Assembly: GCA_036504095.1 (NCBI GenBank)
Contig: DASXVS010000019.1
Coordinates: forward strand, 1-64,000
Reading direction: 5' to 3'
Source: Armatimonadota bacterium
GTDB taxonomy: Bacteria > Armatimonadota > DTGP01 > JAKQQT01
Length of the DNA: 64,000 bases
Shown here: piece after piece, positions 1 through 64,000 of the stretch
Layout: every line of letters starts with the position of its first letter
How positions within the stretch are numbered: the stretch's first letter is position 1
Notes under the pieces: model-generated
Seen by the model: the letters and a program-made list of their open reading frames with translations, nothing else
Told to the model about the DNA's origin: nothing
Database searches by the model: none
Translations under genes and position numbers: made by a program

Positions 1-140
1 TAACGCCAAGCTCATCCAGATGGGATTCTCGTCTCTCGCGGAGAGATACCACGCGCTTAAGTCTGAGTGAACCGCCCGGTGCGGACCCGCATGCCGGGTG
101 GTGTGGGAGGCGGGGCCGGTAACGACCCCGCCTACCCGAT
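1..140 (+). mobile_element. 3' end of a group II intron (domains V and VI)
   Basis: Directly after the stop codon at 68-70 the RNA can fold like group II intron domain V. A 9-bp lower helix pairs 71-79 with 94-102 (one G-U), a two-base bulge sits at 92-93, a 4-bp upper helix pairs 80-83 with 88-91, and the tetraloop is 84-87. It is followed by a domain VI-like hairpin: 109-115 pairs with 126-132, 117-118 pairs with 123-124, and the loop is GTAA. A134 lies just 3' of the hairpin, where a branch-point A would be expected. The element probably ends with CTACCCGAT at 140. The intron lies just downstream of secA and is transcribed towards it. Only the last 140 bases are in the window, so class and integrity are not known. 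Confidence 0.72.
2..70 (+). CDS. Group II intron reverse transcriptase/maturase, C-terminal tail (partial)
   Basis: An open frame enters from the left edge and ends at TGA 68-70. Its last residues read LIQMGFSSLAERYHALKSE, which resembles the C-terminal tail of the maturase (GIIM) domain of bacterial group II intron proteins. The stop codon overlaps the start of domain V, as is usual when the protein is encoded in domain IV. The reverse transcriptase would bind and splice its own intron RNA and drive retrohoming. Only 22 codons are visible, so the call rests mainly on the RNA structure that follows. Confidence 0.5.
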   Translation, partial: NAKLIQMGFSSLAERYHALKSE

Positions 141-158
141 CTCAGCCCTCAGCCCTGC

Positions 159-3100
159 CTAAGATCCATGGCACTTCTTGTACTTCAGGCCGCTGCCGCA
201 CCAGCATGGGTCGTTTCGGCCGAGGGTGCCCGGGTCCACACCCATGCCAAGGCTGGCGGGGTGGGGGAGACCGGCGACTGCGGCGGCGTTTGCGATGGTT
301 TGCATCACCCCGGGATCGGCGCCGACCAGCATCGGGTCCATCATCCCGTCGGAGCCGATCTCCATCGGGTTCAACAGGCGCGGCGGCGGCGGAGGAGTGG
401 GCTGCACCTGAACGTGGAATACGTATTTCACCACGTCGTCGGCGATGCTGTCCTTCAGGCTCTGGAACATCTCGAAGCCTTCCTTCTTGTAGGCCACGAG
501 AGGGTCCTGTTGGCCGTATGCGCGCAGGCTGACGCCCTCGCGCAAGTGGTCCATATTTGAGAGATGCTCAACCCACTTGGAATTGACGACCTGGAGGACA
601 ACCCACCGCTCGATGTCCCGCATCAGTTCGCTGCCCAGTTCCTGCTCGCGCTCGGCATACAACGCCAGCGCGTTCTCCGTCAGGAAGGCCAGAAGTTCGT
701 CGTGGGTCTTGCCCTTCAGATCCTTGTGAGACGCCTTGAATTCCAGCGGGAAGTAGCCGTTCAGGTAGTCGAATAGCTCGTCGAGATCCCACTCGGTCAC
801 CGGCAATTCGGCGCTGGCGTGGACGTTGACGCCCAGGCCGACGGTCTCTTCGATGTAGCCCTTGATTGTCTCGGACATATCGTGACCGTCCAGCACCTGG
901 CGGCGCGCGCCGTAGATGACCTTGCGCTGCTCGTTCATCACGTCGTCGTACTCGAGAACGTGTTTACGGGTTGCGAAGTTGTTCTCTTCAACGCGCTTCT
1001 GGGCCTTCTCGATGGCCGAGGTGAGCAGGCCGGCCTCGATGGGCGCCTCCTCTTCCCACGTGGCATTCAGCAGCCACCGTCCCCGGTCGCCGAACAAGCG
1101 CCATAGTTCGTCTTCCAGGCTCAGAAAGAAGCGGCTTCCGCCGGGATCGCCCTGGCGGCCGGAACGGCCCCGCAACTGGTTATCGATGCGCCGTGATTCG
1201 TGACGCTCCGTGCCGATCACGTACAGGCCGCCGAGCCTGCGGACCTCCTCGGCGCGACGCCGACGGTCGGCGTCCAGAGCGGCTTTCTCCTCGGCCGTCA
1301 GCACCTGCGCCTCGTGAACGATCTCCTCGCCCTGTTCATCCAGTTCGACCTCGTCAACGAGTTCTACATCGGAGCCGCCCAACAGGATATCGACGCCGCG
1401 GCCGGCCATGTTCGTGGCGATGGTACACGCGCCGGGCCGTCCCGCTTCCGCGATGATGGACGCTTCCTTTTCGTGGTATTTCGCGTTCAGCACGTTGTGC
1501 GTGATGCCGTTCTTCAGCACTTCGGTGAGCCGGTCAACGTCCGGCACCTCGAAAATGCGGCTCATTTCCTTCAAATTGGCCGGGTCCATCGGATCGAGCT
1601 TGATACCAAGCGCCTTGGCCGCCGGGCTGAGTTTCGCGACCCACAGATCGTCGAATTTGGTGTTCAGTAATGCGCTGAGTTCCTGCTTCTTGCTCTTGTC
1701 GATGCCCTTCGCCTTGGCAAGGGCATCCTGAAGCACGAAGATGAGGCCAAGCGTCTGCAGGCGCTCGTTCTTGAGGCGCTCGCTCAGGCGTTCGGACACT
1801 TCAATGCTGCGGGTGCCGACCAGCATCGGTTGCAGAGCGCAGTGTAGTTTCAGAATCTCCGCGGCGACGCCGCGGAACTTGGCTTCTTCCGTCTTGTAGA
1901 TGACGTCCGCCATGTCCTTGCGGATCATCGGGCGGTTGGTGGGGACCTGCACAACGTCCAGGCCGTAAATCTTGCGGAGTTCAGTCTCCTCGGTCTTTGC
2001 GGTGCCGGTCATACCGGCCAGCTTGTTGTAAAGGCGGAAGTAGTTCTGGAAGGTGATGGTGGCAATGGTCTGCGTCTCGGACTCGATCTTCACGCCTTCC
2101 TTCGCTTCAATGGCCTGGTGCAGGCCGTCGGAGTAACGGCGCCCGAACATCATGCGGCCGGTGAACTCGTCAACGATGACGACCTCCCCTTCCTTCACGA
2201 CGTATTCGATGTCCTTGCGATAGCACGCCCTGGCCTTCATGGCCGCGCCGATATGGTGCATCACGGCCATGTCGTCGGCGACGTTCTTCACGCCCAGCAG
2301 CATCTCGAGCTTGGCGATGCCGGCGTCGGTCGGCGTGGCGGTCTTTGCCTTTTCATCTACGACGAAGTCTTTCTCCTGCTCGCGCTTCTCTTCATCCGAG
2401 AGACGGTCCCGATCCTCCGCTTCGACTTTCTTGCCTTTTTCCAGGCGGGCAACCGCGCGGTCCACACGGTAGTACATCTCGGATGAGTCTTCCGGCATGC
2501 CGGCGATGATGAGCGGCGTCCGGGCTTCGTCGATGAGGATGCTGTCCACTTCGTCTACGATGGCGAAATAGAGTTCGCGCTGCACGAGTTCATCGTGGCT
2601 GAACGCCATGTTATCCCGCAGGTAGTCGAACCCGAATTCGTTGTTCGTGCCATAGGTGATGTCGGCGAAGTAGGCTTCCCGTCGGCTGCAGACGCGAAGG
2701 TGGAGGAGGCGCTGTTCGTGCGTCTGGGAGGGGTCGAACATGAACGACGGGCTCATTCCTTGCTCCGCCGTGGACGACGCGCCCTGGATCAGGCCGACGG
2801 ACATGCCCAGGAAATGGTACACCGGGCCCATCCATTGGGCGCCGTGCTTTGACAGGTAGTCGTTCGCAGTCACAAGGTGGACACCGTGCCCGGCGAGCGC
2901 GTTCAGGTATATCGGAAGCGTGGCGACAAGGGTCTTGCCTTCACCGGTCTTCATCTCAGCGATGCGCCCCTGGTGGAGGACCGTTCCGCCCAGGACCTGA
3001 ACATCGTACGGACGCTGGCCAAGGGTGCGCCTGGCGGCCTCGCGGACCACCGCGAACGCTTCGGCGTGTATCTCTTCTAGCGCGGCCTGTTCCGCTTTGA

Positions 3101-3338
3101 AGACCTGTTTGGCGTGAGCCTCGACGGCGTCTCGCGTGTCGACGCCGTCCGGCAGCGGTGGGACGGCGGCCGCGGCATCTCGGACGCGCTGGCGGAACTC
3201 GACCGTCTTGGCGCGCAGTTGGTCATCAGTCAGCGCTTTTGTCTGCGCTTCCATGGCGTTGACCTGATCGACAAATGGTTGAACTTTTCGGACTTCGCGA
3301 TCGTTGCTGTCCCAGAGTTTCCTCAAGAGGTTCTGCAT
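159..3338 (-). CDS. secA: Protein translocase ATPase SecA
   Basis: SecA is the cytoplasmic ATPase that pushes preproteins through SecYEG. The start is placed at the Met of MQNLLRKLWDSN, eight codons inside the longest frame, giving 1059 residues. Walker A (MKTGEGKT) is near residue 129, the DEAD-like DEVDSILIDEARTPLI segment near 265, and helicase motif MAGRGVDILLGG follows in the second nucleotide-binding domain. The C-terminus is a zinc-binding SEC-C tail, CWCGSGLKYKKCHG, so the tail is intact. The protein is longer than the roughly 900 residues of Escherichia coli SecA. Much of the excess is an insertion of about 80 residues between the motif GTRSIEVSERLSERLK and HNVLNAKYHEKEA. The gene ends only 18 bases from the group II intron. 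Identification is firm. Confidence 0.97.
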   Translation of the reverse strand: MQNLLRKLWDSNDREVRKVQPFVDQVNAMEAQTKALTDDQLRAKTVEFRQRVRDAAAAVPPLPDGVDTRDAVEAHAKQVFKAEQAALEEIHAEAFAVVREAARRTLGQRPYDVQVLGGTVLHQGRIAEMKTGEGKTLVATLPIYLNALAGHGVHLVTANDYLSKHGAQWMGPVYHFLGMSVGLIQGASSTAEQGMSPSFMFDPSQTHEQRLLHLRVCSRREAYFADITYGTNNEFGFDYLRDNMAFSHDELVQRELYFAIVDEVDSILIDEARTPLIIAGMPEDSSEMYYRVDRAVARLEKGKKVEAEDRDRLSDEEKREQEKDFVVDEKAKTATPTDAGIAKLEMLLGVKNVADDMAVMHHIGAAMKARACYRKDIEYVVKEGEVVIVDEFTGRMMFGRRYSDGLHQAIEAKEGVKIESETQTIATITFQNYFRLYNKLAGMTGTAKTEETELRKIYGLDVVQVPTNRPMIRKDMADVIYKTEEAKFRGVAAEILKLHCALQPMLVGTRSIEVSERLSERLKNERLQTLGLIFVLQDALAKAKGIDKSKKQELSALLNTKFDDLWVAKLSPAAKALGIKLDPMDPANLKEMSRIFEVPDVDRLTEVLKNGITHNVLNAKYHEKEASIIAEAGRPGACTIATNMAGRGVDILLGGSDVELVDEVELDEQGEEIVHEAQVLTAEEKAALDADRRRRAEEVRRLGGLYVIGTERHESRRIDNQLRGRSGRQGDPGGSRFFLSLEDELWRLFGDRGRWLLNATWEEEAPIEAGLLTSAIEKAQKRVEENNFATRKHVLEYDDVMNEQRKVIYGARRQVLDGHDMSETIKGYIEETVGLGVNVHASAELPVTEWDLDELFDYLNGYFPLEFKASHKDLKGKTHDELLAFLTENALALYAEREQELGSELMRDIERWVVLQVVNSKWVEHLSNMDHLREGVSLRAYGQQDPLVAYKKEGFEMFQSLKDSIADDVVKYVFHVQVQPTPPPPPRLLNPMEIGSDGMMDPMLVGADPGVMQTIANAAAVAGLPHPASLGMGVDPGTLGRNDPCWCGSGLKYKKCHGS

Positions 3339-3451
3339 AGGTTGGCTCCCTGTGTATGGCAATCGTCGTCAGCCGAGCCGAACGGCAGGCCGACGCGCAA
3401 ATATGCGTGCGGGCGGCCCATAAGGCCGCGGGTGGATGTGTTGACGGGGGA

Positions 3452-3754
3452 TCAGCCGATCGCGGGTGGCGCGCGGAGGCCGGTGGGCCGTTCGAGGATG
3501 CGGTCCTGGAGGGGGGTGTCTTCCCGGAAGGCGATGGTGGCCTTGGGCCGGCGCGCGGGAACGATATAAACTCCGCGCACGGGGCGGCAGGCGGTCACGC
3601 TGCGCTGCGTACGCGCCATCGCGCGCCCGGCGCCCGGCATCGCCCGGAGGGACGACACGAACGGAGGCGGCGCGACGGAGTCGCGAGAGCCGTGCAATAC
3701 CGTGCCCGGCAGGAGCACGCTCAGCAGCGCAATCAGGAAGAGATGTCTTCTCAC
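3452..3754 (-). CDS. Small putative exported protein
   Basis: A 100-residue frame opens with GTG at 3754 and begins MRRHLFLIALLSVLLPGTVLHGS, which has the basic-hydrophobic-polar layout of a signal peptide. The rest is Pro- and Arg-rich with no motif I recognise. It ends 113 bases before secA on the same strand, so it could lead a short operon with secA. There is no clear Shine-Dalgarno sequence. The alternative is that this is chance coding in GC-rich DNA; the signal-like N-terminus is the only support. Confidence 0.4.
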   Translation of the reverse strand: MRRHLFLIALLSVLLPGTVLHGSRDSVAPPPFVSSLRAMPGAGRAMARTQRSVTACRPVRGVYIVPARRPKATIAFREDTPLQDRILERPTGLRAPPAIG

Positions 3755-3944
3755 GATGATATTCTATCACTTATCGCGGGCGGAAAGGGAGCGGAAGGCG
3801 TTGGTGTGGGATCGCCTCGGTGGTCAGGCAGCAAGGGCCAGCACGGAACGAGCGGCGGGACGCCGGCTTCCGGGCCAGGAGCAAGACCGCAGGGCGCCGG
3901 GGCGTACCGCGGATTGCGGGCGTAATTCGGCGCAAGCCTCTGCG

Positions 3945-4397
3945 CTACAGATAGAGGGTCATCTCCTGAACGCCGGCCGTCTGAGTGTCCGCCGGGACGA
4001 GGTGGGCCTCGGTGAGATCGCGGGTTACTCCGGCCGTCGTGTGACTCGCCTTAACCTTGCCCTCGGCGGGACCAACCCACATCAGCCGCACCGGGTTGCC
4101 CCCCGGGTGGCAGAAGCGGGAGATATCCAGCTGAGTCGTCCCCTGCAGAGATCCGGCCGGAGCGCCGTTCACGGTGACGGTCAACTGCCCCATCACAATG
4201 TCGGCGGATAGGAGCGTCTGGTTCTCGGTTGGCGCCGCATTTGCGACGGGCGCGGGTGCGATTTCTGTAGGCGCCGGGACCGTCGTAGCCTGATGCGGCT
4301 TGAAGTCGCGCATCGCATTGAATGTGGGAATGGACATGAGCGCTGCGATGCCCAGGCCCAGCGAACTCGCGATTGTGTATGTGACTAGACGGTTCAT
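3945..4397 (-). CDS. Hypothetical membrane-anchored protein
   Basis: The start is placed at ATG 4397 because GGAGGGG precedes it by three bases, although the frame is open further upstream. The 150-residue product begins MNRLVTYTIASSLGLGIAALM, one hydrophobic segment that could be an uncleaved signal anchor. A Pro/Ala-rich linker follows (about residues 35-58), then a compact, probably beta-rich domain containing VTVNGAPAGSLQG. The fold would be outside the membrane. It is divergent from the glycosyltransferase at 4501, so the two share a 103-base promoter gap. No function is recognised. Confidence 0.7.
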   Translation of the reverse strand: MNRLVTYTIASSLGLGIAALMSIPTFNAMRDFKPHQATTVPAPTEIAPAPVANAAPTENQTLLSADIVMGQLTVTVNGAPAGSLQGTTQLDISRFCHPGGNPVRLMWVGPAEGKVKASHTTAGVTRDLTEAHLVPADTQTAGVQEMTLYL

Positions 4398-4500
4398 TGC
4401 CCCTCCGTTTCCGCCATCGATCTCCTGATTCCTTGTGCCACGTTCCGCCCAAGTTCTAACAGGCTTCGAGGGTGCTATCCTCATGCACGGGTAATGAAGT

Positions 4501-5406
4501 ATGCGGCTGAGCGTCCTCATCGTCAATTGGAATACGCGGGATGACCTCGAACGGTGCCTGACCAGTTCCGCGTTCCGAGTTTCGAGTCCCGAGTTCCTGG
4601 TTCCTGGTTCGGAGCCCGACTCGGAACTAGGAACTAGAAACTCGGAACTGATAGTCGTCGATAACGCAAGTACCGACGGGAGCGTGGAGATGCTCGCCCG
4701 GAGTTTCCCGAACGTCACAGTGCTGGCGCTCGACACGAATCTGGGTTACGCCCGAGGGAACAATCTGGCCGCCGAAGCCGCCAATTCTGATTGGCTGCTA
4801 TTTTTGAATCCGGACACGGTGGTGCCGGCGGATACCCCTGCCGCGTTGATCCGGTTTCTGGAGGGGCACCCGCGCGCGGCCATCGCTGCGCCGAGGCTGG
4901 TTTCTAAGGACGGCAGCACGCAGGCATCGATACGCGGGATGCCAACGCCGGTGGCGATGTTCGCGGCGTGGCTGCATCTGGACCGTCTCTTCTCGCGCGC
5001 AGAGGCGTTCACGTCGTACCGCCTGCCGGGATTCGATTATGACCTGACCCAACAGGCGCCGCAACCCATGGCGAGCGCGTGGATGGTGCGGCGCGCGGCA
5101 TGGGAGGACGTCGGACCGTTCGATCCGGCGTTTCCGTTGTTCTTTAACGACGTGGACTGGTGCCTGCGCGCACTGGACAAGGGCTGGGAAGTTTGGTACG
5201 TAGCAGATACCCGCGTTGAGCATCGGGGCGGCGCCAGCACCAGCCAGGTGAAGCCGCGCGCGACGTGGGAATCGCACCGGGCGATGGCGGCTTTCTACCG
5301 AAAGCACTATTCCAAACGCCTCGGGCCGCTGATGTTGGCGATTTGCGTGGCCGTCATCCGGGCGGTTGGAGCCGTCCGATATCTCTGGTACAGATATTCG
5401 CGGTAG
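4501..5406 (+). CDS. Family 2 glycosyltransferase (rhamnosyltransferase-like) with an in-frame repeat insertion
   Basis: This is a GT-A fold glycosyltransferase that would transfer a nucleotide-activated sugar to a growing surface polysaccharide at the inner membrane. The order is typical: LSVLIVNWNTRDDLERC at the N-terminus, VVDNASTDGS, the nucleotide-binding FLNPDTVV, and FFNDVDWCLRA as the likely catalytic segment, with a hydrophobic C-terminus. The loop between DDLERC and IVVDNAST is about fifteen residues longer than in the paralogue at 5566. It is encoded by a palindromic 7-base repeat array (4565-4648), 84 bases long, so the frame is kept. The stop codon lies inside a large inverted repeat. 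Whether the enzyme is active with this loop is not known. Confidence 0.88.
   Translation: MRLSVLIVNWNTRDDLERCLTSSAFRVSSPEFLVPGSEPDSELGTRNSELIVVDNASTDGSVEMLARSFPNVTVLALDTNLGYARGNNLAAEAANSDWLLFLNPDTVVPADTPAALIRFLEGHPRAAIAAPRLVSKDGSTQASIRGMPTPVAMFAAWLHLDRLFSRAEAFTSYRLPGFDYDLTQQAPQPMASAWMVRRAAWEDVGPFDPAFPLFFNDVDWCLRALDKGWEVWYVADTRVEHRGGASTSQVKPRATWESHRAMAAFYRKHYSKRLGPLMLAICVAVIRAVGAVRYLWYRYSR
4565..4648 (+). repeat. Palindromic heptamer array inside a glycosyltransferase gene
   Basis: Twelve consecutive 7-base units occupy 84 bases. The left part has GTTCCGA-type units (GTTCCGC, GTTCCGA, GTTTCGA, GTCCCGA, GTTCCTG twice, GTTCGGA). The right part has the reverse complement, TCGGAAC, and variants TAGGAAC and TAGAAAC. 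The array is therefore an imperfect inverted repeat made of tandem heptamers. Because 84 is divisible by three the reading frame of the gene is preserved, and no unit creates a stop in frame. Confidence 0.9.
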
Positions 5407-5469
5407 GTCGGGCCTTCGTGCCCGACGAAGGTTGGGATGCTCGGTGTCGGGCACGGAGGCCCGACCTAC
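5403..5469. repeat. 24-bp inverted repeat between two glycosyltransferase genes
   Basis: Arms 5403-5426 and 5446-5469 are reverse complements with one mismatch, around a 19-base spacer. The core of the arm is GTAGGTCGGGCC followed by GTGCCCGAC after a short variable part. The left arm begins one base before the stop codon of the upstream gene, so the element starts exactly where coding ends. In RNA it would form a very stable hairpin and could act as a terminator or processing site. Confidence 0.9.
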
Positions 5470-5557
5470 TGACTACTGACTACTGCCTACTGCCTACTGT
5501 CTACTGACTACTGTCTACTGCCTACTGTCTACTGACTACTGCCTACTGTCTACTGAC
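5467..5557 (+). repeat. Tandem heptamer array, 13 units of TACTGNC
   Basis: Thirteen uninterrupted copies of TACTGAC, TACTGCC or TACTGTC fill 91 bases. They run on from the right arm of the inverted repeat and end 8 bases before the ATG at 5566. Only the sixth base varies. There are no unique spacers, so it is not a CRISPR array. It occupies the place where the ribosome binding site of the next gene should be. Confidence 0.95.
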
Positions 5558-5565
5558 TATCAACA

Positions 5566-6489
5566 ATGAACCTGTCTGTCATCATCTTGAACTGGAACGC
5601 GCGAGAGTGGCTTGAGCGCAGCGTGGGCAGCGCGCTCGCCCAGGACATCGGCGCGCGCACGTTCGAGGTGATCCTTGTGGACAACGCGAGTACGGATGGC
5701 AGCGTTCAATTCGCCCAGGACTCGTTCCCGCAGCTCACGATCATCGCCCTTGACGAGAATCTGGGATTCGCGGCGGGAAACAACGTCGGCATGGCCGCCG
5801 CGCGTGGCGATGTGGTTCTGTTGCTGAACCCGGATACGATTTCCCACCCGGGCGCTTTCGCGGCGATTCTGGATTTCATGGAGGCGCACCCGGCCTGCGG
5901 AATCGCGGGCCCGAAACTCCTGAACAAGGACGGGACGCTCCAGTACTCCTGCCGCCATTTTGCCAGGCTTGAGGCGGGGTTCTTTCGAAACACGCCGCTG
6001 GGTCGACTGTTTCCGCGGAACCGCGCGACGCGCGACTACCTGATGAAGGATGCGCCCCACGATGAACCGATGGTCGTGGACTGGGTGAGCGGCGCGGCAA
6101 TGGCGATCAGGCGGGAGGTGATCGACGCGGTAGGAACGCTCGACGAGGAATTCTACATGTATGTGGAAGATGTCGATCTGTGCTACCGGGCCAAGCAGGC
6201 TGGCTGGCAGACGTGGTATGCGCCGGCCGGGGTAATCACGCACGCGATCGCCCAGAGCAGCGACAAGAACCCCCGCCCCATGATCATCGCCTTCCATAAG
6301 AGCATGTTCCGGTTCTTCCGCAAGCACTATCTCGGCACGCTTTATCCCGGCTGGCTCACTCCCATCGTGGCGGTCGGGCTGACAGTACGGGTGGGCCTTG
6401 TGATCGCTCTGGGCTACTGGAAGGACCTTACCGGGAAGGGACCCGAAAAGGCATCGATTCCGCCGGAGCAGCAAGAGGATCGGAAATGA
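5566..6489 (+). CDS. Family 2 glycosyltransferase
   Basis: A second GT2 enzyme of 307 residues, paralogous to the gene at 4501. It has LSVIILNWNAREWLERS, LVDNASTDGS, LLNPDTIS and the catalytic-type segment YVEDVDLCYRA, then a C-terminal hydrophobic stretch near residues 265-285 that may sit on the membrane. The likely role is sugar transfer in lipid-linked polysaccharide synthesis. There is no Shine-Dalgarno sequence; a heptamer array takes its place, so expression may depend on that array or on read-through from upstream. Its end overlaps the start of the O-antigen ligase-like gene by four bases (ATGA), which points to translational coupling. Confidence 0.92.
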   Translation: MNLSVIILNWNAREWLERSVGSALAQDIGARTFEVILVDNASTDGSVQFAQDSFPQLTIIALDENLGFAAGNNVGMAAARGDVVLLLNPDTISHPGAFAAILDFMEAHPACGIAGPKLLNKDGTLQYSCRHFARLEAGFFRNTPLGRLFPRNRATRDYLMKDAPHDEPMVVDWVSGAAMAIRREVIDAVGTLDEEFYMYVEDVDLCYRAKQAGWQTWYAPAGVITHAIAQSSDKNPRPMIIAFHKSMFRFFRKHYLGTLYPGWLTPIVAVGLTVRVGLVIALGYWKDLTGKGPEKASIPPEQQEDRK

Positions 6490-8435
6490 ACCGTTCCCTG
6501 CTGAAATACCTGTGGTTTGGGCTGTTATGCGCCAACCTGGGGTTTGCACCGTGGCTCGGCGGGCAGTGGAGCGGCGTTGGCCCAGCCGTCGGCCGGTCGC
6601 TGGCAGCCGTGGCCGGGCTGGCATGGCTGGCTGATCGCCGCCGTGACCTGAGATTTCCCCGTCCTGCCTTCTGGCTCTGGGGATTCATAGCCTGGTCGGT
6701 GGTGACTGTGGTCGGTCAGACGAGCCTTCATGCCAGCCTTCTTGCGTTGAGCGATCTTGTGTCGTACGCTGTACTTTTCGTGCTGGCCGCCGATGCGTCG
6801 GACGATGACCTCCTGCGTCCGCTGGCGCTCTGCGCGCTGTTTGCGGGGTGCGCCGTCGCAGCGGGTATAGGCATCGCGCACTCGGTCGATAGCGGGCCGG
6901 GGTGGCGTGAGTTCGGCCCGTTCGCGACGCCAAACCTCTTCGCGTCCTACCTCGTGACGCTGTTGCCTGTGGCCTTCCTTATGGCCGTCCGGTCGCTGCG
7001 GAAGGACGTTTCGCTTCCAGGCGACCGGCGGACACCCGCGAACGTGGCATCCGTCATGCTGGGCATCGTGGCCATGGCGGTCGGATTCACCGCGCTTTTA
7101 CTGACAGGGTCCAAGGGCGCGGTAGGGGCGCTCGTCGCGGCCGTCGTTGTTGTGTTTGCCATCGCTCGACCGTGGCGGCAGTTGCGCGGCGCGATGGTAG
7201 GCATGGCGGTCCTTGTCCTGGTGTTTGCCACCGGCATCGGAGGGCGAACCCTCCTGGGTCGCGTCGAGAGCGCCGGAACGACCGAAGTACATTCAACACA
7301 GTTCCGCGTGCTCACTTGGAAGGGCGCCGCCCGTATGGCAGCCGCGCATCCGCTCATAGGGACGGGCATTGGCACCTTCGGCGCCGCATTCAATCGCTAT
7401 GCCATCGCCGGTTGGACGCAAGCCGCTCACAACGCTTACCTGCAGGCCGCGGCCGAGACGGGGGTTCCGGGGTTGGTCCTGTTTCTCGTGGCGCTGTGCA
7501 GTGCGGCGGCGGGCCTGCTCACCAGGGCGCGCGGAGGCTCGCTTGTTGCCGCCGGGGCTCTCGCCGGCCTCGTCGCGGCCGCGCTGCACAACGGAGTGGA
7601 TTACGGCTGGTCGCTCTGGGGCCCCAGTGCGGCCATGTGGGGCCTCATCGGCCTCGGACTGGGGTCAACCGGCGCCCTGAAGTCCCCCAGATGGCTGACG
7701 GCTGCGATCGGCATCGCGATGGCGGCGACCCTCGTCGGCGGCCTCCTGGTGGCGAATGCCGCCGCCTTATCGGAAGCTGCGCTGGACCGGACCAGCAATA
7801 TGACTCCGATTCAACGGGTGGTTGCGCTGCGTTCGGCGCGGGCGCTCGATCCTCTGGATGGGCTTCTGGCGCGTGAAATGGGCGTGGCGCTGGCACAAAC
7901 CGGTGCGCGGCAGGACGCCCTTGGCGCCCTCGGCGAGGCCACCCGGCTGTCGCCGTTTGACGCCGTGGCGTGGCGCTTGTACGGCGAAGCGCAACTCGGT
8001 CAACCGGATGAGGCGCGCAAGGCGTTCGCCCGCGGGCTCGCTGTGTCGCCGCACAGCCTGAAGATCCTGCTCGACCTTGCGTCGCTTGAGGAGCAGGCCG
8101 GAAACCATGAAGCGGCGCTCAACGATTACAGGACCCTCGTATCGGTTGCAGAGGGGCCGGTGGGACAGTACCCGGCGACCCCAGAACTGGTGGACGATGA
8201 ACCGCTTTACGCCTATGCCGCGCTTGCCACCGACGCAGACCATCACCAGGACGTCGCGACCGCGCAACGCTATCGCCGCGCGCTCATCGCGCTCGCCGAT
8301 CGGTATCTGTCGAACCGTGAAAAGTACCCGATGATCTGGAGGGCGACCGGCAAGGACGACCCACGGGAACTCGCTGCGGTTCAAAGCCTGCGCGCGAGGG
8401 CGGAGGCCGCACTCGTCGGAGCCCCGTCCCGTTAG
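6486..8435 (+). CDS. O-antigen ligase/polymerase family membrane protein with C-terminal TPR-like region
   Basis: About ten hydrophobic segments fill residues 10-430. The signature of the Wzy_C/ligase family is visible near residues 290-340: GTGIGTFGAAFNRY, then AHNAYLQAAAETGVPGLVLF. Such proteins ligate or polymerise lipid-linked glycans on the outer face of the inner membrane. The last 200 residues are soluble and show helical repeats of TPR type (for example AREMGVALAQTGARQDALGALGEATRL). The start overlaps the preceding glycosyltransferase by ATGA and follows AAGAGG. With the two glycosyltransferases it forms a polysaccharide unit. Ligase versus polymerase cannot be decided from sequence alone. 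Confidence 0.85.
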   Translation: MNRSLLKYLWFGLLCANLGFAPWLGGQWSGVGPAVGRSLAAVAGLAWLADRRRDLRFPRPAFWLWGFIAWSVVTVVGQTSLHASLLALSDLVSYAVLFVLAADASDDDLLRPLALCALFAGCAVAAGIGIAHSVDSGPGWREFGPFATPNLFASYLVTLLPVAFLMAVRSLRKDVSLPGDRRTPANVASVMLGIVAMAVGFTALLLTGSKGAVGALVAAVVVVFAIARPWRQLRGAMVGMAVLVLVFATGIGGRTLLGRVESAGTTEVHSTQFRVLTWKGAARMAAAHPLIGTGIGTFGAAFNRYAIAGWTQAAHNAYLQAAAETGVPGLVLFLVALCSAAAGLLTRARGGSLVAAGALAGLVAAALHNGVDYGWSLWGPSAAMWGLIGLGLGSTGALKSPRWLTAAIGIAMAATLVGGLLVANAAALSEAALDRTSNMTPIQRVVALRSARALDPLDGLLAREMGVALAQTGARQDALGALGEATRLSPFDAVAWRLYGEAQLGQPDEARKAFARGLAVSPHSLKILLDLASLEEQAGNHEAALNDYRTLVSVAEGPVGQYPATPELVDDEPLYAYAALATDADHHQDVATAQRYRRALIALADRYLSNREKYPMIWRATGKDDPRELAAVQSLRARAEAALVGAPSR

Positions 8436-8465
8436 GATGGGCTGCGGGGACGGGGCCTTCCGGCG

Positions 8466-11400
8466 TCATTGACCAATGAGATAGTTCACCGCCTCTCCCA
8501 TTGGGAACTGCGCCCGCGTCTCGTTGTACACAACCCAGCGCGAGCCGTCGTACCAGACCCCCATCGGAGACGGGTTCACGGAATAGATCCCATCGTGCTG
8601 CGCAAGCAGGATGGCTGAAGGATTTCCGTTCAGCCGCGCATCGTCGAGGTACAGACCATAGCCGTGGTAGTCGTTGCCGGCGGAATGGACCGCCCGCCCG
8701 CCGGACCCGTCGGCATCCACGTAGAAGTACCTTTCCCCGTTCAGCATGTCCGACGCGTTTTCGCTGTAGGCGCTCCACGATGAACCGTCGTAGCGTACTC
8801 CGAGCGCTGTGCTGCCGAATGTGCTGACGAAGTGGTGCGTCGCCAGGACGTTGGCGGAACCGTTGTGGTTGAGTTCCGGCGCGGCGAGAAGAACGCCCCA
8901 TGGGAACGGCGACGACTCGGCGGAGCGTGTGACGGTATGGACCTGCGGACCGAATGAATAGTTGAACGTCTCGCCGTCGGCCATAATCCCTGCGTCGTCG
9001 TTGGCGATGACCCACTTGTGGTCGTTCGGCGAATACCACACAGCCGTCGGGCCGTTGTATGCGCCCACGAACCGGTGGGTGGCAACCAGGTGGGCGTCCG
9101 CCCAGTTGTTCAGTCGAGGATCATCGATGAAGACGCCGAACCATGAGAACCGGTTCGTTACGTTGCGTGTTACCGCTCCACTTCCTGCGTGAGGGATGAG
9201 CGCGCTCCGCGCCAGGCGGACGGCATCGAGGATGTCGATGCGGCCGGCGGAGCTTCCCGTATTCACGGCGTCCAGGTAGGCGACGATGTCGGGGTTGGTC
9301 CCGGCAAGTCCGCCCGCGATGCGGAGTACCTCGATCATACCCTCGGCGATCAGGGTCACGCGCGTCGTGGCGGTCTGGCTGCCGCGGTCCGCCACGATGA
9401 GCTGCACCAGGTAAGTTCCCGGCAGGTCGGGGGTGAAGGATGGTGTTGAGGTAGTAGCGCCGCTCAGGACAGCCTGGCTACCCTCCGGCTTATAGACGAA
9501 GACCCACAGATAGGCGAGCGCTCCGACGCCGTGTGACGCGGTTCCGTTGAGCATCGCCGGCACAAACACCGCCACCGCATGGTCCGGTCCGGCATCGGCC
9601 ACCAGCACGGCCGGCCGGATGTTGAGGACGACGCTGGCGGAGCCCTTCAGCCCGGCGATGTTTGTCGCTTCGAGTGTGACGGTTTGGTCGCCCGGGGGCA
9701 GGGATGCGCTGGAGGAACCCCCAGTGCCGATAGGGGTTGCGACGGCGGAAGACTGCCATACCAGTGACGCGCCGGAAAGGTCGCCGTCCTGAAGGTCGAT
9801 GGCTTCGCCGTTCAGTGCAACGGTCTGGTCCGTTGTGAAGCTCGCACCGTTGCCTGGCGTAGTGATGTGGACGTTGGGCGCCTTGACACGGATGGTGAAG
9901 ACGGAGTCTGAATCGTCCCAGGCAGTGTTGACGCCGTCTGTTGCGATCACCCTGAACAGAGCCGTCGCGCTGCCCGGCAGGGTGTCCGTGTTCACCTCGT
10001 AAGAGGTTGCCGTGATGCTGGAGTCCACAACTCTCCAAGTGACGCCTCCATCCGTGCTGTAATGCAAAGCGTAGGTCAGGCTGTCGGCATCAGCGTCGGT
10101 GGCGGTCCATGTGACGGTGGCGATTGCCGAGTTGACGCACCCGAGGCACTCACCGCCATTTGGATAGATGACCCGCACCTGCGGCACGCTGCGAGAGACC
10201 TCGCGGGAGGCCAGGACCACGTCGTCACGCAGAATCAGGATCCGCCCCGTGCCCTCCGCCCACGGTACGACCTCCGACATCGAGGCGTGGAAGTCGTCAC
10301 CGGAGACAGCTTCGGTGTCCACCATGGGCTCGAAACGGTATCTGGCGAGGACCGTGCCAAGTCGGTTGACCATCACGATGTAGTAGTGGCTGACGTCCGG
10401 CGATCGCCTTGCCGCCAGCCACGGCAGTCTCCAGAACGGCCTCAGTACGGCCGTCTCCTTCGTGAGGTTCATCGTGGCGCTGACGAGCAGCCAATCGCCC
10501 GCCGCCATCGACCGCGGTACTGGCCCCGCGGAGGGATTTTCAGCCCTCAGTCGATTGAGGATGCCGCTGTAGGTGAAATCGGACATCCACTCACGGTCGC
10601 AGTAAGTCATCACGTCCGTCCAGATGTCCGATGGGTATACTGCGGGGGCGATGCTCAGGCTCGGGTCTCCCACATCATACCCGAACAGGGAGAAGTAGTT
10701 GGGTCCATCGAGGAGACCGTTAGGATAGGGGTATGCCACGTATCCGCTTGGGCAGAACGTCCAGATGAAGGTGAAACACTCATTCGCGCCGCAGTACTTC
10801 GCGTGGAATCGGCCGAATGTGTGGCCGATCTCGTGGCCGCCGTACCAATCCCCGTAGGAACCGTCGGTGTCCCAGCCCCAGTTGGGCCCGGTCGGCCCTG
10901 AGGCTACCTTGCTCGGAATGCCGTCGGCCTTGCCGCGCATGAAGCCGCCACCATCGGCGACCATCCCGTAGTAATGCGTGTGGCTGTCCACGGCGCCGTT
11001 ACCGGACGTTTCCATACTGCGGACGTCCTGCAACTGGGAGTTGATGTCATCGGCGTCGAAATTGCCGGGAGCGCCGTTGCGAACACCCAGGACTCCTTGC
11101 AAAAAACTCACGTTCGCCGTCGGGTATGCCCGGCGGAGCCAGGAACTGAGGTGATCAAAATCGGTCTGGGTGGGGGCGAACACAGTGGTGGTTCCATTCG
11201 GCATGTATGGTACCGATATCGCGCGGATGCGCACGGTCGGCGCGGTCACGAAGTTTGCGTAGATGAAAAAGCCACTGCCTGTCTCCTCGAAGAGGTCGCC
11301 TTTAATTGCGAGTGAGCCTTCACAATCGTCAGTGTTCGCGTCCTGGAGTGAAATGTGAACCCGTCCCTCGGTGGTCCACTCCGGGGGGAGATCGAAATTC

Positions 11401-12587
11401 AGGGATGCGGTTGCGTCGCGCCGCAGCGAGTCGAGTGTCGCGGTGCTGTTAAGCGTGATGCGGTTTGATGACGCGAGGTTGTACGGTGGTATGCCGGGGC
11501 CGAGGAAGAGGTAATCAGGCGCGCCGGGGCGGTTGGCGTAGACGTGCCCCGAGATGTTGGCGAGAGATGTCGCCCCATCCAATCGGAGATAAACGCGGAG
11601 GACCGTCCGCTTGCCCGCGATGAGCGGAACGTGGTGATTCATGTCCTGGATCGTCTGCGTCACCTCACCGCCGAGGACGGTTACCCGCACAGTGTTCGGG
11701 ATGGGGCTGTAGGTAATGGTGCGGGAGGCCTGCGCGGTGCTCTTGCAGTCGCGGACCTCGTCAAGGATGGTATTGACGCCAGGCGTGAGGGCCTCGTAGA
11801 TCCAGGTGGGCCCGAGCCGGCTGGAACCGGTGAAGGTGGTGACCCAATACGGGCCGCCTCCGCTTGGTCCGTAGATGGAGATCGTGCGCATGGCTGCCGG
11901 ATCGTCGGATGTGGCGTTGTCCTCCAGCAGAAACCGGTTGCAGCGCACGGTGGCGCCCGGCGCCGGATTGAGGAGCGATACGCTGGGGAACGCCGTCGCG
12001 GTGCACGGCGGTGGCGGACCGATAGTGTCGAACTCCAGGTCGTCTACCGCCAGACCATTCATGTCCAGGGTCGATGGATCGAACGCCACCTGTACCATTC
12101 GAATCACCGGGTTGATGGTGCTGATCACCAGATTTGTGCGGATGAGTGTGGGGCCCGTGCTGGCCGAGAGCGTGGCCGATGCGGTGGCCACGAGGTCACC
12201 GAACTGGTTGAAGCCTTTGAGCGTCACATTCTGTGATGCGGCAAGCGCGCCGGAGCATCCAACCCATACGCCGACACGCGCCTGCCCGGTAGTGAAGTTG
12301 GCCTGGATTGGCGTGGTGCAGAACTCGGCGCCGTAGCACTGCTCAATTGCATTGTTGCCCGAGTGGGCGAAGTTGAGGATGGGTGTCGGTTTGGTATAGT
12401 CGAACACGGTGGGGCTGTTAAACGTGACCCCCAGGGAGGAGTACTGTGTTGTCACGGGGACGGCGAGGCCGCTGCCGTGACCATTGGCCGGAAGGTCGTC
12501 GAAGTTGATGACCGCGGCCGGTACGGCGGCGCAAACGGCCAGAATGAAGGCGCTAAGGACACCAAGGCGAAGGACGGAACGGCACAT
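8466..12587 (-). CDS. Large secreted metzincin-type metalloprotease-like protein with tandem repeats and dockerin-like segment
   Basis: The 1373-residue product starts with a signal peptide (LGVLSAFILAVCAAVPAA) and has a good GAGGAGG ribosome site. An N-terminal beta-rich domain and Ig-like regions lead to the zinc motif HEIGHTFGRFH near residue 580, the HExxHxxGxxH pattern of metzincins, with a Met-turn-like DVMTYCDR about 85 residues later. Next come Ig/PKD-like domains (WTATDADADSLTYALHYSTDGG; later DAGPDHAVAVFVPAMLNGT). A dockerin-like segment follows (IEVLRIAGGLAG, then GRIDILDAVRLARS). Three repeats of about 75 residues end the protein, each with a motif like GVWYDGSRWVVYNE, resembling the DUF7452 type. 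It probably acts outside the cell. Substrate is unknown. Confidence 0.8.
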   Translation of the reverse strand: MCRSVLRLGVLSAFILAVCAAVPAAVINFDDLPANGHGSGLAVPVTTQYSSLGVTFNSPTVFDYTKPTPILNFAHSGNNAIEQCYGAEFCTTPIQANFTTGQARVGVWVGCSGALAASQNVTLKGFNQFGDLVATASATLSASTGPTLIRTNLVISTINPVIRMVQVAFDPSTLDMNGLAVDDLEFDTIGPPPPCTATAFPSVSLLNPAPGATVRCNRFLLEDNATSDDPAAMRTISIYGPSGGGPYWVTTFTGSSRLGPTWIYEALTPGVNTILDEVRDCKSTAQASRTITYSPIPNTVRVTVLGGEVTQTIQDMNHHVPLIAGKRTVLRVYLRLDGATSLANISGHVYANRPGAPDYLFLGPGIPPYNLASSNRITLNSTATLDSLRRDATASLNFDLPPEWTTEGRVHISLQDANTDDCEGSLAIKGDLFEETGSGFFIYANFVTAPTVRIRAISVPYMPNGTTTVFAPTQTDFDHLSSWLRRAYPTANVSFLQGVLGVRNGAPGNFDADDINSQLQDVRSMETSGNGAVDSHTHYYGMVADGGGFMRGKADGIPSKVASGPTGPNWGWDTDGSYGDWYGGHEIGHTFGRFHAKYCGANECFTFIWTFCPSGYVAYPYPNGLLDGPNYFSLFGYDVGDPSLSIAPAVYPSDIWTDVMTYCDREWMSDFTYSGILNRLRAENPSAGPVPRSMAAGDWLLVSATMNLTKETAVLRPFWRLPWLAARRSPDVSHYYIVMVNRLGTVLARYRFEPMVDTEAVSGDDFHASMSEVVPWAEGTGRILILRDDVVLASREVSRSVPQVRVIYPNGGECLGCVNSAIATVTWTATDADADSLTYALHYSTDGGVTWRVVDSSITATSYEVNTDTLPGSATALFRVIATDGVNTAWDDSDSVFTIRVKAPNVHITTPGNGASFTTDQTVALNGEAIDLQDGDLSGASLVWQSSAVATPIGTGGSSSASLPPGDQTVTLEATNIAGLKGSASVVLNIRPAVLVADAGPDHAVAVFVPAMLNGTASHGVGALAYLWVFVYKPEGSQAVLSGATTSTPSFTPDLPGTYLVQLIVADRGSQTATTRVTLIAEGMIEVLRIAGGLAGTNPDIVAYLDAVNTGSSAGRIDILDAVRLARSALIPHAGSGAVTRNVTNRFSWFGVFIDDPRLNNWADAHLVATHRFVGAYNGPTAVWYSPNDHKWVIANDDAGIMADGETFNYSFGPQVHTVTRSAESSPFPWGVLLAAPELNHNGSANVLATHHFVSTFGSTALGVRYDGSSWSAYSENASDMLNGERYFYVDADGSGGRAVHSAGNDYHGYGLYLDDARLNGNPSAILLAQHDGIYSVNPSPMGVWYDGSRWVVYNETRAQFPMGEAVNYLIGQ

Positions 12588-12683
12588 AATCCCTCCTCTC
12601 CAGGTTCTGCCGCGTATCTGCGACAGTTGCGTCCAGAAGACGAAGGGATTATGCCACCGCCCGAATGCCTTTGCCCACGTTTG

Positions 12684-13634
12684 TCAGAACTTTGGAACCC
12701 CGTTTTCGATGACGATGGTCCCGTCTACGGTCAGGGTCGGCTTCGTAAAGACGCCGTCCGCGTGGTAAGGGACATCGCAGGTGCCGCCGAAATGGGCGTT
12801 GTTGCCCAATGCGATATGCACAGTGCCCAACACCTTTTCGTCTTCGAGAACCTTGCCTGTTATGATGGCCCGATCATTGGTTCCCACACCCAGCTCGGCG
12901 ACGCAGTCGGCGCCCTTGCCGGCGGCCGCCCAGTTGTCTCGCAACTGTTGGGCGCCCTCGCCCTCGACGGCCACCACCTTCCCCTTTGAGAAGGTGAACG
13001 TTACCGGGGAGGCCAGAACGCCGAGGCCGGCCATCGAGGCGTCCACCACCAGCGTGCCCTCGGCCGTGCCCTCGACCGGCGCCAGGTACGCTTCACCGGC
13101 CGGCAGATTCCCGAAATCGCCCGGCGTGTGATACAGTCCCGTGTCCGGCGTCCCGGACCGGCCGGCGATGCTGAATGAGAGGTTCGTTCCCAGCGGTGAG
13201 GAAATCTGAACGTTGTTCCCGGCATTGAGGATGGCGGCCACGGACCGGCTGCGCTCGGCGACCCGCTCGTAATCGGCAGTCAGCGTACGGGCGAACATCG
13301 CCTCCGTGATCCCCGGCATGCTGGCGACGCGGGCGCCGGCCGTGCATGCCGCGGTACGGGCGCGGGTATGGGAGAGTGACCACGTTGTCGGGATCAGCAC
13401 AATATCCGCGCCATGCATCGCCATCGCCACGGCTTCCGGCGGTTCCTGGCCGCTTCTCTCGCGCGGCGGCATCGTCATACGGATCGCCTCAAGGCCCAGG
13501 GCGGCCGCGGCGTCGATCAGCGCAATGGAGACGACGTTACTGCGAACGTCATCAACCACCAGTACGCTTTCGCCGGCATGCGCGCCCATGCATTTCAAGA
13601 GCAGTGTTTCCGCCGCGTTTCTCAATTCGCTCAC
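12684..13634 (-). CDS. M29-family aminopeptidase
   Basis: The product matches the short form of the M29 (aminopeptidase T-like, leucyl aminopeptidase) family. The C-terminal half carries the family pattern AELGVGTNDRAIITGKVLED, then ALGNNAHFGGTCD and YHADGV, which supply Glu, His and Asp metal ligands. The N-terminal half is Rossmann-like. The start is placed at GTG 13634 (VSELRNAAETLL) because GAGGT lies seven bases upstream; the longer frame has no ribosome site. The product is then 316 residues. It would remove N-terminal residues from peptides in the cytoplasm. The gene is divergent from the CpsB-like gene. Confidence 0.85.
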   Translation of the reverse strand: MSELRNAAETLLLKCMGAHAGESVLVVDDVRSNVVSIALIDAAAALGLEAIRMTMPPRERSGQEPPEAVAMAMHGADIVLIPTTWSLSHTRARTAACTAGARVASMPGITEAMFARTLTADYERVAERSRSVAAILNAGNNVQISSPLGTNLSFSIAGRSGTPDTGLYHTPGDFGNLPAGEAYLAPVEGTAEGTLVVDASMAGLGVLASPVTFTFSKGKVVAVEGEGAQQLRDNWAAAGKGADCVAELGVGTNDRAIITGKVLEDEKVLGTVHIALGNNAHFGGTCDVPYHADGVFTKPTLTVDGTIVIENGVPKF

Positions 13635-13714
13635 TTGATTACCTCGTTTCGTCCAATGGCTGTCCCGCAGGCATTGTAACCCCGCCGGTGGGCGCGGACC
13701 AAACGCTATGATGT

Positions 13715-14560
13715 GTGAAGAGAGCGGTGCCGCGCCGGACACCCGCCACTCCAAACCCTATGGTCGATCTGCACACACACGTGATGTTCGGTTGGGACGA
13801 TGGCGCCGGGACGATCGAAGACTCGGTCGCGATGGCGCGCCTAGCGTCCGACAACGGGACGAGGATCATGGCCGCAACCCCACACCTCGTCTGGTCCGGT
13901 GTGACGGTCGATCCGCAGACTATCCGCGACCGGGTTGCGCAACTGAACGAGAGGATCGCCCAGGAGGGGATCGATATTCGTATCGTGGTGGGGTGCGAGG
14001 TCCCGGCGCTGTGGGACCATTTCAACCTCATCAAGCACAAGAAGGTTCTTACGCTGGGCGAGGGGAGCGCGCTGCTTTTCGAAGTACCGTCTCACCAGCA
14101 CCCCCTTCGATTTGCCGATCTGATTTTCCAGGTCCGGATGACCGGCCTTACACCGCTGATGGCGCATCCGGAACGGTCCACGCCATTCCTTCAGAATCAC
14201 GATCTATTCCGCGCTACCATTGATGAAAGCATACCGGTGCAGATTACGGCCGGCAGCCTGCTCGGCGCATACGGAAAGAGCGTGGGAGGTTTTGCGTGGG
14301 AGATCGTCAGGCAGGAGCGCCCTATCGTGATCGCGTCAGACGGGCATGGAGTGGAACATCGGCGCCCTCGCCTGGGTTCGGCCCATGCGATGCTGGCGGG
14401 CGAACTGGGCGAAGAGGCGGCTGATCTCATGTGCCGGGGCAATCCGGCGGCCCTGCTGGAGGGCAATCCGATTCAGATCGCTCGAATTTCGCGGAAAGCG
14501 CCGCCCGAGGGGTCGAGGGGTCTGGCGGGGAGGATCCGCCGCGCGCTCAGGCGTGACTAG
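13715..14560 (+). CDS. CpsB/CapC-type PHP-domain tyrosine phosphatase
   Basis: The N-terminal DLHTHVMFGWDDG is the PHP metal-binding signature of the CpsB/YwqE family, followed by ATPHLVW, the KKVLTLGEGSALLFEVP region and LMAHPERSTP. These manganese-dependent phosphatases dephosphorylate the tyrosine kinase that controls capsule or exopolysaccharide chain length. The frame opens with GTG at 13715; by comparison with the family (start near the DxHxH motif) ATG at 13760 is an alternative, and neither has a strong ribosome site. The function fits the polysaccharide genes at 4.5-8.4 kb, but no tyrosine kinase is present in the window. Confidence 0.85.
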   Translation: MKRAVPRRTPATPNPMVDLHTHVMFGWDDGAGTIEDSVAMARLASDNGTRIMAATPHLVWSGVTVDPQTIRDRVAQLNERIAQEGIDIRIVVGCEVPALWDHFNLIKHKKVLTLGEGSALLFEVPSHQHPLRFADLIFQVRMTGLTPLMAHPERSTPFLQNHDLFRATIDESIPVQITAGSLLGAYGKSVGGFAWEIVRQERPIVIASDGHGVEHRRPRLGSAHAMLAGELGEEAADLMCRGNPAALLEGNPIQIARISRKAPPEGSRGLAGRIRRALRRD

Positions 14561-14627
14561 GCGCAGTCGCTTCGAAAAACCGCGCGTTCCGTGGGACAGG
14601 CGTAAAGGGAAGAGGGGTAGACAAGAG

Positions 14628-14843
14628 ATGTGGGGCAAAGGTGACCGGGTCTTGAAGGGCAAGAATAAGCGGGCGATGGTTATGGAGCGCATGCCTGAGG
14701 AGATGGTTGACAAAGGGTTCAAGCTGGGAGAACGACTGGGCGGAGAGCAGCTTCCGACGAAGTATCAGTCGTATACAACCGGCGGAGCGGCCTACGACGG
14801 TTTCAGCGCTCCGGAACACGTTGACGATCTCGAACTCTATTAG
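14628..14843 (+). CDS. Small charged hypothetical protein
   Basis: A 71-residue frame starts at ATG 14628 (MWGKGDRVLKGKNKRAMVMERM) and ends nine bases before the HIT gene, close enough for an operon. It is rich in Lys, Glu and Gly with no membrane segment and no motif I recognise. A purine-rich stretch AAGAGGGG lies 10 to 17 bases upstream. Position and composition favour a real gene, but there is no homology evidence. The frame is open further upstream, overlapping the phosphatase gene in another phase, and that part reads as a shadow. Confidence 0.45.
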   Translation: MWGKGDRVLKGKNKRAMVMERMPEEMVDKGFKLGERLGGEQLPTKYQSYTTGGAAYDGFSAPEHVDDLELY

Positions 14844-14852
14844 GGTGCAACT

Positions 14853-15182
14853 ATGAACTGTGTTTTCTGCAAGATTGCCGCAGGCGAGATACCCGTGGAC
14901 GAAGTGTATCGCGACGCGGACGTGGTGGCGTTCCGTGACCTGAACCCGCAGGCGCCGGTCCATATCCTGATCATCCCCACTCGGCACGTGGCCAGCGCCG
15001 CCGAAGCGTCTGAGGATGTGCTGGGCGCTCTGATGGCCGCGGCGGCCCAGATTGCGGGGGAGCACATCGACGGGAACGGCTACCGCATCGTCACAAACAT
15101 CGGCCCGGACGGAGGGCAGAGCGTGGATCATCTGCACCTTCACGTGCTGGGGGGACGCAAGATGGGATGGCCCCCCGGTTAG
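14853..15182 (+). CDS. HIT-family purine nucleotide phosphoramidase (HinT-like)
   Basis: The 109-residue product is a complete HIT protein. CVFCKIAAGEIP at the N-terminus holds the Cys pair seen in many bacterial HinT proteins, HILIIPTRHVAS lies mid-protein, and the histidine triad SVDHLHLHVLGGRKMGWPPG is at the C-terminus. HinT enzymes hydrolyse adenosine phosphoramidates and aminoacyl-AMP in the cytoplasm. Length and motif order match the family exactly. The cellular substrate is not defined by the sequence. Confidence 0.95.
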   Translation: MNCVFCKIAAGEIPVDEVYRDADVVAFRDLNPQAPVHILIIPTRHVASAAEASEDVLGALMAAAAQIAGEHIDGNGYRIVTNIGPDGGQSVDHLHLHVLGGRKMGWPPG

Positions 15183-15322
15183 TCAACCGGTCTGGAGTCG
15201 CACGTGGGCTTACATCAAGTCTGCCTGACACAGTCCGGCGTTGCCACACAGCGATACGCTGCCAGGCCTAACCGCGTCCGAGCACTGCAACTGCGCGTCT
15301 GCGATAAGAGGGGTCCGACCCC

Positions 15323-16114
15323 ATGAAATCAGCAATCAAGCGAATGGTTCCCAAACCCCTTCGCAACGCCGCGTGGCGTTTCCTCGACGGTTTCCCGAAT
15401 CCGTACACCTTCCGCCCTCGGCGATTCGCCCTCTCGGTCGTCTATGCCAAGCGAAAATGGATGGGTGAGCTCGAGATCGAGATGCACCCCTACTTTCTGG
15501 AGAAGTGGGTCCGACCGGACAAGGTGGCGTTGGATATCGGAGCGAATATCGGATGCTATTCATACGCCTTGTCGAAGATATGCCGGAACGTTGAGGCGTT
15601 TGAGCCCAATCCGCTCGTTGCGGAGGTACTGCAATCGCACGGCGCCCACAATATCCGCGTCCATATCGTGGGTCTGTCCAGCTCGGAAGGGTTTGCCGAG
15701 CTCCATATCCCCATTGTAAATGGGATCCCGCGATACGGGTGTGGCAGCCTTTCACAGGTATTCGGCGCATCGGAAGAGCGCTTCACAGTTCCGGTGAAGC
15801 GACTGGATGACTTCGGGTTTACCGATATCTCCTTCGTCAAGATCGACGTGGAGGGGCACGAGGCCGAAGTGCTGAAGGGCGGCGAAGCAACCCTTCGCCG
15901 GTGGATGCCCGCGCTCCTCATAGAGATTGAGCAGCGACACATGGCTTGCCCGGTGACCGAAGTCTTCAGCATCCCATTGGGTTGGGGCTATAAGGGCTTC
16001 TACCTCGACGAGGGCCAGGAGCACCCCATCTCGGAGTTTTCCGTGGCGCAACACCAAACCCCGTTCTCACCGACCGACCCTCGCTACATCAACAACTTTC
16101 TCTTCCGCGTATAG
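15323..16114 (+). CDS. FkbM-family methyltransferase
   Basis: A class I S-adenosylmethionine-dependent methyltransferase of 263 residues. Motif I, VALDIGANIGCYS, is near residue 71, then EAFEPNP, and the FkbM signature VKIDVEGHEAEVLKGGE near residue 172. Members O-methylate sugars or polyketides, and in surface-polysaccharide settings they methylate glycan hydroxyls. The start at ATG 15323 follows AGAGG. The nearby CpsB-like phosphatase and glycosyltransferases make a glycan substrate plausible, but that is inference. Confidence 0.88.
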   Translation: MKSAIKRMVPKPLRNAAWRFLDGFPNPYTFRPRRFALSVVYAKRKWMGELEIEMHPYFLEKWVRPDKVALDIGANIGCYSYALSKICRNVEAFEPNPLVAEVLQSHGAHNIRVHIVGLSSSEGFAELHIPIVNGIPRYGCGSLSQVFGASEERFTVPVKRLDDFGFTDISFVKIDVEGHEAEVLKGGEATLRRWMPALLIEIEQRHMACPVTEVFSIPLGWGYKGFYLDEGQEHPISEFSVAQHQTPFSPTDPRYINNFLFRV

Positions 16115-16195
16115 CGTCCTCAGGCCGATCTTGAAAAGGTATCGCTAATACGTAATGCTTCCAAACCAATGCCTCGATGTGCTAGCATGCGTTGC

Positions 16196-16220
16196 GGGGA
16201 ACGGCCTCCGGCCGTTCCCC
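16196..16220. terminator. Perfect hairpin between FkbM gene and purA
   Basis: Eleven bases (GGGGAACGGCC) pair perfectly with their complement around a three-base loop. Only weak T-richness follows (ATTTCATTGTTGT), so it is a terminator-like structure rather than a textbook intrinsic terminator. It lies 46 bases upstream of the purA start and 82 bases after the FkbM stop, so it could end FkbM transcripts or act in the purA leader. Confidence 0.6.
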
Positions 16221-16266
16221 ATTTCATTGTTGTCGCGCGGCCGGGAGCGCTTTGTGAGGTAAGAAG

Positions 16267-17568
16267 ATGCCGACGATTGTGGTAGTGGGTATGCAATGGG
16301 GCGATGAAGCCAAGGGCAAGATCGTGGACGTAATGAGCCGCCGCGCGGACGTATGCGCGCGTTACAACGGCGGCCCGAACGCGGGGCATAAGATCGTTTT
16401 CGACGGACAGACGTACGTTCATCACGTTGTCCCGTCCGGGGTCCATAACCCGAACACACTCTGCCTCATCTGCGACGGAGTGGTGATCGATCCCAAGGAA
16501 TTGACGGACGAAATCGCCGGCCTGGAAAAGCGTGGGGTCGCATTGACCAATCTGAAGATCTCGCAGGCGGCGCACGTAATCATGCCGTATCACAAGATGC
16601 TGGAGCGGGCCCTGGAATCCAGGAATGACGGCGGCAAGATCGGCACAACTCTACGCGGCATTGGTCCCTGTTACGCGGACAAGGCTTCGCGGTGGAGCGC
16701 GATCCGGGTTGGTGATCTGATCCACCCGGACCTCTTCCGACAGCGCCTGTCTCCGATCCTCAAGCACTATAACGAGATGCTGCAGTGCCTGTTCGGCTAC
16801 GAACCGCTTGACCTGGTTTCGTTGCTTGAGGAGTACAGCGGATACGCGAATACGATCGCCCCGTACGTCACCGACACCGCCATGCTGCTGCAGGACGCCG
16901 TGGAAGCCGGGCGCCTCGCAGTGTTTGAGGGCGGGCAGGGGACGATGCTGGATATCGACATGGGAACATACCCCTATGTTTCGTCCTCCCATCCGATTGC
17001 CGCAGGCGCCTGTCTCGGCACCGGCATCGGCCCGCGCGACATCAGTGTTGTGATGGGCGTCGTCAAGGCTTACACGAGCCGGGTTGGCGAAGGGCCTTTC
17101 CCCACGGAGCTAAGCGGCGATATGGCCGTGCATTTGCGCGAGAAGGGTCGCGAGTACGGCAGCACGACCGGCCGACCGCGCCGCGTGGGTTGGCTCGACG
17201 GGCCGTGCCTTGAGTTCGCCGCCCGCGCCAACAGCGTATCCGCTATCACCCTCCAGAGCCTGGATGTACTGAGCGATTTCCCCTCGGTCAAGATCGGCCG
17301 CGGCTACCGCATCAACGGCAAGGAATACACGCGTCTGCCCGCCGACCGTACCCTCCTGAACCACGCGGAACCGATCTTCGAGGAGTTCGAGCCATGGACC
17401 GGCGACATCACCGGCGCCAAGTGCGTCGAGGATCTGCCGGCGCAGTGCCGCGCCTACATCGCGGCGGTCGAGAAGATCGTGCGCGTCCCGGTTGCCGTCG
17501 CCAGCGTCGGCCCCGGCCGGGACCAGACCATCTGGACTGAAGCCGGCAAGAAGATCGTCGGAGTTTGA
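16267..17568 (+). CDS. purA: Adenylosuccinate synthase
   Basis: PurA condenses IMP with aspartate using GTP, the first committed step to AMP. The N-terminal signature VVVGMQWGDEAKGKIVD holds the catalytic Asp, with the GHKIVFD His about 28 residues on. TTLRGIGPCYADKASR, GACLGTGIGPRDI, YTSRVGEGPFPTEL and TGRPRRVGWLD follow in family order. The 433-residue length is normal. GTGAGGTAAGA lies just upstream of the ATG. An octamer-type inverted repeat starts eight bases after the stop codon and probably ends the transcript. Confidence 0.97.
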   Translation: MPTIVVVGMQWGDEAKGKIVDVMSRRADVCARYNGGPNAGHKIVFDGQTYVHHVVPSGVHNPNTLCLICDGVVIDPKELTDEIAGLEKRGVALTNLKISQAAHVIMPYHKMLERALESRNDGGKIGTTLRGIGPCYADKASRWSAIRVGDLIHPDLFRQRLSPILKHYNEMLQCLFGYEPLDLVSLLEEYSGYANTIAPYVTDTAMLLQDAVEAGRLAVFEGGQGTMLDIDMGTYPYVSSSHPIAAGACLGTGIGPRDISVVMGVVKAYTSRVGEGPFPTELSGDMAVHLREKGREYGSTTGRPRRVGWLDGPCLEFAARANSVSAITLQSLDVLSDFPSVKIGRGYRINGKEYTRLPADRTLLNHAEPIFEEFEPWTGDITGAKCVEDLPAQCRAYIAAVEKIVRVPVAVASVGPGRDQTIWTEAGKKIVGV

Positions 17569-17575
17569 TCGGAAT

Positions 17576-17625
17576 GAAATAGAGAAACGGGGAAATGATC
17601 CCTCATTCCCCCGTTTCTCTATTTC
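17576..17625. repeat. Solo octamer palindrome after purA
   Basis: A 17-bp perfect inverted repeat pairs 17576-17592 with 17609-17625, and an inner five-base stem (AATGA with TCATT) continues it. Each arm is built of 8-base units (GAAATAGA, GAAACGGG, GAAATGAT and their reverse complements). The same units occur at 19778, 20252 and 43166. It starts eight bases after the purA stop and would work as a terminator hairpin. Confidence 0.85.
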
Positions 17626-17723
17626 CGCTCTGCTGACGTAACCTCTCCTGTTCCATCGGCGTATCACCATTGTGACGCGGGGCTCCAGCCCCGTTCGATA
17701 TGCCATGAAAGCGAGGGGACGCG

Positions 17724-18089
17724 ATGAAGATGCGACCGGGGCCGAAGGCCATTCTGATATTTATCCTTGCGGTGGGGCTGGTGGGCTTCGGCTTCTGGGC
17801 GGGCAGAGGCTTTCCGCGAACCTGGGAGGCCGCGTTCCGCACCCAGGCGGTCGCTCCGGTGGCCCACGCAGTGGACGTTTCCCGCGTGAATGAACTTGAA
17901 TCGCGCGTAACGGCCCTGGAAGGGGAAGTCGCCACCCTCAAGGATGCCGTCCGATCTGCGCGACAGGTGGCGCCGCCGGTGGAGCCGCGGCCACTGTCCT
18001 CCGAACCTCAAAGCGAGGGACCGTCTTTGCCGACCCCGTCGTCGGCTCCCCGGGACAGCAGCGCAGACACGGGCGTTGAGTACCGCTGA
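17724..18089 (+). CDS. Small membrane-anchored coiled-coil protein
   Basis: The 121-residue product has one N-terminal hydrophobic segment, AILIFILAVGLVGFGFWAG (residues 9-27). A short coiled coil near residues 52-73 (VNELESRVTALEGEVATLK, leucines in heptad spacing) follows, and the tail is rich in Pro and Ser. The topology would put the coiled coil outside the cytoplasm. No family is recognised. A compact hairpin (GGGGCT with AGCCCC) lies upstream. It is probably a separate transcription unit from purA. Confidence 0.7.
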   Translation: MKMRPGPKAILIFILAVGLVGFGFWAGRGFPRTWEAAFRTQAVAPVAHAVDVSRVNELESRVTALEGEVATLKDAVRSARQVAPPVEPRPLSSEPQSEGPSLPTPSSAPRDSSADTGVEYR

Positions 18090-18124
18090 GTTCCGCACCC
18101 CTGACCCTTACCGCAGGCGGCCCG

Positions 18125-18886
18125 TCAGAATGGCTGCGTCGGGGTCAGGAACTCCCTTGCGGGGCAGATCGCGTGCTTGCCTTCCTGCGTGAGAAACCAG
18201 TCGTGGTTCTTCCAGGCGGAATGGCCGTCGCCAAAGACGCAGTTGCAGCCACCGTTATGGCGTGAGGCCAGCTCGTTCCAGACTTCGGTCCAAGTGGTAC
18301 CCTCAGGCTCGATGTACGGGGCGCTGGAGTCGCTCCTGGGGGTCTTTACGAAATCCTGACACTCGGCGACCAGGATCACGCCGGAAGGGGTCTTCCACTT
18401 CGAGATCCGGTGGGAAGACGGGATATAGGACTGGCTGCTGTCCCCGAAGTTCTCCAGAAACTCGACGTTCAGAGTGTAGTGCCCCCAGATGTAAGGGTAT
18501 CCCGCCTGGTTGGTCCAGTAATCTCCGGCCGGGTACGAGCTGCTGACGCGGGGGAAGGCGCCGGCCGCGAAAGTCTTCCTGTACGGTTTCGGCGCCCGGG
18601 ACGCTGGGCATCCAAAGACGTCGCCGCTCTTGACGTAGCTGTCCAGGGGGCGGTGCCAATCCCACCAGTTCCACATCACCTGCTCTTCGTTGTCGTCGGC
18701 GTACATCATCAGCGCCCGCCCGATCTGATTCGTGTTGCTGAGACACGCCGTTGACAGCGCCCTCGAACGCGCTCTGGCAAAGACGGGAAAGAGGATGGCG
18801 GCCAGGATTGCGATGATCGCAATTACGACGAGAAGCTCGATCAAGGTGAATCCGCCGACGATTGGATCACGGTTCCGCTTCGGCAT
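18125..18886 (-). CDS. Prepilin-type N-terminal cleavage/methylation protein (pseudopilin)
   Basis: The N-terminus has the type IV prepilin leader and hydrophobic helix, [19 protein letters not shown], with cleavage expected after the Gly before [16 protein letters not shown] follows and a soluble domain contains [21 protein letters not shown] and a late FGDGHSAW motif, the pattern of the DUF1559-like pseudopilins abundant in Armatimonadota. A strong AAAGGAGATCC site precedes ATG 18886. It is 50 bases downstream of the ABC permease gene on the same strand. Its role in a pilus, secretion system or surface layer cannot be told. Confidence 0.9.
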
Positions 18887-18936
18887 TTTGGATCTCCTTT
18901 GGAGGGATTATACCGCCAGCCGGTGATCTGCGCCCA

Positions 18937-19764
18937 TCAGGCGTTTAAACCCGTGACCGCCACGCCCTCGATGAACGTCTTCTGGGCGAAGAGGAACAAC
19001 AGGACGGGCGGAATGGTCACCAGCGTGGCGGCGGCCATCAGGGCGCTCCAGTCCGCGCCGTGTCTGCCCAGAAACGCGGTCAGTCCGAGCGCCAGCGTGT
19101 ATTGCCGTTCATCGTGCAGGTAGACGAGGGGCCCAAGGTAGTCGGTCCACGTTCCCATAAAGGAAAAGAGCGCTACCGTGGCGAGCGCCGGCCTCGCCAG
19201 CGGCAGGATCACGCGTGCCAGGATCCCGAGTTCCGAGCAGCCGTCGATGCGCGCGGCGTCGCTGAGTTCCTTCGGGATGGTGAGGAAGAACTGCCGGAGC
19301 AGGAAGATGCTGAAGGCGCTTCCGAAAAATGCCGGGACGATGAGCGGCTTGAACGTGCCGGTCCAGTGGAGCCAGCGGAAGATGAGGAACACAGGGAGCA
19401 TGGTTGCCTGCCCGGGCAGCATCAGCGTTGCCAGCATCACCACAAACAGCAGATCGCGCCCCTTCCACTCCAGCCGGGCGAATCCGTACGCCGGGAGCGA
19501 GCAGGAGATCACGACGCCGATCATCGTGGTGACGCACAGGAACAGGGTGTTGGCGGTGTAGTGTAGAAACGGGAAGGCCTGCGTGGCGCGCGAGTAGTTT
19601 CCCCATACCGGCGGCGTCGGAAACCAGATCGGCGGGAATGAAAACGTCTGCGCGTCCGATTTCAGCGACGTACTGACCATCCAGAAAAATGGTCCCAGGA
19701 ACGCCAAACACACGACGGATAGAAACGCGTATCGGGCCGCGATTCCTGTCACCTTTACACGCAT
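18937..19764 (-). CDS. Carbohydrate ABC transporter permease, MalG-like
   Basis: A 275-residue inner-membrane permease with six predicted membrane segments. The EAA loop that contacts the ATPase is seen at ELSDAARIDGCSELGI, followed by ILPLARPALATVAL. FLGPFFWMVSTSLKS at the N-terminus is typical of the MalG/LacG branch. It pairs with the permease at 20287 to form the channel for a sugar or oligosaccharide. The two are normally adjacent, but here a four-helix-bundle gene lies between them. No binding protein or ATPase gene is in the window. Confidence 0.93.
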   Translation of the reverse strand: MRVKVTGIAARYAFLSVVCLAFLGPFFWMVSTSLKSDAQTFSFPPIWFPTPPVWGNYSRATQAFPFLHYTANTLFLCVTTMIGVVISCSLPAYGFARLEWKGRDLLFVVMLATLMLPGQATMLPVFLIFRWLHWTGTFKPLIVPAFFGSAFSIFLLRQFFLTIPKELSDAARIDGCSELGILARVILPLARPALATVALFSFMGTWTDYLGPLVYLHDERQYTLALGLTAFLGRHGADWSALMAAATLVTIPPVLLFLFAQKTFIEGVAVTGLNA

Positions 19765-19777
19765 CGGCGTGCCCTCT

Positions 19778-19809
19778 GGAAATGAGGAAACGAAGAAATG
19801 GGGAAATGC
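19778..19809 (+). repeat. Left octamer arm, four units
   Basis: Four contiguous 8-base units share the core GGAAAYG. They begin 14 bases upstream of the start codon of the MalG-like gene on the minus strand, so they also occupy its translation-initiation region. The orientation is opposite to the arm at 20252. Confidence 0.8.
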
Positions 19810-19830
19810 GGGCGAAGGGATGGTAGTCTC

Positions 19831-20241
19831 TTACGCATCATAGTTTGCCTGCTCTTCGCGCACCTCAGTCAGCCATTTTCGCCGTTCTGTGATCAGAGAG
19901 TTAATCCAGCGTCTGGTAGAATCAAGTTCCTCCCGCATCTGCAGCGAGTCCTCATTGCTCATCAAGTTACGCGCTTCGGCCCTTCGGAGCCAATAGGACG
20001 TTTCCCTTAGGGACGCTCGGGAGATATAGCAGTAGTTCAGATTGTCTTTGTGATGGAATCGCGCGTCCCCTTCACAGAGATTCGCCCCAATAGAATCCGC
20101 CGCGCGGACAAGTTGCTTACCAACCGTATCGCGTGGAAGCGGACCCCATCGTAGCACGTTGGTCCAGATCCGGTCGATGAGGCGTTCAAGAGATCGAAAC
20201 ATCTCCATGTCGTCCACGCTCGTCCAAGAGACATCGCTCAT
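19831..20241 (-). CDS. Four-helix-bundle protein (23S rRNA intervening-sequence protein / S23 family)
   Basis: The 136-residue product fits the four-helix-bundle family originally found in 23S rRNA intervening sequences. The family pattern is visible in PLPRDTVGKQLVRAADSIGANLCEGDARFHHKD, here split as QLVRAADSIGANLCEGDA and NYCYISRASLRETSYWL, a region rich in helix-forming residues. The molecular role of these proteins is unknown; a relative (Avd) assists diversity-generating retroelements. It sits between two sugar permease genes and is enclosed by opposed octamer arrays, which marks it as probable cargo of an insertion. Codon use looks like that of its neighbours except for a lower GC content. 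Confidence 0.85.
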   Translation of the reverse strand: MSDVSWTSVDDMEMFRSLERLIDRIWTNVLRWGPLPRDTVGKQLVRAADSIGANLCEGDARFHHKDNLNYCYISRASLRETSYWLRRAEARNLMSNEDSLQMREELDSTRRWINSLITERRKWLTEVREEQANYDA

Positions 20242-20251
20242 ATCACGCCCT

Positions 20252-20275
20252 CATTTCATCATTTCCTTGTTCCAT
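20252..20275 (-). repeat. Right octamer arm, three units
   Basis: Three 8-base units (CATTTCAT, CATTTCCT, TGTTCCAT) lie 11 bases after the stop codon of the MalF-like gene, reading on its strand. They are the reverse complement type of the units at 19778 and match the right arms at 17609 and 43211. Confidence 0.7.
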
Positions 20276-20286
20276 CGCATCCGAGC

Positions 20287-21213
20287 TCATCCGTAGTGCA
20301 CCCATTTCTTGCCGCTCCACATAACCAAGAGGCTCAGCGACAGGGTGATGGCGAACAGGATCCAGGCCATGGCGCACGCGTAGCCCATCTTGAAGTAGAC
20401 GAACGCGTTGTTGAACAGGTAGTAGGCGTAATACGTGGTGGACATCTGAGGGCCGCCCTTGGTCATAACCTGGGCGTTGGTGAAATACTGGAACGTCCCG
20501 ATAACGCCCATAATCAACTGGAAAAACAACACCGGGGAGATCATCGGGATGGTGACGTGGCGGAAGCGGCCGAGCGCGGAAGCGCCGTCGAGCGTAGCGG
20601 CTTCGTAGAGGTGCTTGGGCACCCCCTGAAGCGCCGCCAGGGTGATGATCATCCCCCCGCCAACGCTCCACACGTCCATGATGATGAGCGAGGGTTTCGA
20701 CCACCGCGGGTCAACGAGCCAGTTGAGTTTGTGAATGTGGCCCGCGGCCAAAACGGAATTTGCCAGCCCGTATTGCGGGTTGAAGATCCACATCCACAGC
20801 ATGGCGGAGGCCACGGCGGGGACGACGCTGGGCAGATATAGCATCGCGCGGAACGCGGCCATGCCTTTCAACCTTTGATTCAGCAGTGTTGCCAGCGCGA
20901 GCCCCATGCCGATCCCCAAAGGCAGCTCAAGAAACATGAATACCGTGTTGAAAACGGCGTAGCGCCAGAAATACTCGTCGCCAGTCAGCAGCTGGCGATA
21001 GTTCTCAAAGCCTACGTAGCGCGGGGGATGGAGGACGGGGAAATCCGTGAGGCTGTACCTGAACGATGCGATGACAGGGTAGAGAGTGAAAATGAGGAAT
21101 CCGAGCAGCCACGGGCTGACGAATGCGAGGCCCATCAGCAGGCGTCTGCGGGCTGCCCTGCGCGCAGTGGGGCTGATGATCCGGTTGGAGGCTTGCGGGG
21201 TCGCTGATTGCAT
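20287..21213 (-). CDS. Carbohydrate ABC transporter permease, MalF-like
   Basis: A 308-residue inner-membrane permease with six predicted membrane segments, beginning LLMGLAFVSPWLLGFLIFTL and with FRYSLTDFPVLHPPRYVGFENY in the first periplasmic loop, both typical of the MalF/UgpA branch. The EAA loop is LYEAATLDGASALGRF, followed by VTIPMISPVL. It would be the first permease of a sugar importer whose second permease is at 18937. No substrate-binding protein precedes it, which is unusual because that gene normally leads the operon. An inverted repeat overlaps the start codon. Confidence 0.93.
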   Translation of the reverse strand: MQSATPQASNRIISPTARRAARRRLLMGLAFVSPWLLGFLIFTLYPVIASFRYSLTDFPVLHPPRYVGFENYRQLLTGDEYFWRYAVFNTVFMFLELPLGIGMGLALATLLNQRLKGMAAFRAMLYLPSVVPAVASAMLWMWIFNPQYGLANSVLAAGHIHKLNWLVDPRWSKPSLIIMDVWSVGGGMIITLAALQGVPKHLYEAATLDGASALGRFRHVTIPMISPVLFFQLIMGVIGTFQYFTNAQVMTKGGPQMSTTYYAYYLFNNAFVYFKMGYACAMAWILFAITLSLSLLVMWSGKKWVHYG

Positions 21214-21233
21214 TGCAGTATATTGTGTTGCAA
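21213..21233. promoter_or_regulatory. Candidate operator in the folE/permease divergent region
   Basis: TTGCA and TGCAA form a symmetric pair separated by 11 bases, directly upstream of the permease start codon. On the minus strand a TATACT hexamer lies inside it, which would be a possible -10 element. The symmetry is compatible with a LacI-type repressor site, but short half-sites like these arise by chance, so the call is weak. Confidence 0.3.
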
Positions 21234-21374
21234 ATTGAAGTGAGAGGCCATTCGCACCGCCGCACAGTGGCCTGTATCCGGCAGTCGACCATATTGTGCG
21301 GAACCGCGTCGCCGTCCCGCAGTGTTTGTCATGCGTAGAACCGCTTCGCGGTTGTGCGAAAGGAAGGCCCCGAA

Positions 21375-22019
21375 ATGACAGAAACTTTCCCCAGGATGCC
21401 CCTGACAGCGGAGGACGACGACGGTAACGAGCTGGAGTGCGAGCTTTGCTGGGCGCGCCGCAACCCGCGTGAGGACGGCGCTGATCTCTATCGCAGCCTC
21501 ATCGAACGGATTGGTGAGGACCCAACCCGTGAGGGCCTCATCAAGACACCCGAACGTGCGTGGAAGGCATTCGAATTCCTCACCGAGGGTTACCTGCAGG
21601 ACGTTCGAACGGTCCTCAATAAGGCCGTGTTCCACGAGGACTACGACGACCTCGTCCTCGTCCGCGACATCGAGTTCTACAGCCTTTGCGAACACCATTT
21701 GCTTCCGTTCATGGGGAAGGCCCACGTAGCATACCTTCCGCAGGGCAAGGTGATCGGGCTCAGCAAGATTGCCCGGCTTGTGAATATGTTCTCGCGCCGT
21801 TTGCAGGTGCAGGAGCGCCTTACCCAGGAGATCGGACTGGCGCTGGAGGAAGCGATCCAGCCGGCGGGCGTCGCGGTGGTGCTGGAGGCGCAGCACATGT
21901 GCATGATGATCCGGGGCGTCCAGAAGCAAAGCAGCAGCATGGTCACCAGCTACCTCAGCGGCTGCTTCCGCGACGATCCGAAGAGCCGCGCCGAGGTTCT
22001 GGACTTCATCCGCAAGTGA
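21375..22019 (+). CDS. folE: GTP cyclohydrolase I
   Basis: FolE converts GTP to dihydroneopterin triphosphate, the first step of folate and pterin synthesis. The zinc and active-site pattern is complete: [20 protein letters not shown] with the first Cys and His, [20 protein letters not shown], and [17 protein letters not shown] with the second Cys. The start is set at ATG 21375, which has AGGAAGG seven bases upstream; the GTG further upstream has none. The product is 214 residues, a normal length. Its stop codon overlaps the likely start of the photolyase gene. Confidence 0.96.
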
Positions 22020-23326
22020 GATATGCTGGCTCACCTCTCAGTCGCTGCGTGATCTACTGGATGCAGGCAGCACAGCGAGCGGACGATAACCCGGCCCTGA
22101 ACGAAGCGATCCGGCGCGCCAACGCCCTTGGCGCGCCGGTCGTTGTCTTCTTCGCCCTCGATCCGGCGTATCCCTCGGCCAATGCGCGCCACTATGCCTT
22201 CATGCTGGACGGCCTTCGCGAAACCGAGGCCATCCTGGACAGCTCCGGAATACCGTTTATCCTCCGGCGCGTCTTACCCGAAGAAGGGATTTCGGTGCTG
22301 GCGCGGGAACTGAATGCGCTCGAGGTAGTCGCCGACATTGGGGCTCTGAGGCATCAGCGGGCGTGGCGCGAGAAGGTTTCGGCGACCCTGACGGTCCCCT
22401 TTATGCAGGTGACGACCAACACCGTACTACCTGCACATGCGTTTGGCCGCCTGGCGGCGACAGCCGGCATCCTGCGGCCATTTGTGCATCGCCATCTGCC
22501 CGATGTTGTCTGGGAGCACCCGCGCCCTGCCATAAACACGCCGATCCACGATTTGAACGTCCCGCGGATTCGCCTGGCGAAGCACACGACCGACGAATTA
22601 CTTCGTCTACTTGGCTGCGATCGATCGGTGCCGCGTGTCGCGACTGCACATGGAGGTTCCTCCCCGGCAACGGCGGCGCTGAACACCTTCATCACCGAAC
22701 GCCTGCCACGCTACGCTTCCGATCGCCACCGCGCCGAAACCAGCCGGCTGAGCGCCTACCTCCATTTCGGCCAGATAGCTCCCCACGCGATCGCCCGGGC
22801 CGTCATGCAGGCGGATTCGCCTCAGGATGCAAAGCATGCCTTCCTGGAGCAACTGCTTGTACGCCGCGAGTTGGCCCATAACTTCTGCTGGTACAGCGAC
22901 ACCTACGATCGCTTCGATGGTTGTCCCGAGTGGGGGAAAGCGTCACTCCTTGCCCACGCGGAGGATCCGCGGCCGGTAGTCTATACACGCGAACAGCTCG
23001 AAAGCGCCGATACGCACGATGAGTTCTGGAACACAGTCCAGCGGCAAATGGTCGAAACCGGCTTCATGCACGGGTATACGCGCATGGTCTGGGCGAAGAA
23101 GATCCTGGAGTGGAGCGAAACGCCCGAAGATGCCCACGCCACGGCTGTGTACTTGAACGACAGGTACCAGTTGGACGGACGTGACCCCAATGGATATACC
23201 GGAATCGCCTGGTCAATCGGTGGTCGTCACGACCGTCCGTGGCCCCAGCGCCCGATATTTGGGGCCATCCGGTATATGAGCACGGAATCGGCTCGGAGGA
23301 AGTTGGGCTTTTCAACCGCTTTCTGA
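22016..23326 (+). CDS. phr: Class II CPD photolyase
   Basis: This flavoprotein would split cyclobutane pyrimidine dimers in DNA with blue light. The class II signature is present throughout: [17 protein letters not shown] at the start, [43 protein letters not shown], and [20 protein letters not shown] with [25 protein letters not shown] place the start at GTG 22016, which overlaps the folE stop as GTGA and leaves eleven residues before the conserved VIYW; GTG 22049 is the alternative. The product is about 436 residues, normal for the class. Coupling with folE suggests co-expression. Confidence 0.93.
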
Positions 23327-23395
23327 ATCCTGATGCCTGTCTCCGGATGGACATGTCCTACCGGCTCCGAGCATCATGGAGTAGGTGGAACGGCA

Positions 23396-23620
23396 ATGAT
23401 CGAAAGCGGCATTGACGACGAGTGGATGGAATGGTATCGCATGACGCCGGCTGAAAGGTGGCGCGAAACCACGCGCCTCTGGGATACCTATCTGATTTTA
23501 GGTGGCAGCCTCGATGATGAACCCGATACACAGAGTCCTTTCTTCGATGCAGGAGCGCCAGGTGCGTTGCCTGCTCATGGGCGGCCAGGCTTGCATATTG
23601 TACGGCGCGGCGGAGTTTAG
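23396..23620 (+). CDS. Small acidic protein encoded ahead of a nucleotidyltransferase
   Basis: A 74-residue product starts at ATG 23396 with AGGTGGAA upstream. It reads DDEWMEWYRMTPAERWRETTRLWDTYL, strongly helical, then EPDTQSPFFDAG and a basic end. It overlaps the nucleotidyltransferase gene by 107 bases in another frame. From general recollection, small proteins of this type are found directly before such nucleotidyltransferases, which would suggest a two-gene cassette; that has not been checked here. It has no HEPN motif (no R-x4-6-H), so it is not a standard HEPN toxin. Confidence 0.6.
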   Translation: MIESGIDDEWMEWYRMTPAERWRETTRLWDTYLILGGSLDDEPDTQSPFFDAGAPGALPAHGRPGLHIVRRGGV

Positions 23621-24272
23621 CCGTGACGCGGACCTGGCGGTCCTTGCCGATCCCGCGAACCTCGTTCGGTTGCGCTCTGCCCTCGACAATCTAGAGGCCC
23701 GACAGATCGCGGTCCCGTCATTATCACTGGAATACCTCGTCCGCGGGCACGCAGTCCATTTTCGATGCTTTCACCCGGATGCCGCCGGTCTTCGTATCGA
23801 CATCATGTCGGTCATGCGTGGCGTTGCCCCGTTCGAGGAGCTTTGGCTCCGGCGCACAACCCTCGACCTCGATCCCGGATTCGCTTGCGACGTTCTCTCT
23901 CTCCCGGACCTCGTGACTGCCAAGAAGACGCAGCGCGACAAAGACTGGCCAATGCTCCGCCGCCTGCTCGAAGCCCACTACTTTGCCAATCGGGAGGCGG
24001 CGTCGCCGGCAAAGGTGGACTTCTGGCTGAAGGAACTCCGCACACCGGACCTCCTGGTCGAGGTGGCGCAGCGGTATCGCGACAGCGCTGGTCTCATGCT
24101 CGAAGCCCGGCCGTTGTTGTCACGGGCCATTGCCGGCGACGTTCGGGGAGTGGAAAACCTGCTCCGCTCGGAGGAGGACGAGGAGCGAAGGAGCGACAGG
24201 GAATACTGGAAGCCGCTCTCCATTGAACTGGAGCTGCTTCGACACGCCGCCAAGCCCAACATCCCTGACTGA
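23514..24272 (+). CDS. Nucleotidyltransferase-fold protein (MNT-like)
   Basis: The N-terminal third carries the nucleotidyltransferase pattern MGGQACILYGAAEFSRDADL, that is GG followed by D-x-D. The third acidic residue probably comes from LRIDIMSVM. The start is taken at ATG 23514 (MMNPIHRVLSSM), AGGTGG lying eight bases upstream; the GTG at 23502 is less likely. The C-terminal half is helical and charged. Such proteins transfer nucleotides to proteins, tRNA or small molecules, and some are antitoxins. It forms a cassette with the small gene it overlaps. Activity and target are unknown. Confidence 0.8.
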   Translation: MMNPIHRVLSSMQERQVRCLLMGGQACILYGAAEFSRDADLAVLADPANLVRLRSALDNLEARQIAVPSLSLEYLVRGHAVHFRCFHPDAAGLRIDIMSVMRGVAPFEELWLRRTTLDLDPGFACDVLSLPDLVTAKKTQRDKDWPMLRRLLEAHYFANREAASPAKVDFWLKELRTPDLLVEVAQRYRDSAGLMLEARPLLSRAIAGDVRGVENLLRSEEDEERRSDREYWKPLSIELELLRHAAKPNIPD

Positions 24273-24282
24273 TAACCCTGGC

Positions 24283-25767
24283 TCAGAAATCCGGCTTACC
24301 GTCGTCAACCGCCGGATTGATGCCCGCTGGGAGGTAGGCATAGAGGTCGGCATTCTTGAGGAAGAACCGGACCTTCTTGTCCTTGTCGATAAGGCTTTTC
24401 GGGAATGCCTTCGTATTCCACGTCATTTCGTGTCGCACGGAGTCACCGGTGAACGGGGCGCAGTCGGATCGTGAAAATCCCGGGATCACCTTATCGCTGC
24501 GGTCCAGCAGTTCCGCCGTGACGTAGCCGCCCTTCCCGCACTTTGCGTTGACGGTCACTGTTGGCGTGTTGAACACCTCGCGCCGGCAGATGAGCCAACC
24601 TTCCGTGTCGCCTGCCTCCATCGAGCAGAATCCATCGAGGCGCAGCGTCGCCAGCCCGATAGCTCCCTTTGCCTGAGCATCGTCATCATGAATCGTGTCG
24701 TAGCCCGAGAAGTAGAAGAACAGGCGGTCGCCGACGAGGACGGGTGCGCGTGCCGTATAGACCATCTTCGAGTCCCAGGAGCCTTCGGGCCCGAGTGGGA
24801 TGAAAGGGGCACGGTCCGGCGTCCGGGTCCATTGAAGGAGGTCGTGGCTCCATGCCAGTTGCACATCTACCGTGCGCGCGCTGCCCTCCTGAGCTTCATA
24901 CATTACCTCAGGCTTGGTGTACTTGCCATATTTGATCCACCGTGCGTGGTAGATCCACGGAATGCCGACGTATAGCCCCTGATAAGGGAATGCCGGCATG
25001 CCGTAGACCTGTGTCGCGTCCGGATCGAGGTCGTCCGCGCCGAAGACCGCGCCATCCACAGGCTTGCGCCATTTCAAGCCGTCGTCGGAAATCGCGACTC
25101 CCACGGCGCGGTGCCGCCGGTTCATGGTCTTGTACGTGGCCGTGAATCGATTGGTATACGGGTCGTGGAAGAAGTTGGTAACGTCGGAAGTAGCAAACAG
25201 GTGTTTCTGGTCCGGCGATCGGTCCCAGTTCCAGTGGAGGCCGTCCGCAGAGTAAGCAACCGCCGAGCCTGCGCTCCCTGCGTAACCGTACATCGCCCAG
25301 CGTTTGTCCGCGGAGGCCGGGTTCGTCAGGCGGATGACACTCGGGATGTGGCACACTCCATTTGGAGCGACGATGTTGTTTTTCGTCGAGCCCTTGTAGT
25401 CGACTATGCCCAAGTCGGGTTTTGTCCAATGGATACCGTCCATCGATTCGGCGTAGCACACATCCGCGCTGTCGTTTCCGATACACTGATACCACATCCG
25501 CAGCTTCCCGCCGTCTGGTAGGACCGTTCCGTAGAGATACGGGCCCCAGCCCTCCCACGGCTTGTCCTTCCTGATAACGGGGTTGCCAGGATACTTCTCG
25601 GCAGCGTGAAACACCCGGGCGAGGTTATTCGATTCCTCTACGACCATCGCGTCCAGGAACAGCCTTCGAAACGGCGCCGAGCCCGCCAGAGGATCCACGG
25701 GCTGAGCCGCGGCGCCAACGGCCGGCACGGCGAAAATCACAATGGATAGCAGCCTACAACCGTTCAA
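24283..25767 (-). CDS. Exported glycosidase-like five-bladed propeller protein
   Basis: Repeated blocks such as VCYAESMDGIHWTKPDLG, SAVAYSADGLHWNWD and VGVAISDDGLKWRKP are the blades of a propeller like those of GH32, GH43 and GH130 enzymes, and YPGNPVIRKDKPWEGWGPY resembles their N-terminal part. I place the start at TTG 25767, because AGGAG lies upstream and the protein then begins with a clean signal peptide (CRLLSIVIFAVPAVGAAAQ). The ATG at 25812 overlaps the upstream dehydrogenase by ten bases and lacks a ribosome site. Catalytic residues could not be assigned. It is 494 residues and would act outside the cytoplasm. Confidence 0.75.
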   Translation of the reverse strand: MNGCRLLSIVIFAVPAVGAAAQPVDPLAGSAPFRRLFLDAMVVEESNNLARVFHAAEKYPGNPVIRKDKPWEGWGPYLYGTVLPDGGKLRMWYQCIGNDSADVCYAESMDGIHWTKPDLGIVDYKGSTKNNIVAPNGVCHIPSVIRLTNPASADKRWAMYGYAGSAGSAVAYSADGLHWNWDRSPDQKHLFATSDVTNFFHDPYTNRFTATYKTMNRRHRAVGVAISDDGLKWRKPVDGAVFGADDLDPDATQVYGMPAFPYQGLYVGIPWIYHARWIKYGKYTKPEVMYEAQEGSARTVDVQLAWSHDLLQWTRTPDRAPFIPLGPEGSWDSKMVYTARAPVLVGDRLFFYFSGYDTIHDDDAQAKGAIGLATLRLDGFCSMEAGDTEGWLICRREVFNTPTVTVNAKCGKGGYVTAELLDRSDKVIPGFSRSDCAPFTGDSVRHEMTWNTKAFPKSLIDKDKKVRFFLKNADLYAYLPAGINPAVDDGKPDF

Positions 25768-25802
25768 TGCAGTCCGCTCCTGACCACTGATACCTGTCCG
25801 CG

Positions 25803-26984
25803 CTATCGCCATGCGTCCGCGATAATCTGCGTCGCGTCCTCCATCGTCAGCGTGTATGGATCAAGCGTGAACAGGCCGCCCATGTTGGCGAAGGCATTGG
25901 CCGCCAGCTTGGGTGCGTCATCTCTAGCGATGCCGTAATCGGACATCTTGAGACCGCCCACCCCGCAGGCGGTCTGAAGCGCGACCATGGCGTTCACAAA
26001 CGCCGTAGCGGCCTGTGCGTCATCCAGACCGTGAGTGTCAACGCCCATAGCCGTAGCCATGCGGGAAACGCGCTCCGGGGTCTTGCCGGCGAAGTACGTG
26101 AAATACGCCCGCGATAACATGATCAGGCCGGCGCCATGCGGTAGTTCCGGATGGTAGGCGCTCAAGGCGTGTTCCATCGAGTGCTCCGACGTGCACGACG
26201 AAACGCTCTCGACCATCCCGGACAACGTGTTGGCCAGGGCGATTTGCGTGCGCGCTTCCAGGTTTGCCCCGTCGTTGACGGCTGTAGGAAGCCATTTGGC
26301 GATCAGGCTGATGCTTTGTAGCGCGAGGGCGTCCCCGAGCGGGGTGGCGATGTTGGCGAGAACCCCTTCCGCAGCGTGGAAAAATGCGTCGAAACCCTGG
26401 TATGCCGTGAGGTGTGGAGGGACGCTGAGCATCAATTTGGGGTCAACGATGGAGAGCGTTGGGAACGTCTCGGGGATGAGGCCATAGCCGATCTTTTCGT
26501 TGCGCTCTTCGTGGGTGATAACTGTCCAGGGATCTGCCTCGGTGCCCGTTCCGGCGGTGGTGGTGATGGCGACGATCGGCAGCGCACCGTTCGGCACGGG
26601 CAGGCCCTTACCGGTGCCCCCGCCAATGTAGTCCCAATAATCGCCGGGATTCACGGCCATGACGGCGATCGACTTCGCGGCATCGATGGAACTGCCGCCC
26701 CCGAGACCGATGACGAAGTCGCAGCCTTCCGCTCTTGCCATGGCGGCGCCTTCCATCACGTGTTTGTTGATCGGATTGGGCAGTATCTTGTCAAAGACCA
26801 CGCAACTTACGTTGTTCCGCTTGAGCAGTTCAATCGTGCGGTCGAGATAGCCCTGTTTGCGCATCGTTGGCCCTGCCGAGACTACCAGCAGCGCCCTCTT
26901 GCCCGGCAGCTTCTCGCTCGCCAGCGTTTCGAGCGTGCCAGGTCCGAAGTTGATCTTGGTCGGGATATGAAATGTGAAGTCCAT
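25803..26984 (-). CDS. Iron-containing alcohol dehydrogenase
   Basis: A 393-residue group III alcohol dehydrogenase. The NAD-binding core GLGGGSSIDAAKSIAV and TTAGTGTEADPWTVI are present. Metal ligands are seen in GFDAFFHAAE (Asp side nearby and His) and in EHSMEHALSAYHPELPHGAGL (two His). The family interconverts aldehydes and alcohols with NAD(P)H in the cytoplasm, for example butanol or propanediol. The start has a strong AGGAGG site. It lies upstream of, and probably in one transcript with, the propeller gene. The substrate is not defined. Confidence 0.93.
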   Translation of the reverse strand: MDFTFHIPTKINFGPGTLETLASEKLPGKRALLVVSAGPTMRKQGYLDRTIELLKRNNVSCVVFDKILPNPINKHVMEGAAMARAEGCDFVIGLGGGSSIDAAKSIAVMAVNPGDYWDYIGGGTGKGLPVPNGALPIVAITTTAGTGTEADPWTVITHEERNEKIGYGLIPETFPTLSIVDPKLMLSVPPHLTAYQGFDAFFHAAEGVLANIATPLGDALALQSISLIAKWLPTAVNDGANLEARTQIALANTLSGMVESVSSCTSEHSMEHALSAYHPELPHGAGLIMLSRAYFTYFAGKTPERVSRMATAMGVDTHGLDDAQAATAFVNAMVALQTACGVGGLKMSDYGIARDDAPKLAANAFANMGGLFTLDPYTLTMEDATQIIADAWR

Positions 26985-27186
26985 CCGTGTGCCTCCTGGA
27001 GACGGTAATTGCCGCCATCAGTCTGGGTCCGGCAGAAGCGAGCCAGTCAATCGGCGAGACCCGTGTTCCGCAGACCACGAGCGATGCGCATTGGGAGACT
27101 CCTTGGACGGCGGTCGCGGGCGGGCGTTTGCTGAAAGTTGTCGCCCAATCCTTGCAGAGTGTAAACCTGCCGGGGCCGGATGCGTT

Positions 27187-28653
27187 TCAGAATGTGTCGA
27201 GGCCGTTCGCGCGGCGGACGAGGCGGACGGCATCGGAAAGGTCCAGGGCGGAGGCAGAGCCCCCGGTCTTCTCAACGTTCAGGCGTAGGGCTTCGGAAGC
27301 GGTGAGCGACAGGCCGCCGCCCGCCGCCTGGAGCGCCGACCCGGCGTCCGCCAGCACGCCGGGGTCCGGTGGGCCGACGCTTCCCACCGTGAAATTCTCC
27401 CATGTGCTGGCGGCGGTTCGGTTGGCGATCAGCGGGCTTGCACCGGCGTTCTCCGCCGTCACGTAACGGCTGTTCACGAGCGCCTCCAGGGCGATGATGC
27501 TGCTGCCCGCTTCGACCCAAAGGAACTGCTCCGAGGTCCCTACGGTGGGCATATTTGCGATCAGCGCGCTGGCGCCGGCGTTCGGCGCGGTGACGTACTT
27601 GCCGTTTGCCAGCGATTTGAGAGCCACCGAACCGCCCCCGGCGTCGATGACCTGAAACTGCTCCGACGTCCCTGCCGAGGTCTGGCTGGCGATAAGGGAG
27701 GACGTTCCGCCGGCGCCGGCGGACACGAATTTGTTGTTTGCGAGGGACTTGAGCGTCACCGTGTGGCCGAACGGCGGGTTATGCGTGTACACCCGGATGT
27801 AATCCACTCGGAGGTTCTGGGGGAATACGGTCGTGGCGTCCGGGTAACCGGGCCACTGGCCGCCGATGGCCAGATTGAGGAGCAGGAAGAACGGCTTGTT
27901 AAACGCCCAGGTTGCGCCGGACGGAATAGCAGCCTTGGTGCGCGTCTCGTAGGTAATGCCGTCCACGTCCCAGGTGATGGCGTCCGGGCGCCACCACACC
28001 GCGAAAGTGTGGTATGCATCCTTGAATTGCAGCCCATTCGGCAGCGTGTAGGGCGCTCCGAGACTGCTCCCGCCGGAATATCCGGGACCGTGAATCGTAC
28101 CGTGCACGGTAGATCTCTCGTTCCCGATGTTTTCCATGATGTCGATCTCGCCGCAACTCGGCCAGCCGACCGTCCCGATGTCCGTACCCAGCATCCAGAA
28201 CGCCGGCCACACACCTTGCCCGTAGGGTATCTTGATTCGGCCTTCGATGTACCCATACTGAGCGGAGACTTTTCCCTTAGTAAGCAGTCGGGCGGATGTG
28301 TAGTTGCCCTGCGCGTCTTTCGTCGCCTGAATTTGAAGCGCGCGGGAGTCGCCTGCCGCGGGATCGTCCACGATCTGCGCATGGGTAGCGTCGCTGACGT
28401 AGGTCTCAAGCTCGCTGTTGCCCCATCCACCGCCGCCCAAGTCGTAATTCCACCGGGTGGCGTCCGGTTTTGAGCCAACCGCGCCGTTGAATTCCTCGGC
28501 CCACGAAAGCGTGTATCCCGCCGGCGGAGCGGCTACCGCCATACCGGCGAGGAGGGCGAAAGCAGTAATCAGCCAGGAGGCCGTTCCGGCGCACCGCGCG
28601 ATAAGGCCAAGCGCTTGCCCTGCAACCTGTGAGTGCATGAAAGTCTGGTCCAT
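27187..28653 (-). CDS. Secreted GH16 beta-glucanase with fascin-like trefoil and dockerin-like tail
   Basis: A signal peptide (WLITAFALLAGMAVAAPP) leads to a GH16 domain at about residues 45-295. Its active-site motif is GEIDIMENIG, where the two Glu are nucleophile and acid/base, and FWMLGTDIG and NLAIGGQWPGYP fit laminarinase-type GH16 enzymes. Three repeats of about 40 residues (for example LKSLANNKFVSAGAGGTSSL and LKSLANGKYVTAPNAGASAL) form a fascin-like beta-trefoil, a probable sugar-binding module. The C-terminus is a dockerin-like segment, ALDLSDAVRLVRRANGL. It probably cuts beta-1,3- or mixed-linked glucans outside the cell. GGAAGGAAG precedes the ATG. Confidence 0.92.
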   Translation of the reverse strand: MDQTFMHSQVAGQALGLIARCAGTASWLITAFALLAGMAVAAPPAGYTLSWAEEFNGAVGSKPDATRWNYDLGGGGWGNSELETYVSDATHAQIVDDPAAGDSRALQIQATKDAQGNYTSARLLTKGKVSAQYGYIEGRIKIPYGQGVWPAFWMLGTDIGTVGWPSCGEIDIMENIGNERSTVHGTIHGPGYSGGSSLGAPYTLPNGLQFKDAYHTFAVWWRPDAITWDVDGITYETRTKAAIPSGATWAFNKPFFLLLNLAIGGQWPGYPDATTVFPQNLRVDYIRVYTHNPPFGHTVTLKSLANNKFVSAGAGGTSSLIASQTSAGTSEQFQVIDAGGGSVALKSLANGKYVTAPNAGASALIANMPTVGTSEQFLWVEAGSSIIALEALVNSRYVTAENAGASPLIANRTAASTWENFTVGSVGPPDPGVLADAGSALQAAGGGLSLTASEALRLNVEKTGGSASALDLSDAVRLVRRANGLDTF

Positions 28654-28707
28654 TGGGGTCTTCCTTCCTCCCCTATTGTAACAGGAATTGAGATCGCCTG
28701 GCAGCCC

Positions 28708-31005
28708 TTACATGATCCCGTGCGCCGGCACGCGTACCGTCCTGCCATCCAGCCCGATGCGCTCCGCAGTGTTTTCCGTTGAGTTGTACCAGAGCTCGTA
28801 CGGACCGGCATGCGTCGCATCGGGTCCGCAGAGAGTGACGAATACCCCGGCAGAGCCGGCTTCGATGGCCTTGCGGGCGTTAGCGGTCAGTTCCGGGGCC
28901 TTAGACAACGTCATCTTGATGAAGGTGCGATAGCCCTCTGTTTCGGGCGCACCGCCATACACCGCCACGCGTCCTTTGCCGGTGTTCGCGCCGGACGCTA
29001 GCAGAGGAGCGAGGGCGCCTGGAACCCCGTCCACCGTTACCGGCGTCCCGATGCCGGTCGCGTAAAGCAACAGTCCTCCATCACGTACCCATTTAGAGAT
29101 CCTGTCCCATGTTTTCGCTTCGGCGACGCTGCCGGAGAGGAGCACCAGTGCTTTGATGCGCTTGAGGCCGCCGTCGGCGATCTGGCCGTCGCTGAGGAAG
29201 AACGGATCGAACACGCTGCGGAGCGGAATCACCTTCTCGAAGAACAACTGGCCCGTGAGCCGGATGTCGGTTTCGGGGTAGTAGAGCCCGACTTCTGTAA
29301 TCGGTTTACGCTGCTGGAACTCGCTGCCGTTCGCCACGAACGAGTTGCGCGCGGAGGCCGCGCCGAAAACGTTTGGCATGTAGTAATGGAGGCCCTTCGC
29401 TCCCGAGGCGCCGGCGTTGTAAACGCGTGCCACCACACCGCCCGGATCCACATTGCCGGCCGGTTCAAAACTGAAATACGCATCATACTGACGCGAGGCC
29501 GAAGCGACCCAGCGCGTCAGTGCGAAGTTCAGGCTATAGTCGCTGGCTTCGTTTGTGATGCGAACGCCGCCACTGACGGCCGCGGCGGCCTTGCACTGTT
29601 CGCCAAAATCAGCGCCGTGCTCCGCCGGAGCGTGTCCGCCGGTACAGAGGTATATCGGAATCTTGGGCATATCGTCCCGTGTTTCCGTGAGCCAAAGCCG
29701 CGCGTAGTCGGTCATGCTGCCTATGTACCAGTCGATGAAGTCGAGTCTGGCCCGATTCCCCCATTCGTTTCCACGGGGGATGAACGGCTTCACGTCGTCG
29801 AACGAAGCGTACTCCTTCTTCCAGGCTGCGCTCAGACGGCCGATGTTCCTGTATTTCTTCTTCATCGCCGACCGGAAACTCGCAACCGCGTACTTGTCGC
29901 CCGCCCAAAAGCCCGCGTGCGTGTGGTACTCCCCGTGGACCGAGTTCGTCCAGTCGTTCCCCGACGCCGGGTAGATCGCCTCTCCGTAGTTTCCTGTCAC
30001 GCCTAGCAGCATGGACTCGATCACCCCGCTGTCCCGATAGTGGTCGGCGAATGCCCGGATGAACGTCTTCACGTGCTCGCGCATAGCTGGGTTCCAGAGA
30101 GACTGAACGTGGCTCTCGATGCCGTGCTCAAGACACACGTACCCCTGCCGCTGGCTTCCTTTGAAGTACCAATCGGGAAGGCTGTAGGGCGAACCGACGA
30201 TAAGGAACGGTACCCATTTGAACCCGTACTTTTTGTATAGGGCAACGTAGGGGTCGTACACGCTCCAGTCGAACACGCCGGGCGCCACCTCGCACAGATT
30301 CCAGCGAACGTACACTTCGTTGCTGGTAAAACCCAGTTGTTTCATCCCGGGGAGATTGACTTCCAGCGCGCGGGTCAGGCCGGGCACATCGTTCTTGCTG
30401 GCCGGGTCGAATGCGCCGACGATCAGCTCACCGCCCTTGCCGATTTTGACGACCGGTTTGATGTCCATCGGCACAGACTCCTTCAAACTCTCCCAATCGG
30501 CCGGCTTCCTATCGAGCAACTGGACTTTCCGCACAAAGAGGGGCAGGCCGGTGAGGCGGAACGATGCGCCGTTGTTCTGGCGTCCGGCGAAATCCGGGTT
30601 GCGAAGGAGCAGCCCGCACTTCACCCATTTTCGGCGTCCGTACGCCATGCCGCTCACTCCGTCCTCGGATTTTGTGTATGACCTGGGGATTCCCGGGCCG
30701 GCGTCGTATTCGGCCGTGAGTGCGCCCCCCGCGGCATCGTCGAAGTACTCGACGGTAAGGTACAGCGGACCGCGGAGTCCGGCGGCGGCGTCTACGCCAA
30801 AGTAGAGGAATGCCGATGCCGGCTCCGTCGTCACGCAAGGTGCGCCCCCGCGCGTGACGCGCGCCACGACGCCGTCGTCCCCCGTGAGGAGGCGCAGACC
30901 GCTTTCCTCATCGCCGGTGGAGGAGGCGGACCATTGGGCGATCGGCGATTGCGCGAACGCGGTGGAGCTGAGCGCGAGCATAATCGCAGCCAACCAGTAT
31001 TTCAT
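28708..31005 (-). CDS. Secreted GH42-like glycoside hydrolase
   Basis: The start is placed at ATG 31005 (MKYWLAAIMLALSSTAFAQS, a signal peptide) behind AAAGGACT; the long upstream extension of the open frame has no such features. The 765-residue product has an N-terminal beta-sandwich, then a TIM barrel with VRWNLCEVAPGVFDWSVYDP, the entry typical of GH42 and related families. LGVTGNYGEAIYP may hold the acid/base Glu. The C-terminal part (near residues 560-700) resembles the GH42 trimer domain: VLLSGSVAEAKTWDRISKWV and LLLYATGIGTPV. Activity on beta-galactosides is a guess. It is divergent from the gene at 31135. Confidence 0.75.
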   Translation of the reverse strand: MKYWLAAIMLALSSTAFAQSPIAQWSASSTGDEESGLRLLTGDDGVVARVTRGGAPCVTTEPASAFLYFGVDAAAGLRGPLYLTVEYFDDAAGGALTAEYDAGPGIPRSYTKSEDGVSGMAYGRRKWVKCGLLLRNPDFAGRQNNGASFRLTGLPLFVRKVQLLDRKPADWESLKESVPMDIKPVVKIGKGGELIVGAFDPASKNDVPGLTRALEVNLPGMKQLGFTSNEVYVRWNLCEVAPGVFDWSVYDPYVALYKKYGFKWVPFLIVGSPYSLPDWYFKGSQRQGYVCLEHGIESHVQSLWNPAMREHVKTFIRAFADHYRDSGVIESMLLGVTGNYGEAIYPASGNDWTNSVHGEYHTHAGFWAGDKYAVASFRSAMKKKYRNIGRLSAAWKKEYASFDDVKPFIPRGNEWGNRARLDFIDWYIGSMTDYARLWLTETRDDMPKIPIYLCTGGHAPAEHGADFGEQCKAAAAVSGGVRITNEASDYSLNFALTRWVASASRQYDAYFSFEPAGNVDPGGVVARVYNAGASGAKGLHYYMPNVFGAASARNSFVANGSEFQQRKPITEVGLYYPETDIRLTGQLFFEKVIPLRSVFDPFFLSDGQIADGGLKRIKALVLLSGSVAEAKTWDRISKWVRDGGLLLYATGIGTPVTVDGVPGALAPLLASGANTGKGRVAVYGGAPETEGYRTFIKMTLSKAPELTANARKAIEAGSAGVFVTLCGPDATHAGPYELWYNSTENTAERIGLDGRTVRVPAHGIM

Positions 31006-31134
31006 GTTGAGTCCTTTCCGAACCGGCGAGTTACGCCATTGTGAGCGGCTTCCGGGCCGGCCGGTCAACGTTCGTTTATGCGATGAGCCCGCGGCGCAAA
31101 CCGTGTCTATACTGCCGTCAGGAGGATACTGCCC

Positions 31135-33435
31135 ATGTTTCGTGCCATCATTTTCGTGCTCGCGGCCGTTTCCCTGCTGGACGGTCGCTCCGACGCGAAC
31201 CCCCGCTCCATCCCTTCTCAGACATTTCCCGATGCTTTCGGTGTGAACATCCATTTTACGAAAGGCGCACCCGGGGAAGTGGAGGCCCTGTCGCAGGCCT
31301 ACAAGGTCGCCCGCATGGATTTCGGTTGGGGCAGCATTGAGAGGGTGCGCGGACAGTACGATTTCGCTGACTACGATGGGCTGGCGCGCGAGTTGGAGGC
31401 GAACGGCGTCCGCCCGCTGTTCATCCTCGATTATGGCAATGATCTGTACGGCAAAGGTCCTGTGCGGACTCCGGAGCAGCGCAAGGCATATGCGGCATTT
31501 TGCGTAGCAGCCGCGAGGCACTTCAAGGGCCGCAAGATCATGTGGGAGTTCTGGAACGAGCCGAACGGCACGGGGTTCTGGGGCGGCCGCCCGGATCCGG
31601 AGGAGTACGCCTCAATGGTGAACGCGGCCGCTCCGGCAATCCTCAAAGCCGATCGAAATGCCACTTTGCTCCTCGGCGCGTTTGCGGGCTTCCCGTGGGA
31701 TTACATTGAAACTGTGTTCAAACGGGGCTGCTTGAGATGGGCCGACGCGGTGAGCGTTCACCCGTATCGAAGCGGCTACCCTGAAACCGCCACACAGGAC
31801 TACACTCGCCTTCGGCGGCTGATCGCGCAATATTCGCCGAACCGGGATGTTCCGATCATCAGCGGAGAGTGGGGCTACAGCACAAACCGGAAGACCGGCA
31901 TCCCGGAGTTGCGCCAGGCCCAGTACCTCGTTCGCCAGCGCCTCAACAATGTGCGCTGTGGTATCCTCACATCCATCTGGTACGATTGGAAGGAGGATGG
32001 GCCGGACCCCGACGAAAACGAGCACCATTTCGGCAGCACGCACCAGGACTTTTCGCCCAAGCCGGCTTACATAGCCGCTCGGACGATGACGAAGACGCTG
32101 GCAGGCTACAAGTTCGTCCGCATGCTGGAGGACGGACCGGACAAGTACGTGATGCTTCTCCGCAACGCCAAAGGTGAGTCCGCGCTCGCGTTGTGGACCA
32201 TCGGACCGACAGCTGCGTACAAACTCAGCCGTTTGGTAGATCGGCTGGACGGGGTGGAGATGGACGGTCGACATCTGGAGTCGATCTCCACAGATGGCAA
32301 TCATCTGGGATCGATTCCCTATGGCCCGTCCCCGCGCTATGTGCTGCTTGGCAGGTCGGCGGAAATGGACGTCATGGCGGACTGGTCCTACCTCCCGCCG
32401 GACACCGTTGTCGTTGCCGGCAAACCGGTCAGGACGACTCTAACTCTTCGAAACACGGGCGAGGCGACGCGCAAATACGCCATCGCAATCAGTGTGGCTG
32501 GCGGCGCCGCCCGCCCGGCGCGCGCCTTTGCGGCGGTCGCACCGGGGAAGACTGCCAGGATTCCTGTGACGCTGGACCTCTGGAAACGAGCCGAGGCATC
32601 GGCTGTGGTGGTAACCGTCAACGGCAGGCGCACCGCTATCCCACTGATAGTCGCCAACCCGGTTACGGTCAGCGCGGCGCCTCTGGGCGATATGGTGACC
32701 GTGGACTTGAGAACCCCCGGTGTTCGGACCGGCGAGACGCTATCGGTGAGGATCACGGACGCGTCGGGCCGACCGGTCGGCGCCGCCAGACCCGTCAAGG
32801 TACGGCCCGGAACCTACAGGTACGCGACACAACTGCACATCGACTTTCCAGCCCTCAGGGGACTTGGCGTCTCGGTGACCAATCAGCACGGGCGCGAGAT
32901 CGCTTCGATGCCCCCGCTGAGACTGGTCCCTGTCGGTCCGCTCGCAAAGTCGATTCCTGGCGCTAAACCGAAGGGCCTGGCGGTTCACCCTGAGGGGAAG
33001 GGAGAGCCCGGTGGTTCGGTGGTGCTGAGAGCGGCGAAAGCCGGCGCACGCGGCATCGTGGCCGATCTCAAGGCGGAATTCCCTGACGGCTGGCGTTACT
33101 TCGTGGTGACGCCCGAGCGGACAGCGATTCCGGATAACGCCGTTGCACTTGGGATGTGGGTCAACGGTGATGGCTGCGGAGACAACATCCGCGCCCGTTA
33201 CTGGGACAGCAAGGGGCAGACATATCAGCCGACGTTCGGGGCGGTGAGTTGGAAAGGGTGGCGCTGGATCACGATGCGACTGGATGACCCGTCGGTCGGG
33301 TCATGGGGCGGCCCACAAGATGGCGTTATCCACCGGCCGATCAAGTGGGACAGCGTGTTTTTGCTGGACAGCGCCAGCACCCGCGCGCATTCGGCGCACG
33401 TTCAGTTCGGCGGCCTGACGCTATTGACTCGATAG
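31135..33435 (+). CDS. Secreted clan GH-A glycoside hydrolase (GH39/GH5-like)
   Basis: A signal peptide (FRAIIFVLAAVSLLDGRSDA) is followed by a TIM barrel at about residues 25-340. The acid/base Glu is in MWEFWNEPNGTGFW and the nucleophile Glu in DVPIISGEWGYS, the spacing of clan GH-A. GVNIHFTK and ADAVSVHPYRSG support the assignment. The C-terminal 400 residues are beta-rich domains, one like an Ig fold (TLTLRNTGEATRKYAIAIS) and a last one resembling a carbohydrate-binding jelly roll. AGGAGG lies nine bases before the ATG. The 766-residue enzyme is probably exported to attack plant or microbial polysaccharides. Confidence 0.85.
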   Translation: MFRAIIFVLAAVSLLDGRSDANPRSIPSQTFPDAFGVNIHFTKGAPGEVEALSQAYKVARMDFGWGSIERVRGQYDFADYDGLARELEANGVRPLFILDYGNDLYGKGPVRTPEQRKAYAAFCVAAARHFKGRKIMWEFWNEPNGTGFWGGRPDPEEYASMVNAAAPAILKADRNATLLLGAFAGFPWDYIETVFKRGCLRWADAVSVHPYRSGYPETATQDYTRLRRLIAQYSPNRDVPIISGEWGYSTNRKTGIPELRQAQYLVRQRLNNVRCGILTSIWYDWKEDGPDPDENEHHFGSTHQDFSPKPAYIAARTMTKTLAGYKFVRMLEDGPDKYVMLLRNAKGESALALWTIGPTAAYKLSRLVDRLDGVEMDGRHLESISTDGNHLGSIPYGPSPRYVLLGRSAEMDVMADWSYLPPDTVVVAGKPVRTTLTLRNTGEATRKYAIAISVAGGAARPARAFAAVAPGKTARIPVTLDLWKRAEASAVVVTVNGRRTAIPLIVANPVTVSAAPLGDMVTVDLRTPGVRTGETLSVRITDASGRPVGAARPVKVRPGTYRYATQLHIDFPALRGLGVSVTNQHGREIASMPPLRLVPVGPLAKSIPGAKPKGLAVHPEGKGEPGGSVVLRAAKAGARGIVADLKAEFPDGWRYFVVTPERTAIPDNAVALGMWVNGDGCGDNIRARYWDSKGQTYQPTFGAVSWKGWRWITMRLDDPSVGSWGGPQDGVIHRPIKWDSVFLLDSASTRAHSAHVQFGGLTLLTR

Positions 33436-33444
33436 ATCGGGCCG

Positions 33445-34464
33445 TTACGGCTGTCCCGTCACGGCGTCCCAGGAGGCGAACACCTGACGCACATTCTCGG
33501 GACGAGATCCCGCTGTGAACTCGCATTGTGCGATGCACCCGCCATCCGCCCAGAGCGCATTGTGGACGCTTCTCACCGCCCGGTCGATGTCCGCAGCCGT
33601 TCCGTGCGGAAGCAGATGCTGTCGGTCAATCTCTCCCCAGAACGTGATCCGGCCGGCAAACGGTCTCAGCGTTTCCACGCCCATGCAGAAGATCTGTGAG
33701 TTGACGGCGTCAACGCCCAGATCGATCAGGTCCGGGAAGATAGCGAGGATATGGCCGTCGGAGTGCAGGAAGAGCTTTTTGCCTGCGCCGTGGGCAATCT
33801 GTATGTAGTCCCGGTAAAGCGGCCGGAATACTTCGCGCCATATTGCGGGCCGTATGAGCAGGCTTCGCTGCGATCCCCAGTCGTCTCCGATCATCAGGGC
33901 GTCAACGTCGGTCTTCGCCCAGGCGGATAACACGTCGCAGTAGTAGGCATGCATGTCATGCAGGAAATCGAGCATTTTCGGCGTCCGGTCCGCCAGGTCC
34001 ATGTAGAGCGCTTCGGTTCCGCGGATGAACTGTAGCCGTTCAAAGGGATTGGCCGAAGTGCCGGCTATCGTGAAGCTGTCCGTGGAATCGCAGTCCCGAT
34101 TGACGGCGTCGCGGTCGATCGCCAGCATTTCACGGGGGATGTGAACGTTTTGAGCGTCGGTGTCCCAGTTAGTGACGGGCGGTTCCTTGACCTCTCCGAT
34201 CAAACCGTCCTGTATATTACGGAACGTGCAGTTCCATTCATCCACGAATGAGCCCACGCGGTACGGATCGCCTGAAGTGGGCGCCGGCCGGGCGACGTGA
34301 CCATCGATATGCACGATGTCGTCGGGATAATCGCGGAGGATGGCGGATAACTCCGCCGGATAGTTCCACTCCGCCCAAGGCAGGCGCCAAAGTTGGCGCG
34401 GCGCCCGGGCGGGCTTTTCCCGGCGAACCGTCTGATAAACAAGTTCTCGTGCTGTGGCGGCCAT
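33445..34464 (-). CDS. UroD-like (MtaA/CmuA superfamily) protein, H-x-D type
   Basis: The start is placed at ATG 34464 (MAATARELVYQTVRREKPARAP) after AGAGAG, giving 339 residues; the longer open frame covers the upstream promoter region. YIQIAHGAGKKLFLHSDGHI and FPDLIDLGVDAVNSQ are the family core, in which UroD-like methyltransferases (for example MtaA) have a metal-binding H-x-C; here it is H-S-D. FWGEIDRQHLLPHG and CEFTAGSRPENVRQVF end the barrel. Such enzymes transfer methyl groups between corrinoid and thiol cofactors. With the Cys missing, a distinct role is likely. It is isolated among glycoside hydrolases, convergent with the gene ending at 33435. Confidence 0.85.
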   Translation of the reverse strand: MAATARELVYQTVRREKPARAPRQLWRLPWAEWNYPAELSAILRDYPDDIVHIDGHVARPAPTSGDPYRVGSFVDEWNCTFRNIQDGLIGEVKEPPVTNWDTDAQNVHIPREMLAIDRDAVNRDCDSTDSFTIAGTSANPFERLQFIRGTEALYMDLADRTPKMLDFLHDMHAYYCDVLSAWAKTDVDALMIGDDWGSQRSLLIRPAIWREVFRPLYRDYIQIAHGAGKKLFLHSDGHILAIFPDLIDLGVDAVNSQIFCMGVETLRPFAGRITFWGEIDRQHLLPHGTAADIDRAVRSVHNALWADGGCIAQCEFTAGSRPENVRQVFASWDAVTGQP

Positions 34465-34546
34465 GGGGTCTCTCTTTCGTCTTTCGGCGCGCGGCGCCTC
34501 AACGATTTTACGCTCCGCGAGACATAATGACGCGGGAGGGACATTG

Positions 34547-37042
34547 ATGCTCAAACGGAGGACCTTATTATTGTGTGCGATTGCAGTGGCAAATATGTCG
34601 AATGAACCGTTGACTGCGCAGCCAGTTGTGGCTTCGGATTGGATCACGCCGGATAAGCTCGTCTGTGTGAAGCGACTTGGCAGGCTCGGCGACGGGCAGT
34701 TCGCGCCGGACCCGGTTGACGCCGCCCGGATCGCCGGCACGTTCGCGCCGCCCCAAGCCGGCGACCAAGTGGCCCTTTCGGGCGGGAAGAAGGCGAAATG
34801 GGAAGCGGTCGCGCCGGGTAAGGACAATACCGTACCGCAATCGGCCATTACTGGCGGATATGCGTTCTGGAGCGTGACCGAGGCGGACGGTGGTGTTGCC
34901 ATCCTCGAGGCGTCCGGTCATTCCATGGTCTTCGTGAACGGCGAACCGAGGACGGGTGACATTTATAGCGACGGCTTTGTACGGCTGCCGGTGCTGCTTC
35001 GCAAGGGCGAAAATGGGTTCCTCTTCAAAGCCGGGCGTGGCGACCTCCACGTCCGGTTGAGACGCGCTCCGATGCCGGTATCGATCGACACCACCGACGC
35101 GACGCTTCCGGACCTCCACGCCGGTAGCCGGTCCGATACATGGGGCGCCGTGGTGGTCATCAATGCGTCCGAGAAAGCTCAGACCGGCCTGAGCATTGTC
35201 TCGCAGCTTCCGGGTGGCCAGCCGGTTGTAACCCCGGCGCCACGCATTGAACCGCTCAGCATCCGCAAGGTTGGATTTCGAATCGCGGGGCCCGCACCGC
35301 CGAATGGGGCGCAAAATGCCCGGTTGATGGTCGCCGTGAAGGGTGCGGGCGCCACGCCGCGCGCGACAGTAGACTTGCGGGTTAGAAAGGCCGGCCAGAC
35401 CTTCAAGCAGACGTTTGTCAGCCGCATGGATGGGAGCGTGCAGTATTTCGCCGTCAACCCGGCTCAGCCAGGCCCTGAGTCGGGTTGCCGGCCCGCACTC
35501 GTGTTGAGCCTCCATGGCGCGTCGGTACAGGCGATCGGGCAGGCCGACGCGTACGGTCCCAAGTCCTGGGCGACTCTGGTCGCGCCGACCAACCGTCGGC
35601 CGTTCGGTTACGATTGGGAGGATTGGGGCCGCATCGACGCGATGGAAGTGCTGGACATCGCCCAGCGTACGATGGGGCTGGACAACAGCCGGACGTATCT
35701 TGTGGGCCATTCGATGGGAGGGCATGGAACTTGGCAGCTTGGCGCCTTATACCCGGATCGCTTCGCGGCGATCGCCCCCAGCGCCGGCTGGATCAGCGCC
35801 TACACGTACACGGGCGCGAAGGTCACCAACAAATCAACGCCCGTTGAAGACATCTTGCGCCGGTCGGGCGCGGCCATGGACACCCTCGCGCTGGCGCAGA
35901 ACTACGCGCGGGAGGGCGTATACATCCTCCATGGAACCGATGACGACAACGTGCCGGTGACCGAGGCGCGGCGCATGCGGGATGTACTGTCCGGATTCCA
36001 CAAGGACTTCCTCTTCCACGAAGAGCCCGGACAGGGACATTGGTGGGACATTTCCGACGAACCGGGCGCCGACTGCGTGGACTGGCCGCCGATGTGGGAT
36101 TTCCTGGCGAAACACACCCTGCCGCCGATCGAAAGTGTGCGCCAGGTCGATTTCGTCACCGTTAACCCCGGCGTTTCGGCGCATTGTCAGTGGCTGACCG
36201 TGGAAGGACAAACTCGCGAAGGCATTCCCTCGGAGGTTCACTTTCACTGCGATCCGCAGATGCGGAGATACAAAGGGACTACCATCAATGTTTCCAGCCT
36301 GGCGATAGAACTGCGGGCCCTTATGCCGGGAAAGGGAGTGTCCGTCGAAATCGATGGCACCAAGTTGAACCTGCCGGATGTTGAGGGGCGGGCGACGATC
36401 CATCTTTACCGCGCGGGCGACGGGTGGGGCGTCGGCCCCGCCACATCACCGGACCACAAGAATCCGGCCCGATACGGACCGTTCCGGGCGGCGTTCGACA
36501 ACCGGTTCCAGATGGTGTACGGCACCGCCGGAACGCCGGAAGAGAATGCTTGGGCGTTCGCGAAGGCGCGATACGACGCAGAGTGCTGGTGGTATCGAGG
36601 GAACGGCTCCGTGGACGTGATCCCGGACACGGCCTTCGATCCGACGAGAGAGCCGGACCGAGGCGTCATCCTTTATGGAAACGCAACAACAAACGCCGCG
36701 TGGAGACCGCTGCTCGGCGGGTCGCCTGTCCAGGTACGTCCCGGCGGCGTGCATATGGGCGATAAGGAAGTGATGGGGGACGGACTGGCGTGCCTGTTTC
36801 TTCAGCCGCGCCCGGGCAGCGCCGTTGCGTGCGTGGCCGCCGTCTCCGCGACCGGAATCCGGGGGATGCGGCTGGCAGACACGCTCGGCTATCTTCAGCC
36901 CATGACCGGCTACCCGGACGTGTTGTTACTTTCCGCCGGGGCCATACAGGAAGGCCGGGCCAACGTGGTGGCCGCGGGATTCCTCGGGTCTGACTGGTCG
37001 GCGCGCAACGGCGAAATCGAGTGGCAGGAGGCAGCGAAATGA
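34547..37042 (+). CDS. Exported alpha/beta-hydrolase (esterase/depolymerase-like) of 831 residues
   Basis: ATG 34547 follows GGGAGGG and gives a signal-like start (LLLCAIAVANMSNEPLTA). The middle carries an alpha/beta-hydrolase domain: LVGHSMGGHGTWQLGALYPD with the nucleophile Ser, ILHGTDDDNVPVTEAR with the Asp, and EPGQGHWWDI with the His, near residues 410-520. This resembles prolyl-oligopeptidase-like esterases and polyhydroxybutyrate depolymerases. N- and C-terminal flanks are beta-rich and unrecognised. It probably removes ester groups from extracellular glycans. The stop overlaps the next start by ATGA, opening a four-gene coupled operon. Confidence 0.82.
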   Translation: MLKRRTLLLCAIAVANMSNEPLTAQPVVASDWITPDKLVCVKRLGRLGDGQFAPDPVDAARIAGTFAPPQAGDQVALSGGKKAKWEAVAPGKDNTVPQSAITGGYAFWSVTEADGGVAILEASGHSMVFVNGEPRTGDIYSDGFVRLPVLLRKGENGFLFKAGRGDLHVRLRRAPMPVSIDTTDATLPDLHAGSRSDTWGAVVVINASEKAQTGLSIVSQLPGGQPVVTPAPRIEPLSIRKVGFRIAGPAPPNGAQNARLMVAVKGAGATPRATVDLRVRKAGQTFKQTFVSRMDGSVQYFAVNPAQPGPESGCRPALVLSLHGASVQAIGQADAYGPKSWATLVAPTNRRPFGYDWEDWGRIDAMEVLDIAQRTMGLDNSRTYLVGHSMGGHGTWQLGALYPDRFAAIAPSAGWISAYTYTGAKVTNKSTPVEDILRRSGAAMDTLALAQNYAREGVYILHGTDDDNVPVTEARRMRDVLSGFHKDFLFHEEPGQGHWWDISDEPGADCVDWPPMWDFLAKHTLPPIESVRQVDFVTVNPGVSAHCQWLTVEGQTREGIPSEVHFHCDPQMRRYKGTTINVSSLAIELRALMPGKGVSVEIDGTKLNLPDVEGRATIHLYRAGDGWGVGPATSPDHKNPARYGPFRAAFDNRFQMVYGTAGTPEENAWAFAKARYDAECWWYRGNGSVDVIPDTAFDPTREPDRGVILYGNATTNAAWRPLLGGSPVQVRPGGVHMGDKEVMGDGLACLFLQPRPGSAVACVAAVSATGIRGMRLADTLGYLQPMTGYPDVLLLSAGAIQEGRANVVAAGFLGSDWSARNGEIEWQEAAK

Positions 37043-38025
37043 GGATCATCCCGCGCGGCTACGTCTGCTACCGGGCCGAAGCGCCTCTCGATATCGACGG
37101 CCGACTCGATAAGAGCGTCTGGCAGGCGGCGCCCTGGACCGAGGATTTCGTGGATATCGAGGGGGACCTGAGACCGCGTCCACCCCTTCGCACCCGCGCG
37201 AAGATGCTGTGGGACGATGAGTATTTGTATATCGGCGCCGAGCTCGAGGAGCCTCACGTTTGGGCCACTCTCACGGAGCACGATTCGGTCATCTACCAGG
37301 ATCCGGACTTCGAAGTATTCATCGATCCGGACGGCGACAACCACCAGTATTACGAGATCGAGATCAACGCGCTGAACACGGAGTGGGACCTCCGCTTGCC
37401 CAAGCCGTATCGCGACGGGGGGCCGGCGATCGACGAGTGGGAGATACCCGGTTTCCGTTCGGCGGTCCATGTTGATGGTACAATCAACGATCCCGAGGAC
37501 ACGGATGTGGGTTGGTCGGTGGAAATGGCGATTCCGTGGGTTGTGCTGGGAGAGTTCGCAAAATGCCCTTGTCCGCCGCGTCCCGGCGACCAATGGCGCG
37601 TGGATTTTTCAAGGGTCGAGTGGCACGTGGAAATCCTGGACGGCCGCTATGAGAAGCGCAAGGGAATTCCTGAGGAGAACTGGGTATGGAGCCCGCAGGG
37701 CGTCATCGACATGCATCGTCCCGAAACGTGGGGCTACGTCCAATTCTCAACCGCGGCGCCAGGCTCTGACGCGTTTTGCCGGGACCCCGCCGAGCCTATC
37801 CGTATGTATCTGATGGACGTATACCATGCGCAGCGGGCCTTTCGCGAGGCGAACGGTCGCTGGGCGGGGGATATGTCCGATCTGGCTGTTCCGGTATGTG
37901 AAGGTGTTACCCAACCCGAAATGCGCCTTTCCGAGCAGGGCTACATCGCCAGCGCAACCTTCGAGGCCACTTCGGAGAGGTGGAACGTGCGCGAGGATTC
38001 ATTGCTCTGGAAGGAGGCGGTGTGA
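37039..38025 (+). CDS. Carbohydrate-binding family 9-like protein
   Basis: The 328-residue product contains one CBM9-like (DOMON-type) domain: LDIDGRLDKSVWQAAPWTED, WDDEYLYIGAELEEPHVWA, DFEVFIDPDGDNHQYYEIEINA and DVGWSVEMAIPWVVLGE are all hallmarks. It lacks a signal peptide, which is odd for a glycan-binding protein. GGAGG lies upstream of ATG 37039, which overlaps the previous stop. It is followed by two dehydrogenases that start at or just before its stop, so it belongs to that operon. The bound ligand is unknown. Confidence 0.85.
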   Translation: MRIIPRGYVCYRAEAPLDIDGRLDKSVWQAAPWTEDFVDIEGDLRPRPPLRTRAKMLWDDEYLYIGAELEEPHVWATLTEHDSVIYQDPDFEVFIDPDGDNHQYYEIEINALNTEWDLRLPKPYRDGGPAIDEWEIPGFRSAVHVDGTINDPEDTDVGWSVEMAIPWVVLGEFAKCPCPPRPGDQWRVDFSRVEWHVEILDGRYEKRKGIPEENWVWSPQGVIDMHRPETWGYVQFSTAAPGSDAFCRDPAEPIRMYLMDVYHAQRAFREANGRWAGDMSDLAVPVCEGVTQPEMRLSEQGYIASATFEATSERWNVREDSLLWKEAV

Positions 38026-39038
38026 TGGGCGATATGGTGCAGTGTCCGGTTTTTGTCGGCGGAGGCAGGATCGAATACATTGAAAGACCGGCGCCGATCC
38101 CCGGCCCGGGGGAACTCCTGATCCGAGTAGAAGCAAACGCACTGTGCGGATCCGAGCGGGGCCAATTCTACGATGGCTGCCGGACGACCCCCGGACACGA
38201 AGCCGCGGGCGTTGTTACTGCTGTCGGAGAGGGCGCCACGGTGCCTGTCGGCACACACGGAGTGGTGTTTCTTATGGTGTACTGCGGCGAGTGCCGCAAC
38301 TGTCGGCAGGGCTTCACCAACCAATGCCTCAACAAACAGGGCGACATGGGCTTCAGCCGAGACGGCGGATACGGTCCGTACGAGATCGTGCCGGAGCGCC
38401 TGTTCTTTCCCACCGGGCCGGACCTGTACGGCGCGGAGGCTACGCTTCTCCTGGACATTGTGGGTACCGGCTCACACGCGATAGAGCGCGGGCGATTGGT
38501 TCAGCCGTTGGTGGAATCGGTCCTCGTGATGGGAGCCGGGCCGATCGGGCTCGGTGTGCTGGCGATGTGCAGGATCGTTCTCGGGCACGAAGTGCCCGTT
38601 CATATTACGGACGTCGCATCGTATCGCCTGTCTCTCGCGGAGGAGTTGGGCGGCATTCCTGTTGACCTGCGTTCGCGGACGGTCGAAAGCGCCCTTTCGA
38701 GTCACGCGGCGCCGGATCTGGCAATCGATACGAGTGGTAAGCAGGCTGCCAGGCAGTCGGCGTTCGAAGCGGTCGCCAAACGTGGCATTCTGGTCTGCGT
38801 TGGGCACGGCGAGGGGTTGTCACTCGATGTCTCGAGTCAGTTGATCGGGCCCGAGAGGGCTGTGCTGGGCAGCGAATACTTCCGGTTCAACGAAATGCCG
38901 GCCAACCTGGAAAGGCTTCGCGCCAACCGCGAGTACCTCTCCCGGATCATCACGCACCGATTTCCGGTCGAGCGGCTCGAAGAGGCGTTCACGACCTTCT
39001 TCGCCGGCCAGACAGGAAAGGTGGTCGTGGAACAATGA
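38025..39038 (+). CDS. Zinc-dependent alcohol (polyol/threonine-type) dehydrogenase
   Basis: A 337-residue medium-chain dehydrogenase. The catalytic zinc site is ANALCGSERG plus TPGHEAAGVVT. The structural zinc loop is CGECRNCRQGFTNQC with four Cys. The NAD fold has VLVMGAGPIGLGVLA. The start ATG 38025 follows AAGGAGG by seven bases and shares a base with the preceding stop. It ends in ATGA overlap with the Gfo/Idh gene. The pair suggests oxidation of a sugar or polyol released by the surrounding hydrolases, which is inference. Confidence 0.92.
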   Translation: MGDMVQCPVFVGGGRIEYIERPAPIPGPGELLIRVEANALCGSERGQFYDGCRTTPGHEAAGVVTAVGEGATVPVGTHGVVFLMVYCGECRNCRQGFTNQCLNKQGDMGFSRDGGYGPYEIVPERLFFPTGPDLYGAEATLLLDIVGTGSHAIERGRLVQPLVESVLVMGAGPIGLGVLAMCRIVLGHEVPVHITDVASYRLSLAEELGGIPVDLRSRTVESALSSHAAPDLAIDTSGKQAARQSAFEAVAKRGILVCVGHGEGLSLDVSSQLIGPERAVLGSEYFRFNEMPANLERLRANREYLSRIITHRFPVERLEEAFTTFFAGQTGKVVVEQ

Positions 39039-40018
39039 AAGACGCAAAAGTGCGAGTCACCATCATAGGCGCCGGCGGCTGGGGCTACCAGCATGCCCGT
39101 GTGTTTTCGGCCCACCCGGACGTGGAATTGTGCGGTATTGCCGGAAGGTCGGCGGAACGCACACAGCATCGCGCGGCCGAGTTTGGGACCACGGCGTATC
39201 TTGACATCGATGAAATGCTTGAATGCGAAAGCCCGGACCTGGTCAGCGTCTGCCTGCCAAACCAGGCGCATTTCGAGCCGACACTCCATGTCATCCAGCG
39301 TGGATTTGCGCTGCTTGTCGAGAAACCGCTGGTGTTCGACCTCTCGGAAGCCGATACGCTGCTGGCCGAGGCGGAACAGCGCAACCTGTTCTTCGCGATC
39401 AACTTCAACCACCGTTACGCTCGACCGGTTCGGATGGCGAAGTCGGCCATCGATGAAGGACGGCTCGGTGACATCGTCTTCGCGCACTGGCGCTTCGGAG
39501 GAGACGGCAGCAGCGATCACCCGCACGCCAATCTCATCGAAACGCAATGCCATGGAATCGACATGCTGGAGCACCTGTGCGGGCCTATCGAATCGGTGGC
39601 GGCGCAGATGACGGACATGACCGGAGGCGGGTTCCGCACCCTCGCCCTGGCGCTCCGCTTTGCACATGGCGCCGTGGGCACGCTTCTGGGTTCGTACGAC
39701 TCCTCATATGCATATCGCGACACACATGTGCTGGAGGTCAACGGCACCCAAGGCAGGCTGTTGATCGAGGAGACGGTACGCCGGTACACGTATCAGAAAG
39801 CTGGGAACGAGACTGCCGAAATCTGGGAAGCGGGATACTTCAACGATCGCGACCGCGAGTTCCACCGTACGTTTGACGCGCACCTGGATGCGGTCATTGC
39901 GGCGTTTCGCGCCGGCAACCAACCGCCCGTCCACGCCCGCGCCGGCCGCCGCGCCCTCGCCGTAGCCCATGCAGCCATCCGATCTTTCGAAACGGGGCAG
40001 CGCGTCCAGGTTCCGTGA
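39035..40018 (+). CDS. Gfo/Idh/MocA family oxidoreductase
   Basis: The Rossmann signature VTIIGAGGWGYQHARVF opens the protein, followed by LVEKPLVFDLSEAD, the conserved EKP that binds the cofactor. AINFNHRYARPVRMAKSAIDEG follows, and a likely catalytic His is in NLIETQCHGIDMLEHLCG. The 327-residue length is normal. These cytosolic NAD(P) enzymes oxidise or epimerise sugars and inositols. The gene is translationally coupled to the zinc dehydrogenase. The substrate is not predictable from sequence. Confidence 0.93.
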   Translation: MKDAKVRVTIIGAGGWGYQHARVFSAHPDVELCGIAGRSAERTQHRAAEFGTTAYLDIDEMLECESPDLVSVCLPNQAHFEPTLHVIQRGFALLVEKPLVFDLSEADTLLAEAEQRNLFFAINFNHRYARPVRMAKSAIDEGRLGDIVFAHWRFGGDGSSDHPHANLIETQCHGIDMLEHLCGPIESVAAQMTDMTGGGFRTLALALRFAHGAVGTLLGSYDSSYAYRDTHVLEVNGTQGRLLIEETVRRYTYQKAGNETAEIWEAGYFNDRDREFHRTFDAHLDAVIAAFRAGNQPPVHARAGRRALAVAHAAIRSFETGQRVQVP

Positions 40019-40134
40019 TGAGAGGACTCCTCGAATGGAGGCCGGCAAGCGAGCCGGCACAAGGCGATTCATGGTACAATGAACTGGCGCCCGCGCCTCG
40101 CGCCGGCGCAACCCAAGGATTGCGGAGAGTCCAT

Positions 40135-43100
40135 ATGCTGGTCAGCCGTCGACTGCGGATCGCACTTTTCCTATCTCTCCTCGCCTGTTGTCACCAGGCG
40201 GGCGCCCAAACCCCCGAATACCGCGCGTCCTGGGTAGACGCCTTCCATCCCGGCTTTATGTCGCAGGACGAACTGACCAGCACGATCGGCAACCTCCGAG
40301 CCGGAAACGTCAATGTCTTCGTGCCGGAGGTGTACGTCAACAGCGGGTACCAACATATCTACTGGAGTCCAACCCCGGCTGAATATCCCAGCCTTGGTTC
40401 CCCTGGTACGATTGTATCGAACGGGGTGTCGATCAAATGCGATCTGAGCAGCGAGGCGGAAACCAATTCAGGCGGTAGTTATGACGCCCTGGGTGAGTCT
40501 ATCGCGCAGTGCCACGATACCACGGGTGGGAAAGCCCGCCTGGACGTCTGGGCCTGGATGGTTGCGTTCCGCTCCGCCGGCGCGATACGGGTGAACCATC
40601 CGGAGTGGATCACAGTAAATGGTGGCGGGCTTTCGTCAACCGACTTTGATGCGGGACATCCCGGTTCCGAGCAGCAACTCGTGAATAACTGTATGGACAT
40701 CGTTAAGCACTACGATGTCGATGGGCTCAACTTCGATTACATCAGGCTGTCGAATGCGAACGATGGTTTCAACGCCATAAGCGTTCGGCGATACAACGCC
40801 ATAAAGGGCAAGAGCGGGACGCCGACAACCGATGATGCTGAGTTCAAGCAGTGGCGCCGCGATCAGATCACCAACGTGATCCGCAAGATCTACCTGAGCG
40901 TGATCGCGATCAAGCCGAACGTGAAGATCAGCGCGGACACCATTATGTGGTCTCCCAGCCCCGCCAGGCCTTTCGTCGGCGATCCGAACCCGCTGCAGAC
41001 GTGGAGGACCAACTTCGAATCCACGTCGGCCGCGTTTACCAGCGTGCTGCAGGACTGGCGTTCCTGGATGGAAGAGGGCATTCTGGATATCGCGATGCCC
41101 ATGGCCTACCTCTACGAGTGCAGTTACAGGACTACGTTTGACAAGTGGTGCGATTTCACCAAGGACAACCAGTTCGGCCGTCAGTGTGTTATTGGGACTG
41201 GCGGGTACCTGAATCTCCTCCCGGACAACCTGGCACAGTACGCGCGCACGCGGCAGCCCAGCTCAACGATGGGGAAGTACGGGGCAGGCCAGAACAACTA
41301 CTCGTATGCATACCCCTATGCGAGTCTCTGCGGGAAGTCAACCGCATCCGTGGCCGACCCAGTGGGCTGGTTCAACGCCCTCAAGGCCGATTTGTATGCG
41401 CAACCGGCTGTGGTCCCAGCGCTGCCCCGCCTTACCAACGGTAAGGGGCACATCAAGGGAACGGTGGTAAGTTCGCTGGTGGCTTCACCTGGCTGGGTTG
41501 ACGGCGCCACAGTGTACCTGTCCGCCAAAGCAGACGGTTCAAATCCCGTGAGGACCATGCAGACAGACGGTACGGGATTCTACGGCTTTGTGGATGTGCC
41601 GCCCGGCTCTTACTACGTAAAGGTCCACGCCGCAAACCATGAGGATCAGATCCAAGCGGTCTCCGTGACATCTGCGGCCGTGTCCACCGTAGACTTCACT
41701 CTCGCCGGGCCGCTTCCCGCAACGCAACTGGCCTTCAGCGTTCAGCCGGGTGGCGCGGCCACATCCGTTGCGTTCACCAGGCAGCCGGTAGTCGTGGCCA
41801 GGGACTCCGCGGGAAGCCTTATCAGCGGGTTCAACGGACCGGTTACACTCGCGATCAAATCCGGAGCCGGCGCACCGGACGCCGCTCTTGTTGGGACGGC
41901 TACTGTGAACGCCGTGAACGGAGTCGCATCGTTCTCCGGCCTCTCCATCAACAGGCCGGGATCGGATTACGCGCTGACGGCTTCGTCCGGAAGTCTCGCG
42001 TCTGCAGACAGCAGTGTTTTCCAGGTTGCAGTGGTGCCGACTCTCCTGGTATTCAGCCGGCAGCCAGGCGGCGCTTCTACCGGAGTTCCGTTCACAACCC
42101 AGCCTACAGTGGCGGCAATGGATGTGTTCGGCAATGTGGCGACGGGTTTCTCCCGGCCCGTTACGCTTCAGATCAAGGCCGGGACCGGAGCTGCCGGAGC
42201 CGCCCTGAATGGCGCCTTTTCACGGTCCGCCGTAGGCGGTGTAGCAGCTTTCAGCGACCTGTCGATCAGCAAAGCGGGCGCCGGATATGTGCTCACGGCT
42301 GCCGCCACGGGTTTGTCGTCCGGCGAGAGCGATGCTTTTGCCGTGGCGGTCGTCCCCACGCGCCTGGCGTTCTCGGCGTATCCCTCCGGAGCTGTCATCG
42401 GGCAGCCGCTGGCGCCACGTCCGGTCGTCGTCGCGACCGATGACGACGGCAACACGGCTCTCTCGTTCAGCGGACCGGTGACGCTGTCGATCGCGGCGGG
42501 CACCGGTGTTCCGGGCGCGGCGCTCGATGGAACCCTTACCGTGAACGCATTGAGCGGAGTTGCCACGTTCGACGGCCTAACAATCGACAAGGTGGGCTTC
42601 GCATACCGCCTGCACGCTGTGAGCGGTTCGTTGATCGCAACGGATTCGTACGCGTTCGATATTCGCACGTCCGCGACGAGGTTGGCTCTTACCGCGCAGC
42701 CCGGTGGCGCCAGGGCCGGGCGTCCGTTCGCCCGCCAGCCGGTTGTGGTAGCCCTGAACGTGTCCGGCGAAATCGCGACGGACTACAATGGCCCCTTGTA
42801 CGTCGAAATCAAACAAGGCGCCGGCTCCAGTACAGCCTGGCTGGACGGTACCGTCTCGATCGCCATGGCCGGAGGCATCGGCGCCTTCACGGACCTGGCC
42901 ATAAACGAGCCGGCGACAGGATACGTGCTCACCATGAGCAGTCCGCCGCTACCGAACGTTGATAGCGCCGCTTTCGAAGTCGTCAGTAGCGGTCCCTACA
43001 CTTTCGCCGAGGTGATCCGCACACTGACCATCGCCGGCGGCCTCGTTTCGGCCACGGACGGAGACATTACTCGGCTTGATGTGGATGGCGCGGGACGGGT

Positions 43101-43161
43101 TGACCTGCTGGATGCGACCCGCATCACCCGCAAGGCGGCGGGCCTCGAAACGAACCCCTAG
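40135..43161 (+). CDS. Secreted GHL10-family protein with four Ig-like repeats and a dockerin-like end
   Basis: ATG 40135 follows GGAGAG and opens a signal peptide (RIALFLSLLACCHQAGAQT). Residues 27-400 form a glycosyl-hydrolase-like family 10 (GHL10) barrel: EYRASWVDAFHPGFMSQDEL, VDGLNFDYIRL and ILDIAMPMAYLYE. A carboxypeptidase-regulatory-like beta domain follows (GTVVSS... TDGTGFYGFVDVPPGSYYV). Then come four repeats of about 105 residues, each opening with a motif such as LAFSVQPGGAA and ending near ALTASSG. The last 45 residues are a dockerin-like segment (AGRVDLLDATRITRKAAGLE). It probably works outside the cell on polysaccharide. Confidence 0.88.
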   Translation: MLVSRRLRIALFLSLLACCHQAGAQTPEYRASWVDAFHPGFMSQDELTSTIGNLRAGNVNVFVPEVYVNSGYQHIYWSPTPAEYPSLGSPGTIVSNGVSIKCDLSSEAETNSGGSYDALGESIAQCHDTTGGKARLDVWAWMVAFRSAGAIRVNHPEWITVNGGGLSSTDFDAGHPGSEQQLVNNCMDIVKHYDVDGLNFDYIRLSNANDGFNAISVRRYNAIKGKSGTPTTDDAEFKQWRRDQITNVIRKIYLSVIAIKPNVKISADTIMWSPSPARPFVGDPNPLQTWRTNFESTSAAFTSVLQDWRSWMEEGILDIAMPMAYLYECSYRTTFDKWCDFTKDNQFGRQCVIGTGGYLNLLPDNLAQYARTRQPSSTMGKYGAGQNNYSYAYPYASLCGKSTASVADPVGWFNALKADLYAQPAVVPALPRLTNGKGHIKGTVVSSLVASPGWVDGATVYLSAKADGSNPVRTMQTDGTGFYGFVDVPPGSYYVKVHAANHEDQIQAVSVTSAAVSTVDFTLAGPLPATQLAFSVQPGGAATSVAFTRQPVVVARDSAGSLISGFNGPVTLAIKSGAGAPDAALVGTATVNAVNGVASFSGLSINRPGSDYALTASSGSLASADSSVFQVAVVPTLLVFSRQPGGASTGVPFTTQPTVAAMDVFGNVATGFSRPVTLQIKAGTGAAGAALNGAFSRSAVGGVAAFSDLSISKAGAGYVLTAAATGLSSGESDAFAVAVVPTRLAFSAYPSGAVIGQPLAPRPVVVATDDDGNTALSFSGPVTLSIAAGTGVPGAALDGTLTVNALSGVATFDGLTIDKVGFAYRLHAVSGSLIATDSYAFDIRTSATRLALTAQPGGARAGRPFARQPVVVALNVSGEIATDYNGPLYVEIKQGAGSSTAWLDGTVSIAMAGGIGAFTDLAINEPATGYVLTMSSPPLPNVDSAAFEVVSSGPYTFAEVIRTLTIAGGLVSATDGDITRLDVDGAGRVDLLDATRITRKAAGLETNP

Positions 43162-43165
43162 CGGA

Positions 43166-43234
43166 GGGGAAACGAGGAAATGGGGAAATGAAGAACCTGG
43201 GGCGTTTCCCCATGTCCCCATTTCCTCATTTCCC
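43166..43234. repeat. Octamer palindrome between convergent genes
   Basis: Arms 43167-43190 and 43211-43234 are reverse complements with two mismatches around a 20-base spacer. Both are built of 8-base units (GGAAACGA, GGAAATGG, GGAAATGA on the left; CATGTCCC, CATTTCCT, CATTTCCC on the right). The element starts four bases after one stop codon and ends two bases before the other, so it fills the gap between the GHL10 gene and the UroD-like gene. It would end transcription from both sides. Confidence 0.9.
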
Positions 43235-43236
43235 TT

Positions 43237-44316
43237 CTAGCGGTACCAGCCGAACTCGTTCACGGCGTCCACGGCGGCCACAATGTTCTCCCAGGGGACT
43301 TCCGGTTCGATCATGTGCGTTGGCGCCAACAGCAGTCCGCCGCCCACGCCAACCGTCTCCATGCGCAGCTTGACCTCGGCGCGAACATCCTCCGGAGTCC
43401 CGAACGGCAGCGTGCTCTGCGTGCCGATGGTGCCCCAGAAGGCCAGGTCTCGCCCGAATTCACGCTTGAGGCAAGCGGGGTCCATGCACTCGCTCTGGAT
43501 GGGATTCAGGATGTCGAGACCGATCTCGATGAGGTCTGGGACGATGGCGGTCGCGTTTCCGTCGGTGTGGTAGAAAACCAGGACGTCCGGGCGCGCCGCC
43601 TTCGCGGCAGCGATGATGCGAGCCAGGCGCGGTTTCAGCCAGCGACGCCACATCGGAACGCTCATCATCATCCCGTGCTGGGAAGCCACGTCATCTCCGA
43701 GGCGGATCACATCAACGCCGAGCGCCGAATACCGGGCAGCTTGTATCTCGCGTTTCGCCGTAATCCGATCCAGGAGCGTTTCCGCGAAGCCGGGGTTCTC
43801 AACGAAATCCAGCAGCAGCAGTTCCATTGAGCGCATATACCAGGCAATCTCGAAGATAGAACACTCTGAAGACGCCATCGCCGCATGGCCTTCACCCTGG
43901 ATCGACGCGATGCGGCCGGGGAGGTCTGCGTATCGGTAGTCTGCCTCGACGTCGGGCAGGGGATACGATGCGGCATCGGCATCGCTGCTCAGTTTCATCA
44001 TCGGGTGAACGAACGCCTGGAGGTGGGCGTGTTCCGGCGCGTCGCTCCGGGTCTTCAGATATCCGATGCCCCACTCATCCCACGTCGTTCCCGGAGGCGA
44101 ATCGGTGTGGTACTTGGCGTGGTCAAGCGGGTGGGAAGTCCTAAGGATTCCCACTGGACGCGTGTCACAGCCGAAATAGGCCGCGGCATCCTCTTGGCCG
44201 GTCCGCGTGCGGAACTCCTCATATTTCTGCGGCGTGAGGCTGATGCCGATCTCGTGCGGCACGCGATCCGGCGCCTGGCGCCGCATCGCCGTCAGTACTC
44301 GCTCTCTGCTCGTCAT
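43237..44316 (-). CDS. UroD-like (MtaA/CmuA superfamily) protein, H-x-D type
   Basis: ATG 44316 opens [24 protein letters not shown], the usual family start, and overlaps the glpK stop by ATGA. The 359-residue product shows [16 protein letters not shown], then [29 protein letters not shown], in which the usual metal pair H-x-C is H-T-D, and [22 protein letters not shown] near the end. It lies in one operon behind glpD and glpK. Family members handle methyl groups on corrinoid or other carriers; the link to glycerol is unexplained. Confidence 0.87.
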
Positions 44317-45809
44317 CCTGTGTTCGTCTCCACCCAATTCAGTGAACGTTCCACCGCGCGTTTCCAGTCGCGGTAAAGGCGCTCGCGGGCCGCGGCGTCC
44401 ATTGCCGGCGTCCACGTACTGTCTATCACCGTGTTGGCCCGCAGCTCGTCCTGCGTGCGCCAGAAACCGACCGCCAGACCGGCGGCGTAGGCGGCGCCCA
44501 GCGCGGTTGTCTCCCACATCTTGGGCCGCTCCACCGGAACGTTAAGCATGTCCGCCTGGAACTGCATCAGCGTGGAGTTTCGAACCATTCCGCCGTCAAC
44601 GCGTAGCGCCTTCAGCCTGATGCCGGAGTCCTCCTCCATCGCTTCTGCAACCTCCCGGGTCTGATAGGCGGTGGCCTCCAGGGCCGCGCGGGCGATGTGG
44701 CCCTTGTTGGCGTAACGTGTGAGTCCAACGATTACGCCGCGCGCGTCGCTGCGCCAGTGCGGCGCGAACAGCCCGGAGAACGCGGGCACTATGTACACGC
44801 CCCCATTGTCCGCCACCGTATTGGCCAGATCCTCCACTTCGGCGGCGCTCCGAATAAGGCCGAGGTTGTCGCGAAGCCATTGGACCAGCGCGCCCGTTAC
44901 CGCAACGGAGCCCTCGAGGCAATAGGCTGGCGGCGCGTCTCCGAACCGGTAGCCGACGGTTGTGATCAGCCCGCACCGGGACACAACGGGCTCCGTACCC
45001 GTGTTCATCAGCAGGAACGAGCCGGTACCGTAGGTGTTCTTCGCTTCACCGGGCTGAAAGCAGGTTTGCCCCACGAGCGCCGCCTGCTGATCGCCCAACG
45101 CGCTCGCCACGGGAACTCCCTCCAGGATGCCGGTACCCGTACCGTACACATCGCTGGACGACCGTATATCGGGCAGCCAGTCGCGGGAGAGGCCCATTTC
45201 CGAGAGGAGACCGTGATCCCAGTCGAGGGTCTGAAGGTCCATCAGAAGCGTTCGCGATGCGTTGGTCACGTCCGTGATGAACGTGCCGCCTGTGAGATGC
45301 CAGACGAGCCAGGAGTCCACGGTTCCGAAGGCCAGTTCGCCGCGATTCGCAGCTTCGGCCACAGCCGGCACGTTGTCCCACATCCAGCGCATCTTTGGGC
45401 CTGCGAAGTACGTCGCCAGCGGCAATCCGGTCTGAGACCGGAGGCGATCCTGGCCAACACTGCCGGCCAGTGCATCACAGATTGCGTCCGTCCGCGTGTC
45501 CTGCCAGACGATGGCGTTGCACAGCGGCTTGCCGGTGCGCCGGTTCCAGGCGACCGTCGTTTCCCGCTGGTTGGTGATGCCCGCCGCGGCCAGGTCGCCG
45601 GTCCCGATGCCCGCCGCCGCAAGCGCTTCGCGGATGACAGTGTCCACGTTCGAGAGGATCTCGACCGGATCGTGCTCCACCCAGCCGGCCCGAGGCATGA
45701 TCTGGTGGTGTTCGCGCTGTGCAAGACCGGCGATGCGGGCGCCGTGATCGAAGATGATGCACCGCGTGCTCGTGGTCCCCTGGTCTATCGCCGCAATGAA
45801 ATCAGGCAT
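44313..45809 (-). CDS. glpK: Glycerol kinase
   Basis: GlpK phosphorylates glycerol to sn-glycerol-3-phosphate in the cytoplasm with ATP. The start is placed at ATG 45809 ([23 protein letters not shown]), the phosphate-1 motif DQGTTSTR being complete, and GGAG lies upstream. [48 protein letters not shown] and the adenosine motif [21 protein letters not shown] follow in family order. The 498-residue length is normal. It overlaps glpD by eight bases and the UroD-like gene by four, so all three are co-translated. Confidence 0.97.
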
Positions 45810-47349
45810 CAGGTGTCTCCGGTGATAGCATATAGTGCTGTGTGAGGCTGGCGAACCCGGCCAGTTCCCGTTCAACCCAGCCGCTGTCACGCCCTTGAAT
45901 CTCAGCCATCAGTGCGGCGACCCGCGGCGCGGATTCCACCGCGGCACGGGCGTCCAGCAGGAGCGCGCGGAGCCGGCGGGACAGCACGTCGGCGAGGTGT
46001 AGAGGCATTTCGTTCACGATGACGTAAGCCGCCATGGCGTTGCTGTACGGCATCCGCGGGTGGAGGCAGCCGGGGTAGCGGATCTCGAACGCGGTGATCT
46101 CCTCGTCTGTCGCGCTGAACTCCCGCCACGGAGTGTTGGTACCGGCCGCTCCGTGGAGCGTCAGCGATTCGGTTACGCATTTCCGTGCCGGTAGGCCGGC
46201 CGTCGCAGCGGCGCGGGTCACGGCTTCCTCGGCCATCCTCCGGTAGGTGGTCCATTTGCCGCCGGTGATGGTAACAAGGCCGGAATCGCTCACGAGTATC
46301 GTGTGGTCGCGGCTCATTTTCGCTGTGTTCGCGGCGCCATCCTTCACCAGCGGGCGCAGACCGGCGAACACGGACAGTACGTCGGAGCGTTGCGGCTTGC
46401 GGGTGAGGTATTGGCCGGCGTGGAAGAGCACGAATTCCACCTCCTCTTCCAGCGCGGTTGGCTCATTGCCGTTGATATCCACCGGTGTGTCCGTGGTTCC
46501 GGCCAGCACCCGGCCCTCCCAGGGGATGAGGAAGAACACGCGCCCGTCCGACGTCTTGGGTACCATGATGGCGGTTTCGCCCGGCAGGAACGACCGGTCC
46601 AGAACCACGTGAATGCCCTGGCTCGCCCTGACCATCGGCGGCGCGTCCGCGTGGTCCATGCAGCGCACGGTATCCGTTTGAACGCCGGTCGCATTTACCA
46701 CGGCCTTCGCGCGGACGGTGTGCGTTTGGCCCGATTCCAGATCCGTGACCTGGGCGCCGCACACCTTTCCGTTGTCGTGAGTCAGCGCGGTCACGGGGGC
46801 ATAGTTGACCAGCACCGCACCCGAATCGTGCGCCGTGCGCGCCAGGCTCATGGCGTACCGGGAGTCGTTGAACTGGGCGTCGCTGTACACGATTCCGCCG
46901 GAGGAGTCCTTGAATGAAAGCGTTGGAGCCAGTTCATGAGTGGTGCGGGCGTCCACGACGCGGGAAGGCGTCAGGTTCAGCCGTCCGGCTAGCGCATCGT
47001 AGAGCTTGAGGCCAACGGCATAGTAGAGGCGCTCCCAAACTGACGTTGTTGGAACCAGGAAGCGCGTCTCGTGGACGAGGTGAGGCGCATTGCGCATCAT
47101 CAACCGGCGCTCGCGCAGCGCTTCTCGGACGAGGCTGATGTGGCCCAGGCGGAGATAGCGCACGCCGCCGTGCGCCAGTTTCGTGCTGCGCGAACTGGCC
47201 CCCTGCGCGAAATCGCCGGCCTCCACCAGTGCCGTGGAGTATCCGCGGGATGCGCTATCGACCGCCATCCCCAGCCCGGTGGCGCCGCCGCCGATGATCA
47301 GGACATCGAACGGTTCGTTGAGATGGCGCAGCGCTTCGTCACGATCCAT
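45802..47349 (-). CDS. glpD: Glycerol-3-phosphate dehydrogenase (FAD-dependent)
   Basis: GlpD oxidises sn-glycerol-3-phosphate to dihydroxyacetone phosphate and passes electrons to quinones at the membrane. The FAD-binding signature [30 protein letters not shown] is here split as [16 protein letters not shown] near residue 14 and [17 protein letters not shown] near 50. [15 protein letters not shown], the VLAGTTDTP region and [19 protein letters not shown] follow. The 515-residue length is normal. The gene leads the glpD-glpK-UroD transcript. Just upstream is a remnant of a DUF1638 gene end, so the operon was probably longer once. Confidence 0.97.
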
Positions 47350-47375
47350 GGTGGGTTGTGTCGCTTTCGTCCAGG

Positions 47376-47447
47376 TTACCTGGCCGCCTCCACCCGCACG
47401 ATGCCCTCGTCGAAGCAGGCTTCCACCTTGCCGCCGGGTGCGACCGT
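47376..47447 (-). pseudogene. Remnant of the 3' end of a DUF1638 gene
   Basis: On the minus strand this reads APGGKVEACFDEGIVRVEAA then Arg and a stop. This matches the end of the complete DUF1638 gene at 51873 at 19 of 20 residues, with five base differences over about 62. The homology breaks off near 47444. It is therefore a truncated copy, either left when an island was inserted or the tail of a lost paralogue. It lies 27 bases upstream of glpD on the same strand. Confidence 0.8.
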
Positions 47448-47458
47448 TGGACGGGTGC

Positions 47459-48364
47459 TTAACGGATCACTAGCGCATGAGGTACGGCGCGGCTTCGCCA
47501 GTACCGACGTGAGTCTCCACTCACGAGGATACGTCGCTTCCACATGAGGGATGTGCTGAATCCGCCGTCAAGTAGCACTGCTTCCGAGATTCCTAATGGG
47601 GCCAAAGACCTTGCCAAGTTCAGACTGTCTACGCGGTAGTCTGTTGCCCCGATCACTAATCGTCCGTTCCGGTCGATACCGAGGAATGTGCGCCGTCGCT
47701 CGCCCATTGCGTCCGGAATGCATCTCAGCCTAATACTGTCCGCGCTGACCGCAATTCCGTTGTGAATAAGCCATCCCCCGGTTAGAAAAGCGTCTCTCGT
47801 GCTTGGAAAAAGGCGTCGAAGCGCGACCGCACTCTCCCCCATCCAAGCTTCAAACGGTACAATCATTGCCTGATGTTGCCCAAGCAACAATAGCGGGCGG
47901 CCCAGGCAGCGTGGCACATCGTAGGGGTCCGCTGCGCAATAGAACCCGTTTCCACTGCACATTACGGGGCCAATCATCCGACAAACTGTACCCGATTGAC
48001 TGATTCCAGTGAAGAATCCCCCGTTTATCCCGCCGCAGCCGAGTCCACGCTCTACGAACGATTGAACTGCTTTCGGTTTCGGACTGAAGGCGGTTCGAAT
48101 CGTGCCACCCCGGATGTAGAGAAGGCGTCTCCCCGAGACCAACAGGCTACCTCTGTGCGGCGATTCAGTGGACAGCTGGATTATAGTAGAACGGGGAGGA
48201 AAAGGCTTCTGAGCGTCCGATGTGTCGCCGCTAAGATACCTCATTCCTGAAACAGCGTAGGTGCAACCGGGTCTGTGTCCAATGAACAATGAGCAAACGA
48301 CAACCAGCACGAGGCGTGCGATCTCGTTCCGTATGCAGGATTCGTCAATCAGCTTTCGCAACAT
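47459..48364 (-). CDS. Phosphodiester glycosidase-like (NAGPA/DUF2233 family) exported protein
   Basis: The 301-residue product has an N-terminal hydrophobic signal (RLVLVVVCSLFIGHRPGCTYA). It then shows CGGINGGFFTGISQSG, the INGGFF motif of the NAGPA domain, and late AVLLDGGFSTSLMW, the conserved LDGG. The family cleaves GlcNAc-phosphodiester or related bonds in lysosomes and bacterial walls and is found in spore and exopolysaccharide systems. The start at 48364 lacks a strong ribosome site. It lies in a lower-GC segment at the left border of an island. Confidence 0.75.
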   Translation of the reverse strand: MLRKLIDESCIRNEIARLVLVVVCSLFIGHRPGCTYAVSGMRYLSGDTSDAQKPFPPRSTIIQLSTESPHRGSLLVSGRRLLYIRGGTIRTAFSPKPKAVQSFVERGLGCGGINGGFFTGISQSGTVCRMIGPVMCSGNGFYCAADPYDVPRCLGRPLLLLGQHQAMIVPFEAWMGESAVALRRLFPSTRDAFLTGGWLIHNGIAVSADSIRLRCIPDAMGERRRTFLGIDRNGRLVIGATDYRVDSLNLARSLAPLGISEAVLLDGGFSTSLMWKRRILVSGDSRRYWRSRAVPHALVIR

Positions 48365-48820
48365 TGGGCCAACGCTCTAATTGTATGTGGGGCCGGGCCA
48401 TTCGACGAATCCGCGGGAATGCTCATCGCTGCCATACCATCGAATACACGGCATTGCTTTACCTGTTTGCCTGCCTCCCAGAACCCATTCGGCGCTCTTG
48501 GGGACCGACGAGTTTTCTTTACGGGTGCCGCCACACCTTGGTAACGGTGCGGCCTTGAGAATACTCCGGTGTCCCAACACGAATATGGACAACACATGGA
48601 AATGATAGCGCGGGCTTGCATCGGGTCGAGTTTCCCGCGCGGGATATTTCGGGGACAAAGATGGTTCTCTGGGCAGCCTTCAGCACTTCATGAAGCAGAA
48701 TCACTGCAATACGTTGAGCTAGACGACAGCATATGGGGCGCGAGTGGCCCCTGCGGTCGCGTAAGGGCCACTCACTAACGGGCGGGCAAACAAGGAGGCC
48801 GCCCAACCCCAATTACCGAA
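48365..48820. other. 456-base gap with hairpins and no supported gene
   Basis: Several short open frames overlap here on both strands, none with a ribosome site or recognisable protein. Two hairpins are present. GAGTGGCCC at 48742-48750 pairs perfectly with GGGCCACTC at 48765-48773. GGGCGG at 48780-48785 pairs with CCGCCC at 48799-48804. The second lies just after the stop codon of the minus-strand gene at 48821 and could be its terminator, without a T tract. Confidence 0.6.
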
Positions 48821-49657
48821 TCACCGTGATGGCCAGACTGTGGAAAACTTTACGTTGGCACCCAGGCGGCTGTAACGCCAGACTGGACTTCGAGAGTAGA
48901 GTGACACCCGTACTGGCTGGGTCGCCCGCTTGAGGAACGCCCCTAATGCTTTCAGTTCAACCATGCCCACTCCTACGTGCCCGGACGCGTAGGGTTCTGC
49001 CACCCCGATGGCTTTCGCCGTCTTTCGAGCGCCATCGGCTGCGCGTTTCGCACCCGCGGTTCCGACATCCTCATCTTTCCATTCTCGGGGAAGGGTCGCA
49101 GGATCAACGAGTGCTTCACCCAGAAGGCTGCCTGCAGGTAACAACAGCTTGTCGTGATGTAGTTCGACGTGAACCGGAAGCGGTTTATCTAGGCGATACT
49201 TTGCCCGCGCGATGAACGTCACGATAAAATGCTCATTTGCGGGCGCCGGGAAACGCAGCAGGTGAAGTTGTCGAAGGGTTTCATCCCAGCCCTCTAGGCT
49301 GAGAATTTTGTTCGTGGCGGTGGTTACCACCGTGGGAGTATCGAAACCCCATCCGGCGAGGTTCCCCTTATTGTACTTCAGTTGATGCGCCATCGAAGAG
49401 GTGTAGTCAAGAAGCATCCGCCTCGCCTTCGTCTCGGAAGGCGCACGGTCTACAAGCCAAGCTCCAATCGTAACGCCTGGTTCCGGATAGAAGGCAGGCT
49501 GATGCATCTTTGGCGCAGGTCGGATTTCGGCCTGGCCGGCCTGGGCATTGGACGGCTGTCCTGTTTGGAGAAGGGTGTTGCCAACTGTCGGTACCCCGTC
49601 TTGTGCTAGGACTGGATGAGACGCGACAGTAAGTAACCCAACGAGCAAGAGTTTCAT
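48821..49657 (-). CDS. Exported hypothetical protein
   Basis: A clear signal peptide (MKLLLVGLLTVASHPVLAQ) opens a 278-residue protein. The mature part has a central YNKGNLAGWGFDTPTVVTTATN, a charged EHFIVTFIARAKYRLDKPLPVH segment seen as VTFIARAKYRLD, and a C-terminal YSRSPVWRYSRLGANVKF. I do not recognise a family. It lies in the lower-GC island with three other minus-strand genes coding exported proteins, nine bases downstream of the gene ending at 49666, so the genes may be co-transcribed. Confidence 0.75.
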   Translation of the reverse strand: MKLLLVGLLTVASHPVLAQDGVPTVGNTLLQTGQPSNAQAGQAEIRPAPKMHQPAFYPEPGVTIGAWLVDRAPSETKARRMLLDYTSSMAHQLKYNKGNLAGWGFDTPTVVTTATNKILSLEGWDETLRQLHLLRFPAPANEHFIVTFIARAKYRLDKPLPVHVELHHDKLLLPAGSLLGEALVDPATLPREWKDEDVGTAGAKRAADGARKTAKAIGVAEPYASGHVGVGMVELKALGAFLKRATQPVRVSLYSRSPVWRYSRLGANVKFSTVWPSR

Positions 49658-49665
49658 ATCTGCCT

Positions 49666-50145
49666 CTACAGTTGGCCTTCGGCCGGATGCGGAATCCTAA
49701 TCTCCAGGTACCGATATCCACCACACGTAATGTCCGTGTTGATATACTGCGTTAGCTCGGTTTCACCACCGCCATCCGGTGTCTCAAGATTGAGAACGCT
49801 GAGTTGCACGGTGACGTGACCGTCACTCGCAGTCTTGGATATGACAGCGGGCTGGGCTAAGACTGTGTCACATAGGGTATTCTGCATGAAACCCACGAAA
49901 CTCGATCCAACGGTAAAGTTGCATGTATTCGATGGGCGATTTGCGCAATCGGTTACATTGAACGTAACGGTAACCGTGCTCCCATCGGCGTAGATCGTTC
50001 CGGTCGGCGATAGGCTATAACTGGCGATCTTTGCGGTCCGCTGGACGGTGATTTCGAAAGGTACCTGTTTGGGATCATCTGCGACAAGGGGTGCATTGTG
50101 CGTGTCGTAGAGATACAAATTATGTGATGGTCTGTGGGCAATCAA
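49666..50145 (-). CDS. C-terminal part of a frameshifted exported protein (beta-rich)
   Basis: This 159-residue frame opens with a TTG and has no signal peptide. It reads as an Ig-like beta domain (VPFEITVQRTAKIASYSLS; GSTVTVTFNVTDC) with six Cys. It overlaps the 3' end of the frame at 50120, which does have a signal peptide. An extra base in the overlap (50120-50160) relative to an intact gene would merge both into one product of about 240 residues. It may be a decayed gene, a sequencing error or a real frameshift; as a separate gene it is less likely. Confidence 0.5.
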   Translation of the reverse strand: MIAHRPSHNLYLYDTHNAPLVADDPKQVPFEITVQRTAKIASYSLSPTGTIYADGSTVTVTFNVTDCANRPSNTCNFTVGSSFVGFMQNTLCDTVLAQPAVISKTASDGHVTVQLSVLNLETPDGGGETELTQYINTDITCGGYRYLEIRIPHPAEGQL

Positions 50146-50413
50146 ACGGTCCTATCACCTGTGAAACCGTTGGGACAGGGTCATTGCATGCGGTGGGGTC
50201 CCCGCAGTCATCTGTGTCTGTGCCAGACGCACTGCTCGTGTGCGTTTGGCCCACGCCGAGCGTTAGGGCGCCACTACTAGGGCTTTGGGTTGTCACCGTG
50301 ATGGGCGCGCCAGCCTGACAGGGCCCGGTGGTACAACTCGCAGGTTCGCCGAGTGCGCGGCATGCACCGGCTACAAGGACTATCACGTAGGCCAAACGTT
50401 TCGTGATCTTCAA
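50120..50413 (-). CDS. N-terminal part of a frameshifted exported protein
   Basis: A 97-residue frame begins with a signal peptide (KRLAYVIVLVAGACRALGEPA) and continues PITVTTQSPSSGALTLGVGQ, the start of an Ig-like strand set, then stops 25 bases into the frame at 49666. The break falls in the middle of a domain, as expected for a one-base insertion. The same comments as for the downstream frame apply. Confidence 0.5.
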   Translation of the reverse strand: MKITKRLAYVIVLVAGACRALGEPASCTTGPCQAGAPITVTTQSPSSGALTLGVGQTHTSSASGTDTDDCGDPTACNDPVPTVSQVIGPFDCPQTIT

Positions 50414-50465
50414 TTAGTAATCCTCCGTCGCTATGTGATGAGCAATGTTGAGCAGGCTTTTGGGG

Positions 50466-51626
50466 CTACTGCTTTGCGCTAATCGTTAGGTGGGTCTTGG
50501 CGAGTTGTGCCCAGCAATCCCCAGGGTAATCGTTGATGATCGAATTGAACACTGATGCTGCTGCCTCAGAATCGTTGCCTGCACGGTAAGCGCATGCCAT
50601 CATGAACCGCGTGAAGGCATGCCAGTTATCCTTGGGGTAGTTGTCCGGATAGGCCGCAAGCAGCGCACGGTATTCGGCAATAGCCTTTGCCATGTTTCCC
50701 TCGTAGAAATAGGCGTTGGCTATTCCGAGCTTCATTTCGAAAACCATGGCATCCTTCGGATAGTCCCGAATGATCTGTTCAAGCATTCCACGGGCCTTGG
50801 CGTAATCCCGTCGCCCCGGCGGTAGATCGGTAAGATAGAGGCACGCTAGCTGGCAACGGCAATGAAAGATGCTTGGGTCATCGGGGTATTTCGCGACCAT
50901 GGACGTACAGATTTCAAGGGCTAGGTCATAGTCCTTGTGCAGGTACTTTGCCAGGAGTTCAGCTTTGAGCGCGGCCGCGCGAATCTCAGAATCGATGTCG
51001 GTCAGAGGAATATCCGAAATCGCGTCGTATGCTTCCTGATACCGCTGGGCGGAACGAAGGGACTCAATCACGCGAAACCGTGCGTCTTTGGCGCGCGCAT
51101 AATCCGGACGTTCGTTCACGCATTTCCGGTATCGCGCTGCTGCCTCGCTATACCGACCGGTCGCAAAGAGCGCATCCGCCTCCACATATGGCCACTCAGC
51201 GTTGGTCGGATAGTCCATTTGCATCGTTCTGTAAAGAGGAATCAGCAAATCGAACCGCCCAGATTCGTTGTAGACCGCACCCAGTAACGCACTAGCCTTC
51301 TCGCCATATGCGCCGCCAAGTGCTACGAACGCCGCTCGGTCGCTGAGGGGGCCATCAGCACGGGGCAACAGCGCCATCAACTCGGCTTCAGCTGCCGCTC
51401 GGTCCTTCTGTTGGTAGCGAACATACGCATGGTAATAGCGTGCTCGCAGCAATTGTGCGGGCGTTGGGTTGACGACTTGGTCGAGCGCCACCAATGCGGC
51501 AGCGGAGTCCCCCTTGGCCAAGACGTTTCGAACGGAATCCAGTTGAGCGTCTATTGGATCGGCATTGCAATAGACCGCGCAGAGGGGTGTGCAGGCAATC
51601 GCCAGCAGGGCTTTCCTCCAAGACAT
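50466..51626 (-). CDS. Exported TPR-repeat protein
   Basis: ATG 51626 follows AAAGGACC and opens a signal peptide (WRKALLAIACTPLCAVYCNA). The 386-residue product consists of helical tetratricopeptide-type repeats: ALVALDQVVNPTPAQLLRARYYHAYV at the start, then units such as RYSEAAARYRKCVNERPDYA and NMAKAIAEYRALLAAYPDNY. It resembles periplasmic TPR proteins that scaffold complexes, such as those in secretion or wall synthesis. No partner is identified. It is the rightmost gene of the island, about 50 bases upstream of the frameshifted pair on the same strand. Confidence 0.85.
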   Translation of the reverse strand: MSWRKALLAIACTPLCAVYCNADPIDAQLDSVRNVLAKGDSAAALVALDQVVNPTPAQLLRARYYHAYVRYQQKDRAAAEAELMALLPRADGPLSDRAAFVALGGAYGEKASALLGAVYNESGRFDLLIPLYRTMQMDYPTNAEWPYVEADALFATGRYSEAAARYRKCVNERPDYARAKDARFRVIESLRSAQRYQEAYDAISDIPLTDIDSEIRAAALKAELLAKYLHKDYDLALEICTSMVAKYPDDPSIFHCRCQLACLYLTDLPPGRRDYAKARGMLEQIIRDYPKDAMVFEMKLGIANAYFYEGNMAKAIAEYRALLAAYPDNYPKDNWHAFTRFMMACAYRAGNDSEAAASVFNSIINDYPGDCWAQLAKTHLTISAKQ

Positions 51627-51787
51627 GATCCGGTCCTTTCTCTCGCGCATTCTGCCCGAGAAACGTGGAGCATCGTTTCGGTGTGACTTACCGGTGACTC
51701 ATCTTTCAGTCTTTGAGGGTTCTAACCCTGGTGGAAAGGATATCAACGGCAATGTGATGCTTCCACAGGAATCATGAATAGAAATGA

Positions 51788-51803
51788 GGGGGGGGGGGGG
51801 GGG
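51788..51803 (+). repeat. Sixteen-base poly-G tract
   Basis: An uninterrupted run of sixteen G lies between the TPR gene and the DUF1638 gene, close to the right border of the island. Such tracts are slippage-prone and could change promoter spacing, but long G runs also arise as sequencing or assembly artefacts. Confidence 0.85.
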
Positions 51804-51872
51804 CAATAGGTAATGTTACCCTGCCAACCAGACTTAAGAACTATGCCTGTCGGCTATCCGCCCAGATGACGG

Positions 51873-52613
51873 TCAGGCAGCCTCCACCCGCACGATGCCC
51901 TCGTCGAAGCACGCTTCCACTTTGCCGCCGGGTGGGACTACCAGCACTTCGTTTTCACGCCAGTCGCCGTTCACGAGGCGGTCGATGAGACCCATGTCGC
52001 CCAGGACCTTCTCGAAGACCCAGCCGCGCGATTCGGCGTCGGCGCGGGTTTCGCGCTCATAGTGGGCATCGGGTTCAACGCCCATCTCGATGAACGTGAA
52101 CTGGCCGTAGTTGTGGGTTTGACTCAGCGTTTCGAAGATGTACTGCGCGTTTTCCTCGCCGTATTTCTCCACCAGTTCCGCCAGCGTCTTGTCCATCCCC
52201 GTCTGGTGCTGGATCGACAACTGGCTCAGTTCGCCGGCCGCCTCGCCGCGCTCCATCCAGCCGGTCGTCTTGAAATACACGCCGGGGTGGCTGTTGAAGT
52301 ACTCGAGATAGCGTTCCTTGCTTCCGAGGAAGACGGTGATGCAGTCGTGCGCGCGGGGCAGGACAATGGGGATGTCGCGCGCCTCCAGCCCGTTCAGGCC
52401 GTTGTTGCAGAGGCCGTAGCCTAGAATGATGGCGTCGTACTTCGATCCATCCACGCGGTCCACGGCTTCCTGCATGCGGGCGAGCATGCCGGGCGCGCCG
52501 ATGTCATGGAGGCCCTTGGGCATGAACTCCACATCGACCATATTGGACGTTCGCGCCACGGTGGCGCACATCTCACGGTAGAACACTTCGCAACTGATGA
52601 GTTTGTATCGCAT
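51873..52613 (-). CDS. DUF1638 domain protein
   Basis: The 246-residue product begins MRYKLISCEVFYREMCATVA, then AIILGYGLCNNGLNGLEARD, VLPRAHDCITVFLGSKERY and a C-terminal VPPGGKVEACFDEGIVRVEA. These are hallmarks of DUF1638, whose genes commonly sit beside corrinoid and UroD-like methyltransferases. Three conserved Cys (CEVF, GLCN, HDC) could bind a metal. It shares the operon with the UroD-like genes at 55407-64000. No ribosome site precedes the ATG; instead a heptamer array abuts it. A divergent copy of its last 60 bases lies next to glpD. Confidence 0.88.
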   Translation of the reverse strand: MRYKLISCEVFYREMCATVARTSNMVDVEFMPKGLHDIGAPGMLARMQEAVDRVDGSKYDAIILGYGLCNNGLNGLEARDIPIVLPRAHDCITVFLGSKERYLEYFNSHPGVYFKTTGWMERGEAAGELSQLSIQHQTGMDKTLAELVEKYGEENAQYIFETLSQTHNYGQFTFIEMGVEPDAHYERETRADAESRGWVFEKVLGDMGLIDRLVNGDWRENEVLVVPPGGKVEACFDEGIVRVEAA

Positions 52614-52614
52614 A

Positions 52615-52642
52615 TTCAGGGTTTGTGGTTCAGGGGTTGGAT
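52615..52642 (+). repeat. Left heptamer arm beside the propeller gene
   Basis: Four 7-base units (TTCAGGG, TTTGTGG, TTCAGGG, GTTGGAT) begin one base from the DUF1638 start codon. They face the arm at 55379, which is of the opposite orientation. The propeller gene's stop codon lies inside the array, at 52630-52632. Confidence 0.6.
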
Positions 52643-55410
52643 GCCGGTGCTATGGCGACTTCGTCCAGCCACGCCTCGCCGGTACCGTCAAGCAAGAGCA
52701 CTATGCCGATATGCTCGGTAGCGGGCGGAAGCACCACTTCTTTGCTGTAAGCGGTCCAGTCGGCGTAACCGTGCAGGACCTGGGCCTGGATGAACTGGAT
52801 CGGCGACCAGATTGTGCTGTAGGCTTGCACGGCGACGTTCACTTTGACGTTTCCGGCTGACCTGGCGTATCCGGATAGCGTGAACCTCGCGCCGGCGCCG
52901 GCGTCCAGCGTTTGGGCCGTCTGCCCCATCGCATCGCCGCCCTCGCTCGCGACGCAGAGGGCCGCTGGACCGATCTTGAACGTTTTGGTGTCCCGCGACA
53001 CCCTGATCTTGCCGCGGCCGACCCACTGGGTATTCCACGAGGTCGGAACCTCCTGCCCGTCGGTCATAGAGCCGTTCTGCAGCGCGATCGGCCTTTTGGC
53101 AGGATCGACCGGTTCCGGTGTGCCGTCAACCGCAGCGAAGCGCGAGTCCTCAGCCGTGTTCTGATAGTGGCGGCCTTTCGGAATGTAGTCCTTGGGCCAC
53201 TTGCCGGTGAAGAAGCCGCGGCCGAACGAACCGAAGACCATATATTCCGGAGCGAAGGGGTTGAACGCGATCGCGTGTCCGCGCAGCATCGCGAGGCCGT
53301 TGTTCGCCTGCTCGAACGTTGCGCCGCCGTCGCCGCTCACCCACACGCCAGATTCGTGTCCGTACTCCACATACGGATCTGTACTCGTCGTGAATGCGAT
53401 GCGCTTCGGGTTCGTCGGGTCCACGGCCACGTTCTTGATCCACTGGTCGTCCCAGAGCCGGGTCCACTTTCCCTCGGCGTAACGCCAGAGGCCGCCGCGA
53501 GCACCCTTGTCTGCTGCGACGTAGAGGCGGCCCAGACCGTCGACCACCATGCGTCCGGCCTGGTGCGGACCGCCGATCGCGCTGAAGTGCTCTCCGTCCT
53601 CGGTGCGGTAGACGTCCTTCTCGCCGGAGACGAAAAAAACGCTCGCCTTTCGCGGATCAGCGGCGATCCACGCCAGGCCGGGACCGCGGTGAACGATGCT
53701 CCAGTGGTCGCCGCTATCTGCGGAGTGGTACAGGCTCCCGCTGATCACCACCCACACCTTCTCCGGCTTGTCGGGCCGGGCATAAATGCCTCCGGTGGTA
53801 CCGGGGTCGCTGAATTCGGGCAGGCCGTGGTCCTTGCCCGTCACCGTGTCCCACGTCTTCCCGTCCCTGGTTCGAACGACGCTGACGTTCCGGCCGAACT
53901 GGCCGGTGGTAACGTAGACGTGTCTGCCAGCTAAACTCGCGTCGTTGCCGCCGCCCCACGGCGATGGCTCGGCGCCGCGAAAGGTCCATGTCCTCAGGCC
54001 GTCCGTGGATTCCCAGCACTTGCCGGCGTCCATCGCCAGCAGAACGGCATGTCCCTTCAGATTCGGGTCGAACCGGAAATTCATGCTGCACAGGCCGGAG
54101 AAACCGCGACCCTTGAAAGCGCCGTTTCCCGCAGGATCTGACGAGGCGGAGGCCCACGTATTGCCGCCATCCCGCGTGATGATCATCTCTTCGGCGCCGG
54201 CGCCGAGGCACACGTTCGGGTTCTTCGGGTCCACTGTCAGGCAGGGCTCTCCAATGCCGGCGGGGTATGCAGCGCGAATCTGGAAAAGGGACTTGCGAGC
54301 CGGATCGCCGCTCTCTGTGCCAACATTCATCTTCGTGGCGACCGCTTTCCAGTTCCGCCCTCCGTCCCTGGTGGCGTAGAGCGTGCCGGTGTCCCACGCC
54401 GTGTCCGACACGTACATGATGTCAGGGTTGCTTTCGGCGACGGCGAACCCCTTGTAACTTGAGGTGAAGACGCTTTGAGCGTGGGCGACCTGGCGAAGTC
54501 CGTTCGAAATGGACGACCAGTGCCGGCCCCCGTCCGGCGACTTGAACACACCGCCGGGAATGCATTTCCCGCCCGGGGTTTCAGGAGACGGGGAGAGCGA
54601 GACGAACACGGTGTCTTTGTTCTTCGAATCGACGAAGACGCGCTCTACGTTGAGATGGGGGAGACCGGTGTTCCGCCGCTCCCATGACTTGCCGCCGTCC
54701 GTGCTGGCCCAGAATCCGTTGGCATCCGTGGTGGCATAGAGGGGGAAGGGGGGGGCCTGTCTGCCCCAAGCCGCGCCTACGATGTTGAGTCCTCTCGTCC
54801 CGTCCCCGGTAAGGGTGGTGAGGCGCTTCCAGTTCATGCCGGCGTCGGCGCTGTCCCATACGGCGCCCCATACGTCGGCGCCGTGAACATCCCATCGCCG
54901 TGACGAACCGCCGAAGGCCAGCAGGTGCCTGGAGTCGCGCGGGTCGAAGAGCACCTTCTCTATCGGCGCCGTGTATCCGAAGTCGCGTTGTGGCCCGGGC
55001 ATCCCGGCGCGGCGTTCGTGCCAGTTGCGCCCGCCGTCCGTGGAGAGCCACGGTCCGCCCATAGTGCCGGCCCAAACGGTGTTGGGGTCAGTCGGGCTGA
55101 ACGTGATATCGCCGATCTCATATGACTTCAGGCCGAAAGTTGCCTGCCAGGTCTGCCCGCCGTCAGTTGTCAGTCCGATACCCAGCATATCGCCGCCCGT
55201 GAGCATGCGCCTGGCGTCGAACGGGCTGATGGCGACCGATGTATTAGCGCCGCCGCTTCCGGGCTCGCCCATTGGCTGCCACTTGATCGGCGAAGCACCG
55301 CCTGCCGGGCCGAACGCCAGAAGCAGAGAGAGAACCGAGAGCGATGTCGCGATTGTTCCGGGTAGTCTTATGGTTTTGCAATCCCGAATCCTGAACCCCG
55401 AACCCCTCAC
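52630..55410 (-). CDS. Large exported Asp-box propeller protein (sortilin/GH74-like)
   Basis: The product of about 926 residues has a signal-like N-terminus (TIATSLSVLSLLLAFGPAGGA). At least seven Asp-box (BNR) motifs of the form S/T-x-D-x-G-x-x-W follow, such as STDGGRNWHER, STDGGKSWERR, TRDGGRNWKAV and HSADSGDHWSIV. They form one or two seven-bladed propellers as in xyloglucanase GH74 and VPS10 proteins. The C-terminal 170 residues look like a carbohydrate-binding jelly roll (TLSGYARSAGNVKVNVAVQAY). GTG 55410 is preferred over 55422 because AAGGAG then has usable spacing. It interrupts the DUF1638/UroD operon between heptamer arms. The substrate is unknown. Confidence 0.8.
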   Translation of the reverse strand: MRGSGFRIRDCKTIRLPGTIATSLSVLSLLLAFGPAGGASPIKWQPMGEPGSGGANTSVAISPFDARRMLTGGDMLGIGLTTDGGQTWQATFGLKSYEIGDITFSPTDPNTVWAGTMGGPWLSTDGGRNWHERRAGMPGPQRDFGYTAPIEKVLFDPRDSRHLLAFGGSSRRWDVHGADVWGAVWDSADAGMNWKRLTTLTGDGTRGLNIVGAAWGRQAPPFPLYATTDANGFWASTDGGKSWERRNTGLPHLNVERVFVDSKNKDTVFVSLSPSPETPGGKCIPGGVFKSPDGGRHWSSISNGLRQVAHAQSVFTSSYKGFAVAESNPDIMYVSDTAWDTGTLYATRDGGRNWKAVATKMNVGTESGDPARKSLFQIRAAYPAGIGEPCLTVDPKNPNVCLGAGAEEMIITRDGGNTWASASSDPAGNGAFKGRGFSGLCSMNFRFDPNLKGHAVLLAMDAGKCWESTDGLRTWTFRGAEPSPWGGGNDASLAGRHVYVTTGQFGRNVSVVRTRDGKTWDTVTGKDHGLPEFSDPGTTGGIYARPDKPEKVWVVISGSLYHSADSGDHWSIVHRGPGLAWIAADPRKASVFFVSGEKDVYRTEDGEHFSAIGGPHQAGRMVVDGLGRLYVAADKGARGGLWRYAEGKWTRLWDDQWIKNVAVDPTNPKRIAFTTSTDPYVEYGHESGVWVSGDGGATFEQANNGLAMLRGHAIAFNPFAPEYMVFGSFGRGFFTGKWPKDYIPKGRHYQNTAEDSRFAAVDGTPEPVDPAKRPIALQNGSMTDGQEVPTSWNTQWVGRGKIRVSRDTKTFKIGPAALCVASEGGDAMGQTAQTLDAGAGARFTLSGYARSAGNVKVNVAVQAYSTIWSPIQFIQAQVLHGYADWTAYSKEVVLPPATEHIGIVLLLDGTGEAWLDEVAIAPASNP
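55379..55406 (-). repeat. Right heptamer arm beside the propeller gene
   Basis: Four 7-base units (CAATCCC, GAATCCT, GAACCCC, GAACCCC) end exactly at the stop codon (55407-55409) of the UroD-like gene. Read inward they are GGGGTTC-type, mirroring the TTCAGGG units at 52615. The arm codes for the first residues of the propeller protein as read from its GTG. Confidence 0.65.
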
Positions 55411-56504
55411 GAGTACACGCACTCCTTCGCGGCATCCGCATAGGCCTGCAGGTTATCGACCGGTATATGGAAGAAATGGTCGCTGGGGCTCATGATGTAG
55501 CCCCCGTTGGGGCCATAGGCGTCGAACTGTTCGTGCACATGTCGGAAGATGTCCTCGCGCGTGCCGATTTCCAGCACGTTGCTCTGGTCAATGCCTCCGA
55601 TGAGCGCCACCTTGTCGCCGATTCGTTCTTTCATTTCCGCCGCGCGCGCGTCGCCACCCATTGTTTTCGGGGTCAGGGTCTCGGCCGCGTCGCAGCCGGT
55701 TTCCACGATGAGTTCCAGGATCGGCATCATTCCGCCGCAGGTGTGGTAGACCACCCGATGCCCTAGGCTGTGGAGCAAATCGTGCATCTTGCGGTCATAC
55801 GGGAGGCAGAATTCCTTGAAGTATTTCGGCGAGATAACCGTGGAGGATGCGGCGCCGCCACCGGTTTCGACCAGGTCAATCGGGGCGCCATCCAGGTTCT
55901 CCAGGATCCACTTCTCCTTCTTCTTCCAAAGGACTTCCAGGAACTCGTGCACCCAGCCGGGGCTGTCCGCCGCGGCCATAATCATCTCTGTCGTCCCCAT
56001 GAGGCACACGGCGTGCTGCCATGGGCCGGCCTGATCGCCCCACACGCTGCTACGCATGATGCCGTCATCACCCATCTCGTCAAAGTCGCGCTGAAGCGAT
56101 GCCACGTCCAGTTTGGGAGCCGGCATATAGCGCTCGATCAGCTCCAGGTCTTCCTCACGCTTTACCAGATGTGTAGTGATAAATCCGGTAATCTCATTGC
56201 TGCCGAGGGTGTAGTCGAGTTTGCCGCCCGGCGTCGTGACAACGTACTGAGTGAGCGTTTCGCCCGCGGGCGCGTCAAGGCTGTGGGCTTCCACCGCCCA
56301 TTTGGGGTTCGGCTTGTCCACATACGGCAGACGGCCGAGCGAAGCATCGAGCCCGAATTTTCGGAATGCCTCGATGTCGCTGATGCCGCCCAGATAGTGG
56401 TTCAGGTGGTACGGCTGCCACTGGTGAACGCTGGCGGGCACCCGATCGGGAACGCCTCCATCCAGCGCGGTGAGCAAACGCTCTCTCGATGTCATTTCTT
56501 TCAC
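55407..56504 (-). CDS. UroD-like (MtaA/CmuA superfamily) protein, H-x-C type
   Basis: A 365-residue member of the UroD/MtaA/CmuA superfamily. The start is GTG 56504 (KEMTSRERLLTALDGGVPDRVP), overlapping the previous stop as GTGA and preceded by GGAG. The core LLHSLGHRVVYHTCGGMMPILELI carries the H-x-C pair that binds zinc in MtaA, and ETLTPKTMGGD and IGGIDQSNVLEIGTREDI follow. Its family moves methyl groups between corrinoid and thiol. It is the last of the leftward operon before the propeller interruption. Confidence 0.88.
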   Translation of the reverse strand: MKEMTSRERLLTALDGGVPDRVPASVHQWQPYHLNHYLGGISDIEAFRKFGLDASLGRLPYVDKPNPKWAVEAHSLDAPAGETLTQYVVTTPGGKLDYTLGSNEITGFITTHLVKREEDLELIERYMPAPKLDVASLQRDFDEMGDDGIMRSSVWGDQAGPWQHAVCLMGTTEMIMAAADSPGWVHEFLEVLWKKKEKWILENLDGAPIDLVETGGGAASSTVISPKYFKEFCLPYDRKMHDLLHSLGHRVVYHTCGGMMPILELIVETGCDAAETLTPKTMGGDARAAEMKERIGDKVALIGGIDQSNVLEIGTREDIFRHVHEQFDAYGPNGGYIMSPSDHFFHIPVDNLQAYADAAKECVYS

Positions 56505-57652
56505 AGAATCTCCCCCGGGACGCGGGAATCCGGTTTCCTGTCCGCCAGCAACGGCCGCATATTCGGCAGACCCTTGCCCCAGACGCGACGCGCCTCATTT
56601 ACATAATACGCGTAATTGGAGAGTGAAACGTCGGGCGGCACGCGGTGATCCGGCAGCGGGATATATCCGCCTTCTTCGACAAGCGGCGCCAGGCGCTCCA
56701 CCTCAGCGGAGATCGTCGGGTAACTCTGGGCGAGCGTAACCTTGGAAACGCCGCCGATCATCAGCAGTTCTTTGCCGTAGGTCTTCCGGAAGGCGACCGG
56801 ATCGGCGCCCCAGACGCCGATTTCAATGGGGAACATGCAGTTCACTCCCGCATCGAGCCACAGCGGGAGCAGATGGGTGATCTCGCCATCGCAGTCCAGC
56901 ACGGAGACGTCTACTCCGTGTTTCCTCAGCAGGGAGGTAATCCGCTTGTAGTGCGGGACAAGCACTTGCTTGAAGATGGCTGGTGACAGCAGCGGCCCGC
57001 CCCGGTAGCACATATCTTCCCACCAGGAAGCGTAGTCGATCTGGACACCCGATTCAAGGACCGGCGTGATCGTGGCGATGATGCAATTCGCGACGGTCTC
57101 AACCATTTCCTCGAAAAACGGCCGGTCATCATAGACGAGCATGGAGAGGTTCTCCATGCCCATCCAATTCCGGATCCAGCCATACAGGGATCCGCAGTTC
57201 AGGCCGATCGGGTAGTCGCGATTCGGATCGGAGTAGCGCTTCACGCGCTCGGTCCAATCGGCGGGATATCGCCCGGGCGTCGCGGGGTCGAGCCGCGGGA
57301 GGAACTCCCGCTTCCAGGACTCGCGGTCGGTGAGCGTGTGCCCGATCTGGCGGGGAATGGAACCCATGAACTTCCCGCGTTCCTTAAGCACTCCCTCCTC
57401 ATCGCGGACCAGCTCGGAATCGCCGTGATCCTCCACGACTTCATACGTAAACGCGGGGAACAGACCGGGGTTGATGCCCACGTCGATCCACTGGGGATCG
57501 GCGCCGAAGTAGTCGCTGGGATCGATGTCCTTCGGTAATCCCTGTTCCCGCCAGACGACGTAAGTCTCGTCCCAGAAGCCGAAATCCATGATGGGGCTTC
57601 GGTCCCGGGGCAGGTAGTGCATAGTTGCGTGGAAGCGTTCGCGTGCGTTCAT
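56501..57652 (-). CDS. UroD-like superfamily protein, D-x-D variant
   Basis: A 383-residue UroD-like protein. It opens MNARERFHATMHYLPRDRSP and has MEIGVWGADPVAFRKTYGKELLMIGGVSK, seen as FPIEIGVWGADPVAFRK, in the C-terminal barrel part. The metal segment reads HGVDVSVLDCDGEITHLLPLW, so the usual H-x-C is D-C-D, and a single His lies further on. It is the most divergent of the eight paralogues. It is six bases downstream of the methyltransferase at 57659 and coupled to the gene at 55407. Confidence 0.83.
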   Translation of the reverse strand: MNARERFHATMHYLPRDRSPIMDFGFWDETYVVWREQGLPKDIDPSDYFGADPQWIDVGINPGLFPAFTYEVVEDHGDSELVRDEEGVLKERGKFMGSIPRQIGHTLTDRESWKREFLPRLDPATPGRYPADWTERVKRYSDPNRDYPIGLNCGSLYGWIRNWMGMENLSMLVYDDRPFFEEMVETVANCIIATITPVLESGVQIDYASWWEDMCYRGGPLLSPAIFKQVLVPHYKRITSLLRKHGVDVSVLDCDGEITHLLPLWLDAGVNCMFPIEIGVWGADPVAFRKTYGKELLMIGGVSKVTLAQSYPTISAEVERLAPLVEEGGYIPLPDHRVPPDVSLSNYAYYVNEARRVWGKGLPNMRPLLADRKPDSRVPGEIL

Positions 57653-57658
57653 TGAAGT

Positions 57659-58546
57659 TTACTCCGTGCGATCCTTGCTGGATAGAGCGGTGGCGAGAGC
57701 GCGGATGAACTCAGGCGTGCTTCCGCAGCACCCGCCGATGAAAGACGCGCCGGCGTCAACCATCGCCAGCGATTCACTTACGAACTCCGCCGCGGTCATA
57801 GGGCAGACTGCCTTGCCATCTACCAGTTGCGGCGCCCCGGCGTTCGGTTTCATCCAGATCGGCAGGGTGGTCGCTGCCTTAAGCCTGCCACAGATGCCGC
57901 GCATGATATCGGCTGACGGACCGCAGTTCGCGCCGATGACGTCCGCCCCCGCTCGCTCCAGAGCCTCCGCCGCCTGTTCGGGGGTGACGCCCATCATCGT
58001 CCTGGCGCCGTCCTTGCCGGCGCCGAAGGCCATGCAGCCAACGACGGGCAGGCCCGTCTTTTTCGCGGCCGCTACAGCGATCGAGGCCTCCACCAGGTCG
58101 GACATCGTTTCGATGACCAGACCGTGAGCGCCGCCTTCAGCGAGCGCAGTGGCCTGCTCCTCAAACGACGCGACGACCTCGGCCTCGGAGACCTCACCCA
58201 TGGCTAGCATTGCGCCCATCGGTCCCATCGATCCAAAGACCAGAACGCCGTCCCCGGCGGCGCGGCGGGAGATGCGCGCTCCCTCCCGGTTGATTTCGGA
58301 AGCCTTGCCTCCCAGGCCATAGCGGGCGAGGGAAATGCGGGTCGCGCCGAAGGTGTTGGTGAGGATAATCCGGCTGCCGGCTTCCGCGTAGGCGCGGGCC
58401 ACCGCCTCGACCTTGTCCGGCTGTTCAATATTCCATGGGTCCGGGGACGCGCCGATCGGCAGGCCGCGCGCTTGAAGCTCCGTGCCCCATGCGCCGTCAG
58501 TTACCACCGGTGAATGTGTCAGCAATTGCTCGATGAGCGCGTTCAT
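57659..58546 (-). CDS. Homocysteine S-methyltransferase-like protein
   Basis: A 295-residue barrel with the zinc triad of the homocysteine methyltransferase domain (Pfam S-methyl_trans). The first Cys is in ADVIGANCGPSADI, and GGCCGSTPEFIRAL supplies the other two. VVTDGAWGTELQARGL and LTNTFGATRISLARYGL are also characteristic. This is the domain of BHMT, MmuM and the first domain of MetH. Paired with UroD-like genes it may pass methyl groups to a thiol. It has no corrinoid-binding domain. ATGA overlap with the next gene shows operon coupling. Confidence 0.92.
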   Translation of the reverse strand: MNALIEQLLTHSPVVTDGAWGTELQARGLPIGASPDPWNIEQPDKVEAVARAYAEAGSRIILTNTFGATRISLARYGLGGKASEINREGARISRRAAGDGVLVFGSMGPMGAMLAMGEVSEAEVVASFEEQATALAEGGAHGLVIETMSDLVEASIAVAAAKKTGLPVVGCMAFGAGKDGARTMMGVTPEQAAEALERAGADVIGANCGPSADIMRGICGRLKAATTLPIWMKPNAGAPQLVDGKAVCPMTAAEFVSESLAMVDAGASFIGGCCGSTPEFIRALATALSSKDRTE

Positions 58547-59736
58547 TGTGCTTCCCTCCGATATCCGTGGTCGCGTCCGGCTCGGTACATCGCTTCGGTG
58601 TTTTCAAGCGGCGTCCCCGGGCCGAGGTTGTTGCCCTCACGCAGTGTGAATCGCCCGCCGGACAGAATGCCTGTCTGTAGAATCCGGACCGTCTCGCCGT
58701 AGATCTCCTCCGGCGTGCCCGATCGCACGAGCTCGACATGCGGCCCGCCCTGAATCTCCGCATCCGGCCCGAGCTGCTCTCGAAGCCACGCGAAATCCAC
58801 CGGAAACCCGGTGTCGTATGATTGAATGCCAAGTTCACGCTGCAGCGTCGGGAAATGCCGCGTCGCGTCTCCGCAACAGTGTATGGCGCGGCGCCCGGTG
58901 GTGAAGACCTCATAAATGCGCTTGAGGTGTGGGAGGATGTGGCGCTTCAACATCGGAACGGAGATCATCGCGATGCTGTCGTCCATCCCGCCGCCGTTAA
59001 CCTCTGGAATCGGGACGCCGCACCGAGTGCGCCACGCCGTCATGCGCGAGATGGTGGCTTCCGTGATGAACGTCAGGAGCGTTTGTAGTCGCTCCCTCTC
59101 CAGGGCCATCGCCTCGCAGACCCAGGTTGGGCCAAAAAGCGCGCAGGCGACCGTCATGGGGCCATTGTATCCAACGCCGTACCAGGGCGGCAAGACCTCG
59201 ATGGGACGGTCCAGATACTCCTCCGAGGCCGCGCGTTCGACGAAGCGCTCGTGGTACTCCAGGCCTCTCGCCATGATGCCGCCGAACGGTTCCGGCAGCC
59301 CATTCTGCATCACGCGTTCCGGCGCGGCTTCGAACGCCTGCCGGGTGTCGGGAACCTCGCCATCCAGATATTCCACCGGGCAGCCGAACCAGGCCGGCTC
59401 CCAGTAGTTCTGAAAGTCGACGCTCACCTGCCAGCGCTCCGGGAGGCCGAGCCCGAGTTCCGCATCCTGCAGGATATTGAACCCCCGCCAGCGCGCAAAG
59501 CGGAGTTGCGCATCGAACATGACGTCAGGATCTTCCGTGTAAGTGCGGAAGGTCAGGCGTTCCGGGTTGGCGGCCGGGTTCGCCATGAAGAAACGTGTCG
59601 TCGTACCGACGATAATGGGCGTGCGTGTGGGTTGACCGTCCCGGTACGCGGCCCACATCTCGCGGACCTCCGCGTTGTGGGCTTCGAAATCGAATCCGGC
59701 CAGGCGATCGCCCGGGTTGACGGCGGACAGAGTCAT
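58543..59736 (-). CDS. UroD-like superfamily protein, H-x-C type
   Basis: A 397-residue protein and clear tandem paralogue of the next gene: both open with AGFDFEAHNAEVREMWAAY-type sequence and share FNILQDAELGLG. The metal segment is TTGRRAIHCCGDATRHFPTLQ, an H-x-C pair, and FPVDFAWLREQLGPDAEIQGGPHVELV marks the barrel end, here seen as QGGPHVELVRSGTPEEIYGE. It probably has a methyltransferase or decarboxylase-like role. It overlaps both neighbours by four bases. Confidence 0.86.
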   Translation of the reverse strand: MTLSAVNPGDRLAGFDFEAHNAEVREMWAAYRDGQPTRTPIIVGTTTRFFMANPAANPERLTFRTYTEDPDVMFDAQLRFARWRGFNILQDAELGLGLPERWQVSVDFQNYWEPAWFGCPVEYLDGEVPDTRQAFEAAPERVMQNGLPEPFGGIMARGLEYHERFVERAASEEYLDRPIEVLPPWYGVGYNGPMTVACALFGPTWVCEAMALERERLQTLLTFITEATISRMTAWRTRCGVPIPEVNGGGMDDSIAMISVPMLKRHILPHLKRIYEVFTTGRRAIHCCGDATRHFPTLQRELGIQSYDTGFPVDFAWLREQLGPDAEIQGGPHVELVRSGTPEEIYGETVRILQTGILSGGRFTLREGNNLGPGTPLENTEAMYRAGRDHGYRREAQ

Positions 59737-60920
59737 ATGTCGTCTGCCTTCCAGCCGTGCTCCCTTGCGGCCCGGTACATTGACTCCGTGTTCTCAACGG
59801 GGGTGCCGGGCGCCAGGTTGTTCCCCTCGCGAAGGACGAATTTGCCGCCGGTGAGCACGCCGGTCTGCAGTATTCGAACTGACTCGTCATAGACCTGCCC
59901 GGGCGTTCCGGCGTGCACGAGCTCAACATGCGGCCCGCCCTGAATGCACGCGTCAGGTCCGAGTTCTTCCCGGATGCGGGCGAAGTCTACCGGAAAGCCG
60001 GTGTCGAACCAGTTGATGTTCAGTTCATCCTGGAGGGTCTTGAAGTGCCGTGTGGCGTCGCCGCACAGGTGGATGCCGCGGCCGTACTGCGTGCCGAGAG
60101 CGTCGAAAACCATCTTGTGGAACGGCAGCACGTGCTCGCGGTACATCCGCGTTGATATCAGCGCGATACTGTCGTCGGCGTAGATGAAGCTGTCACGCTT
60201 CCGAGGTAAGCCTTCCCGGGCGCGCCACGCCGTGACGCGTTCGATGGTCGCCTGCACAATGAAGTCGAACAGCTGGTGCAGCCTGTCCGGATCGGTTGCC
60301 ATTGTCGTGCAGACAAAATCGGCACCGAAGAGGTTGCACGCCACGGTCATCACGCCGTCCGAGCCGTAGCCGAAGCCCGGCATACGCGCCTCTATCGGCC
60401 GTCCCAGGTACTCTTCGCGGCTCGCGCGGTCCTTGAAGTACTGGTAGAATTCCCAACCGGTGGCGAGTGAGCCGCCGAACGGGTCCGGTAGACCATGTTC
60501 CATCACCCGCTCCGGGCAGTCCTCGAAATCCGGCCGGGTTGCCGGAACCTGGCCGTCCCTGAACTCGACCTCGCAGCCAAACCAGCCCGCCTCATAAGTG
60601 TTCTGAAAGTCGGGTGAGACCCACCAGGCTGTGGCAGGGAGACCCAGATCCGCGTCCTGCAAAATGTTGAACCTGACCCAGCGCTGAAACGCGATCTGCG
60701 CGTCGAACATGGCGTCCGGGTCTTCCATGTATTTCTGAAAGCTCGGTGCGCTGGCGCCGGCAACGGGGTCCAGAATAGAGAACCGCGTGTTTGTGCCCAC
60801 AATGACCGGCGTGCGGGTGGGGGACCCTGCCCAGAAAGCCTCCCACATCTCCTTTACCTCGGCGTTGTGCGCGTCGAAATCGAATCCATGGAGCCGGTCT
60901 GCGGGTGTAGATGGCGTCAT
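59733..60920 (-). CDS. UroD-like superfamily protein, H-x-C type
   Basis: A 395-residue tandem paralogue of the gene at 58543. The metal segment is QYGRGIHLCGDATRHFKTLQ (H-x-C), and CIQGGPHVELVHAGTPGQVYD and ILQTGVLTGGKFVLREGNNL are shared with the twin. Residues 90-140 keep FNILQDADLGLPATAWWV. The pair likely arose by duplication and may have diverged in substrate. Overlaps of four bases on both sides show one transcript. Confidence 0.86.
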   Translation of the reverse strand: MTPSTPADRLHGFDFDAHNAEVKEMWEAFWAGSPTRTPVIVGTNTRFSILDPVAGASAPSFQKYMEDPDAMFDAQIAFQRWVRFNILQDADLGLPATAWWVSPDFQNTYEAGWFGCEVEFRDGQVPATRPDFEDCPERVMEHGLPDPFGGSLATGWEFYQYFKDRASREEYLGRPIEARMPGFGYGSDGVMTVACNLFGADFVCTTMATDPDRLHQLFDFIVQATIERVTAWRAREGLPRKRDSFIYADDSIALISTRMYREHVLPFHKMVFDALGTQYGRGIHLCGDATRHFKTLQDELNINWFDTGFPVDFARIREELGPDACIQGGPHVELVHAGTPGQVYDESVRILQTGVLTGGKFVLREGNNLAPGTPVENTESMYRAAREHGWKADDI

Positions 60921-62089
60921 TCAGGTTTCCCCTGTTCGAAATACCGGATCGCGTCCGCCGCCACAGGCGCGATGTCCTGAGGAATGCTGCCGTTCCGCAG
61001 CGATTCCGTCGCCGCACACCCGGTAGCCACGGCATTCCGCGCCGCGATGGGCGAGGTTTTGGTCGTCCCGCCATCCCGCACGTATCGCAGGAACTCCTCT
61101 ACGATTCTAGGATCCGCGCCGCCGTGGCCGCCGCCATCCATCGGTTCCCGGAAACGGGCGTCCCCCTCGGACTGGTAGTGACAGCGGCGGTTCCACATGT
61201 GAACCTCGTTCTCGCCCAGGTTCTCGATCCGCCCTTCGGTCCCTATCACGGTGTAGTTCCGCCAGCCGTCCGGCGTGAAGTGGCACTGCTGGTACGATGC
61301 GAAGACGCCGTTGTCCAGTTGCATCAGGACCATGCTGAGGTCCTCGACGTCCATCACCGGGTTCATGCCCTTCTGTGAGAGCGGGGGCCAATTGTCGAAG
61401 GTCCACGACGCGTCACCGCGTTCGTCGGGCGTGTGCTTGTCTGCAATCCGGTCGTAGACTGTCAGGCCGCCCATGGCGGTCACGCGTTTGGAATACCCCC
61501 CACACACCCAGTGCAGGACGTCGATATCATGCGCGCCCTTTTGCAGCAGGAGGCTGGTGGATTTAGAGCGGTCGGCGTGCCAGTCCTTGAAGTAGGCGTC
61601 GCCACCATACCCGACGAAGTGGCGGCACCAACCCGCCTTCACCTCGCCGATGGCGCCGGAATCCACCAACTCCTTCATCTTCTGCACGAACGGCATGTGG
61701 CGCATGTTGTGCCCAAGGTAGAGCCTGCCTGCGTTGTCCACCGCTGCCTTGAGGATGCGGTCGCACCCGGCGGTGGTGATCGCCATCGGCTTCTCAAGGT
61801 AGACTGCCTTGCCGGCCTCCAGGGCCGCTACCGCCTGCTCTTCGTGCAGGAAATCGGGCGACGTGATGAAGACCGCGTGAACGTCTTCGCGCGCCAGGAT
61901 GTCGTGGTAGTCCCGCGTGGTCAGCGTGTCTTTGCCGAACTTTTCGCGGAAGAGCGCCAGTTCGCGATCGTTAATGTCCGCTGCCGCAACGAGGCGTGAG
62001 CCTGCATCGGGGAGATGGGCATGGTGCGCGAGGTAGCCGCGCCCGCCGGCGCCGATCAGTCCAATGTTGATTTCGCTCGTTGATGTCAT
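60917..62089 (-). CDS. Gfo/Idh/MocA family oxidoreductase
   Basis: The start is placed at ATG 62089 (MTSTSEINIGLIGAGGRGYLAHH), giving 390 residues; an in-frame GTG at 62101 is an alternative. Motifs are the Rossmann IGLIGAGGRG, ITSPDFLHEEQAVAALEAGK, VYLEKPMAITTAGCD, and GHNMRHMPFVQKMKELVDSG. A catalytic-type His is in GAHDIDVLHWVCGGYSKRV. It is a cytosolic NAD(P) sugar oxidoreductase, coupled by ATGA to the UroD-like gene. Its presence in a methyl-transfer-like operon suggests a sugar or inositol substrate. Confidence 0.93.
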   Translation of the reverse strand: MTSTSEINIGLIGAGGRGYLAHHAHLPDAGSRLVAAADINDRELALFREKFGKDTLTTRDYHDILAREDVHAVFITSPDFLHEEQAVAALEAGKAVYLEKPMAITTAGCDRILKAAVDNAGRLYLGHNMRHMPFVQKMKELVDSGAIGEVKAGWCRHFVGYGGDAYFKDWHADRSKSTSLLLQKGAHDIDVLHWVCGGYSKRVTAMGGLTVYDRIADKHTPDERGDASWTFDNWPPLSQKGMNPVMDVEDLSMVLMQLDNGVFASYQQCHFTPDGWRNYTVIGTEGRIENLGENEVHMWNRRCHYQSEGDARFREPMDGGGHGGADPRIVEEFLRYVRDGGTTKTSPIAARNAVATGCAATESLRNGSIPQDIAPVAADAIRYFEQGKPE

Positions 62090-62106
62090 TGTCTTGGTCA
62101 CGATCC

Positions 62107-63078
62107 TTATCGTTGGTTGTGCGTCTCGTTCTGCCATGCGTCGCGAACGGCGAGCATGCCGAGATAGGCCTCCTCGGGCACGCCTTTGAAAATGCAATTG
62201 CTGGAAGCGAATACGTAGCCGGTGCCGTTCAGAGGTCCGTGGTCGAGGCAGTACCGGGCGCTTGTCTCAATCTCCTCCGGGGTTCCGCTCTGAAGCCGGG
62301 AGCAGTCCACGTTGCCGAACAGGCACACCCGATCGCCTACCGTCTCACGGACCTTGCGGATGTCCATCCCGGCCATCGGGTCGATGCTGTGAAGGCCGTC
62401 CGGCTTGCACTCCAGCAGTTGGTCCATGATGGGCCAGAGGTTGCCGTCGGTGTGCTTCACAGCAAACCCGCCGGCCTCCTGAATGGCGCGTGTCTGCCGC
62501 TTGAGGAAGGGCGTCACAAACCTTCGGAACATGCGCGGCGAGAGGAACGGACCGCTGTTGAAGCAGTAGTCGGAGCACATGAACACGATCTCCGCCCCGG
62601 CGTCGATGAGAAGCCTGCAATTCTCGATGGCGCGGTTGCATCGTGCGTCCAGTTCGCTCAAGAGGCCGTCCGCATCGTCCGCCATACGAATCGACAGGTC
62701 CAGCATCTGCTCCCCGTTGGGGATCGCCTGTGTACCGTCCTGGTTGGCGCTGAGCATGAACCGGTCGCCCGAGAGCTCGCGGATAATGCCGAACGATTCA
62801 GCCTGGGCCTCAAGGGGGAGCCAGTGCAGCCCGGTGATGACGTTGTAGCCGAAGCGCTCCGAGACTCGTATCCAGAGTTTCGCGTTGGCCACCAGCGCGT
62901 CCCGGCGTGCATGCGGCGGCAGCGCTTCGTAATCGTGCCCGTAGAGGGTTGGCTCGCCGAACATGCTGTCGGAAAGCTGAAACTCCAATTCCAGGTGCGG
63001 CACGGGACCGTCGTAAGGCTCAAACTGTATGGCTGCTCTGACGATTTCGCGTGGTGTCAATGTGTTGTCCTTGTCCAT
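62107..63078 (-). CDS. UroD-like superfamily protein, H-x-D type
   Basis: ATG 63078 (MDKDNTLTPREIVRAAIQFEPY) is chosen; the longer frame overlaps the upstream gene without a ribosome site. The 323-residue product has EIVFMCSDYCFNSGPFLSPRMF, the metal segment EAGGFAVKHTDGNLWPIMDQLL (H-T-D in place of H-x-C), and LHSIDPMAGMDIRKVRETVGD followed by LFGNVDC. It is a tandem twin of the gene at 63057, overlapping it by 22 bases. Confidence 0.86.
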   Translation of the reverse strand: MDKDNTLTPREIVRAAIQFEPYDGPVPHLELEFQLSDSMFGEPTLYGHDYEALPPHARRDALVANAKLWIRVSERFGYNVITGLHWLPLEAQAESFGIIRELSGDRFMLSANQDGTQAIPNGEQMLDLSIRMADDADGLLSELDARCNRAIENCRLLIDAGAEIVFMCSDYCFNSGPFLSPRMFRRFVTPFLKRQTRAIQEAGGFAVKHTDGNLWPIMDQLLECKPDGLHSIDPMAGMDIRKVRETVGDRVCLFGNVDCSRLQSGTPEEIETSARYCLDHGPLNGTGYVFASSNCIFKGVPEEAYLGMLAVRDAWQNETHNQR

Positions 63079-64000
63079 GCCTCGCGCACGGCGAGCATGG
63101 TCCTGTAATTCTCGGGCGGCACTCCCTCGAAAATGCAATTGCTGGACGTGTAGACATACCCGGTGCCGTCCACGGGGCCGTGCTCAAGGCAGTAACGTGC
63201 GCTCTCCTCGATCTGATCGGCCGTACCGTGCTGCAAGTAAGCGCAGTTCACGTTTCCGAAGAGGCACCATCGCTTGCCCACCTTCGCCCGGACGGCGGCG
63301 ATGTCCATGCCGGCCATCGGGTCTATCGATTGCAGGCCGTCCAGACCCCACTCCAACATCTGGTCGAGCAGCATGGTCAGGTCGCCGTCCGAATGCTGAA
63401 TGGCGAACGCGCCGCCCTTGTGAATCGCGTCAACACAGCGTTTGGCGAAAGGTGAGACGTATCGGCGGAACATAGCTGGCGAGAAGAACGGCCCCTGATT
63501 GTACGCATAATCGGTGAGCAAAAAGACCAGGTCCGCGCCGCCCGCTGTCAGCGCCTCGATATCCCTGATCGCGCCGGCGCAGAGGGCCTCGAGGTCTTCC
63601 ATCAGGCTGTCTGGGTCTTCGGCCATCTTGGCCACTAGAGGGCCGATCTCGTCGCTGCTGGGGATGCCCTGCGAGCCGGTGAGCCCTGTTGTCAACATGA
63701 AACGATCTCCGCTGAACTCGCGGATAAGCCGGAACGTTTCGATCTGTTCCTCCACCGGGAGCCAGTGGATGCCGGTGATGGCGTTCCAGCCGAGACCCTC
63801 GGCGATGCGGATCCACAGCCGCGCGTTTCTCACCAGTTCATCCCGGCGCTTGTGCTTCGGGATCGTCTCGAACTCGCGCCATCGGATGGCGTGCTCGCCG
63901 AACATCTCGTCCGCTAGTTGAAACTCAAGCTCCAGGTGCGGGACCGGCCCATCGTACGGCTCGAACCGTATGGCGGCCTCTATGGCGGCTCGAGGAGTCA
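63057..64000 (-). CDS. UroD-like superfamily protein, H-x-D type (5' end cut by window)
   Basis: The frame stays open to the right edge: codons upstream of the first internal Met read RAAIEAAIRFEPYDGPVPHL, matching the N-terminus of the twin at 62107. The gene therefore starts beyond 64000. The visible part has LVFLLTDYAYNQGPFFSPAM, the metal segment KGGAFAIQHSDGDLTMLLDQM (H-S-D) and LQSIDPMAGMDIAAVRAKVG with LFGNVNCAYLQHGT. The enzyme is likely the first or an early gene of the leftward operon. Confidence 0.88.
   Translation of the reverse strand, partial: TPRAAIEAAIRFEPYDGPVPHLELEFQLADEMFGEHAIRWREFETIPKHKRRDELVRNARLWIRIAEGLGWNAITGIHWLPVEEQIETFRLIREFSGDRFMLTTGLTGSQGIPSSDEIGPLVAKMAEDPDSLMEDLEALCAGAIRDIEALTAGGADLVFLLTDYAYNQGPFFSPAMFRRYVSPFAKRCVDAIHKGGAFAIQHSDGDLTMLLDQMLEWGLDGLQSIDPMAGMDIAAVRAKVGKRWCLFGNVNCAYLQHGTADQIEESARYCLEHGPVDGTGYVYTSSNCIFEGVPPENYRTMLAVREAWTRTTH

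Follow-up and report, generated by a model that had tools for sequence, protein, structure and literature searches.

In the window, i.e. the whole stretch of 64,000 nucleotides from an Armatimonadota genome that was analysed here, a malF-like and a malG-like permease gene lie on the minus strand with a gap of 522 nt between them. The gap holds a gene of the four-helix-bundle family (hereafter FHB, the family of 23S-rRNA-intervening-sequence or S23p proteins), enclosed by arrays of 8-nt units in inverted orientation (Table 1). The arms end 13 and 15 nt away from the permease genes, neither of which is touched, and this confirms what a first-pass annotation had described, namely an FHB gene with inverted octamer arms that splits a malF-like/malG-like pair. 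Apart from the FHB gene, no gene can be recognised in the element, for which Pfam gives PF05635 alone. Elsewhere in the window, the region 18125-18886 has a prepilin-like N-terminus, a feature that would fit an Armatimonadota host.

Table 1. Features of the FHB locus and gene-less arrays in the window.
Feature	Position	Strand	Description
malG-like permease gene	18937-19764	-	Profile matches; same orientation as the FHB gene
Outer arm beside malG, downstream of the FHB gene	19778-19814	+	Tandem 8-mers, unit GGAAATGA
FHB gene, 136 aa	19831-20241	-	PF05635 / TIGR02436, divergent subfamily
Outer arm beside malF, upstream of the FHB gene	20246-20271	-	Inverted 8-mers, unit GGAAATGA
malF-like permease gene	20287-21213	-	Profile matches; same orientation as the FHB gene
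Gene-less heptamer hairpin AGTTCCN	4563-4652	+	In frame in a GT2-like glycosyltransferase ORF (4501-5406)
One-sided CTACTGA array, 13 units	5466-5559	+	Unit of FHB element L004
Gene-less hairpin, 8-nt unit of the window FHB element	43163-43240		Between convergent stop codons

The FHB protein scores above the curated cut-offs of both family profiles, PF05635 (E-value 3.7e-19; 69.4 bits versus 33.8) and TIGR02436 (8.4e-21; 74.2 bits versus 24), and its AlphaFold model consists of four helices (pLDDT 93), which together place it in the S23p family. In solved relatives the protein forms a pentameric ring, and we know of no catalytic domain in FHB proteins. A fold search with the model gave 2GSC (XCC0516) as the top PDB match, as well as 2RLD; the Avd protein of diversity-generating retroelements (DGRs) was a more distant match, with a TM-score of about 0.7 and with 4DWL and 8UB7 among the matches. 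Six residues (Q43, R46, S50, N54, E57 and E80 in the numbering of the window protein) are invariant in an alignment of 19 diverse members and correspond to the GxxRxxxSxxxNxxE motif of the family (PMC3936711).

The arm beside malG reads GGAAATGA GGAAACGA AGAAATGG GGAAATGC GGGCG, and the reverse complement of the arm beside malF reads AACAAGGAAATGATGAAATGAGGGCG. A repeat search recovered an inverted repeat of 16 nt with 88% complementarity (19778-19793/20251-20266), and TRF reported a period of 8 with 3.9 copies at 19778. The RNA fold of the whole element is no better than those of shuffled sequences (z -0.84), because the coding part dominates it. Arms were scored by aligning the upstream flank to the reverse complement of the downstream flank, and on this scale the window pair reaches 27, a value equalled by one out of 134 swapped pairs. 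Taken alone, this is a modest case, short and imperfect, which draws its strength from the family pattern. At 65 loci from this genome and its phylum, own flank pairs have a median score of 40, as against a mean of 17.5 (sd 4.2, 99th percentile 28) for swapped pairs; that percentile is exceeded at 54 of the 65 loci, and their farther flanks never score above 26.

A profile search identified eight PF05635 genes in this genome (G000, 4.68 Mb), all of which have inverted 7/8-nt arms and no two of which share a unit: GGGTCTA, GGGCTGA, AGCATCC, AGTAGTC, GGAAGAT, GGAAATGA (the window), GAACGAT and CATTTGA. A single universal repeat unit can thus be ruled out, the units being locus-specific. The apparent hosts of the insertions include serC|serA, carA|, pyrR|pyrB, malF|malG and 23S rRNA; malF and malG were named by profile and the others by reading the sequence. 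Three of the eight genes (L004, L006 and L008) lie in apparent sugar-ABC permease operons. The copy with GGAAGAT arms (L005, in G000:C77) is located within 23S rRNA, at a position that appears to be helix 45, and is a classical intervening sequence (IVS) alongside seven FHB copies outside rRNA in the same genome.

The same anatomy was found well beyond this phylum. We sampled 80 FHB loci from named genomes across the bacteria (Chloroflexota, Bacteroidota, Planctomycetota, Pseudomonadota, Cyanobacteriota, Bacillota, Acidobacteriota, Spirochaetota and CPR), and in the 77 that could be scored the median for own pairs was 41, versus 18 for swapped ones; arms were also present at all seven FHB loci read on cyanobacterial plasmids. 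Among 118 clear-armed loci the best arm period was 7 in 82, 8 in 20 and 14 in nine, and the 5' arm of the sense strand contained more G than C in 111 (p = 3e-25). With the longest nearby ORFs taken as neighbours, 80 loci have the FHB gene in the same direction as both of them and 12 in the opposite direction (p = 2e-13), and in 74 of 108 loci the arm starts at most 12 nt from the stop codon that ends the upstream sense ORF. Armed FHB insertions are therefore a bacteria-wide class, whose arms are conserved in period, inversion and strand bias rather than in sequence. The expectation that other FHB copies would be flanked by similar octamer arms held for the arms themselves, which are present at most of 142 loci, but not for the octamer, since the units are 7- or 8-mers that differ from locus to locus. 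Carriage of the element by phages was considered and rejected, as a search of 50,697 phage records gave no match.

Comparison of related genomes reveals both occupied and empty sites. In Mesorhizobium, an FHB gene lies between nuoC and nuoD in about 23 of 81 genomes, and others have clean empty sites, for example ...CAGTAA.ATGGCTGAAACC or ...CAGTAG.GGCGACCC.ATGG, where the occupied form reads ...CAGTGAATGGTGAATAG...FHB...CACTATTCGCCAAG.GGCGACCC.ATGG. Three types of arm are seen among the occupied copies (GTGAATG, GTAGTGA and AGCGAATA), and FHB proteins of different types are 56-73% identical. Unless the site was hit repeatedly, this implies that both arms are rewritten in concert around a gene that is retained. 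That each unit is copied from its target site is no more than a suggestion, prompted for example by CAGTGAATGG in an empty site and the unit GTGAATG. Among 35 Brucella genomes, a glutamine-synthetase-like site contains FHB in 13 and also in G173, where occupancy was deduced from a contig that begins inside the arm; where this site is cleanly empty, the genes are about 25 nt apart. The insertion is thus polymorphic between species at both sites, which supports the earlier view of the window element as a gene-carrying palindromic insertion that lacks a transposase.

Repeats of the same kind also occur where there is no FHB gene. The window itself contains a gene-less hairpin made of the octamer of its own FHB element, which fits between the ends of two ORFs (43161 on the plus and 43237 on the minus strand) and has an RNA fold z-score of -6.2. 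The AGTTCCN hairpin (fold z -4.75) is protein-coding, and the neighbouring ORF 5566-6489 has ordinary sequence at the corresponding stretch; none of the eight resident FHB genes was found to have this unit. In 386 kb of the genome, mostly FHB-carrying contigs, there are 41 arrays of period 7 and five of period 8, a few of which are FHB arms, while other periods from 5 to 13 yielded 0-2; in 760 kb from five FHB-less relatives there were no period-7/8 arrays. With the window counted in, there are 43 period-7 arrays, and in 21 of them the unit is exactly that of the arms of a resident FHB gene; for shuffled units the figure is 2%. The array units AGTTCCG, AGGAGGC and TGAGAAT match none of the eight FHB genes found here. 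The AGTTCCG/AACTCGG arrays (L297, L301, L302, L306 and L308, and also present in the window) thus have an orphan unit, which perhaps stems from an FHB gene that was lost or not assembled. In four FHB-bearing genomes of the phylum, no strict arrays were found in the roughly 80-100 kb sampled.

In the 35 Brucella genomes we searched for three tandem units with up to 2 mismatches. Arrays of AGGGGAGT were present in all 14 genomes with FHB at the glutamine-synthetase-like site and in none of the 21 others, and arrays of AGGGCAGT in 13 of the 14 (G147 being the exception), with 1-2 matches in three others; a reversed-pattern control gave no match in any of the 35 genomes. Many of these arrays are inverted pairs about a core of 40-60 nt with the inner ends TATGTT...AACATAC, and the FHB element of this genus likewise has AACATAC at its right end. 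Some hairpins are nested as array-TATGTT-array-TATGTT (L266, L267, L268 and L318-L320), which suggests that one element was inserted into another or its end. Trees of two flanking regions show five and four label changes, of which at least three and two, respectively, are forced by supported branches, and in both trees the FHB-less G146, G164 and G178, nearly devoid of arrays, are nested in the FHB clade. The association of FHB with arrays in Brucella thus comprises a modest number of independent changes, at least 2-3 of which are forced by well-supported branches. At one site between convergent genes (L254, L255, L259, L264 and L314-L343) the hairpin replaces the normal intrinsic terminator and supplies a stop codon, its unit being AGGGGAGT or AGGGCAGT depending on the species; accordingly, not every hairpin has a clean empty counterpart. 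In Mesorhizobium, each of the nine genomes with a GTGAATG-type FHB has 13-85 matches to GTGAATG, while the unit is missing from roughly half of the genomes overall; at least 10 matches were also seen in about 15 genomes without the type-1 insertion, FHB having been checked at nuoC-nuoD only.

Several known systems resemble the window element in part. Intervening sequences of 23S rRNA with an S23p ORF occur in Salmonella, Leptospira and Coxiella and are excised by RNase III (PMC4990558); like them, the window element has a PF05635 protein, a sense ORF and complementary ends that can form a stem. Unlike them, it lies between malF and malG, and most FHB copies here lie between protein genes, whereas IVSs have been described in rRNA only. 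In addition, the arms here are 7/8-mer arrays with locus-specific units whose cognate gene-less hairpins are dispersed. The REP/RAYT systems or REPtrons (PMC2817692, PMC8266576, PMC3116915), in which the RAYT gene is always flanked by inverted REPs and its presence tracks the abundance of cognate REPs (PMC2817692), likewise combine a single gene within inverted repeats with dispersed gene-less copies that correlate with the gene. However, RAYTs are Y1/HuH transposases, a fold to which FHB is unrelated, and REPs have a conserved sequence with a GTAG-type tag, whereas the FHB repeats are tandem arrays conserved in period, with many units per genome and a different one at every FHB locus here. 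Classical IS elements and MITEs differ from the window element in having terminal inverted repeats of fixed sequence and a transposase, in place of which we see locus-specific arrays and no transposase. The fold is homologous to that of Avd, but the malF-FHB-malG interval has neither a reverse transcriptase (RT) nor a TR/VR pair, as a DGR would.

Dispersed heptamers themselves have been reported before. Xanthomonas has G-rich heptameric repeats of about four units whose origin is unexplained, and which also occur in Nostoc; in X. campestris, 70 inverted heptamer pairs lie close to or overlap stop codons (PMC4692102). TAACTGA repeats are known from Beggiatoaceae (PMC4679880) and heptamer satellites from bacteria (PMC6749651). 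All these repeats were described without a link to FHB genes, and in the open-access literature searched we found no paper that joins the two. The solved FHB protein XCC0516 (2GSC) also comes from X. campestris, a host of heptamer repeats. FHB genes have been noted as rRNA insertions (PMC4990558), near DGRs (PMC10053308), in CPR rRNA (PMC11270868) and at CRISPR loci (PMC3936711). The first-pass annotation, according to which the family is known only as rRNA passengers or Avd-type helpers, therefore understates the existing annotations, which include an FHB gene between cmr2 and cmr3 (PMC3936711).

In Brucella and Mesorhizobium the dN/dS of FHB is about 0.06 and 0.10, respectively, with dS near saturation, and such low values imply that the protein is maintained under strong purifying selection. 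Since FHB-carrying genomes are strewn with gene-less copies of their own repeats, the FHB gene is probably what causes the unexplained bacterial heptamers, and would be their long-missing cause in many bacteria. For the window, the explanation that we hold to be fairly probable is that it contains one copy of a REP/RAYT-like mobile element, in which FHB disperses or maintains hairpins of conserved period.

One may also consider that FHB is a passenger. The hairpins would then be moved by an HuH/Y1 transposase of the RAYT type or by replication-fork repair, occasionally capturing an FHB gene, and the arms would do no more than excise the insert from RNA. This would agree with a fold that has no known catalytic site, with the RNase III excision known for 23S copies (PMC4990558) and with gene-less hairpins outnumbering gene-bearing ones. 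Nevertheless, we consider it rather unlikely, because genomes that lack FHB are array-free (AGGGGAGT in 0 of 21 Brucella genomes; no arrays in the 760 kb of phylum relatives), the array units match those of resident FHB genes, and the FHB genes are strongly conserved. A different scenario dispenses with mobility altogether: arrays would arise by local slippage and template switching at gene ends and be selected as RNA stems, and FHB would be acquired separately, sharing only the site preference. Copy numbers do vary widely, one orthologous Brucella site has different units in different species, and both arms change together. However, the identity of dispersed units to FHB arms of the same genome (21 of 43 versus 2%), the shared inner motif TATGTT...AACATAC in Brucella, the nested elements and the genome-wide absence of arrays where FHB is absent require that the repeats have spread, and immobility is already disfavoured and, in our judgement, improbable.

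A role of FHB as an Avd-like partner of an RT that copies hairpin RNA could be suggested by its structural relationship to the Avd of DGRs (4DWL, 8UB7), by the sense bias, which hints at an RNA stage, and by three RT genes in this genome. Yet RVT_1 matches are absent from five array-rich Brucella genomes with an FHB site (G147, G152, G168, G172 and G173), by which dependence on RT is rejected, and in Brucella RT genes are about as frequent with FHB (9 of 14) as without it (10 of 21); such retro-dispersal appears very improbable. That the arms are coincidental low-complexity sequence or ordinary intergenic repeats could be entertained for the window pair, which is short (16 nt, 88%) and matched by one of the 134 swapped pairs, but at the level of the family chance is refuted by the swapped pairs, farther flanks, reversed patterns and shuffles, and its probability is negligible.

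If the element is indeed REP/RAYT-like, its behaviour could be pictured as follows. The arms would form a long stem in the transcript, and an RNase III-type cut at this stem, by analogy with the 23S rRNA copies, would set free the FHB message as well as the cistrons on either side, which would explain why the element is tolerated within operons. We infer that the FHB protein binds its own array in folded, single-stranded form, presumably the G-rich 5' arm, and that it promotes the copying of its hairpin and the insertion of the copy elsewhere by host enzymes; dispersed gene-less hairpins of matching unit would be the outcome. Slippage and hairpin-templated correction may alter the length of the arrays and the sequence of the unit, so that period, inversion and strand bias would be kept while the sequence drifts. 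We see about an even chance that FHB proteins, more generally, actively drive a novel class of bacterial mobile elements, in which the ends are recognised through period, inversion and strand composition and not through sequence, and which seed genomes with hairpins of tandem 7/8-mers; this would explain the heptamers of cyanobacteria, Xanthomonas and others, and the rRNA IVSs would be copies that landed in rRNA.

A widespread family of "hypothetical" proteins thereby gains a testable role, and the intervening sequences of rRNA become linked to insertions within ordinary operons. One cause is offered for two separate puzzles, the S23p proteins and the dispersed heptamer repeats, and where an FHB gene has been annotated in an unexpected place, as between cmr3 and cmr2, it would represent an insertion rather than a member of a pathway. 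If true, a mobile element that is defined by the period of its repeats rather than by the sequence of its ends would be a new principle.
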